From Pilibacter termitis (lineage in GTDB: Bacteria > Bacillota > Bacilli > Lactobacillales > Streptococcaceae), in NCBI RefSeq assembly GCF_900167335.1, contig NZ_FUXI01000005.1, positions 94,423 through 132,026 of the forward strand: 37,604 nt of DNA, read 5' to 3'. The translations under genes were made by a program, and so were the position numbers. The notes below the pieces were generated by a model that worked only from the letters and a program-made list of their open reading frames with translations, did not search any database and had not been told where the DNA came from. This document shows, piece by piece, positions 1 through 37,604 of the stretch (within the stretch, counting starts at the first letter, position 1; each line of letters starts with the position of its first letter).

Positions 1-36
1 GTTTTGGAACCATTCAATTTAACACGACTCTAAAAC
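1..36 (-). CRISPR. Leader-proximal repeat of type II-A array
   Basis: This 36-nt unit reads on the minus strand as GTTTTAGAGTCG, then TGTTAAATTGAA, then TGGTTCCAAAAC. GTTTTAGAG at one end and CCAAAAC at the other are typical of type II-A repeats. It lies just downstream of csn2 and the leader, so it is the newest repeat. The rest of the array continues beyond the left edge and no spacer is visible. Its central GTCGTGTTAA pairs perfectly with TTAACACGAC of the tracrRNA encoded at 2089-2188, which confirms that the two belong together. Confidence 0.93.
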
Positions 37-156
37 CTCAAATGAATTTTTTTCCTCGGTTTTAGCCTTGTCGCTTGGGTGACAAATCCCTTCAAAATTG
101 AAGATTCCTTTATTTTTTTAGTTTTTTTCCTTTAAAATCGTGAAATTTTTCTTTGA
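37..156 (-). promoter_or_regulatory. Type II-A CRISPR leader
   Basis: AT-rich 120-nt spacer between the csn2 stop codon and the first repeat. On the minus strand it ends in ATTTGAG directly against the repeat GTTTTAG. ATTTGAG is the leader-anchoring sequence known from streptococcal type II-A loci, used to direct new-spacer integration. A small inverted repeat (TTGTC and GACAA) lies about 40 nt before the repeat. I see no convincing full promoter, though TTGTCA followed 15 nt later by TAAAAC is a weak candidate for array transcription. Confidence 0.8.
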
Positions 157-837
157 TTATACCACGTTTTTGCTCAGAAAGAAATCTTCATCTAAATACC
201 AATGTGAAATTTCTTCAAGATGATATTGATTGCTTTCGATGATTAAAACCGTCAAATTGTTCAAGTTAATCTGCTCTACGATTGCTTGATATTCCTCTCT
301 TGTGAGTAAAATATTTAAATTGGTGAAAATCAATAACTTCTCGCTTGCCAACTCGTTCAACGTGTCAATCACCATGCACACTTTTTCAAAAATGCTCGTC
401 ATTCTTTCTTGATTAATGCTTAATCCAATCAGTTTGAACAGCTCTTTCATCTCGATTTCATCACGAAAAGCAACATCAATTTCTTCATTTTCATAAACAT
501 AACTCATGACTTTATTCACTAACGATTGATAGCTCTCGGCAATATCTTGCTTTATCGTTTGTTCAACGTTTAACGTGGTCAAAATTTTGTTATAAAGCAT
601 TGTTTTTAAACTTCGCTCATCAAAGTCAAATTGTAGCGGATTGAAAATGGTTAACAATTTCTTTTCTGGTATATTTTTATATTTTTCATCAAATATTTTA
701 AAGTATTCATCCGTTCGATTATATAACGAAAACATAATTTTAGAATACAGTTGATTCTCTTCAACTACCAAAATATTCGTGCGTTTCCCCTCTAATTCAA
801 TCGGTCTATCCAAATGTTCAAAGTTTATCGAAATCAT
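157..837 (-). CDS. csn2: CRISPR-associated protein Csn2
   Basis: Csn2 is the type II-A-specific adaptation protein, a ring-forming DNA-end-binding ATPase-fold protein that works with Cas1-Cas2 during spacer capture. The product is 226 aa, the size of the short (pyogenes-type) Csn2 family. It is rich in acidic and hydrophobic heptads, with the family pattern near the C terminus (LLIFTNLNILLT, then VLIIES). I chose the ATG at 837 (MISINFEHLD), which overlaps the cas2 end by 20 nt and follows AAAGGATGG. An in-frame ATG seven codons earlier would add MAKGWQK. It is last in the cas1-cas2-csn2 operon and sits directly before the leader. Identification rests on position, size and overall pattern. 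Confidence 0.9.
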   Translation of the reverse strand: MISINFEHLDRPIELEGKRTNILVVEENQLYSKIMFSLYNRTDEYFKIFDEKYKNIPEKKLLTIFNPLQFDFDERSLKTMLYNKILTTLNVEQTIKQDIAESYQSLVNKVMSYVYENEEIDVAFRDEIEMKELFKLIGLSINQERMTSIFEKVCMVIDTLNELASEKLLIFTNLNILLTREEYQAIVEQINLNNLTVLIIESNQYHLEEISHWYLDEDFFLSKNVV

Positions 838-1174
838 CTTCTGCCATCCTTTCGCCAAGAAATATTACACGTTCGTCAGAATTTGCAAAAGAAGTCTCTC
901 TTTCACCTAAAACAAATGTCATGTTCGCAAATTGTTTCTCTGTCACTTTGAGTACCACGACACTTCCTCTTGAAGGTCTATTTTTTTCAATTTTCCTCAA
1001 AATTGTTTTCGCTTGTGTGTCGTTCAAGCTCAGTTTGGAGTAAACGGAGAATTGCAGCATCAAAAAACCTTCATTTAGTAGAAACTTACGAAATTTGCGA
1101 TATTCTTTTTTCTCTTGCGGGGTTTCTGTGGGTAAATCAAAAAATAACAATTGTCTCATAAATCTATAACTCAC
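818..1174 (-). CDS. cas2: CRISPR-associated endonuclease Cas2
   Basis: Small subunit of the Cas1-Cas2 integrase that inserts spacers. The 118-aa product shows the Cas2 ferredoxin-like start RQLLFFDLPTET, with the aspartate after FF, then EYRKFRKFLLNEGF and QFSVYSKL, and a C-terminal FANSDERVIFLGE. These match type II-A Cas2 block for block. The start is a GTG giving MSYRFMR, supported by the equivalent MSYRYMR start of the S. pyogenes protein. It overlaps the cas1 end by 11 nt, so translation is coupled. The alternative ATG at MRQLL would shorten it by five residues and has no better ribosome-binding site. Confidence 0.95.
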   Translation of the reverse strand: MSYRFMRQLLFFDLPTETPQEKKEYRKFRKFLLNEGFLMLQFSVYSKLSLNDTQAKTILRKIEKNRPSRGSVVVLKVTEKQFANMTFVLGERETSFANSDERVIFLGERMAEDDFDKL

Positions 1175-2042
1175 TTATCCTGAACTCCATCATCTTCGTA
1201 GCATCCGCCTCAGCCAATGCCTGCAACGTTTTCTTCACATAATGTTCGACAATATTCACCAAATACATTTCATTGTTATTATAACAATAGGTTTGATTAA
1301 AAATTTCAAATAAATGGTGCTTGTTTTTAGCGAAATTTTTATTCCTCAGCTCGTAAACCTTTTCATCAACAACTACTCTAAACGGTTCCATCAAATCGCT
1401 TGAAAGATTGAAGTGATTAAAATAATTGGAATGTTTCAACCCGAGTTGCGTGAGATGACCATTTTTCACAATTTCTCGATTGAAAATAGATAACAAAAGT
1501 GAATAACCGTAATCCAGAAAAGCATTGATTTCACTAGGTTCGTCACGTGTAAATTTCTTACCAAATAACGCATTGAAATAAACTTTCGCCGAATGCCCTT
1601 CTCGATTACTCGTGTCAAACAACTGTAATTGCTCCAAATAACCGCTCAACATCTCCGCCTCAGCCAAATAGTCATTTTTCATCAAATGTCGCCGTTGATT
1701 GTCGATTTTTTGCCGAATCACTTGCGTCCAAACTTCTTTCTTCACATTTTCTTCCCACATCAGCTGTTGATTCAACTTTTTACTGCTGTCATGGCTACCA
1801 TAATATTGCGTCAGCTCACCTAATGGATTCCGCTTGTCATCACAAAAAATAAGCCGTACATTGTATTTTGCCAATTTAAAAATCAACGCAGTAGTAATCG
1901 CAATGTCCGTTGTTTCAAGCAATAATGTGTGAATTTCAGAAAGATGAATTTTTTCCACCCCCTCACTCGACTTAAAAATCAAATGATTGTTTTGATAACT
2001 CAACTTGCAATGTTGATTAATTACAACCGTTCTCCATGTCAT
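1164..2042 (-). CDS. cas1: CRISPR-associated endonuclease Cas1 (type II-A)
   Basis: Cas1 is the catalytic integrase for spacer acquisition. The 292-aa product starts MTWRTVVINQHCKLSYQNNH, like streptococcal type II Cas1, and contains LSEIHTLLLETTDIAITT, FCDDKRNPLG, YGSHDSS, NREGHSAKVYFNALFG with the metal-binding glutamate, and DYGYSLLLS. The ATG at 2042 has AAGGAG seven nt upstream and matches family N termini; an ATG six codons upstream (MARRKC) is less likely. A tracrRNA promoter on the other strand starts just 12 nt upstream. A terminator-like hairpin separates cas1 from cas9, so cas1-cas2-csn2 may need its own promoter, of which I see no strong example. Confidence 0.95.
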   Translation of the reverse strand: MTWRTVVINQHCKLSYQNNHLIFKSSEGVEKIHLSEIHTLLLETTDIAITTALIFKLAKYNVRLIFCDDKRNPLGELTQYYGSHDSSKKLNQQLMWEENVKKEVWTQVIRQKIDNQRRHLMKNDYLAEAEMLSGYLEQLQLFDTSNREGHSAKVYFNALFGKKFTRDEPSEINAFLDYGYSLLLSIFNREIVKNGHLTQLGLKHSNYFNHFNLSSDLMEPFRVVVDEKVYELRNKNFAKNKHHLFEIFNQTYCYNNNEMYLVNIVEHYVKKTLQALAEADATKMMEFRISEL

Positions 2043-2053
2043 ACATTTTCTCC

Positions 2054-2082
2054 TTGCCATTTCAAATTTTTTCTGCTATAAT
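2054..2082 (+). promoter_or_regulatory. Promoter of tracrRNA
   Basis: TTGCCA (2054-2059), 17 nt, then TATAAT (2077-2082) preceded by TGC, giving an extended -10. Predicted start is near 2089, a few nt before the anti-repeat. The promoter lies in the short gap between the divergent cas1 start and the tracrRNA. Confidence 0.85.
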
Positions 2083-2088
2083 GACTTT

Positions 2089-2188
2089 GTTAAATGATTT
2101 TTGGAACTAATCAAATTAACACGACAAGTTAAAATAAGGTTTATCCGTAATCAACTTGAAAAAGTAAGAGCGTCATCGCTCTTTTTTT
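2089..2188 (+). ncRNA. tracrRNA of the type II-A system
   Basis: Trans-activating crRNA that pairs with the repeat, is cut by RNase III and loads Cas9. The anti-repeat starts near 2095 (TTTTTGGAACTAATC, then TTAACACGAC). It is followed by AAGTTAAAATAAGG, a nexus TTTATCCGTAATC, a hairpin AACTTGAAAAAGT and a final terminator hairpin. Each block aligns with S. pyogenes tracrRNA in the same order. The last hairpin differs in sequence (AGAGCG TCAT CGCTCT). The gene runs towards the 3' end of cas9 and away from cas1, on the strand opposite all cas genes. The length, about 100 nt, is inferred from promoter and terminator. Confidence 0.93.
2167..2188 (+). terminator. Intrinsic terminator of tracrRNA
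   Basis: AGAGCG, loop TCAT, CGCTCT, followed by a run of seven T. It forms the 3' hairpin of the tracrRNA. Confidence 0.9.
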
Positions 2189-2201
2189 GTTTTCTAAAAT
2201 G

Positions 2202-2241
2202 CTCTCTCAGAGGAAAAATGTGTCCTCTGAGAGAGTTTTAT
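2202..2241 (-). terminator. Terminator hairpin after cas9
   Basis: A 12-bp perfect stem (CTCTCTCAGAGG and CCTCTGAGAGAG, 10-nt loop) directly after the cas9 stop. It has T-rich sequence on the plus-strand side and a short T tract (CATTTTAG) on the minus-strand side, so it may work in both directions. It could separate cas9 transcription from cas1-cas2-csn2. Confidence 0.7.
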
Positions 2242-2242
2242 T

Positions 2243-5200
2243 TTAGTCTAGTTTGGTTCTTGTTTCGTAAAGACCGGTGATGGATTGGTGCAGAATCGTA
2301 TAATTCTTCATTGACTTATTCCCGATTTTTAAAATTTTATTGTTTAATGCTTTATCTACTTTAGCCAAATTCGTATCTTTACTGCCAACTTTACCCGCAG
2401 ATAAATAAGAAACCATCCCTTGAATCACCTCTTTTTGACCAATTTCTTTGACCTTTGTTTTTTCAAGAACATTTTTCAAAGGAAAACTTAAGAATTTTTC
2501 TTGTAATTTTTCAAATCCCTCAAATGCCTTGTCAGACAAAATTTCTTCTTGTTTCAATAAACCTAACAATGTCTGATAAAGTTTTAATTTCTCTTCGTTT
2601 GTTGCTTCATCAAACTTAACCAACGTCTGATAATTCTCTTTCTCTAAAATAATTTGTCGTCCTTTATTAAAAACAATCCCGTCACTTTTATTCCAACTTC
2701 TAAACATTCGACGAATACCTGTATCAGTAATCACGATTTGATTGTTTAAAATTTTAGGCATAACAATTTCAATATCAGACCAATCAGGATTTTTAGATTG
2801 AATAAAGCCTAGCAAATCTTCTTTTGCTTTCTCTTTTTCAATTCGCATAACAGAAAACACACCAATTTTAGATACTTCTTTTTTCTTTTCAATTGTCGTG
2901 TATTTTACAACAACACTGTATGCAGGTTTAACTGAAGATTTCCCGCCATATTTTTGTCCGTCCAATCCATTTTTAACTGAAATTAAATCCGATATTTTTT
3001 TAGAATCCCCTTTATCATCTTTATCGTCTTTTTTATAAATGGATTCATTATAAAATTCGCCTGACTCCTCTGAATACATCCTAACAATATTACAATTTTT
3101 ATACCCCAAAACCTCTCGCATATAATCAACTAAGAGTTCACCTGTTTCTAAATTTGCTGCTTTAGAATTAAACAATCTGACCAAATACGAATTTTTTTCC
3201 TTCAATTCTTTCGCTTTTGTATTTTCCACGGCATCAGATAATTTTTCTTCTATTGTTTTCATCAATGATTTTTTCTCTTGTGCTTTCGCTCTAATGATAT
3301 TTGCTCGTTCATCTCCAAAGTTAATTTCATTTTTTAAAAATTGACCAACATTCGCTATAATATATGCATCGTGTGCATGATGATAATCGTTAAGTTCACG
3401 AGACTTGTGAAAATTATTTACTTTTCTAATCCCGTCGGTAAAGGATGCTTTCATTGAAAGAATATTTGTCTTTTTAACTTTTTCTTTTTTGCCATCTTTA
3501 TGAGTAATTGTCTCAAACCCAAATTCTTCCGTTAATAAATTTTTGACATGTTTTATAATTTGTCTACTTTCTACTAACTGACGATTGATAAAGCCTTCTT
3601 CTTCAAATTCTGAAAACGGTGCTGTTCGAGTCAAAGACTCATATTTTTTCTTGGTAAATAAAGGCGTCTTAAGATTTGCATTTTGATCTCTTAAGGATTT
3701 CCACCATTCTTTCACTTTATCATCAATCATATCAACGAATGGATAATTTCCACTTTTTTTCTGATTCCATTCACTTTTAACCAAAGCCTTATTGCTAAAA
3801 GAATCATCTTTTATATATCTTTGTGGCACTATATGGTCTACTTCGTATGAAGACAAGTTGTCTAATTCTAGTGGTTCCATGGAATATAAACATTTTCCAT
3901 TCTGAATGAAATATAAAAACAACTTCTCATTTAAAAGTTTTTTATTTGCCTCCTTTTCATCTTTTCCTAGTTCTTCATATTGTTTTAAAATACTAGCATC
4001 AAAACCTTTCTTAAATTCACCAAGTTGCTTATATCTTGAATGATTATTAGCTTTTGGATTATCATCTTTTGCAACTTCTAAAACAATATTTTTTACATTC
4101 TCTTTTCCTAAAACCTTTGATAACTCATACACAATCTTAAAAGTTTGTTTAATTCCTTTTTTAAGGGCTGGACTACCTGCTAGAGCATTAATTTTATCTT
4201 CAATCCTCTCCATTGAATCAGTAGCTTTCATGAAATCAGCATTATGCTCTGCAATTTGTTCTTTAAATGTGAGTGTGTCATCATTAATAAGTTGCATAAA
4301 ATTTCGATTCGCTAATTGCGGACGTTGCTTTTTAATATTATAAACTTCATCATCTAACAAAAAATCAAGAATGGTTTTGGTTTCTTCAGATACCGTAGAA
4401 GTTTTTTCTTTTGAAAGTACACCGTTTATCAATTCAGCTGACAGCGAACCCCAACCAGATAATGGTTTCTTAGAAAGTTCTTTAATTTGCTCAGCTGTTA
4501 AGACACTATCTTTAGTAAGTTCTTTAATCTTCTTTGTTCTTAACGGTTTGTCTTCAAAAATTGTTTTTGCTCGGATGATTTCTTCTAAGAGCTCTTCATT
4601 TTCTTCAATAAATTCAGGAGTTAAACCAACTTTATCGACCAAATCATAAAATGTTGACAAATTGGCATTAAACCCTTTTCCATCAATACCACGAACAACT
4701 TTTATTCCAGTTTGATAACCTAAATTATTATGCAAAAAAGTTTCAAATTCTTTACGAGAGATTGTGCGTTTTCTATAAAAAAGTTGCCGTAAAATTTTTT
4801 CTTTCTCTATCTTATCGAGAAAAATCCCCTCTTCTCCATCAAAACCTATCTTAATTTTTGTCAATTCATTTAAAACAGTGAATTTTTGATAAAGCAATGA
4901 ATTTTTAGGCAGAGCCTTTTTTCCAAGTAAATAAGTACACTCACTAGTCATTCTGACTATGAAATTTTCTGCTGATTCATCTTTATCAATAACATCATTA
5001 AAATTCCATGGCGTTAATTTTTCATTAGTCCTACGAACTAGCCAAGAATTTTTAGATTTCTGACCTGTTGCTTGCATTTTTCCAGAAATATCATCACGAA
5101 CCCAACCTACATTTTTTTCTGTAGACAATGGTCCAACAAAATAAGGAATACGAAACTTCATCAATGCTTGTATTTTATATTGCTCTTGTATGCTAATTTC

Positions 5201-7012
5201 GCCATCTTCGTTTTCTATCTCAGTCTCTACTTTTTCATTTAGAAAATCGTAATATTTACCTTGGTTTTTCAGTATTTCTAAAAGCTCATATTCATGCACT
5301 TGATATGGAATCGCACCATTTTTATACATTCTTTGTTTGACTAAAAAAGTTTCAAGCTCTATTTTTTGCAAAATCTCTTGAATTAAATTTAAAGACTCAT
5401 CTTCTTGACCCTCTAAAAATTCAACGGTTTTTGCTATCTTCTCTTGTTTTGGTACTTTGAAATCTGTGAGTTCAATAATTTTAGGTAATAATATTTTTTC
5501 AGTTAAATAATTATAAAACTGTTCTTGTGTTGCATACTTATTAAATGGTTTTTCTAATTTATTGTTGTATTTGGCATAGGATTTTGGTAGACCGACATAA
5601 GCAACATAATTTGTAAGTTCTGTTTTCGTTGCTTTTCCTTTTTCATCAACCTTAAAAAACCCTGTTGATGTCAATTTAGGTACTTCTCTAAAAAATTGTT
5701 CGTAATCAGCCCTATTAAAATATTTATTAAATACTTCTCTTAATTGTTCTAAATCTTTTTTATGCGTGTCATATTTCATCATCATCGCACTTGAAAGAGA
5801 GTTCTCGCCTTGTAAAATACTTGATAATAGAACCGCCACATATATATCTTTGATACTTAAAATCAGCTTACTTTCATTGTCATCATCAAAAGGTAATTCC
5901 TGCAAATCATCTTCAAATGTTTCTTTGCTAAATTTAAAGTTAGCATCCTTATCCCAAACTTCATTTGTTTTTTTGCTGTATTCCGCTTTGTTGAGGATAC
6001 TAGCAATATCTACTTTATTTCCTACAATAGCTTTAAATATCGCTTCCACATTGATAGAATACTTCAAAATCGCATCTGGATTCTTCTTAGAAATGATTTT
6101 ATAAACCTTATACGAATTTGAAATTTTTTCTTTTAAGACATCCTGAATTTGATTAAGTTGCTCATCTGAGATATTGATCTTATCAGGATTTTTCCTAAAT
6201 TCCGTTTCTTTAAATAAATTACCATCTTCGTCAATAGGTTTGCTATCAATATAATCGTTATAATCAGCAATAAAAGTTTTGATATTTCCTAAAATATCAA
6301 CGTTTGATACTTGTATATTGACACCTTCTTGAACAAAATGCCCTCGATACTTCAAAATATGGTGCATTGCCAAATAGATCAAACGAATATCTGCTTTGCC
6401 ATTTTCATCAAAACCAAATTTTCCTTTGGCACTCTCTGGATACATCAAAGCATATCTCAAGTGATAAATGGTCGGGAAGTCTTTATAATATTGCTTTTCT
6501 TCTTGTTCTGTTTTAAAAAGTGGATAGTCGAAAATTACTTTGTTTGCAACCTCTTTTTTAACACGTTTCCCATTTTTATCCCGGTAAGTATAGTGCTTTT
6601 GTTGCTTATCTTCAGGATGATAAAAGCTCTCATCCATACGAATAAAGAAACTATCATCTATTTTTGCAATCTCTTCATCAAAAATCCCCCGCAAGTAGTT
6701 CAACCGTTCTTTTCGTCTGGCAATACGTCTCCTTTGTCCACGATTTTGACGTCGTTCTTCAGCCGTATTTCCTTCATCAAACAAACGCACACCCCAAAGA
6801 TTCGTCTTAGATGTAGTTTTGTAAAATTTGCCATCTGGCAGAATATCGCCTTTTTCATATTTAACGCCGTTAATTGTAATGCCTTTTTCAGAGAGAACAG
6901 CGTTTGATTTGATTTTTTTCTTCCCTTGAACAAGCTGAAAATTCTCATCAATGACCGCCCAACCAACAGAATTGGTTCCAATATCAAGTCCGATTGTGTA
7001 TTTCTTCTCCAT
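2243..7012 (-). CDS. cas9: CRISPR-associated endonuclease Cas9, unusually large type II-A
   Basis: RNA-guided DNA endonuclease of the locus, 1589 aa, versus 1330-1390 aa for common type II-A Cas9s. Visible parts in order: RuvC-I (MEKKYTIGLDIGTNS, catalytic D10), an arginine-rich bridge helix (about 85-103), a long recognition lobe, RuvC-II (IVLEV, E979), HNH (YEVDHIVPQ, H1060, and N1074), RuvC-III (HHAHDAY, H1212 and D1215), and a C-terminal PAM-interacting domain ending HQSITGLYETR. All catalytic residues are present. Against S. pyogenes Cas9 the extra 220 or so residues all precede RuvC-II: about 27 after RuvC-I (near 36-66), about 20 near 130-180, and most of the rest in the recognition lobe (about 231-670). 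The PAM-contacting RKR motif of SpCas9 is not conserved; the equivalent stretch near 1557-1567 reads NNKILKIGNKS, so a different PAM is expected. A strong promoter lies upstream. Confidence 0.97.
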   Translation of the reverse strand: MEKKYTIGLDIGTNSVGWAVIDENFQLVQGKKKIKSNAVLSEKGITINGVKYEKGDILPDGKFYKTTSKTNLWGVRLFDEGNTAEERRQNRGQRRRIARRKERLNYLRGIFDEEIAKIDDSFFIRMDESFYHPEDKQQKHYTYRDKNGKRVKKEVANKVIFDYPLFKTEQEEKQYYKDFPTIYHLRYALMYPESAKGKFGFDENGKADIRLIYLAMHHILKYRGHFVQEGVNIQVSNVDILGNIKTFIADYNDYIDSKPIDEDGNLFKETEFRKNPDKINISDEQLNQIQDVLKEKISNSYKVYKIISKKNPDAILKYSINVEAIFKAIVGNKVDIASILNKAEYSKKTNEVWDKDANFKFSKETFEDDLQELPFDDDNESKLILSIKDIYVAVLLSSILQGENSLSSAMMMKYDTHKKDLEQLREVFNKYFNRADYEQFFREVPKLTSTGFFKVDEKGKATKTELTNYVAYVGLPKSYAKYNNKLEKPFNKYATQEQFYNYLTEKILLPKIIELTDFKVPKQEKIAKTVEFLEGQEDESLNLIQEILQKIELETFLVKQRMYKNGAIPYQVHEYELLEILKNQGKYYDFLNEKVETEIENEDGEISIQEQYKIQALMKFRIPYFVGPLSTEKNVGWVRDDISGKMQATGQKSKNSWLVRRTNEKLTPWNFNDVIDKDESAENFIVRMTSECTYLLGKKALPKNSLLYQKFTVLNELTKIKIGFDGEEGIFLDKIEKEKILRQLFYRKRTISRKEFETFLHNNLGYQTGIKVVRGIDGKGFNANLSTFYDLVDKVGLTPEFIEENEELLEEIIRAKTIFEDKPLRTKKIKELTKDSVLTAEQIKELSKKPLSGWGSLSAELINGVLSKEKTSTVSEETKTILDFLLDDEVYNIKKQRPQLANRNFMQLINDDTLTFKEQIAEHNADFMKATDSMERIEDKINALAGSPALKKGIKQTFKIVYELSKVLGKENVKNIVLEVAKDDNPKANNHSRYKQLGEFKKGFDASILKQYEELGKDEKEANKKLLNEKLFLYFIQNGKCLYSMEPLELDNLSSYEVDHIVPQRYIKDDSFSNKALVKSEWNQKKSGNYPFVDMIDDKVKEWWKSLRDQNANLKTPLFTKKKYESLTRTAPFSEFEEEGFINRQLVESRQIIKHVKNLLTEEFGFETITHKDGKKEKVKKTNILSMKASFTDGIRKVNNFHKSRELNDYHHAHDAYIIANVGQFLKNEINFGDERANIIRAKAQEKKSLMKTIEEKLSDAVENTKAKELKEKNSYLVRLFNSKAANLETGELLVDYMREVLGYKNCNIVRMYSEESGEFYNESIYKKDDKDDKGDSKKISDLISVKNGLDGQKYGGKSSVKPAYSVVVKYTTIEKKKEVSKIGVFSVMRIEKEKAKEDLLGFIQSKNPDWSDIEIVMPKILNNQIVITDTGIRRMFRSWNKSDGIVFNKGRQIILEKENYQTLVKFDEATNEEKLKLYQTLLGLLKQEEILSDKAFEGFEKLQEKFLSFPLKNVLEKTKVKEIGQKEVIQGMVSYLSAGKVGSKDTNLAKVDKALNNKILKIGNKSMKNYTILHQSITGLYETRTKLD

Positions 7013-7071
7013 TCATTTTTTCCTCGTTTTCTTTTTTTGATAAATATTAGTTTTTTATATTTTTTTCTTTC

Positions 7072-7101
7072 ATTATATAAAAACGGTATCATTGTTGTCA
7101 A
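7072..7101 (-). promoter_or_regulatory. Promoter of cas9
   Basis: On the minus strand TTGACA (7096-7101), 18 nt, TATAAT (7072-7077), both perfect boxes. The start of transcription is about 50 nt upstream of the cas9 ATG at 7012, which has GAGG as its ribosome-binding site. The rest of 7102-7225 is AT-rich and holds nothing I can identify. Confidence 0.85.
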
Positions 7102-7225
7102 TCATATTTTTTATAATGTTTATTAACTTTTCCTTTGTGTTTTCATTTTTTCTATAAAAACAACAAAATGTGTTCCGATTAACGAAAACTATCTATTTTT
7201 GATATTTCATTCACATTTGAAAAGA

Positions 7226-7258
7226 AAAAACATAAGAACATACAGCTCTTATGCTTTT
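7226..7258 (-). terminator. Terminator after cysK
   Basis: Read on the minus strand: CATAAGA, nine-nt loop, TCTTATG, then TTTTTTC. It starts six nt after the cysK stop codon. Confidence 0.8.
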
Positions 7259-7263
7259 CATTA

Positions 7264-8187
7264 TCAACCTTCTTCATCATAAAGTGTTGTGCTGAGGTAA
7301 CGTTCGCCGTTGTCGGCTGTAATTGCTAAGACTTTTTTGCCTTTTCCTAGTTTTTTTGCAACCGTAAGAGCGGCATGAATAGCTGCTCCTGATGAAATAC
7401 CGACCAAAATGCCATTTTTTCCTGCTAATCTAGCAGATTGAATTGCCGCATCACTTGTTACTTGAATAATTTCATCATAAATTGTTTCATCTAGCACTTT
7501 TGGCACAAATCCTGCTGAAATCCCTTGAATTTTATGAGGGGAAGGACTTCCGCCAGACAATACAGGAGACTCCGCAGACTCTACGGCATAAATTTGAATG
7601 TTCGGGTTCACTCGTTTTAATTCACCGCCTGCTCCTGTAATTGTACCACCTGTTCCAACACCTGCCACAAATGCGTCCAATCCTGTCGCACCAAATGCCT
7701 CTATGATTTCTTTTCCTGTTGTGCGTGCATGAACTTGCGGATTTGCTGGATTGTCAAATTGAAGTGGCATAAACCAACCGTTTTCTTCTGCCAACTCTTC
7801 AGCTTTTTGAATTGCACCTTTCATTCCGTCTGCACCTTTTGTCAAAACAAGGCTCGCACCATACGCCTGCATCAATTTTCTACGCTCAATCGAAAATGTT
7901 TCTGGCATGGTCAAAACAACTTTGTATCCTTTCGCCGCTCCGACAAATGCTAAGCCCACACCTGTATTCCCGCTTGTCGGCTCTACAATCGTGTCTCCTG
8001 CCTTTAATTTTCCTTCTTTTTCCGCAGCCTCAATCATCGCAAGAGCAATTCTGTCCTTGACACTTCCTGCAGGATTGAAAAATTCAAGTTTGACATACAC
8101 TTCCGCAGATGAGTCATCTCCATGGTTGATACGAACAATCGGCGTGTTGCCAATCAAATCTAAAATACTGTTATAAACCTTACTCAT
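7264..8187 (-). CDS. cysK: Cysteine synthase A (O-acetylserine sulfhydrylase)
   Basis: PLP-dependent enzyme that makes L-cysteine from O-acetyl-L-serine and sulfide in the cytoplasm. The 307-aa product has the PLP lysine K44 in NPAGSVKDR, the substrate loop TSGNTG at 71-76, the phosphate-binding GTGGT near 175, and the C-terminal SSGAA segment. Length is normal for CysK. I chose the ATG at 8187 (MSKVYNS) because GGAGG lies eight nt upstream; an in-frame ATG five codons earlier (MEVFI) overlaps the ribosome-binding site. It is a single gene with its own terminator. CysM-type or cystathionine synthase activity cannot be excluded, but CysK fits best. Confidence 0.93.
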
Positions 8188-8463
8188 GATAAAAACCTCC
8201 ATTTATTTGATAGCTTTATCATAACGTGAATGAAAGATTAAGAAAAGAGAAAAATGCTGTTGCACATGAAAGTTTTTTTCTATCATTCTTTGAAATGTTT
8301 TAGTAAAATGTATGGGGTACCTTTAAAAACTCCGTTTAAGCCAAAATTAGCTAGTTTTTCTTGTTTTCGAGGAGATTGACAAAGAAAATCGGAAAGCTGA
8401 CATTTTTGGATAAGCGTGAGTTTTTAGAAGTTCCCTATAAGGAAAGTGTGGTGACAATTGAAA

Positions 8464-9462
8464 ATGGAAATTATCAATATTAGCCCTCGTGGTTATTGTT
8501 ATGGCGTGGTAGATGCCATGGTGATTGCAAGAAATGCAGCACTTGATGAGACATTGCCACGACCTATTTATATATTAGGCATGATTGTGCATAATGCACA
8601 CGTGACGAAAAGTTTTGAGGATATTGGTGTGCAGACGGTTGACGGTGAAAATCGACTGGAAATTTTGGAAAAAATTGAGCGTGGAACGGTGATTTTTACT
8701 GCTCACGGCATTGCTCCAGAAGTCGTTGAGCGTGCAAAAGAAAAAGGATTGACAACAATTGATGCGACTTGCCCTGATGTACAAATTACGCATGAGTTAA
8801 TTGCTGAGAAAGTAGCAAAAGGTTTTGATGTGCTGTATATCGGAAAAAAAGGACACCCCGAGCCAGAAGGGGCAATCGGCATTGCTCCAAAAAAGGTGCA
8901 TTTAATTGCCAGTTTAGCTGATATAGAAAAATTAAATCTAAGCAATCCAAAACTTTTTGTTACCAATCAAACAACTATGAGTCAGTGGGATGTAGCTGAT
9001 TTAATGGCAGAAATTCAACTTCGTTATCCGCAAGTAATTTTACACAAAGATATTTGTCTAGCAACGCAAGTACGACAAGAGGCAGTGGTCGAACAGGCGA
9101 AAGGGTGCGACTTAACCTTAGTAGTAGGCGACCCACGAAGTAATAATTCCAACCGTTTAGCACAAGTTTCGATTGAACAAGCCAAAGTAGCCGCCTATCG
9201 CATTAGTGACGTGTCACAAATTCATTCTGATTGGCTGTTTGGTATCAAAAAAATCGCCGTAACAGCTGGTGCCTCTACTCCTACTCCTGTTGTACGTGAA
9301 GTCATTGAGTTTTTGGAACAATTTGATGAAGAAAATCCAGCCACATGGCAAGGAAAAAGTCGTGTAACAAGCGAAGATATTTTGCCACGTGCAAGAAAAC
9401 GTGATTTAACGAAAAAACGTGAGGGTATTTTAGAAAAATTGCGTGAACAACAATTGAGATAA
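8464..9462 (+). CDS. ispH: 4-hydroxy-3-methylbut-2-enyl diphosphate reductase (IspH/LytB)
   Basis: Last enzyme of the MEP isoprenoid pathway. It reduces HMBPP to IPP and DMAPP using a 4Fe-4S cluster. The 332-aa product has all three cluster cysteines: C12 (GYCYG), C103 (ATCPD) and C198 (ICLATQVRQ). It also has the proton-donating glutamate in GHPE (E133), TTMSQ, and the substrate-binding SNNSNRL. The sequence resembles Listeria IspH closely. I chose the ATG at 8464 ([10 protein letters not shown]) by family N termini; a TTG two codons upstream would add MK. GGTGA lies nine nt before the ATG. TTGACA at 8376-8381 is a possible -35 box with a poor -10. The gene stands alone and is followed by a terminator. 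MEP enzymes are unusual in lactic acid bacteria. Confidence 0.94.
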
Positions 9463-9465
9463 CAA

Positions 9466-9493
9466 AAAGGGCTGACAGTGTACGCAGCCCTTT
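9466..9493. terminator. Bidirectional terminator between ispH and the small gene
   Basis: Nine-bp stem AAAGGGCTG and CAGCCCTTT with a 10-nt loop, located between two convergent genes. On the minus strand it is followed by TTTTTGTT; on the plus strand the T tract is short. Confidence 0.75.
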
Positions 9494-9698
9494 AGTCATT
9501 TTGCAAAATAAATTCGTTGATATGGTTCATTCCATTGTGAAGTTCTTGAGAATGCATCCGGCGTAGCTTTTGGTAAAGTTTCCTCGCCTCACTACTAACC
9601 ACCAAACGTTCCAAATCGTCGGTTGTCTTTTCACATAAAATATTTTTCTTTTTCCATTCAAATACTTTAGACAAAATAATATAATCCATTGTTTTCAT
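9492..9698 (-). CDS. Small protein of unknown function (68 aa)
   Basis: Not recognised. The product is a soluble, charged, probably helical protein with one cysteine (NILCEKTTDDLE) and a central KLYQKLRRMHSQE helix; no signal peptide or membrane segment is visible. A strong ribosome-binding site GGGAGG lies seven nt before the ATG at 9698 (MKTMDY). A slightly earlier ATG (9704) sits too close to it. Upstream is a good promoter (TTGAAA, 16 nt, TACAAT) and downstream a terminator, so it is probably a real monocistronic gene. Nothing in its surroundings suggests a function. Confidence 0.65.
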   Translation of the reverse strand: MKTMDYIILSKVFEWKKKNILCEKTTDDLERLVVSSEARKLYQKLRRMHSQELHNGMNHINEFILQND

Positions 9699-9774
9699 CT
9701 TCATACCTCCCTCGTAAATTGTTTGACGACATTCATTACATCCCCTTGTCTAGTTTTCTCACTAGACTGCTTTC

Positions 9775-9802
9775 ATTGTAACGAAACATAAGTTTTTTTC
9801 AA
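9775..9802 (-). promoter_or_regulatory. Promoter of the 68-aa gene
   Basis: Minus strand TTGAAA (9797-9802), 16 nt, TACAAT (9775-9780). Predicted start is near 9768, about 70 nt before the ATG. Confidence 0.6.
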
Positions 9803-10059
9803 TACTATTGCTTGCCATTCCGAAATAACAAAAATATTTTAATTTAAATAAAACAACGTTTGTTAATGGTTAAATTAACTCACTTTTCAATCCAAACAAC
9901 AGCTAAAAAAGTTTAAAAAAAAATTATTTGTATGTGTATCCCTTTCCAACAAAATGAGAATGCTTATGCTTTCTATTTTTATTTCGTTTCTTTGTTTTTT
10001 TATCCCTGATTTTTTCATCGCTTTTTTGATAAAAAATCTTTCTTTTTTTAAATAAGGGC

Positions 10060-10087
10060 TTGACTTTTTTGAGATATAAAATATAAT
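10060..10087 (+). promoter_or_regulatory. Strong promoter facing opp, antisense to the membrane gene
   Basis: TTGACT (10060-10065), 16 nt, TATAAT (10082-10087). The predicted transcript starts near 10094, crosses the minus-strand membrane-protein gene (10138-10458) and could run into oppB at 10604 as a leader of about 510 nt. I see no clear terminator in between. Confidence 0.55.
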
Positions 10088-10137
10088 TTATATTTGTAAT
10101 TGTCTGAAATCTGATTGTTATAAAATACAGACTTTTC

Positions 10138-10458
10138 TCAGGGAAATAGCCTGCTAAAACATAGGGTAACCAGTGAAAAGACGAGCATGATGAAAGCTAT
10201 TGAAAAAAGAGCCGAAATAGAGTGATTTTGTGCTAGCTCTGTTGTTTCTTTTCTCCTTAGTTTACTCCAAGCGTCTCTGAAAAATCGCATCGTGTCTGTT
10301 CTTAGGAGCAGTTGCAAACTTGCAAGCATTGCAAAAAACAGAAATGCTAGAAAGGCGTCATCGCTTATTGTGACAAATGACAAAGATTGACGGATAAGAA
10401 AACTTGTGCAAATAAGAATAACGAGCAGAATCGTTGAGATAATGGAAATTTTTTTCAT
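10138..10458 (-). CDS. Small membrane protein, DUF3899-like
   Basis: The 106-aa product has three hydrophobic segments: residues 5-27, about 35-52, and a C-terminal one about 83-103. A basic stretch lies between the second and third (MRFFRDAWSKLRRKE). The arrangement (short N-terminal helix, then AFLAFLFFAMLASLQLLL followed by an RFFRDAW basic patch) resembles DUF3899 proteins of Firmicutes, but this is by pattern only. Function unknown. The ATG at 10458 is preceded by GAGGGAA. It is transcribed away from opp, and a plus-strand promoter downstream of it could produce antisense RNA. Confidence 0.6.
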   Translation of the reverse strand: MKKISIISTILLVILICTSFLIRQSLSFVTISDDAFLAFLFFAMLASLQLLLRTDTMRFFRDAWSKLRRKETTELAQNHSISALFSIAFIMLVFSLVTLCFSRLFP

Positions 10459-10532
10459 TATGTTCCCTCTTTCTAATGGATACTTCTATTCTACCGTTTC
10501 TCTTTATTTTCAGCAAGATTTCATACGGATAA

Positions 10533-10571
10533 CTCGAATTTTCGCCCATAGTAATATAGGCAAAAATCGAG
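10533..10571 (+). promoter_or_regulatory. Inverted repeat in the oppB leader
   Basis: Imperfect 39-bp inverted repeat. The left arm CTCGAATTTTCGCC and right arm GGCAAAAATCGAG pair with one mismatch and one bulge around a 12-nt AT-rich loop. It ends 33 nt before the oppB start. It could be an operator or an RNA hairpin in the opp leader; the sequence does not decide. TAGTAATAT in its loop is a possible -10 box. Confidence 0.55.
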
Positions 10572-10603
10572 AAATATCCACAAACTTATCGGGGGTGTAA
10601 CAT

Positions 10604-11545
10604 TTGAAGGACTTTTTACGCTATATTGGCAAACGAGTTTTCTTCATGATTTTAACGCTATGGCTTATTGCAACCATAACTTTCTTTCTCATGAAGCTTC
10701 TGCCGGGGACTCCATATTCCAACGCAGAACGACTCAGCGACGCACAAATCGCATTATTAAACAAACAATACGGGCTTGACCAACCTGTCATTGTGCAATA
10801 TGGAAAATATTTGAGCAATTTATTGCACCTTGAATTTGGTGAAAGTTTCCAATTCAAAAATCAAAAGGTCTGGGATTTATTGTCTGCACGGATTGGACCT
10901 AGTATGCAACTAGGATTGCAGGCGGTTATCTTTGGTACGGTTGTTGGAACATTACTTGGTATTCTTTCAGCCATGCGAAAAAATACATGGATTGACACGC
11001 TTTCGACTTTGATTGCTATTCTCGGGCGTTCCATTCCAAACTTTGTATTTGCCGTTCTTTTGCAATATTTCCTTGCAATGAAGTTAAAACTTTTCCCAAT
11101 CGCTCTTTGGGATCAAGGGTTAGCTTCGACAGTTTTGCCAACTTTGGCTCTTGCAATGAGTCCAATGGCAGATTCCGCTCGTTTTATCCGAACGGAAATG
11201 GTAGAGGTACTCAATTCGGATTATATTGAGCTTGCTCGTGCGAAGGGATTGTCTAAAGGACAAATCGTCTTTAAGCATGGCTTGCGGAACTCACTCATTC
11301 CACTGATTACCTTGCTTGGTCCAATGGCTGTCAACCTTATGACAGGGTCGCTTGTCGTAGAAAATATCTTCTCTGTTCCGGGAATTGGGGAACAATTTGT
11401 AAAATCTATCATGACCAATGACTATCCAACAATCATGGCAGTAACTGTAATGTATTCTGCTCTGTTGATTTTCGTTATCCTGATTGTCGATATTCTCTAT
11501 GGTATTATTGACCCAAGAATACGTGTGCAAGGGGGACAAAGCTAA
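10604..11545 (+). CDS. oppB: Oligopeptide ABC transporter permease OppB
   Basis: Inner-membrane permease of the peptide importer. The 313-aa product has an N-terminal membrane helix (FFMILTLWLIATITFFLM), the conserved LPGTPY after it, and about five more helices. The EAA loop that contacts the ATPases is visible as ELARAKGLSKGQIVFKHGLRNSLIP (about 208-233). The start is a TTG with GGGGGTG upstream. It is first in the oppBCDFA order and its stop overlaps the oppC start (TAATG), so translation is coupled. Specificity for oligopeptides over dipeptides or nickel is inferred from the whole operon and OppA. Confidence 0.92.
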   Translation: MKDFLRYIGKRVFFMILTLWLIATITFFLMKLLPGTPYSNAERLSDAQIALLNKQYGLDQPVIVQYGKYLSNLLHLEFGESFQFKNQKVWDLLSARIGPSMQLGLQAVIFGTVVGTLLGILSAMRKNTWIDTLSTLIAILGRSIPNFVFAVLLQYFLAMKLKLFPIALWDQGLASTVLPTLALAMSPMADSARFIRTEMVEVLNSDYIELARAKGLSKGQIVFKHGLRNSLIPLITLLGPMAVNLMTGSLVVENIFSVPGIGEQFVKSIMTNDYPTIMAVTVMYSALLIFVILIVDILYGIIDPRIRVQGGQS

Positions 11546-12555
11546 TGGAAGTAACAGATAAATTCCGTTTAGTCGGACTCAGCGATGAAAATGCTGATAG
11601 AGAAAAAATTGAGGCACCTAGTCTTACGTTTTTACAAGACTCATGGCGTCGTTTAAAGAAAAATAAAGCAGCCGTCTTTTCAATGGGGATTATTGTCGCA
11701 CTCATTTTGGTTGCAATTGTCACCTTGTTTGTTTCGCCGTATAATCCTACGAAATCAAACACAGATATAGTCAACTTGCCACCAAAAATTCCGGGAATAA
11801 ACATCAACGGTTTGAACGGAAAAATGGATGTGGGAGGAAATCTTGTAGACAAATATGAACAAATGAAAGTGCCAAGTGGCGAGTATCATTTGCTCGGAAC
11901 AGATTATTTAGGTCGTGATATTCTCTCAAGACTTTTCGTTGGTCTTCGTATCTCGCTCATTATTGCCTTTATGGCAACACTTATTGACATTTCACTCGGT
12001 GTGTTTTACGGAATGACAAGCGGACTTCTCGGTGGGAAAGTGGATATGTTCATGCAACGTATCGTAGAAGTCCTCTCTGGTATTCCAAACTTGGTCATCA
12101 TGATTTTGATGTTAACCTTGTTTAAACCGGGTATGACGACCATTATTCTCACCATGGCGATTTCCAACTGGATTTCAATGGCACGAATCGTTCGAGCCCA
12201 GACGTTGAAATTCAAAAATCAAGAATTTGTTCTTGCAGCGACAACTCTAGGTGAATCACGGTGGAAAATTGCACTCAAACATATTTTGCCAAATATCTCT
12301 TCTGTGATTATCGTGCAAATGATGTTTAGTATTCCAACTGCAATTTTCTTCGAGTCATTCCTAAGTTTTATCGGGCTTGGAATTTCACCACCAAATGCCT
12401 CTCTTGGAACATTGCTTTCAGACGGATACAAAAACTTCCGTTTCCTACCGTTTCAAATGTGGGGACCTGCGATTACACTTTCTGTCATCATGATTGGTTT
12501 CAACTTGCTTGCAGACGGATTACGGGACGCATTTGATCCTAAGACGAAAGAATAG
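11545..12555 (+). CDS. oppC: Oligopeptide ABC transporter permease OppC
   Basis: Second permease subunit. The 336-aa product begins with a cytoplasmic tail, then SFLQDSWRRLKKNKAAVFSM leading into the first membrane helix (IIVALILVAIVTLFV), as in the OppC_N domain. An extracytoplasmic loop ending HLLGTDYLGRDILSRLF follows, then five helices. The EAA loop reads LAATTLGESRWKIALKHILPN, and the C terminus is LADGLRDAFDPK. The ATG overlaps the oppB stop codon; GGGGGA lies 10 nt upstream. Eleven nt separate it from oppD. Confidence 0.93.
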   Translation: MEVTDKFRLVGLSDENADREKIEAPSLTFLQDSWRRLKKNKAAVFSMGIIVALILVAIVTLFVSPYNPTKSNTDIVNLPPKIPGININGLNGKMDVGGNLVDKYEQMKVPSGEYHLLGTDYLGRDILSRLFVGLRISLIIAFMATLIDISLGVFYGMTSGLLGGKVDMFMQRIVEVLSGIPNLVIMILMLTLFKPGMTTIILTMAISNWISMARIVRAQTLKFKNQEFVLAATTLGESRWKIALKHILPNISSVIIVQMMFSIPTAIFFESFLSFIGLGISPPNASLGTLLSDGYKNFRFLPFQMWGPAITLSVIMIGFNLLADGLRDAFDPKTKE

Positions 12556-12566
12556 GAGGGGATTTT

Positions 12567-13625
12567 ATGACAGAAAATATTTTAGAAGTAAAAAACTTAA
12601 ACATCTCCTTTGACACGTTTGCAGGAAAAGTTCAGGCAATTCGTGGCGTGGATTTCGATTTGAAAAAAGGGGAAACTCTTGCGATTGTAGGTGAAAGTGG
12701 GAGCGGAAAATCCGTTACCACTCGTACGATCATGGGACTTCTTGCTAACAACGGGAACATTGACTCTGGAGAAATTTTATTCAAGGGTAAAGATTTAACA
12801 AAAATATCCGAAAAAGAGTATCAAAACTTGCGTGGAAAAGACATTTCAATGATTTTCCAAGACCCAATGACCTCACTTGACCCAACCATGACCATTGGCA
12901 AACAAGTGGCTGAAGGGTTGCGTAAGCATAAAAAAGTGAGCAAAAAAGAGGCGGAGCAAGAGGCTCTCAGACTTTTAGAGCTTGTTGGGATTCCAAATGC
13001 TGCTGGGCGTTTGAACAACTATCCGCACCAATTTTCTGGTGGGCAAAGGCAGCGTATTGTCATTGCGATTGCTCTTGTCACACACCCAGAAATTGTGATT
13101 GCTGATGAACCTACTACTGCTCTTGATGTGACCATTCAAGCACAAATTTTGGAGTTGTTAAAACAAATTCAAGAAAAAATTGATATGTCGATTATTTTTA
13201 TCACACATGACTTAGGTGTTGTCGCAAATGTGGCAGACAGAGTAGCGGTTATGTATGGTGGGCGAATTGTCGAAGTAGGGACAAGTGATGAAATTTTCTA
13301 CAATCCACAACATCCTTATACATGGGGATTGTTGAGTTCTATGCCGACACTTGACACCAATGACGGAGAAAGTTTGTACGCTATTCCCGGTACTCCTCCT
13401 GATTTGCTCAATCCACCAAAAGGGGATGCGTTCGCAGCAAGAAATGCGTTTGCTCTAGCAATTGATTTTGAGGAAGAACCTCCTTATTTCGAGCTTTCAA
13501 GCACGCACAAAGCGGCAACTTGGCTTTTAGATGAACGTGCACCGAAAGTGGAAGTGCCTGATGAAATTAAAAAACGTTATGCGTATTTTGAAGAAAAACA
13601 ACGTGGGAAAGAGGTGAAGGCATGA
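12567..13625 (+). CDS. oppD: Oligopeptide ABC transporter ATP-binding protein OppD
   Basis: Cytoplasmic ATPase that powers uptake as a heterodimer with OppF. The 352-aa product has Walker A GESGSGKS (42-49), the Q-loop MIFQDP, signature FSGGQRQR, Walker [13 protein letters not shown] and switch ITHDLG. The C-terminal oligo_HPY extension ([12 protein letters not shown], then IPGTPPDL) is typical of peptide transporters. The usual cysteine cluster of iron-sulfur OppD proteins is not visible; the equivalent region reads [16 protein letters not shown] lies eight nt before the ATG. The last bases overlap oppF (ATGA). Confidence 0.94.
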
Positions 13626-14563
13626 GTCAGAAAAAATTGCTTGAGGTAAAAAATCTTCACCAAATTTTCAATGCCAACACAAAAAAAGAAGTACGTGCCG
13701 TAGATGATATTTCTTTTCACATTTTTGAAGGGGAAACATTTGGTCTTGTAGGCGAAAGTGGGAGCGGGAAATCTACCACAGGTCGCTCGATTATCCGTTT
13801 GTATGAACCAACAAAAGGTGAAATTCTCTTTGACGGTGAAAACATCGCCAATCTAAAGAAAAAAGCTCAGATGAAAGATTTCAGACAAAAAGTGCAGATG
13901 ATTTTCCAAGATCCTGCTGCTAGTTTGAACTCAAGAATGAAAGTGCGTGATATTATCGCAGAGGGATTGGACGTGTTTCGCTTAACCAAAACTCCTCAAG
14001 AGCGTGAAGAACGTGTAAAAGAGCTTTTGCGTACCGTAGGTCTGGATGCAGCTCATGCAACTCGTTATCCTCATGAATTTTCAGGTGGACAACGGCAGCG
14101 GATTGGTATTGCACGTGCTTTAGCTGTGCGACCTAAGTTCATTATTGCAGATGAGCCGATTTCTGCTCTTGATGTTTCCATTCAAGCACAAGTGGTCAAT
14201 CTTTTAAAAGATTTGCAACGAAAAGAAAACTTGACCTATCTTTTCATCGCTCATGATTTGTCAATGGTGAAATACATCTCTGATAGAATTGGCGTGATGT
14301 ATATGGGTAAACTTGTTGAAGTGGGGACTGCTGAAAATATTTATAACTACGGCGTACATCCTTATACGGAAAGTTTACTTTCTGCTATTCCACTCCCTGA
14401 CCCTGATTATGAACGCAAGCGGAGACGGACGGTTTATCAGCCGATAGCAGACGACAAACCACGCAAGCTAAACGAAATTACTGACGGACATTTTGTTTAT
14501 TCGACAGATGACGAAATCGAAATGTATCGCAAGAAATTTCAAGAAAAACAACAAAATGGGTAA
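13622..14563 (+). CDS. oppF: Oligopeptide ABC transporter ATP-binding protein OppF
   Basis: Second ATPase of the importer, 313 aa. Walker [10 protein letters not shown] (44-52), Q-loop MIFQDP, signature FSGGQRQR, Walker B FIIADEPISALD, switch IAHDLS, and the peptide-family C-terminal motif HPYTESLLSAIPLPDP. The serine in place of the second threonine of DEPTTALD is common in OppF. The ATG overlaps the oppD stop by four nt; AGGTGAAGG precedes it. A structured 150-nt gap separates it from oppA. Confidence 0.94.
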   Translation: MSQKKLLEVKNLHQIFNANTKKEVRAVDDISFHIFEGETFGLVGESGSGKSTTGRSIIRLYEPTKGEILFDGENIANLKKKAQMKDFRQKVQMIFQDPAASLNSRMKVRDIIAEGLDVFRLTKTPQEREERVKELLRTVGLDAAHATRYPHEFSGGQRQRIGIARALAVRPKFIIADEPISALDVSIQAQVVNLLKDLQRKENLTYLFIAHDLSMVKYISDRIGVMYMGKLVEVGTAENIYNYGVHPYTESLLSAIPLPDPDYERKRRRTVYQPIADDKPRKLNEITDGHFVYSTDDEIEMYRKKFQEKQQNG

Positions 14564-14566
14564 TTC

Positions 14567-14583
14567 CTTGTGCTAGGCACGAG
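14567..14583 (+). other. Short hairpin after oppF
   Basis: CTTGTGC, loop TAG, GCACGAG: seven pairs including one T-G. It starts four nt after the oppF stop and has no T run. It may be an mRNA 3'-end or processing signal between oppF and oppA. Confidence 0.4.
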
Positions 14584-14595
14584 TTAATTGCAATA

Positions 14596-14656
14596 TTGTC
14601 CGCATATTTCGGACACCCCCAGATATGCGGGCAATTATATGGTAATTGGGGGCGTC
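14596..14656 (+). promoter_or_regulatory. Structured RNA element before oppA (possible pseudoknot)
   Basis: Stem 1: TTGTCCGCATAT (14596-14607) pairs with ATATGCGGGCAA (14623-14634), 12 pairs with one wobble. Stem 2: GACACCCCCA (14612-14621), inside the loop of stem 1, pairs with TGGGGGCGTC (14647-14656), 9 of 10 pairs. Together they make an H-type pseudoknot. A third helix, TGTCCG (14597-14602) with CGGACA (14610-14615), excludes both. The element ends about 57 nt before the oppA ATG. It may act as a riboswitch, an attenuator or an mRNA-stabilising element. I do not recognise it as a known class. Confidence 0.55.
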
Positions 14657-14713
14657 ATTGTTTAGATTTTCACACTCAGTATTACACTAAATGAATCTGG
14701 AGGATTTTTAAAA

Positions 14714-16396
14714 ATGAAGAAAAACAATTTAATCAAAATCGGTGTAGGGCTATTTTCAGTAGCACTTTTGGCTGGTTGCTCTACTACGACAAATGACAAG
14801 AAAGACAATTCGTCAGGCGGTAGCGAAAAAATTGCGAAAACACAAGACATTAAACTAACAGTTGCACAAGAAATGCCTTCTGCTGATTTGTCAACAGCAA
14901 CAGACACTATTTCTTTCTCAACATTGAACAATGTCTACGAAGGACTTTATCGTATTGATGCGAAAAATGAATTGCAACCTGCTGGTGCAGAGGAAAAAGC
15001 TGAAATCTCTGCTGACGGTTTGACTTACAAATTGAAACTTCGCAAAGAAGCAAAATGGAGCAATGGAGATGCTGTAAAAGCAAGTGATTATGTATTTGCT
15101 TGGCAACGTACGGTAAAACCAGAAACTGCTAGTGAATATGCAAGTTTATTCTTTGGTGTAGAAAATGCTGAGGCGATCAATTCTGGAAAAGAAAAAGATT
15201 TGAGCAAACTTGGAATTAAAGCAGTGGATGATTATACTTTGGAAATCAAACTTGCTCATCCTGTACCATATATGGAATATCTCTTTGCATTCCCTAGTTT
15301 CTTCCCACAAAATGAAAAAGTGGTTACTGAAAAAGGGGCAGATTATGCGAAGAAATCTGAAAATGCCGTTTACAATGGACCATTTACTCTCGAAGAATTT
15401 GACGGTCCCGGAACGGATACCGAGTGGGCATACAAGAAAAATCCACAATACTGGGACGCAAAAAATGTAAAATTGGAAAATGCAAGCGTGTCTGTCGTGA
15501 AAGATACTTCTACTGGCTTGAACTTGTTTACAGCTGGAAAAGCTGATGACGTAATGATTGCCGGAGAACAAGCGAAACAAATGGCAAATGATCCTGCTTT
15601 CCAATCTGTAAAAGAAGGGCGTACTTCTTACTTTGAATTGAACCAGTACAAAGGGAAAAACCAAAAAGTTTACGCAAATGCAAACTTCCGTAAAGCAGTT
15701 AGTTACGCTCTTGACCGTAAAGGGTTGGTTGAAAACGTATTGGGTGACGGTTCAGTAGAATCTACTGGTATCATTCCAAAAGATATGAGTTTTGACCCTA
15801 AAACAAAAGAAGACTTCGCTAAAGAAGTGGGCGACCAAGTAGAATTTGATAAGAAAAAAGCTCAAGAGTATTGGGAAAAAGCTCAAAAAGAATTGGGTAT
15901 TAAAGAAGTTTCAATGAATATTATTGCCTCAGACAATGACGATACGAAAAAAGTAATGGAAAAAATGCAAGCTGATATTCAAGATGCTTTGAAAGGTGTG
16001 AAAGTGGAACTTTCTCCTGTTCCATTTGCTGTTCGTTTGGATCGCTCAAATAGCGGAGACTTTGATACGGTTCTTGGTGGTTGGGGAGCAGACTATGCAG
16101 ACCCTTCAAGTTTCACTGATTTGTTCGTAACAGGGAACTCTTACAACCGTGGTCACTGGTCAAACGCTGAATACGACAAATTAGTTGAGGCAAGTAACAC
16201 GACAGATGCAACTGACGCTGAAAAACGTTGGGACGACATGAAGAAAGCAACAGATATTCTTGTCAAAGACGAAATGGGTGTCATTCCTGTCTTCCAAAAA
16301 GCTGAAGGACATCTTATCAATCCGAAAATCAAAGGTATTGTCCACTATGCAACAGGACCTTCTTGGTGCTATAAATGGGCATATGTTACTGAATAA
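14714..16396 (+). CDS. oppA: Oligopeptide-binding lipoprotein OppA
   Basis: Extracytoplasmic receptor of the peptide importer, anchored by lipid. The 560-aa product has a lipoprotein signal (MKKNNLIKIGVGLFSVALLA) with lipobox LAGC and lipidated C22. A Ser/Asn/Asp-rich linker follows, then an SBP_bac_5 (family 5) domain: NNVYEGLYRID, WSNGDAVKASDYVFAWQRTV, NGPFTLEEF, FRKAVSYALDRKGLV and GGWGADYADPSSFTDLF. This pattern matches Gram-positive OppA/peptide-pheromone-binding proteins. The ATG has GGAGG eight nt upstream. It is last in the opp order and follows a structured RNA element, which may set its level apart from oppBCDF. A weak extra promoter (TTGTTT, 16 nt, TATTAC at 14658-14685) is possible. 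Confidence 0.94.
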   Translation: MKKNNLIKIGVGLFSVALLAGCSTTTNDKKDNSSGGSEKIAKTQDIKLTVAQEMPSADLSTATDTISFSTLNNVYEGLYRIDAKNELQPAGAEEKAEISADGLTYKLKLRKEAKWSNGDAVKASDYVFAWQRTVKPETASEYASLFFGVENAEAINSGKEKDLSKLGIKAVDDYTLEIKLAHPVPYMEYLFAFPSFFPQNEKVVTEKGADYAKKSENAVYNGPFTLEEFDGPGTDTEWAYKKNPQYWDAKNVKLENASVSVVKDTSTGLNLFTAGKADDVMIAGEQAKQMANDPAFQSVKEGRTSYFELNQYKGKNQKVYANANFRKAVSYALDRKGLVENVLGDGSVESTGIIPKDMSFDPKTKEDFAKEVGDQVEFDKKKAQEYWEKAQKELGIKEVSMNIIASDNDDTKKVMEKMQADIQDALKGVKVELSPVPFAVRLDRSNSGDFDTVLGGWGADYADPSSFTDLFVTGNSYNRGHWSNAEYDKLVEASNTTDATDAEKRWDDMKKATDILVKDEMGVIPVFQKAEGHLINPKIKGIVHYATGPSWCYKWAYVTE

Positions 16397-16404
16397 TAAT
16401 GCAA

Positions 16405-16438
16405 ATAACAGCGTGAAATCAATGTTTCACGCTGTTAT
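16405..16438. terminator. Bidirectional terminator between oppA and the Mga-type gene
   Basis: A 14-bp perfect stem ATAACAGCGTGAAA and TTTCACGCTGTTAT with a six-nt loop, followed by CTTTTC on the plus strand and by a TTTGC tract on the minus strand. It overlaps the stop codon of the minus-strand regulator gene. Confidence 0.85.
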
Positions 16439-17931
16439 CTTTTCATCTTTCGTATCTCATAAACAAGTCTCGAAAGTCGTTTGATTTCTTGGATACCAAA
16501 ATGATTTTCCCACTTGTAAATAAACGGACAGTTGATATGCTCAATTCTATCAGAAGAAGAGTAAATCACCATGTCATAATCTTGGTAGTGATGTGAAAGC
16601 GGAGCAACTTCTACCCCTTTCATTGCGGTAATTTCCTTGATAATCGGAAAATAAAACGGGCAAGTCGGCGGAATGGCGAACCCTATGACAAAATTGGTAT
16701 TGGCAATCATATTCAAAAATGCTTTCTCCAATGTTCGCAAGACTTCGTCCACAAAATAATTTTTTTCCAAACAAGGAAAGACTTTTCTCAATTCTTCTTG
16801 GTGTACTTGAAAATATTTCGCTACTTCTCCCCTAATCTTCTCTAGCTCTTGCCGATAATCGAGCATATCGCTTTCCAAAAAATGAATCGGCGTAATAATT
16901 TTATGTTCATGACAAGCATGGAAAAGATAAAATTGATAATAAATATGCTCACGCAAAATTTGGTCAGGCAATTTTTTTCGTACTTGATAAAAAAAGGCAC
17001 TTTGCAAATAATCCACAAATTGATTCGCAAGCAACAATACGTCTGGTGTGTCATTGAGTATGTTCACAGGAAAACAAAGCGTATTTTCACCTGTTACAAT
17101 CGACTGCATGGTTCGCCTTTGATATTCTAGCAAGTGAGAGAGAAAATGAAGTAAAATCGTCTCGTTTCTGGCAATTTCTGCATTATTGTTAAAATACCGC
17201 ATAGGTAAAATTTCATATTTCTCCCGTTGTCTTTGGTAAAAAGCTACCATTTCCTTTGTTGGAACAAAATAATTTCCTTGTTCTTGTCTTCTTCTAAAAA
17301 CATAGTAAAAACTATTTTGCAAACTTGGTGACATAAAGTAAACATCTTGCTCAAAAATTTCCAGTGATTTTTCTTTTAAACTTTTCTCTCTTTGACTATC
17401 ATTATACGGATAATCTACCTTTTTCTGAAAAATCATCGCATGAACAAAAGACAGAAACAAACGAATACTCATTTCTGCCCCTTCCAGTCGAATAGGCGAA
17501 TAACAAAGTCTCAACTCATATTTTTTACAAAATTCCCGCATATTGCTCAACGCTCCAGAAAGCGTACTTCTATTTACTTTTATTTTTTTGCAAAATTCTT
17601 CCACGTTTATCAACTCTAAGTTTAACGAGGCTTGAAGAAACTGAAAAGGCAAGCTCCCCTCCATGATTTTTGCATAGTAATCTACGACAAGGTCACTGCA
17701 AGCAGTAAAAGAAAAACAATTTCGTTTAACGGTCAAAATTTTTTCTGAATACAGCTCGCTTAATTCTATTTCTAACTTCGCAAGATTGCTTTTCACCTTG
17801 CCGTAGTTGCTCTCTAGCTTTTCTGCAAGGTCACGAATGAAATACTCTCCGCTATCATATTTTCCCAATTCTTTCACCAATGAGAGTCGCCAGCTTTCCT
17901 TTTCATTTAAAAACAATCCTTCAAAATCCAT
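16435..17931 (-). CDS. Mga-family transcriptional regulator
   Basis: A 498-aa protein with the layout of Mga/AtxA-type virulence regulators. There are two N-terminal winged-helix regions: about 30-60 (YFIRDLAEKLESNYGKVKSN), and about 108-142 where EEFCKKIKVNRSTLSGALSN is a clear helix-turn-helix. A central PRD-like helical part follows, then a C-terminal EIIB-like part (FVIGFAIPPTCPF and DYDMVIYSS). Such regulators control surface and adhesion genes and often respond to sugar state through PRD phosphorylation. The ATG has GGGGGAG upstream. It lies next to the WxL cluster on the same strand, separated by palindromic repeats, so control of that cluster is a reasonable inference but not shown. 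Confidence 0.78.
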   Translation of the reverse strand: MDFEGLFLNEKESWRLSLVKELGKYDSGEYFIRDLAEKLESNYGKVKSNLAKLEIELSELYSEKILTVKRNCFSFTACSDLVVDYYAKIMEGSLPFQFLQASLNLELINVEEFCKKIKVNRSTLSGALSNMREFCKKYELRLCYSPIRLEGAEMSIRLFLSFVHAMIFQKKVDYPYNDSQREKSLKEKSLEIFEQDVYFMSPSLQNSFYYVFRRRQEQGNYFVPTKEMVAFYQRQREKYEILPMRYFNNNAEIARNETILLHFLSHLLEYQRRTMQSIVTGENTLCFPVNILNDTPDVLLLANQFVDYLQSAFFYQVRKKLPDQILREHIYYQFYLFHACHEHKIITPIHFLESDMLDYRQELEKIRGEVAKYFQVHQEELRKVFPCLEKNYFVDEVLRTLEKAFLNMIANTNFVIGFAIPPTCPFYFPIIKEITAMKGVEVAPLSHHYQDYDMVIYSSSDRIEHINCPFIYKWENHFGIQEIKRLSRLVYEIRKMKR

Positions 17932-17964
17932 GTTGCTCCCCCCTGTTGAACCTTTCTCCCTTGA

Positions 17965-18635
17965 CTAGCTGTGAAGTGCAGGTGGTTGGTCGCTGTTCGC
18001 AATGCTACTTGAAACGAAGTGTAGTAGCAAGTAAATAGCATGGCTCACTGCGACAAACTCCTGAACGCCCCGCTTGCTTTTCTTTGTCTAGCTACGAAGT
18101 GCTGAGGTCTGGTGGCTGTTCGCAACGTCGATCGAAACTTGCGTTTCGATTAAATAAACGACGTGGCTCACTACCACAGACCTCAAAACGCACTTCTCCG
18201 CTTTTCTATGTCTAGCTACGTGGGGCAGGAGTTTGGTCGCTGTTCGCAATACCACCTGAAGCTCTGCTTCAGGCAAGTAAATGCCATTGCTCACTGCGAC
18301 AAACTCCTTAACGTCCCTCGTAGCTTTTCTCTGTCTAGCTACGAGGGGCAGGTGGTTGGCAACTGCTCTCAATGTCGCTCGAAACTTCGTTTCGATGCTA
18401 GTTTTTCAAGAATCTTTGATTCTTAGAAAAACTGTATGCGAAACGAAGTGTAGCAGTGAATAAACGACATGGTTCACTGTTGCAACCCCCTGAACGCCCC
18501 TCGTAGCTTTTCTCTGTCTAGCTGCGAGGGGCAGGTGGTTGGCAACTGCTCTCAATGTCGCTCGAAACTTCGTTTCGAGTGAATAAACGACATGGCTCAC
18601 TGTTGCAACCACCTTAACGCCCCTCGTAGCTTTTC
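17965..18635 (+). repeat. Five tandem copies of the 118-bp palindromic element (cluster 1)
   Basis: Units: 17965-18082, 18088-18206, 18212-18329, 18335-18512 and 18518-18635. Each starts CTAGCT, ends GCTTTTC and is separated from the next by five nt (TNTGT). Length is 117-119 bp, except the fourth (178 bp), which carries a 60-bp extra module. Each unit folds into a long hairpin with an outer stem (GCTACGAGGGGC and GCCCCTCGTAGC), a middle stem and an inner stem (CTCGAAAC and GTTTCGAG). Arm changes are matched on the opposite arm in different units. The cluster fills the gap between the Mga-type gene and the large WxL gene. No transposase is nearby. I do not recognise the family. Confidence 0.9.
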
Positions 18636-18730
18636 GTTTTTCTTGACAACTAAAGCATAGCACCACACGTTTTTTTCGTCTGTTCAATAGTTGTGATTTT
18701 TTCTAAAAAAATGCTCTATTACTCATTCCT

Positions 18731-21187
18731 CTAACTCAACGGCTTATCCTCTAAGTTCCATGTAACAATACTACTAAATGAGCCAAGTTTTGCCTCTCCT
18801 GCTGGAATGTCAAGTGTGACATCTTCTGGTTGCCAGCTAATTTCATTCCAGCCTTTTGCTTGTTTTCCGTTGACCACACCAAACAATTCTGTGGAACTTG
18901 CTTTATTATCCGCAATGATTTCCATTGTGTTTTGCGTTTGTTTATAAGAAAATCCGCTATTGCTTGTTTTATCTGCACTACTTCCTTGAACATTGTGCAA
19001 AATGATTTTCACACCTTTTAACTCCTCTGCTTTCGTGCTATTGGTAAATGTTGTCGCACTCGCTGAAACACTCCAGCTTATCCCTTTGTCAAACATTCTC
19101 CCGTCAAAAATTTGTAGCACTTGTTTTCCTTCTTGATTCGTCACGTCATCGTTTGCCTTTATCGTTGCTTTTGAAGTAATCCCGTTTTTCACTTTCATAT
19201 AATCAAGTCCCACTGAGCCAAAATTGAAAATGCGTGGTACTTTTGTGAAAGATAAGCCAAATGGATCAGCCTCTTTTTCTGTATTCGGATTTTTCAGCGT
19301 ATTTCCAGACAAATGTGGTTGCAATGGCATAACGAGCGTGCCTGATTTTTTAATCAATACATTTCCCTTCGTTGTTACTACATTTGGATTTTCGCCTACA
19401 ATCGAAAGTTTCCATTCTAATTCATAGGGATAATCTTTCTCCTTGGCAATTTTCCGACCTGTTTTGACAAAGAATCCTTCATCCACATCAAACTCATGTG
19501 AAAAATTTTCTTTGTCCTGCGTTGACATCGTCCTATCCGTGAAAATTTCTTCTTCCTTGTTTGGTGTCAACACTTTTTCCCCTTGTGAAGTTTTATAAAT
19601 CAATTCATGAGGAAAATTTGTTTTATCCGTTTTTAATTTCACCGTCAACTTAAATTGCCGTGGCTGATCTAAACTTAAATCAAAGGTTTGTTTTCTCGCA
19701 CTTGTTCGGTTCATTTGCTTCGTTTCACCAAATACATCAAGTTCTTCTAAAGAATAAGAGTGTCGAAACGTCTCGTCCTCTGGTAAAAACCACTCATACC
19801 TTGTCAATACAGGAATAACTGGTTGTCTCGGAAATTGTGGTTTGTCTGGAGAAGTGGTAGGGAAAATACCAATCGCTTTTGCACGTACCCAAAGAAATCT
19901 TATCGAGGAACTTACATTTGCAAAGTCTCCTCTCAAGTTTGGTAAATGCTCATTGGAAATCACCATGTCAATATCTCTATCTGCAAGTGCATACATATCA
20001 CGATTATTGAACGTTAAATTGAAATTCTCATTTCTATCAAAAAAATCTTGCTCATTCGACGCCATAATGAAAGTATTGGCACCATTGGCATTTAGCACAA
20101 TTCTATTTTGTTTAGCATAATTGGTCTGCTGGTTATTTTTACGGGAAACTATTTTTCCGTCTGCATCGAAAAACGAAACACTTCCACTCTCCGCTCTAAA
20201 ATAATAAGAACTATTATTCACATTACTTGCCTCTTGTGCGTTGGCTAAATTTCCATTTTGACTTGACTCAAACATATCAAAATCAAAAATTTTTCCTCGT
20301 GTATTAATAAACGTTTTCGCATTTCTCTCTAACAAATAACGCACTTGCCAAAATTTGCTCCGTGAATTTTGAAAAGTAGCTGATTTTCCAAACTTAAACT
20401 CAAGTGTTCCTTTATTGTTCAAAATAAATCTTCTATTTTTCGAGTTACTATTGGTTTCCACCCAGCCATACTGGTTGTTCTCTGCCGTCCAAAATAACTC
20501 CGAGCGATTTTCTACATATACTCTCATTCTATCCAATTTCGATTGGTTAGAAGAATACCACAACGCTCCTGTACTACTTTTGTCATCCAACAACGTCATA
20601 CCGTTCATCACAAGCAATTCTGCCGCCTCTAATGAGGGTAAATTTTTTGACCCTGCATATTGGAAAAAATTTTTCCCTCTAAATGTCGCACTTCCTGTTT
20701 CTTGCACAAGAAAACGATTGTTGTCCTGTATAATAGGAGCAATCCACGTCACATCTTGGAAAATAAGATTTCTCATATCGGCACCATGTGAAACTTTTCC
20801 CGATACCAAGCCATACCGATTGACAAAATAAGCGTCCATTCTTGATTTTCCGTCTGTTGTTGGTGCGAATTTGTAAACGCCATTCTTTTCTCCTGTGACG
20901 TTAAAATTTTTCAAGGTTACTTCCGCATTGTTTTTCCCAATCATCGCAGGCAAATCGTCTTTTTCAAAAAACACCCTTGCCCCATTAAAATCAATTGTCA
21001 CATCTGCTAAAATATCCGTTTGTGACGGTATAGTAATTTTCTTTGATTTTACTGTAATACTTGCCTCTTTTTTCGCAAGAGCATCCGCTAATTCATCGCC
21101 ATTTGTTACATCTTTTGCCAAAACATTCTCTGACAAAAAGAAAACAGAAAGCATGAAAGCAAATAGAACAGATAGTTTTATTTTCAA
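18731..21187 (-). CDS. Large WxL-domain surface protein with beta-helix-like N-terminal part
   Basis: An 818-aa secreted protein that probably binds peptidoglycan through its C-terminal WxL domain. It has a signal peptide (MKIKLSVLFAFMLSVFFLSE, cleavage likely near VLA). About 30-430 looks like a pectate-lyase-type repeat region: short strands such as ITIPSQTDILADVTIDFNGA, with frequent Asn and Gly. A middle beta-rich region follows, then a WxL domain from about 640 with ISWQPEDVTLDIPAG and the final VTWNLEDKPLS. The start is a TTG with AAGGAG six nt upstream; the ATG further up lies inside a palindromic repeat and is rejected. It is last in the minus-strand WxL cluster, after two repeat units that interrupt the operon. 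Confidence 0.85.
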   Translation of the reverse strand: MKIKLSVLFAFMLSVFFLSENVLAKDVTNGDELADALAKKEASITVKSKKITIPSQTDILADVTIDFNGARVFFEKDDLPAMIGKNNAEVTLKNFNVTGEKNGVYKFAPTTDGKSRMDAYFVNRYGLVSGKVSHGADMRNLIFQDVTWIAPIIQDNNRFLVQETGSATFRGKNFFQYAGSKNLPSLEAAELLVMNGMTLLDDKSSTGALWYSSNQSKLDRMRVYVENRSELFWTAENNQYGWVETNSNSKNRRFILNNKGTLEFKFGKSATFQNSRSKFWQVRYLLERNAKTFINTRGKIFDFDMFESSQNGNLANAQEASNVNNSSYYFRAESGSVSFFDADGKIVSRKNNQQTNYAKQNRIVLNANGANTFIMASNEQDFFDRNENFNLTFNNRDMYALADRDIDMVISNEHLPNLRGDFANVSSSIRFLWVRAKAIGIFPTTSPDKPQFPRQPVIPVLTRYEWFLPEDETFRHSYSLEELDVFGETKQMNRTSARKQTFDLSLDQPRQFKLTVKLKTDKTNFPHELIYKTSQGEKVLTPNKEEEIFTDRTMSTQDKENFSHEFDVDEGFFVKTGRKIAKEKDYPYELEWKLSIVGENPNVVTTKGNVLIKKSGTLVMPLQPHLSGNTLKNPNTEKEADPFGLSFTKVPRIFNFGSVGLDYMKVKNGITSKATIKANDDVTNQEGKQVLQIFDGRMFDKGISWSVSASATTFTNSTKAEELKGVKIILHNVQGSSADKTSNSGFSYKQTQNTMEIIADNKASSTELFGVVNGKQAKGWNEISWQPEDVTLDIPAGEAKLGSFSSIVTWNLEDKPLS

Positions 21188-21212
21188 TTTTCTTCTCCTT
21201 ATACTTTTTTGT

Positions 21213-21454
21213 CCAGCTATGAGGGGCTGAAGTTTGGCAACTGTTCGCAGTGCCGCTCGAAACTCTGTTTCGAGCAAGTAAACGGCACGGCTCACTGTTG
21301 CAAACTTCAAAACGCCCCTCTCCGCTTTTCTTATTGTCTAGCTATGAGAGGCTGAAGTTTGGCAACTGCTCACAATGTCACTTGAAGCTTCGCTTCAAGT
21401 AAATAAACGACAGTGTTCACTGTTGCAGACTTCAAAACGCACTTCTCACCTTTC
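21213..21454 (+). repeat. Two copies of the palindromic element (cluster 2)
   Basis: Units 21213-21330 (118 bp) and 21338-21454 (117 bp), seven nt apart. The inner stems differ but stay paired: CTCGAAAC with GTTTCGAG in the first, CTTGAAGC with GCTTCAAG in the second. They sit inside the WxL cluster, between the LLNTG gene and the large WxL gene. The second unit overlaps the last 23 nt of the LLNTG gene and supplies its final codons and stop. Confidence 0.9.
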
Positions 21455-21764
21455 TTTTCCATGCAACGAGCAGTGAGAGAGTAAGTGCGAAAATGCCAAC
21501 GATGAGCAATAGGCTATTTTTTCTCTCCCCTGTATTCAAAAGATTTCCCCTCTCTTGTTTTGTTTCTTTGTAGTTCATGTTTACTGACTTCTCAGGTAGT
21601 TTCTTTTCTTTTTTCACTTTATTTTCCATATTTGCCGTTACAAATGATGAGTCCACTTCAATTGTAATCGAGCTTTCGCTTTCATTTGCTGAAACATTGG
21701 TTGTCAAATGAAATAGACTCAGCAAACTACAAATAAAAATGCCCGCTAATAATCGTTTTTTCAC
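21432..21764 (-). CDS. Small cell-wall-anchored protein with LLNTG sorting-like signal
   Basis: A 110-aa secreted protein. N-terminal signal peptide (MKKRLLAGIFICSLLSLFHL, cleavage probably after NVSA), a short charged middle part, then the tripartite sorting layout: LLNTGE at about 77-82, hydrophobic segment SLLLIVGIFALTLSLLVAW, and basic tail KRKVR. WxL clusters usually contain a small LPxTG protein of this kind; here the proline of LPxTG is replaced by leucine. The start is a GTG overlapping the previous stop (GTGA) with AGGAG upstream, so translation is coupled to the DUF916 gene. The last residues VRSAF and the stop come from a palindromic repeat, suggesting the original C terminus was replaced. 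Confidence 0.8.
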   Translation of the reverse strand: MKKRLLAGIFICSLLSLFHLTTNVSANESESSITIEVDSSFVTANMENKVKKEKKLPEKSVNMNYKETKQERGNLLNTGERKNSLLLIVGIFALTLSLLVAWKRKVRSAF

Positions 21765-22921
21765 TCTTCTCTCTCCTCACGTTGTCGTTTTATTTTCCGC
21801 TCCTTGTGACGTTTTTCTCTTTCTAGCAAAGCAATTTTTTCTTCGGCATATTCTTTGACGCTTTGTTTTTCTCTCCCTTTTCGTTTGATGAAAATCACAA
21901 TGAAAATAACCAATACCAAGAACACCAGTCCTCCGATAATGACGTACAATCCTATCGGTTCTTTTTTCTCTGGCACACCGTCATTCAATGCCTCCTTGTT
22001 ATGTTTTACCGCCTCGTCTGCCAAAATTGTGAAATTCTTGGAAAATTCCCACGTTTGCGTTTTCCACTTAGGATCGCTTGACGTCACTTTCACCCGAAAC
22101 GTATAATCGCCCGCCTCAAATTGCTCCTTTCCTAAAAAAATAGGAAAAGCATAAGTAGAATTAGGGGCTAAAGCTCTTTTTTCTAACTTTCCTTTATACA
22201 GCACATCATACTTGCCTTTTTCCGTAATTTCCCCCTCATAAAGCAACTCCCCCATAATCGCAGGTTGATCATTTTGAATATGAGCGAAAAATGCTTTGCG
22301 ATAATCGAGATTCCCGACAGTCACTTTTGTCAAATCAATGTGTGGCGTAGCAATTTCAGAGTCGATTGTTATTTTTATCCCTAATGTATAAGTGTATTTC
22401 ATCTGAATGGCAACACCTTTTTGCTTGTCATTCTCGCTCGTCTGCCCTTCCTTATCGAAAAACCACGAGCCTAAAATCACCCCTTTTTGTGCATTTTCTG
22501 GCACTTCGATTTCAACACGTACTTTCCTCGTTCCTTTTTTCTCCACTTCTGCCTTAATATCACTTTCATTGACCTTGGCAATATCACTCATCTTGATTTT
22601 CAAACTTTCATCATAACTTTCACTTTTCGTATTATAAGCAATTTCCCCATTACTATTCGTAAACGCTGTATGAATTTGATTATCCACCACAATTTGATTT
22701 TCCGAACTATTTTTTATTTCAGCAACAATCGTCCGTTTTTCACCCGGTTTCATCAACAAATCAAAATATCCTGTATTTTCCTTTGCCACCGCACCTCCAC
22801 TATCCACTTTTTGAACAGAGTAATTTTTCGTGTCAGCCCTTCCCTCTTCAGCAAAAGTAGCAACACTCATTCCTCCAAACAAAAACAAACTCATCACAAT
22901 AAATAATTTTTTCCTTAACAT
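21761..22921 (-). CDS. WxL-interacting protein (DUF916 and DUF3324 domains)
   Basis: A 386-aa membrane-anchored surface protein. It has a signal peptide (MLRKKLFIVMSLFLFGG to TFA), a DUF916 domain about 30-150 with YFDLLMKPGEKRTIVAEIKN near its start, and a DUF3324-like second domain about 155-305 (GVAIQMKYTYTLGIKI, then FAHIQNDQPAIMGELLYEG). A transmembrane helix YVIIGGLVFLVLVIFIVIFI and a highly charged cytoplasmic tail end the protein. In Enterococcus this family binds WxL proteins and anchors them. I chose the ATG at 22921 because GGAAAGG precedes it and the signal peptide begins there; in-frame ATGs up to 26 codons earlier are less likely. Confidence 0.88.
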   Translation of the reverse strand: MLRKKLFIVMSLFLFGGMSVATFAEEGRADTKNYSVQKVDSGGAVAKENTGYFDLLMKPGEKRTIVAEIKNSSENQIVVDNQIHTAFTNSNGEIAYNTKSESYDESLKIKMSDIAKVNESDIKAEVEKKGTRKVRVEIEVPENAQKGVILGSWFFDKEGQTSENDKQKGVAIQMKYTYTLGIKITIDSEIATPHIDLTKVTVGNLDYRKAFFAHIQNDQPAIMGELLYEGEITEKGKYDVLYKGKLEKRALAPNSTYAFPIFLGKEQFEAGDYTFRVKVTSSDPKWKTQTWEFSKNFTILADEAVKHNKEALNDGVPEKKEPIGLYVIIGGLVFLVLVIFIVIFIKRKGREKQSVKEYAEEKIALLEREKRHKERKIKRQREEREE

Positions 22922-23005
22922 TTTTTTCCTTTCCGTCACTTTACTACTTTTTCTCTTTTTCATCCAAATGTGCATCACCACCTTTTCTAGTTTTGTCATA
23001 TGTAA

Positions 23006-23034
23006 GAGGAGAGAGAATTTTGTCTCTCTTCCTC
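23006..23034. other. Hairpin between two WxL-cluster genes
   Basis: GAGGAGAGAGA (23006-23016) pairs with TCTCTCTTCCTC (23023-23034) with one bulged base. It lies just after the stop codon of the WxL gene ending at 23053. No T run follows on the minus strand, so it may slow or process the operon transcript rather than end it. Confidence 0.5.
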
Positions 23035-23052
23035 ATTTCGACTCATATGTGG

Positions 23053-23766
23053 CTAGTTAATTGCTGTATCAGACAAATTCCAGCTAATTGTTGAGCTAAA
23101 TGTTCCTTCAACTAATTGATTTCCCGCAACTTCTAATTCCACTTTTTCAGGATCCCATTCTGCGTATGAGAACTGTTTTGCTTGGCTTGTAGAATCTTTT
23201 GTTCCGAAGAAATCAGCAGATGTGTTGTTCGTTGAGATAACAAAATCTTTTGAGGCTGTTTTAAAACTCAACGCTGCTGATGTGTCTTGTGAAGTTAATT
23301 TCACATCTTTCAACTTGATTTTTGCCCCTGTCAACTTCGCATTCCCATTTGCTGTTTTAAATTCTGTTGCTTTCGCTGAAACTTTCCAGTTAATCCCGTC
23401 TACTAAAAGGCGACCGTCATAAACCCCAACACGTTGATTTCCTGTTGTTACATTCCCTTGAGCATCTTTTCCTCTCACGGCAGTAAATGTAACAAGCGGT
23501 GCAATTTGGTCTGCAGAAGTAATTTTTTTGTTAAATAAAATTTCAGTCGGCACTTCCGCAAATTCAAGTTTTGACGGGCTTACCGTACCACCACCTGTAT
23601 TGCCTCCACCAGTTGACGGTGGAACGACTACGTTTGTTGTCGTGTCTTTTTTCAATTCCACTTTTCCTGTGGTATCTTCCGCCGTCCCTAATGCTGAGAC
23701 GTTCATTCCTGTTTGTAACGCTACTGCACAAAGTGCAATTCCTGTAATTAGTGTTAATTTTCTCAT
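23053..23766 (-). CDS. WxL-domain surface protein (237 aa)
   Basis: Secreted WxL protein. Signal peptide MRKLTLITGIALCAVALQTG, then a short linker with a Gly-rich patch (STGGGNTGGGTV), then one WxL domain filling most of the protein: LEFAEVPTEILFNKKI, YDGRLLVDGINWKVSAKATEF, and final motifs AEWDPEKVELEV and ISWNLSDTAIN. It is the typical stand-alone WxL module that associates non-covalently with the cell wall and the DUF916 partner. The ATG at 23766 has AAGGAG upstream; the longer frame upstream runs into a repeat remnant. Second gene of the cluster, on the minus strand. Confidence 0.88.
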   Translation of the reverse strand: MRKLTLITGIALCAVALQTGMNVSALGTAEDTTGKVELKKDTTTNVVVPPSTGGGNTGGGTVSPSKLEFAEVPTEILFNKKITSADQIAPLVTFTAVRGKDAQGNVTTGNQRVGVYDGRLLVDGINWKVSAKATEFKTANGNAKLTGAKIKLKDVKLTSQDTSAALSFKTASKDFVISTNNTSADFFGTKDSTSQAKQFSYAEWDPEKVELEVAGNQLVEGTFSSTISWNLSDTAIN

Positions 23767-23784
23767 TTGAGTTTCTCTCCTTCT

Positions 23785-23846
23785 TCTGTGTGTGAGGGCA
23801 AAAGTTGGGTCAAGTTCCAAACTCCTGAATGCCCTCATAGCTTTTC
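23785..23846 (+). repeat. Truncated remnant of the palindromic element
   Basis: The right arm CCAAACTCCTGAATGCCC, then TCATAGCTTTTC, matches the right end of full units. The left arm TGTGAGGGCAAAAGTTGG is a shortened left end. The centre of the element is missing, leaving a compact hairpin TGAGGGC with GCCCTCA. It lies between the first two genes of the WxL cluster. Confidence 0.7.
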
Positions 23847-23850
23847 TTAC

Positions 23851-24669
23851 TTAATTTTTCGGTTCTGTTGATAGGCTCCAAATCATTTTTCCTTTATAAA
23901 CACCTGCTTTTATTGATTCTTTTGGAATCCTGAGTGTTACATTTTCAAAATCCCAAAAAATCGAAGCCCCGTCTTTGACTGGATTGTTACTTGACTTAGA
24001 AGCCATAATGACCTTGCTGTTTCCATTTGCAGCTAAATAGGTCGATTGAGCATCTTTTGAATTAAACCCATGTTTTTCTAACGCTCCGCCACGAGAGGTG
24101 GCTCTCACCTTATCCTCCCCCAAACTCATTTCAATTCCCTTTAGTCCTTCAAATCCTTTTAAAGCGACACTTACTGAAAAATTACTCGTATTTAAGCGTC
24201 CTTCATGCACTTGTACTACTTGCTTGTAACCTTTTTCTTTCGACTTAGCAGGCGTTAGTTGATGAAATTCAAGGATTTCCTTTTTCGCATCAGGAGCTGT
24301 CACTTTGATTGTGCCAAAATAAAAATTTTTTGGTAAAATCGAAAATGAAATTCCCGTTCCTTTTACAGGATAAATGTAATTGGGATAATCACTATCTACT
24401 TGTTCCCCTGTCAAAGCAACTCCTGCTTGAATGTTTGGGTCTGCGGGATTTGGTATAATTTCCTTAGGCAAAATATTTCTCACTTCTCCCCCTTTCCCGT
24501 CTTGAATTGAAGGTTCCATAGGATTGAGAGGCAAATAAATTCCCTCCTCGTCCGCTGCTAAGGTTGTTAAATTTTGTGTATCACGCGATACGCTTGTAGC
24601 AAATGCACTTGAAAATGTTCCAACAGAAAAACACATCCAAAGAACAAAAGCTACAATTTTTTTGCCCAT
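23851..24669 (-). CDS. WxL-domain surface protein (272 aa)
   Basis: First gene of the WxL cluster. Signal peptide MGKKIVAFVLWMCFSVGTF to AFA, a linker with GIYLPLNPMEP and NPADPNIQAG, then a WxL domain: ISFSILPKNFYFGTIKV, VHEGRLNTSNFSVSVALKGF, IFWDFENVTLRIPK and the final MIWSLSTEPKN. The N-terminal part of the domain is close in design to that of the other two WxL proteins here, pointing to duplication. The ATG at 24669 has AGGGGGG upstream. A promoter (TTGAAA, 17 nt, TATAGT) precedes it and probably drives the whole cluster. Confidence 0.85.
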   Translation of the reverse strand: MGKKIVAFVLWMCFSVGTFSSAFATSVSRDTQNLTTLAADEEGIYLPLNPMEPSIQDGKGGEVRNILPKEIIPNPADPNIQAGVALTGEQVDSDYPNYIYPVKGTGISFSILPKNFYFGTIKVTAPDAKKEILEFHQLTPAKSKEKGYKQVVQVHEGRLNTSNFSVSVALKGFEGLKGIEMSLGEDKVRATSRGGALEKHGFNSKDAQSTYLAANGNSKVIMASKSSNNPVKDGASIFWDFENVTLRIPKESIKAGVYKGKMIWSLSTEPKN

Positions 24670-24699
24670 TCGTTTCCCCCCTTTCTGAAACCTACGCTC

Positions 24700-24728
24700 A
24701 CTATAAGACTTCAAACGTGAAATTTCAA
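24700..24728 (-). promoter_or_regulatory. Promoter of the WxL cluster
   Basis: Minus strand TTGAAA (24723-24728), 17 nt, TATAGT (24700-24705). Start of transcription is about 25 nt before the ATG at 24669. Confidence 0.65.
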
Positions 24729-24870
24729 AATTCCAGACATCATTTCTTTTAAAAAAAATTTTTTCTACTTGTTTTTTTCGATTCTCGCAAAAAAAAATTT
24801 CAAAATTTCCACCGAAGATGAACATTCCTGTCACAAAAAGACATTTATCTTGAGAACTTTTCATAACCCT

Positions 24871-24899
24871 TTGATAATTTTCCTGTTTACCTATATAAT
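24871..24899 (+). promoter_or_regulatory. Promoter of purA
   Basis: TTGATA (24871-24876), 17 nt, TATAAT (24894-24899). The transcript starts about 35 nt before the purA ATG. I see no PurR box or riboswitch. Confidence 0.8.
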
Positions 24900-24939
24900 A
24901 AAGAAGTTGAACAAATAAAAAAATTCCGAGGTGTAGAAT

Positions 24940-26232
24940 ATGTCATCAGTTGTTGTTGTTGGTACGCAGTGGGGCGATGAAGGGAAAGGGAAGATTACAG
25001 ATTTCCTAAGTGAAAATGCTGAAGTTATCGCTCGTTATCAAGGTGGAGATAATGCAGGTCATACGGTCATTATCGAGGACAAGAAATACAAATTGCACTT
25101 GATTCCGTCAGGAATTTTCTACAAAGAAAAAATTTCTGTTATTGGAAACGGGGTGGTGGTCAATCCTAAATCATTGGTAAAAGAATTGGATTATTTGCAT
25201 GAGGAAGGGATTACGACAGATAATTTGCGTATTTCCGATCGTGCTCATGTCATTCTTCCTTATCATATCCAGCTCGATCAGTTGCAAGAAGATGCAAAGG
25301 GAGAAAATAAAATTGGCACAACAATTAAAGGAATCGGCCCAGCTTACATGGACAAAGCTGCTCGTGTAGGGATTCGTATCGCTGACCTTTTGGACAAAGA
25401 AATTTTTGCAGAGCGTTTAGAACGCAATTTGAAAGACAAAAATCGTCTATTTGAAAAAATGTATGAATGTAATTCTATGAGCTTTGATGAAATTTTTGAG
25501 GAATATTACGCATATGGTCAACAAATCAAAAAATATGTTACAGATACTTCTGTTATTTTAAATGATGCACTTGACCAAGGAAAACGTGTTTTGTTTGAAG
25601 GTGCTCAAGGAGTAATGCTTGACATTGACCAAGGAACTTATCCTTACGTGACAAGTAGTAATCCTGTTGCCGGTGGAGTAACAATTGGTAGCGGAGTAGG
25701 TCCTAGCAAAATCAACAAAGTCGTTGGCGTATGTAAAGCCTATACTTCTCGTGTGGGAGACGGTCCTTTCCCAACGGAATTATTCGATGAAACAGGGGAG
25801 ACAATTCGCCGTGTAGGAAAAGAATACGGCACTACAACAGGTCGCCCTCGTCGTGTCGGCTGGTTTGATTCTGTTGTCATGCGTCATTCTCGCCGTGTAA
25901 GTGGCATTACAAACTTGAGCCTAAATTCTATTGATGTATTAACAGGTCTTGAAACCCTCAAAATCTGTGTAGCTTACGATTTAGACGGTGAAAGAATTGA
26001 TTATTATCCCGCTAGTTTGGAGCAATTAAAACGTTGTAAACCAATTTACGAGGAACTTCCCGGGTGGAGCGAGGATATTACAAGTGTCAAAACGCTTGCC
26101 GAACTTCCAGCCAACGCACGCAACTACGTTCACCGCATCAGCGAACTTGTCGGCGTGAGAATTTCTACATTCTCAGTAGGCCCTGCTCGTGAGCAAACGA
26201 ATGTTTTGGAAAGTGTTTGGGCACAGGCATAG
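24940..26232 (+). CDS. purA: Adenylosuccinate synthase
   Basis: Makes adenylosuccinate from IMP, aspartate and GTP in AMP synthesis. The 430-aa product shows the N-terminal [11 protein letters not shown] loop with the catalytic aspartate, NAGHTV with the catalytic histidine, [35 protein letters not shown], and [11 protein letters not shown] near the aspartate-binding end. Length is normal. GAGGTG lies about nine nt before the ATG. It is a stand-alone housekeeping gene placed between two parts of the surface-protein island, with its own promoter and a strong terminator. Confidence 0.97.
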
Positions 26233-26274
26233 AGGGGTTGTAGGTAAAATCCTAAGCTAAAGTATTTAAAATTA

Positions 26275-26330
26275 AAAAACCACATAAACTCAACATTTTA
26301 GAGAACTATGTTGAGTTTATGTGGTTTTTG
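26275..26330 (+). terminator. Terminator after purA
   Basis: A stem of more than 16 bp (CACATAAACTCAACAT with ATGTTGAGTTTATGTG), flanked by A on the left and TTTTTG on the right. The long symmetric stem could act in both directions. Confidence 0.9.
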
Positions 26331-26664
26331 TATTTATGGCGGAGGTTTTTTAGAGGTACCCTTATTTGTGGAAATTTATTGTTTCACCTCCCATACTGTC
26401 AAGACAAAGAAGAATAACGAATAAGTCTACTTTTTTTAGACAATAAACCGTCATTTTTTTATATTGAGGAGGGAAAAATTGATAAAAAGCGTAGAAATGT
26501 TGAAATATCAATGGTATAGACCGTATCAAAAATTTTTATGCTTGTGAAGCTGAGTCGGGTTGCTATTAAAAAAATGAATGTAGTTTTATGATTATCTTGT
26601 AAATGAAACAGGAGAACATACAAAATGATATGTCTAGTCAAATAAACAATGGAGGCAAAATAAA
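26331..26664 (+). promoter_or_regulatory. Upstream region and promoters of the first sortase-fold gene
   Basis: No standard gene. Two plausible promoters face the gene at 26665: TAGACA, 17 nt, TATATT (26437-26465), and TTGTAA, 16 nt, TACAAA (26597-26624). The first would give a leader of about 190 nt. A GGTACCC palindrome lies at 26355. A 22-codon frame at 26479-26547, starting TTG, has a very strong ribosome-binding site (GAGGAGGG) but overlaps the predicted transcription start. Confidence 0.5.
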
Positions 26665-27540
26665 ATGAAAAAATCAAAGGTATTCAAACTATTATTCACA
26701 GCATCTCTTACAGTAGTTGTAGTCGCTTTAATCGGTGTTTTCTATAATAGCATGGAGGCACAAGCGACAAAAGCAACTGATGAGGAAAATGCAGTTGTTC
26801 AACAAATTGCTTCTAAAGCAAAAAAAGAAGCGACAGCTATATCCGCTATGTCAAGTTCAACAAAACCAAGTGCTACTAAAGCACCAGCATCAACTGCTAC
26901 TTCTACTACGCAATCAGCAGAAGAAACTACACAAACAACCGAAGAAGAACCGCAAACACAAGCATCAACGGAAGATGTGGCACAAGCAGATACAGCAGAT
27001 GCCACTTACGAAAGCACAGAGCCAGCCGAAGAAGCTCCTGCCACTCAACCAGCAACTGCACAAGAGCCTGCAACACCAGCACCAGCGGCAACTGCTACAC
27101 CACAAAAGCAAGAAAATACACTCCAACCAAATACGATTTATGTTGCAGGAAGTGCCATTCCTTACCAAAATGGAGGTCAAGGAAGTGGGCAATCCATTAT
27201 TGACAGCAATCCGAACGGCGTAGCATCAACTTGGGGTGGAGCAAGCGTGCAATCAGGCAATGACGGCATGAACACTCACTTTATTGGACACAATGTTGGA
27301 GCATTTAGTTGCTTGCTTGGTGTAAATGTAGGAGCAAGTATTGTGATTACAGACGGCAATGGAAATGCAACAACTTATATTGTCAACGAACGAGATGTGG
27401 TAGATACACATGGAGTAGATACTACGACAGGTCAAGATCTTTGGGATAGAATTACAGGAGCAGGTGGCGGAGAACGTGTAACACTCCAAACTTGTTTGAG
27501 CGATACAACAAGACTTATCTTATTTGCAGGAAAAGCATAA
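26665..27540 (+). CDS. Secreted sortase-fold protein with Thr/Ala/Pro-rich linker
   Basis: A 291-aa exported protein. An N-terminal hydrophobic segment (about 8-28) with possible cleavage at AQA is followed by a long low-complexity linker (about 40-150, rich in Thr, Ala, Gln, Glu, Pro). The C-terminal domain (about 157-291) has the sortase signature: histidine H209 in HFIGHN, cysteine C277 in VTLQTC, arginine R283 in TTRLIL. The spacing from cysteine to arginine (six) is shorter than in many sortases. A further cysteine (C216) follows the histidine by seven. Sortases join LPxTG-type proteins to the wall; the substrate is unknown here. GGAGG precedes the ATG. A paralogue is encoded at 30247-31104. 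Confidence 0.75.
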   Translation: MKKSKVFKLLFTASLTVVVVALIGVFYNSMEAQATKATDEENAVVQQIASKAKKEATAISAMSSSTKPSATKAPASTATSTTQSAEETTQTTEEEPQTQASTEDVAQADTADATYESTEPAEEAPATQPATAQEPATPAPAATATPQKQENTLQPNTIYVAGSAIPYQNGGQGSGQSIIDSNPNGVASTWGGASVQSGNDGMNTHFIGHNVGAFSCLLGVNVGASIVITDGNGNATTYIVNERDVVDTHGVDTTTGQDLWDRITGAGGGERVTLQTCLSDTTRLILFAGKA

Positions 27541-27553
27541 AGAATAAAGAATA

Positions 27554-27588
27554 AAAGCATTGATAGACTTTCTATTGATGCTTTTTTT
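27554..27588 (+). terminator. Terminator after the first sortase-fold gene
   Basis: AAAGCATTGATAGA, loop CTT, TCTATTGATGCTTT followed by more T: 14 pairs with two adjacent wobbles. Confidence 0.85.
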
Positions 27589-27736
27589 ATGTGGTGTGCC
27601 AGTCATGGCAGCTAAATAGGTGGTGGAATTTCATTGCAGACTTGGCAGTAGGAACTGGTAGCGAGAGGCAAAGTGTTTCTGTGAGGGCGATGTATAGACG
27701 ATATGATACATAACCAACTGTTACTACACTTGAAAA

Positions 27737-27799
27737 ACATCAGAGGAAGGAACACTACAAGGTGTGAACTTATCTCCGTTGTTAAGTAACATTTATTTA
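27737..27799 (+). pseudogene. Fragment of a reverse transcriptase (group II intron type)
   Basis: The frame starting at 27737 reads TSEEGTLQGVN followed by LSPLLSNIYL. This matches the highly conserved reverse-transcriptase block usually written GTPQGG-x-LSPLLSNIYL in group II intron proteins. A stop lies just upstream (27731-27733), and the similarity ends just after SNIYL. Only about 21 codons remain, so it is a relic. I see no intron RNA domain V beside it. Chance resemblance is possible but unlikely for a run this long. Confidence 0.5.
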
Positions 27800-27874
27800 A
27801 GGGTATCACTAAAATTTCCAACGCCATTACTTCACATTTTTCTTGATAAAACTTATAAAATTTAAAAATTCTCC

Positions 27875-27902
27875 TTGTTTTTATGCTAAGTTTTTTTATA
27901 AT
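27875..27902 (+). promoter_or_regulatory. Promoter of the second Mga-like gene
   Basis: TTGTTT (27875-27880), 16 nt, TATAAT (27897-27902). It leaves a leader of about 130 nt before the ATG at 28043. Confidence 0.65.
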
Positions 27903-28042
27903 AGAATTATAATAAAGAGCTTTAAAAACTCTATATAAAAATAATTTTTTCGAGAGAATCCTGAGTTTTTAGAGTTTCTATGTCATAAACCTTAAACTTT
28001 GCACACTATCCTAAAATGTATGATGATGTAGGAGGGCTAACA

Positions 28043-29665
28043 ATGTTTGAACTGCTAGAAAACAAGGAAATTATTAAATTACTCATGCTCGAGACAATGC
28101 AGCTTTATGCGGTAAAAGAGGCGGATATTCATTTTTTTGAACGTTATTTAGAAGATATTTTGAGGCAATTTCATATCAAAATGAAATCTTCTCGATCTAT
28201 TTTGCGTTACATGGAAGAAATCTCTGAGGATATTCAAACTCTTGGACTTTATGAGAAAATTCCCGTACAATTGCGAGGAAATGCGTTATTTGTGGATTTG
28301 GAACATCCTATGCAAATTTCTTTTTTATACGCTAGTTATTTGCAGTCAACGATAAAATTTTTGTTAAGCTATCAAACGCTTAAAGACAATCGAAGAAGTC
28401 TCATGAAAATTCGCAGTTGGATTGAAACGCTAGAGTTTGAAAATTTTGCGAAACATTCGTTGAAAAGTAGTGAAATCACTCTAATGGAAAAACGAAAAGA
28501 AATCAATCTGAAAATCAATTCACGAAAGTTTGAAATCAATAATAAATTCACTCTGGAGGGAAACGAGATACAAATACGCATTTTTCTCTACGAATTGTTT
28601 CACCGTTCCTTTTGCCCTTATCAAATGAGGGATTTCATGAAATTCGATAACCGTTGGTTGTATAGTTTCGCTAAAAAAACAGAGATTTTACTAAAGGATT
28701 TTCTGCAACGAACAACAGAAATTTTTCATCCCTTTTCAGAAAGTCAATATCTCTCGTTTTTTGCCATGTTTAATATTTCGATGTTACGAGCAAGAGAAGG
28801 GCATTTTCTTCCGAAAAGAATCGAACACCGTTTTTTGCGTTTGCCCGAAGAGTTTTCCGAAGAAATGGAACGTGTCTATCACATTTTGTTTTCATATTTT
28901 TGTGCCGAGGGAGTTGAGAAGAAAATCGCCGAACAAGAAGTGAGAATGTTGATGAATTTTCTTTTCATCGCCAATTTTCCACGGCGAGACACTACACAAG
29001 ACTGGCTAAACCCTACATTTCGTCAACAACTTGATCGCATTTGGGAAAAATTTGTCGAACGTTTTGAGGAAAATTTCCTTTTACCTGATGAGATAAAACA
29101 GATTTTAAAAACACCATTTTCATTAGCTGTCGCTCGCTATATGCGATTTGAGGGCTTTTATATCAAACAACCGCTACTCATCGAAGAATATGAAAAGAAT
29201 TATCCGATTGCTGTAAAAGCTGTTGAACTGCTTGCTGACATCATGAAAAAATACTCACAAGAAAACCGACAAACTTACGATTTCTCAACTCAGTTTGACA
29301 ATATTTTTTTCAATCAAATGATTTATCCGTTTATTTATGGATTTTATGGCAAACAGGAATGTATTCATTTCCCCGCAACCAAACTTTTGCCTAAAATAAA
29401 TGTTTGTGTGGATATGGCTGATAATATTATGAAAAATGAAGTCATTCGTGACACTTTGTCTCTACATTCTGGTGTGCATTTCCATTTTCAAGAAATACCA
29501 GATGAAACGACTGATTTTATCATTACAAACGTTGCACCAATCAAAAAAGAAACCGCAATCATCTTTGAATGGCGATTCAATGTTAGCGAGGCAATGTACC
29601 AATCTTTCTTTAAACTAGCTCTCAAGCTACAAAAAAATAGATTGGAGGAGACAGCTCAACATTAA
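28043..29665 (+). CDS. Mga-like regulatory protein
   Basis: A 540-aa cytoplasmic protein resembling Mga/AtxA-type regulators in size and layout: helical throughout, with a C-terminal part (INVCVDMADNIMKNEV, then FHFQEIPDETTDFIITN) like the EIIB-like end of Mga proteins. The N-terminal DNA-binding helices are less clear than in the protein at 16435-17931; about 20-80 (FERYLEDILRQFHIKMKSSR) is the best candidate. I chose the ATG at 28043 because AGGAGGG lies six nt upstream; an earlier in-frame ATG nine codons up lacks such a site. It stands between the two sortase-fold genes, which makes them possible targets (inference). Confidence 0.62.
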   Translation: MFELLENKEIIKLLMLETMQLYAVKEADIHFFERYLEDILRQFHIKMKSSRSILRYMEEISEDIQTLGLYEKIPVQLRGNALFVDLEHPMQISFLYASYLQSTIKFLLSYQTLKDNRRSLMKIRSWIETLEFENFAKHSLKSSEITLMEKRKEINLKINSRKFEINNKFTLEGNEIQIRIFLYELFHRSFCPYQMRDFMKFDNRWLYSFAKKTEILLKDFLQRTTEIFHPFSESQYLSFFAMFNISMLRAREGHFLPKRIEHRFLRLPEEFSEEMERVYHILFSYFCAEGVEKKIAEQEVRMLMNFLFIANFPRRDTTQDWLNPTFRQQLDRIWEKFVERFEENFLLPDEIKQILKTPFSLAVARYMRFEGFYIKQPLLIEEYEKNYPIAVKAVELLADIMKKYSQENRQTYDFSTQFDNIFFNQMIYPFIYGFYGKQECIHFPATKLLPKINVCVDMADNIMKNEVIRDTLSLHSGVHFHFQEIPDETTDFIITNVAPIKKETAIIFEWRFNVSEAMYQSFFKLALKLQKNRLEETAQH

Positions 29666-29667
29666 TA

Positions 29668-29705
29668 AATCGTCTGCTCGTGTGAAGTGAGCAGACGATT
29701 TTTTT
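29668..29705 (+). terminator. Terminator after the second Mga-like gene
   Basis: AATCGTCTGCTC, nine-nt loop, GAGCAGACGATT, then TTTTT. A 12-bp perfect stem. Confidence 0.92.
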
Positions 29706-29706
29706 G

Positions 29707-30244
29707 ATAGGTGGTTGCGTGGGTTGAAATTTGGTAAGTGTTCGCAATGTCGCTTGAAACTTTGATTCAAGCATGGCTCTCTGCGACAACCTCCTGAACG
29801 CCCCTCTTGCTTTTCTTTGTCTAGCTACGAGGGGCTGAAGTCTGGCAACTGCTCACAATGTCGCTAGAAACTTACGTTTCTAGTAAATGAACGACAGTGT
29901 TTGCTGTTGCAGACTTCAAAACGCCCCGCTCGCTTTTCTCTGTCTAGCTACGAGGGGCAGGAGGTTGGTCGCTGTTCGCAATCCCACTTGAAGCTTTGCT
30001 TCAAGCAAGTAAATGGCATGGCTCACTGCGACAACCTCCTGAACGCCCCGCTCGCTTTTCTTTGTCTAGCTACGAGGGGCTGAAGTCTGGTGGCTGTTCG
30101 CAGTGCCGCTCGAAACTTGCGTTTTGATGCTAGTCTTTCAAGAATCTTTGATTCTTAGAAAGACTGTATGCGAAACGAAGTGTAGTAGCAAGTGAACGGC
30201 ACGGCTCACTGCCACAGACTTCAAAACGCCCCTCTTCGCTTTTC
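29707..30244 (+). repeat. Four tandem copies of the palindromic element (cluster 3)
   Basis: Units: 29707-29815 (degenerate, shortened in its centre), 29821-29938 (118 bp), 29944-30060 (117 bp) and 30066-30244 (179 bp). Separators are five nt. The last has the same extra module of about 60 bp as the fourth unit of cluster 1. That module has its own hairpin, and its arms have changed together: AGTCTTTC with GAAAGACT here, AGTTTTTC with GAAAAACT in cluster 1. The cluster fills the space between the Mga-like gene and the second sortase-fold gene, ending two nt before the latter's stop codon. Confidence 0.9.
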
Positions 30245-30246
30245 TT

Positions 30247-31104
30247 CTAATAACAAAAAAGTATTAAACGCCAGATGTTGTCTATGCAGGTTTGAATGAC
30301 TATGCGTTCTCCTTCGTTTGCGTTGATGATGTTGTAAAATAAATCTTTTCCTGTTCCACGCTCAATTCCTGACGGGTCAACCAATGTGATTTGCGTAATA
30401 GTGTAATAATACATTACACCTCCCCCGTCTGTCACTTGAACCACTTCCCCTTTTTTCGCACTGACGAAACACGTAAATGCTCCCTCGTTGTGTCCGATAA
30501 AATGTGTACTTAAACCGTCCACACCAGAGAATATTTCTGCTCCGCCCCAAGTAGAGGCGACACCATAAGGGTTGCTGTCAATAATCGCTTGACCGTTTGC
30601 TTGACCGCCGTTTTTAAATGGAATGGTAAATTCTTGGTAAAAAATCGTCCATGATTGTACTTGTGGCACTTCTGGTGGTGAAGGTGGGGTTACTGGGGCA
30701 GGTGGTGGTGGAGTTTGTTTGACCTCTACTTTTTCTTGCTCTTGAGGAACCGATACCGGTGGTGCTGGAGAAGTTTCTACTATTTCTTCTTGTTGAATTT
30801 CTTCCGGTGGAATTTCTTCTATTTTTGGAGGTTCCACTATTTCCTCTTTTGCTACTGGAGTTTCTTGTTTGACCTCCTCTTTTATTTCTGGAGTTTGTGG
30901 TTCATTCACCTCTTTAAACTCCTCGTTTTCAGCTACGTCTATTACTTGCATATCCTCCAACTCTTTTTTGTTTTCTGCTGGAATGACAAGTTCTTCTACT
31001 GCATTCACTTCAGAATGTAACGGAAAATGTGTTGGAAATACTTGTGATAAGCCATAAGTAAACATCACGTAGCCAAGTGATAGGGCAAGGACTTTGGTTT
31101 TCAT
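30247..31104 (-). CDS. Second secreted sortase-fold protein with Pro/Glu-rich linker
   Basis: A 285-aa paralogue of the protein at 26665-27540. It has an N-terminal hydrophobic signal (MKTKVLALSLGYVMFTYGLS), a linker rich in Glu, Pro and Val (about 35-148), and a C-terminal sortase-like domain (about 152-285) with H205 in HFIGHN, C273 in IVIQTC and R279. The shared block IDSNPxGVASTWGG (x is Tyr here) and the cysteine seven after the histidine (C212) are kept. The TLxTC motif reads VIQTC, so activity is less certain. I chose the ATG at 31104 because GAGGGG lies nine nt upstream; earlier in-frame ATGs precede the hairpin at 31123-31143. Linker composition differs from that of the paralogue while the domain is conserved. 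Confidence 0.72.
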   Translation of the reverse strand: MKTKVLALSLGYVMFTYGLSQVFPTHFPLHSEVNAVEELVIPAENKKELEDMQVIDVAENEEFKEVNEPQTPEIKEEVKQETPVAKEEIVEPPKIEEIPPEEIQQEEIVETSPAPPVSVPQEQEKVEVKQTPPPPAPVTPPSPPEVPQVQSWTIFYQEFTIPFKNGGQANGQAIIDSNPYGVASTWGGAEIFSGVDGLSTHFIGHNEGAFTCFVSAKKGEVVQVTDGGGVMYYYTITQITLVDPSGIERGTGKDLFYNIINANEGERIVIQTCIDNIWRLILFCY

Positions 31105-31549
31105 GATTGACAACCCCTCTCTACACTTCATCTTGTGAAGTGTTTGTCTACTCATTTACAAAATTCCTTTTGTATAGGGTACCCATATCTATCGCCTTTT
31201 ACAAACTTATCTTAGGTCAAATTGCAACGCATTTCATTAAACCTTTCTCCTGAAAAACGGACAAAAAATATAATAAAAAATAGTTTTTCCCTTTTTCGTC
31301 AAAATTCTCTCTCGCTCAATCCTTTAGCAAACACTCTTTGTCTATTTCCCAATAATCCAACATTGAAATATAAGAATTTGCACTTTCTTTTGACAATTAT
31401 TATATGGTTACCTATATGATTAAGAACATTTTTTATTTCTTTTTGCAAAAAAAACTATTTCTCCCACGTTTTTTATGGTAAAATAAGAGTAAGTTCGGTG
31501 GAGGATACAATATCTTGTATGTCTTGAATCCACACCCACAAAATGTAGG
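31105..31549. other. Leader of the second CRISPR array and upstream region of the sortase-fold gene
   Basis: No gene seen. On the minus strand, a hairpin ACACTTCA and TGAAGTGT (31123-31143) lies in the leader of the sortase-fold gene, with a GGGTACCC palindrome at 31178. On the plus strand, two candidate promoters face the CRISPR array: TTGACA (31390-31395) with TATATG 17 nt later, and an extended -10 box TGGTAAAAT at 31476-31484, about 65 nt before the first repeat. The AT-rich stretch just before the array would be its leader. Confidence 0.55.
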
Positions 31550-32355
31550 ATTTAGAACCCTTAAACCCCGTGAGGGGACGGAAACCTATCTAAGGCTTGC
31601 TTAGTGCCTTCATCTAAAATTTAGAACCCTTAAACCCCGTGAGGGGACGGAAACTTTGTAGTACAAATGTCAGGAGTTCCGGGAGTATTTAGAACCCTTA
31701 AACCCCGTGAGGGGACGGAAACGGTGTCCATAGTGCTGCCATTAAAGCTACCAATAATTTAGAACCCTTAAACCCCGTGAGGGGACGGAAACATTTTTTC
31801 CTTCAGGGTCAACTGCCCCCACATTTTCCATTTAGAACCCTTAAACCCCGTGAGGGGACGGAAACTATCAACTAACTTTTGTTCGATTTTACCGCTTACA
31901 TTTAGAACCCTTAAACCCCGTGAGGGGACGGAAACACGATACTTTTTCTCATCAAACCCCACATAAAATTTAGAACCCTTAAACCCCGTGAGGGGACGGA
32001 AACCAAATCATTTGCTTGTGACGACGGATTATCCTGTAACATTTAGAACCCTTAAACCCCGTGAGGGGACGGAAACATGTAGAAGATGGTTTGGAGGATT
32101 TGATGAATACATTTAGAACCCTTAAACCCCGTGAGGGGACGGAAACCGAGTACGGGTCACGATAGTCTTTCATCGTTTGAATCATTTAGAACCCTTAAAC
32201 CCCGTGAGGGGACGGAAACAAATTCTACAATTCCTGAAAATTTTGACATTTTGAATTTAGAACCCTTAAACCCCGAGAGGGGACGGAAACAATCGCCCTG
32301 TGAGCGATACGTTGTTAATCATCTATTTTAGAACCCTTAAACCCCGTGAGGGGAC
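31550..32355 (+). CRISPR. Type III-A-like CRISPR array, 12 repeats and 11 spacers, no adjacent cas genes
   Basis: Repeats of 36 nt start ATTTAGAACCCTTAAA, contain the palindrome CCCCGTGAGGGG and end ACGGAAAC. Repeat starts: 31550, 31619, 31687, 31757, 31830, 31900, 31968, 32041, 32111, 32184, 32255 and 32326. Spacers are 32-37 nt, all different. The eleventh repeat has one change (GAGA for GTGA in the loop); the twelfth is altered at its first base and has lost its GGAAAC end. The degenerate end shows that the array reads left to right with the leader at the left. The last eight nt, ACGGAAAC, match the 5' handle of S. thermophilus type III-A crRNAs. No cas6, csm or cas10 gene flanks it. Confidence 0.95.
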
Positions 32356-32364
32356 AAATAACCC

Positions 32365-32400
32365 AAAAAACAACTTTCAAATAAATGGAAGTTGTTTTTT
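32365..32400 (+). terminator. Terminator after the CRISPR array
   Basis: AAAAAACAACTTTC, loop of about eight nt, GGAAGTTGTTTTTT: a stem flanked by A and T runs, 10 nt after the last repeat. Confidence 0.88.
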
Positions 32401-32445
32401 CATATAAAGATACCTACAATAAGTTCCCCTAATAGCTCTTCTACT

Positions 32446-32474
32446 TTTACCTTTCCATTGATTTGTCTTATAAT
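32446..32474 (+). promoter_or_regulatory. Promoter of the CYTH gene
   Basis: TTTACC (32446-32451), 17 nt, TATAAT (32469-32474). It leaves a leader of about 130 nt containing a small hairpin (GCGGAC, TTTA, GTTCGC). Confidence 0.65.
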
Positions 32475-32611
32475 ATGGTTACAAATACTATTCGTCAGGT
32501 GGAATATTTATCTTTTTGACCTAACTTTAGCATTAGAAAAGACTTTGAGCGGACTTTAGTTCGCGAATGACCCCGCTTGGACGAAGTGAGAGCGTAGAAA
32601 GGAGAAAAAAT

Positions 32612-33193
32612 ATGAGTGAAAATCTTGAAATTGAATTTAAAACAATGTTAAGCGAGGAAGAATATTTACACGTTTTGCACTATTTCAATGGAAACGAGAC
32701 AAATTCTTTTACGCAAGAAAATCATTATTTTGACACGGAAAATTTTGAATTAAAAAATCGAAAAATCGGCTTGCGTGTTCGCACATTGCCTACTTCTGCA
32801 GAATTGACAATCAAAATTCCGCAAACAATTGGGAAATTGGAAATCAATGCACCGTTAAGCGTAGCTCAAGCAAAAAAGATACTTTCGGAAAATAAATTGC
32901 CAAAAAATAATGTTGTGGCAAAAAAATTAGAAGAATTGAGTCTTGAAGTTGACACATTCAAACATTTCGGCACACTTACTACCAAACGTGTAGAAGTTGA
33001 AGTTCCAGAAGGATTAATCGCTTTAGATGAAAGTTGGTATGGAGACGGACACGACTATGAATTGGAGCTTGAAGTTTCAGACGCTGAAGAAGGAAAAAAG
33101 GCTTGGTTGCAACTGTTAGAGACGCTCTCCATTCAAAACAAACCTGCTAAAAACAAAGTGGCTAGAATGTTTGAACAGCTTGGAAGAGTATAA
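32612..33193 (+). CDS. CYTH domain protein (YjbK-like triphosphate-binding protein)
   Basis: A 193-aa cytoplasmic protein of the CYTH (triphosphate tunnel) family, whose members bind or hydrolyse inorganic triphosphate or nucleotide triphosphates. The N-terminal signature EIEFKTML corresponds to the family ExExK; further charged strands follow (HYFDTENFELKNRKIGLRVR, LTIKIPQ, TKRVEVEVPEG, YELELEV). This layout fits Bacillus YjbK. AAAGGAG lies eight nt before the ATG at 32612; an earlier in-frame ATG 15 codons up is not supported. It is next to an SpxH/YjbH-like gene, a linkage also known from the Bacillus yjbH-yjbK region. Confidence 0.85.
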   Translation: MSENLEIEFKTMLSEEEYLHVLHYFNGNETNSFTQENHYFDTENFELKNRKIGLRVRTLPTSAELTIKIPQTIGKLEINAPLSVAQAKKILSENKLPKNNVVAKKLEELSLEVDTFKHFGTLTTKRVEVEVPEGLIALDESWYGDGHDYELELEVSDAEEGKKAWLQLLETLSIQNKPAKNKVARMFEQLGRV

Positions 33194-33308
33194 AGTCTTA
33201 ATATTATAGTCAAGAGTTAACATTTTCAAAAAATCGCTTTTCGTGCTATTATATTAATGTAGTTATTAATCAAAGATACTGAGATTAACGTGCTTGGAGG
33301 TGATAAGC

Positions 33309-33938
33309 GTGATTGAGATTTATTTATTTATCAATCCTATTGGAAACGAAAGTATGCTTGCTGAAAAGCAAACTTTGGCTATTTCTGAAAATGATGAAAA
33401 AAACTTCCATTTTCGTTTTATTCCTGTCGTCAATATGCGTTCTATCAAGGAAACTTTACTTCGTGACGGAATTGTCAGACCTAAAATAGAATTGCTCAAC
33501 CATTTGTTTGAGATAAGCTATTCTGCTGCTTTAGATTTAAAAGCCATTCAACTTCAGGGGAGAAAAAAAGGACGAGAATTTCTTTTGACCTTGCAAGAAG
33601 AAATCAACACTCACAACAGAGAGTATGGAAAAGAATTAGTGCTTGATGTAGTAAATAAAATCGGAGCAAATTTTGAATTGTTTTGCTTGGATCGGCAAAA
33701 TGATTTGGTCAAACGAGCGTTTATCAGCGACCAACAACTCGCACGTGAAATGGGTGTCAGATTATTACCAAGTGCTGTTGCCTACAATTTTGAAAATGAC
33801 GATGATGCCATGCTATTTGAAGATGACTTACCTCAAAGCATTGCTTATTTCTACCAACAAGAGAGAAAAAGAAATACTTCACCATTGAAATTTTCAAAGT
33901 ATTTCTCTCATCACAATACAAATTTAAAATCAAATTAA
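33309..33938 (+). CDS. spxH: SpxH/YjbH-like ClpXP adapter (DsbA-fold, no CxxC)
   Basis: A 209-aa protein resembling YjbH/SpxH, which presents the stress regulator Spx to the ClpXP protease. The N terminus MIEIYLFINPIGNESM aligns with the thioredoxin-fold start of SpxH, but the CxxC redox motif is absent (IGNES instead). Only one cysteine is present (ELFCLD). The C-terminal helical part resembles DsbA-family proteins (LQEEINTHNREYGKEL, AREMGVRLLPSAVAYNF). The start is a GTG with GGAGGTGA five nt upstream. Members from Lactobacillales often lack the cysteines. It ends with a strong terminator. Confidence 0.78.
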   Translation: MIEIYLFINPIGNESMLAEKQTLAISENDEKNFHFRFIPVVNMRSIKETLLRDGIVRPKIELLNHLFEISYSAALDLKAIQLQGRKKGREFLLTLQEEINTHNREYGKELVLDVVNKIGANFELFCLDRQNDLVKRAFISDQQLAREMGVRLLPSAVAYNFENDDDAMLFEDDLPQSIAYFYQQERKRNTSPLKFSKYFSHHNTNLKSN

Positions 33939-33946
33939 ATAAAAAA

Positions 33947-33995
33947 AAAAAATCGCAGAAACTTCATTTGAAAAAATGAAATTTCTGCGATTTTT
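33947..33995. terminator. Bidirectional terminator between spxH and trmB
   Basis: AATCGCAGAAACTTCATTT pairs with AAATGAAATTTCTGCGATT with one mismatch. The stem is flanked by a run of A on the left and of T on the right, so it works for both convergent genes. Confidence 0.92.
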
Positions 33996-34000
33996 CTAGT

Positions 34001-34636
34001 CTAAAACCTCGCCTCCACTCGATAAATCCTCTGTCCTTTAGAAGAAAATTTCTCCTCATATTCTGTCATAATATTTCCCTCATAGTTAGAAGTGTGCAAA
34101 TCTAACCACACTTGCTGGAGTTTCATACCATATTGAGAAAAACTCATGAGCGAGTATTCAAAAAGTCCTTGATTGTCTGTTTTGAAATGAATTTCACCAT
34201 GTGGCACAAGAATCGTCTCAAACGTCGCAAGAAAGCTCTTATACGTGAGTCTACGCTTTTCATGACGTTTTTTATGCCAAGGGTCAGAGAAATTCAAATA
34301 CAGCAAATCCACTTCATTTTCCGCAAAATAATTGGTCAAATCACTGCCGTCAACACGCAATAGCTGAACATTTGGCACATTTGCTTCCAGCACTTTGTCA
34401 AGAGCATAACTAATCACCGACAGCTGAATGTCAATGCCGATATAATTGATTTCAGGGTGTGCTTTTGCCATTTCCGTAATAAATCGCCCTTTGCCACTGC
34501 CCACTTCAATGTGAATAGGGTGGTCATTGCCGAACCGCTCATGCCAGCGACCTCGCCACTCATCAGGGGTTAGCACCACCCAGTCTGGATTTTCTGCGAT
34601 ATATTCTTCCGCACCTTTTCTTTTTCTTACACGCAC
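34001..34636 (-). CDS. trmB: tRNA (guanine-N7-)-methyltransferase
   Basis: Methylates G46 of tRNAs with S-adenosylmethionine. The 211-aa product has the SAM-binding motif [12 protein letters not shown], the acidic GIDIQLSVI, and the catalytic/tRNA region [17 protein letters not shown], all standard for TrmB. I chose the GTG at 34636 (giving [12 protein letters not shown]) because GAGGAAG lies just upstream and family members start this way; an ATG 13 codons upstream is in frame. It is last in a minus-strand yunD-yutD-trmB group, 63 nt after yutD. Confidence 0.94.
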
Positions 34637-34699
34637 AATTCTTCCTCTTTTCTCATAAAATAATGAGAAAATCATCTTCTGATTTCCTCATTTTATCGT

Positions 34700-35359
34700 T
34701 TAGCCTTTTTGTCGAATGGTAAAGTTTCGTTTTTTCTCGACTTTTGTATATTCTTTTGGCTGATTTTCCTTTTTAGTAGTCGTCTGTTTAAAGACTGGTT
34801 TCACACGTTTTGGCTTTTTCTCGTTGACTGGAGAAATTTTTTCACGTGTATGTGCTTGAGTTTGATTTTGAACTTGACGTTTTTTATTGCCGTAGTTTTT
34901 CCGTTTTTTCTTAGGAGAATACTCTCGTACCTCCTCACTGCGATAACGTTCGTGTTTGCCACCAATGCGTTCTAAAACAAAAAATGCACAACCAAAATTA
35001 CAAAACTCATACAAATAATCTTCTAAAGTATCAATTTTTTGTTCTGCCAATGCTTTTTTATGCGTAGAGTTAAAAAATCCTTTCAAACGAAGTTGTTCAT
35101 ACCCCCAATCGCCCACGACATAGTCATAGCGAGAAAGCACTTCTGAAAAACGCTCGCCTAATTTTTCTGGCTCGAACGCTTCACGATGATTGTAAACCAA
35201 ACGATATTTTCTTTCGCCAATTTGTACGATTTCACCGTCAACGTCCACATTTTCTGGTGTCCAAAGCTTTTTGAGTTTCTTCTCTTGAGCTTTTTCTTCT
35301 TCATGAATTTTATCTAAAGTCGCCTCTAATTCTTGCGACAAATCATGTGTTTTACTCAT
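34700..35359 (-). CDS. yutD: YutD family protein
   Basis: A 219-aa protein of the YutD (DUF1027) family, conserved in Firmicutes, function unknown. The core YRLVYNHREAFEPEKLGERFSE, then SRYDYVVGDWGYEQLRLKGFF and YLYEFCNFGCAFFVLER, is the family signature (about 50-150). The last 80 residues are a highly basic, Lys/Gln/Thr-rich tail without clear fold, longer than in the Bacillus protein, and may bind nucleic acid (inference). I chose the ATG at 35359 because AGGAAA precedes it. It starts 36 nt after the yunD stop and probably shares its transcript. Confidence 0.85.
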   Translation of the reverse strand: MSKTHDLSQELEATLDKIHEEEKAQEKKLKKLWTPENVDVDGEIVQIGERKYRLVYNHREAFEPEKLGERFSEVLSRYDYVVGDWGYEQLRLKGFFNSTHKKALAEQKIDTLEDYLYEFCNFGCAFFVLERIGGKHERYRSEEVREYSPKKKRKNYGNKKRQVQNQTQAHTREKISPVNEKKPKRVKPVFKQTTTKKENQPKEYTKVEKKRNFTIRQKG

Positions 35360-35395
35360 GTTTTCTTTCCTCATGTCTATAAAATACTTCTCCTA

Positions 35396-36784
35396 TTATA
35401 CCGCATTTTCCTCCAATGGAAAAGTCTTAGAAAGATGTTTTGCCAAAACCGTCCGAATAAATTCAGGAAAAAGAAACTCATGTTCGCTATATAGCTCTAT
35501 CGTTGGAAAAAATGGAAGAAACATCAAATGGTCAACCGTTGCAAATGTGTAGTTTTGATCATTCTCCACTTTTTTCCCACAATAATAAACCTCTCTAGTT
35601 TCTTTGTCGAAGAAAATGTTTTGATAGACTAGCTCTCCAAATATTTTGCCACGAAATCCCATGCCGACAACCGCAAACGGTCGCAAAAATGAACGATTTT
35701 TTTCCATTTCATAAATCATTCGCCGAAAATTTTCACCGTCAAGCGTAACCCGAAGAATGTGCATAGGATGTGGCAATGTGCGGTGCAACTCGTCCATGTT
35801 GACGATTCCTTTTGGCAAATCTGTCTGGAGAAGTCCTGTATTCAAAATACTCGCCTCCGTGTTCGCAAAATTTGCAACAGCATTTAGTGTCATTTGTGTT
35901 AAAGGAAAATTATCTTCCGCCTGATTGGTCAAGTCAAAGGGAAGATTGGCGATTTTTTCTTCCTGTAAAAGTGCATGACCTTTATTCATGTAACCCAAAA
36001 TTTCCTTTTCATCTGTGGCAATTTCCCGCATTTCAGCCGTCTTATACGTGTGTGCCTCTTTGCTGACAATTTTCTTTTCCTCTAGCAAAAGTGTCACTTT
36101 GCCAACATATTGCCCAAATTTTCCCGCACCAGTAAGCAATACACCATTTTCCAGTTTGCCATTTTCAAACAAATGATGAGTATGACTGCCTAAAATCACA
36201 TCAATTTCTGGGAATTTTTGAGCAATTCGCTTGTCTGCGTTCACCCCTAAATGACTCATCAAAATCAGCACATCTACCTTTGGTCTAATTCGTTCCACCC
36301 ACTCGTTCATCATCTCTTCTGGATTCAAAATCTTCCAGCCATTCGGCTCATACGTGAGCGGAAACGGAGCAGTAAAAGCAAACAAACCAATTTTTGTTCC
36401 CGAGTTTGTAACGAGAATTTTCTCATCTTTTCGCCAAGTAGGTGGCTCTAAAGTTTCACCGTCCAATAAATTTCCAAGCAATACATCAAAATTCGCCTGT
36501 TCGTACAAATGGTCAAGCACAAATTTTGGATTGCCAATTCCTTCATTGTTGCCAATCGTAACCGCATCATAGCCTGCTTCGTTCATCAGCTCAATACTCT
36601 GTTTTGCGTCTGTCGCCTCCGTAAGTGGATGCCACCTATCAACAAAATCCCCCAAGTCAACCGTCACAACCGTTGTCTGTTCATTTTCCGCTTTCTTCCC
36701 CTCTTGCAAAAACCGCCGCACCTTACACCAATTGTCCAAATGAGAATGAAGATCGCCACTGTGTTGAATAATAATTTTTTCCAT
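35396..36784 (-). CDS. yunD: Metallophosphatase/5'-nucleotidase family protein (YunD-like)
   Basis: A 462-aa two-domain nucleotidase. N-terminal calcineurin-like metallophosphatase motifs: GDLHSH (D11, H13, near the N terminus), VDLGDFVD, GNNEG (family variant of GNHE), MSHLG and GSHTHH. The C-terminal 5'-nucleotidase domain follows (LNTGLLQTDLPKGIVNMDEL, about 315 onward, and NYTFATVDHL). No signal peptide or wall-anchor signal is visible, so unlike surface 5'-nucleotidases it is cytoplasmic, as in YunD. Substrate not shown. First gene of the yunD-yutD-trmB group; its ribosome-binding site is weak (GAG). A TATAAT lies about 55 nt upstream. Confidence 0.88.
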   Translation of the reverse strand: MEKIIIQHSGDLHSHLDNWCKVRRFLQEGKKAENEQTTVVTVDLGDFVDRWHPLTEATDAKQSIELMNEAGYDAVTIGNNEGIGNPKFVLDHLYEQANFDVLLGNLLDGETLEPPTWRKDEKILVTNSGTKIGLFAFTAPFPLTYEPNGWKILNPEEMMNEWVERIRPKVDVLILMSHLGVNADKRIAQKFPEIDVILGSHTHHLFENGKLENGVLLTGAGKFGQYVGKVTLLLEEKKIVSKEAHTYKTAEMREIATDEKEILGYMNKGHALLQEEKIANLPFDLTNQAEDNFPLTQMTLNAVANFANTEASILNTGLLQTDLPKGIVNMDELHRTLPHPMHILRVTLDGENFRRMIYEMEKNRSFLRPFAVVGMGFRGKIFGELVYQNIFFDKETREVYYCGKKVENDQNYTFATVDHLMFLPFFPTIELYSEHEFLFPEFIRTVLAKHLSKTFPLEENAV

Positions 36785-36840
36785 GATTTGCTCGTTTCTG
36801 TTTTTTATAAAGGGTACCCTAAAGAGAATTGTTTTTATTT

Positions 36841-36846
36841 ATTATA
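36841..36846 (-). promoter_or_regulatory. Putative -10 box of yunD
   Basis: Minus-strand TATAAT, preceded by T-rich sequence but with no good -35 box at the normal distance. It places the transcript start about 50 nt before the yunD ATG, with GGGTACCC in the leader. Confidence 0.5.
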
Positions 36847-37016
36847 ACAAATCAATCTTTTTAAGACATTTTTTAGCAGTGCCAAAAAACACCCCAATAC
36901 TAATAAGAATTTTCTGGACTTTTTTCTATGAAAAAGGTAGTGTCCTTCGCCCCTGAAGTCCAAGCGGAGTCACTCACAATTTTCGCCTGCTCGAAATCTT
37001 TTCTAAATTGTTTTAA

Positions 37017-37058
37017 GTTCTCGAACTATTCAATTTTACATGACCTTAACCCTAAAAC
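37017..37058 (-). repeat. Degenerate type II-A repeat-like sequence
   Basis: On the plus strand, GTTCTC then GAACTATTCAATTTTACATG then AC, a six-nt insert CTTAAC, and CCTAAAAC. Compared with the repeat at 1-36, 30 of 36 positions match once the insert is removed; the 22-nt core matches at 19. On the minus strand it is preceded by ATTTGTTA, similar to the ATTTGAG that borders the true first repeat. No second repeat or spacer follows. Either a relic leader-repeat junction or a chance match. Confidence 0.35.
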
Positions 37059-37516
37059 TAACAAATCGCACAAGCTCCATTTAAAAAAACGAATTGCATA
37101 CAGTTTTTCTTACAGTTTCAATTATGGGCACCTCTAAAAATCTTTTATAAAAAAAGTTTTTTACGATATCTAAACATTAAGCGAATTTTGAACTGAACGC
37201 AAGTAAAATGAAAGGAATTTTTATTTATTTAAAACCGAAAGTTCACAATGTTTTTTCTATCAGAAAGCACAAGCAAACATAGACTTTACAAAAAAATAGC
37301 AACAATGCTCATTTCACGTTCAATTGAAAGAAAATACACACAAAATTGTTACAACGGATGAAATCATTTTTAATTAGATTTCTTTAACGAAATTTAAACA
37401 ATAAATAATAATATTGCCATTTTCATCTCTTTATGGTATAAATAACAATAGATTCTTTTTAACCTAGTATTTTTAACATAAAAGAATGCCTACATATTCA
37501 CAAAGTAACACAAAAA

Positions 37517-37604
37517 GAAAAGCGAAGAGGGGCGGTCAGGAGTTTGCAACAGTGAGCCGTGTCGTTTATCTACTCGAAACGCAAGTTTCGAGCGACACTG
37601 CGAA
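37517..37604 (-). repeat. Partial copy of the palindromic element, cut by the window edge
   Basis: Same element as the clusters at 17965, 21213 and 29707, but in the opposite orientation: GAAAAGCGAAGAGGGGCG at the left corresponds to the right end of other units. The inner stem CTCGAAAC and GTTTCGAG is present. The remaining arm lies beyond the right edge. Confidence 0.88.

Follow-up and report, generated by a model that had tools for sequence, protein, structure and literature searches.

Two crossing helices between oppF and oppA of Pilibacter termitis: a candidate lineage-specific RNA structure within an opp operon

Introduction

In the 37,604-nt stretch of Pilibacter termitis DNA analysed here (the window), the binding-protein gene oppA stands behind the ATPase gene oppF on the same strand, and the RNA of the 150-nt gap between them can be drawn as two helices that cross each other. 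A sequence-only reading of this gap had described a pseudoknot in three-way competition with a further hairpin and had proposed a metabolite-sensing or differential-expression element. Such a locus raises the question of whether the pairings exceed what chance would provide, which of them may form, and what a structure placed between the genes for a transporter and for its receptor may do.

Genes and signals around the gap

Five genes of a peptide transporter stand in the order B-C-D-F-A; the family models that match them best assign their products to OppB, OppC, OppD, OppF and an OppA-type binding protein, and OppB alone passes its curated cut-off. The oppF stop ends at 14563 and the oppA ATG lies at 14714 (Table 1). 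The gap sequence is present in a single copy in its own genome, where other matches are 14-24 nt long with E above 2. Scans of the gap revealed neither a promoter-like site (9 of 12 matches) nor a terminator-like site, and a G+C-rich stem followed by a U run is not found there. Because no promoter or terminator is scored in the gap, oppA is presumably co-transcribed with the preceding genes. Short ORFs within the gap include 25 codons from a TTG at 14588, 32 from a TTG at 14596 and 8 from an ATG at 14639; a leader peptide was considered and set aside, as none has a good ribosome-binding site by eye.

Rfam 15 gives no match at or above gathering score anywhere in the window, in agreement with the earlier statement that no familiar riboswitch class is matched. 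Seven weak matches with E up to 10 fall within 14540-14740, all far below the scores of their families; the best of them, MIR1444, reaches 20.7 bits where 80 are required.

Elsewhere in the window, a CRISPR-like tandem array occupies 31550-32295 (repeat of about 36 nt, ATTTAGAACCCTTAAACCCCGTGAGGGGACGGAAAC, plus spacers; period about 73, 10.6 copies). Related repeats with inner hairpins are located at 18240-18640, 21209-21447 and 29771-30118, the last two with a period of 122-125 nt, and pieces similar to the 122-125-nt repeats occur in other stretches of the same genome (L113 and perhaps L110). The minus-strand ORF 18731-21310 shares its N-terminal part with one such repeat, and its TTG start is therefore doubtful.

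Table 1. Coordinates of the gap, of its pairing arms and of the oppA leader signals (numbering of the window)
Feature	Position	Strand	Remarks
oppF-oppA intergenic gap	14564..14713	+	150 nt; between ORFs 13622-14563 and 14714-16396
Small upstream hairpin, CTTGTGC-TAG-GCACGAG	14567..14583	+	in the minimum-free-energy fold; just past the oppF stop; without U-tract
Outer nested helix, 5' arm	14584..14591	+	competes with S2
S1, 5' arm, TTGTCCGCATAT	14596..14607	+	
Competing hairpin, 5' arm, TGTCCG	14597..14602	+	excludes S1
Competing hairpin, 3' arm, CGGACA	14610..14615	+	6 bp with TGTCCG
S2, 5' arm, GACACCCCCA	14612..14621	+	within the S1 loop
S1, 3' arm, ATATGCGGGCAA	14623..14634	+	
Outer nested helix, 3' arm	14642..14649	+	shares 14647-14649 with the S2 3' arm
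S2, 3' arm, TGGGGGCGTC	14647..14656	+	9 of 10 pairs
Weak helix partly covering the Shine-Dalgarno	14661..14669	+	with 14693-14701; -6.8 kcal/mol for 14657-14713
oppA Shine-Dalgarno, GGAGG	14699..14703	+	42 nt past the S2 end; predicted unpaired 0.16-0.41 per base

Pairings and competing folds

The pairings themselves are all present as the sequence-only reading had listed them: the 12-bp stem S1, the 9-of-10 pairing of its loop with downstream sequence (S2), connecting loops of 4, 1 and 12 nt, and the TGTCCG/CGGACA helix. One of the 12 pairs of S1 is U-G, its loop comprises the 15 nt of 14608-14622, and the one mismatch in S2 is A14615/C14653. With a hairpin loop that pairs beyond its own hairpin and loops of these lengths, the gap has the layout of an H-type pseudoknot. 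Read in the same way, the antisense strand is equally pairable (11 of 12 pairs in S1; 10 of 10 in S2, including one G-U).

The best nested fold of the gap consists of three parts: the small hairpin, the S1 hairpin enclosed by the outer helix, and the weak helix that touches the Shine-Dalgarno sequence. S1 is lengthened in this fold by the pair A14595-T14635 and by T14608-G14622 and T14609-A14621. The best nested fold of 14584-14656 has -27.3 kcal/mol, about 11 better than the competing hairpin, and the third helix contributes -7.1 kcal/mol alone and -16.5 together with the core of S2; a balanced competition between three structures is thus not borne out. The outer helix 14584-14591/14642-14649, overlooked as a competitor until now, occupies part of the downstream strand of S2, and in these folding models the real rivalry is predicted to be between the pseudoknot and this helix. 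When the growing transcript is folded in 6-nt steps, the competing hairpin appears in the best fold only at RNA ends 14618 and 14624, and the long S1 hairpin is present from RNA end 14630 onward; the competing hairpin is therefore a folding intermediate at most.

These energies bear directly on the proposal that the gap is a metabolite-sensing riboswitch, switching by exchange between S1, S2 and the competing hairpin. Crossing and competing helices, together with a weak helix over part of the Shine-Dalgarno sequence, are the features that invite this proposal, but the hairpin that would have to take part in the exchange is about 11 kcal/mol worse, and S2, ending at 14656, stops 42 nt before the Shine-Dalgarno sequence, which starts at 14699 and is left uncovered by S2, the weak helix there being separate. 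Nothing was found that points to a ligand. No Rfam family reaches its gathering score, all seven of the weak matches falling far short of theirs, and neither a second copy nor a relative was found in the genomes searched. A riboswitch at this site is accordingly very unlikely.

The arms of the competing hairpin could also be read as DNA, since TGTCCG-N7-CGGACA is a perfect 6-bp inverted repeat that a regulator might bind in double-stranded form. Such an operator would, however, have no second exact copy in the genome when the spacing is varied from 4 to 12 nt, would lie inside an operon in a gap where no promoter is scored, and would leave S2 and the rest of S1 unexplained; we give it very little credence.

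Rarity of the pairing pattern

The strength of the crossing helices was expressed by a simple H-type score, a rough model with assumed stacking energies and an assumed pseudoknot penalty of 9.6 kcal/mol; the score of the gap, -30.3, serves for ranking and for comparison with shuffles only and is not comparable with the ViennaRNA value of -27.3 for choosing a fold. None of 400 and none of 20,000 dinucleotide shuffles of the gap matches it (mean of the 20,000, -5.47; sd 3.34; best -26.94), and the H-type pseudoknot drawn in the earlier reading lies far beyond chance by this measure. With S1 held fixed, shuffling the loop and the downstream sequence gives a second helix equal to or better than S2 in 61 of 20,000 trials. 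The hairpin 14590-14662 alone is unexceptional (z = -1.40; an equally good fold in 16 of 200 shuffles), and the fold of the whole gap is as stable in none of 200 shuffles (z = -2.98).

As a background, 17,196 overlapping 150-nt segments were scored on both strands of 432,026 bases (the window plus 20 further stretches, about 15% of the genome). By total score, the gap ranks second, surpassed by the 22-bp stem of 26275-26352; when each segment is judged by its weaker helix, the gap comes first (-18.94). The runner-up by the weaker helix (-17.84, L113:812-880) overlaps two mechanically called ORFs and resembles a copy of the 122-125-nt repeat of the genome, and the best further segment clear of ORFs of at least 80 aa reaches -14.49 (L126). 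These ranks are descriptive, because the segments overlap, cover about 15% of the genome and were compared with a candidate picked beforehand by a pseudoknot-seeking reader.

The 300 nt before oppA were scored in 32 loci, the present one included. One of them (L152), with a long terminator-like stem and a short second helix, reaches -28.4 compared with -30.3 here; another (L046) scores -15.3 over coding-like sequence, and the remaining 29 score -13.3 or weaker. Since L152 is nearly equal, the total score fails to separate the gap from long terminator stems, whereas the rank by weaker helix does separate it. As a sequence pattern, the combination of the two helices is far beyond chance; the formation of an H-type pseudoknot in the RNA is predicted from the model.

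A further H-type pseudoknot is predicted in the same genome at L126:4271-4312, in the rpmB leader, 29 nt before a TTG start and without an Rfam match; the gene, which encodes ribosomal protein L28, was named by eye. Among 22 other rpmB leaders scored, the same genus included, the best reaches -10.7 compared with -18.8 for the own leader (rpmB was matched in 57 of 58 genomes; 30 loci were processed, the own included, of which 7 had no start by a simple rule). As this pseudoknot, too, is absent from the related leaders scored, pseudoknot predictions need not be functional.

Distribution among relatives

An order-wide DNA search of 395 genomes, the own included and with at most two scored candidates per genome, revealed no homologue of S1 or S2; its one other match (24 nt, 14689-14712, in genome G056) falls in the ribosome-binding region, outside both helices. 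A structure model found the own copy and none in the 116 other genomes of the family. Across the 395 genomes of the order it found one match beyond the own (L161, E 3e-4). This match is a terminator-like hairpin that has a T-run and lies where two ORFs converge; it was rejected as a homologue. This model was built from one sequence, entered twice, and describes S1 only, as it cannot hold a pseudoknot; in searches of more than 40 genomes stricter filters applied, by which weak matches are lost. Conservation of an aptamer in related genomes, which is a mark of riboswitches, is not seen with this S1-only model in the 116 family and 394 order genomes. Viral contigs (exact 25-mer search) and plasmids likewise contain no match to the gap.

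The gene order around the gap is unusual among the OppF loci examined. Of 58 genomes, 52 had an OppF match, not all of which yielded a locus; 30 loci were read downstream, the own included, and in none of the 29 others does oppA come next within 1.5 kb (two of them cover just 991 and 201 nt downstream). From the other side, 67 OppA loci were read upstream (OppA match in 66), many spanning about 1.5 kb and a few less. An OppF-like gene lies directly upstream on the same strand in the own locus and in L046, which is distant (34% identity); L047 has an OppF fragment 2.5 kb upstream of oppA, and in L068 the genes are on the other strand. In 29 further OppA loci (L131-L159), oppA is never immediately preceded by an OppF-like gene. 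The genus is represented by a single further genome, 59% complete, in which neither OppF nor OppA was matched at the thresholds applied. This genome does contain a 29-nt stretch with 90% identity to 14668-14696 of the oppA leader, but the stretch (L009:1501-1529) lies past an ORF that resembles queA, where the contig ends, and not ahead of oppA.

In the leaders of many oppA homologues of the order (L133-L151), the ribosome-binding site is immediately preceded by a motif that resembles TTCAGAAAATN-TTAATTATTCTGAAAATT and is reminiscent of a CodY box; its half-motif TTCTGAAAATT, with one mismatch allowed, is not present in the oppA leader of the window.

The most similar OppF found (77% identity) belongs to genome G010, which also has the most similar oppA (66% identity), on another contig. 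Downstream of its oppF lies a hairpin that ends in a T-run (locus L011), from which one might suppose that the gap preserves a decayed or partial terminator of a former oppBCDF operon, with some polymerase passing on to oppA. Yet no terminator-like site is scored in the gap, and its stem, which has an A+T-rich base and a 15-nt loop in S1, is followed by TATATGG, so that we regard this origin as unlikely.

Covariation across homologous gaps has no material to draw on, because the gap is single-copy, gave no homologue in the search of 394 other order genomes and has no counterpart at the 29 other OppF loci. The missing homologues neither confirm nor refute a function of the gap structure. The structure may well have no function, being a by-product of the rearrangement that put oppA behind oppF or the result of C and G runs that pair by chance. 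The searches among relatives did not reveal it, the succession of oppF and oppA is peculiar to this locus among the 30 read, the pseudoknot predicted before rpmB in this genome is likewise unseen in the related leaders scored, and, once S1 is given, S2 is only a 61-in-20,000 event in a candidate chosen by eye. On the other hand, chance pairing accords poorly with first place among 17,196 segments by weaker helix and with 0 of 20,000 shuffles of the whole gap. A functionless structure is nearly as likely as the one that is set out below.

A possible role in separate mRNA decay

Our tentative choice, held with less than even confidence, is a lineage-specific intercistronic structure that sets separate decay of the oppBCDF and oppA mRNA. 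Transcription of oppA would start at the upstream opp promoter, and the RNA of the gap, as part of the oppBCDFA transcript, would fold into a stem-loop of 12 to 15 bp, which S2 may lock into an H-type pseudoknot. Endonuclease cleavage near the gap may then leave the structure to shield the oppA segment at its 5' end, the oppBCDF segment at its 3' end, or both. Receptor and transporter would consequently be made in different amounts. A Gram-positive relative would use nucleases other than RNase E for such steps. The structure would act as a fixed setting and not as a sensor, and it may have arisen in this lineage once oppA came behind oppF.

This proposal is supported by the rare and strong two-helix potential, by the gap having no scored promoter or terminator-like site, and by the position between the genes of the transporter ATPase and the binding protein, into which the earlier idea of differential expression fits as well. 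What the gap contains is a stable stem-loop between same-strand genes of one complex, the defining arrangement of selective-processing stem-loops. Against a function speaks that no conservation is seen in the genomes searched and that the pairing potential is much alike on both strands.

Exonuclease-resistant viral RNAs exist, and a bolder version of the proposal would make the gap their bacterial counterpart: a lineage-specific pseudoknot inside an operon that blocks exonucleases, fixes the receptor-to-transporter ratio and arose along with the gene rearrangement. We consider this version quite improbable. None of the titles and abstract openings searched describes a pseudoknot situated between genes of an opp operon.

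The gap structure is a well-defined single-species candidate and opens no new class. If it is functional, it would show how an operon that gained a binding-protein gene at its far end set the expression of this gene by an RNA in the new joint.

Comparison with known systems

Among riboswitches, preQ1 and SAM-II are H-type pseudoknots with first stems shorter than 12 bp. The opp gap shares with them two crossing helices upstream of a gene; unlike them, it has no Rfam match, and no coupling to the Shine-Dalgarno sequence or to a terminator is seen.

Closer parallels to the structure favoured here, one that separates the decay of two mRNA segments, come from intercistronic processing. In the cip-cel operon of Clostridium cellulolyticum, as in the opp gap, a stable stem-loop lies between genes for subunits of one complex. 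The stem-loop of the opp gap is without U-run, as are 28 of the 33 stem-loops near intercistronic processing sites in C. cellulolyticum (PMC4423207). There, processing sites have been mapped and orthologous stem-loops occur in related species (PMC4423207), whereas for the opp gap processing is proposed and a pseudoknot is possible. In papBA of E. coli, a hairpin likewise stands between two cistrons and precedes the one whose product is more abundant, and cleavage by RNase E upstream of it leaves a protected downstream mRNA (PMC5927463). That cleavage is established (PMC5927463), while cleavage near the opp gap is proposed. Protection acts mainly on the upstream segment in cip-cel (PMC4423207) and on the downstream one in papBA (PMC5927463); by analogy with these two differing cases, protection at the opp gap may be directed upstream, downstream or both. 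A survey of E. coli weakens the analogy: all 5' protective structures detected there lie in coding sequence and none in gaps, and 8 of 10 operons with such sites share them with Salmonella (PMC5927463).

For the opp genes themselves, discoordinate expression of oppA and oppBCDF is described in Vibrio cholerae, where it depends on the sRNA OppZ from the 3'-UTR of the oppABCDF operon (PMC7398697). With this precedent, the gap might instead yield an OppZ-like small RNA, derived from the 3' region of oppF and active at other sites, but no terminator-like site is found in the gap and such an RNA is hardly probable. The decay-separating structure proposed here resembles the OppZ system in that oppA and oppBCDF would be discoordinated at the level of RNA (PMC7398697). 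The layouts differ: in V. cholerae, oppA is the first gene and the sRNA represses oppB (PMC7398697), whereas in P. termitis a structure acting in cis would precede an oppA that is placed last.
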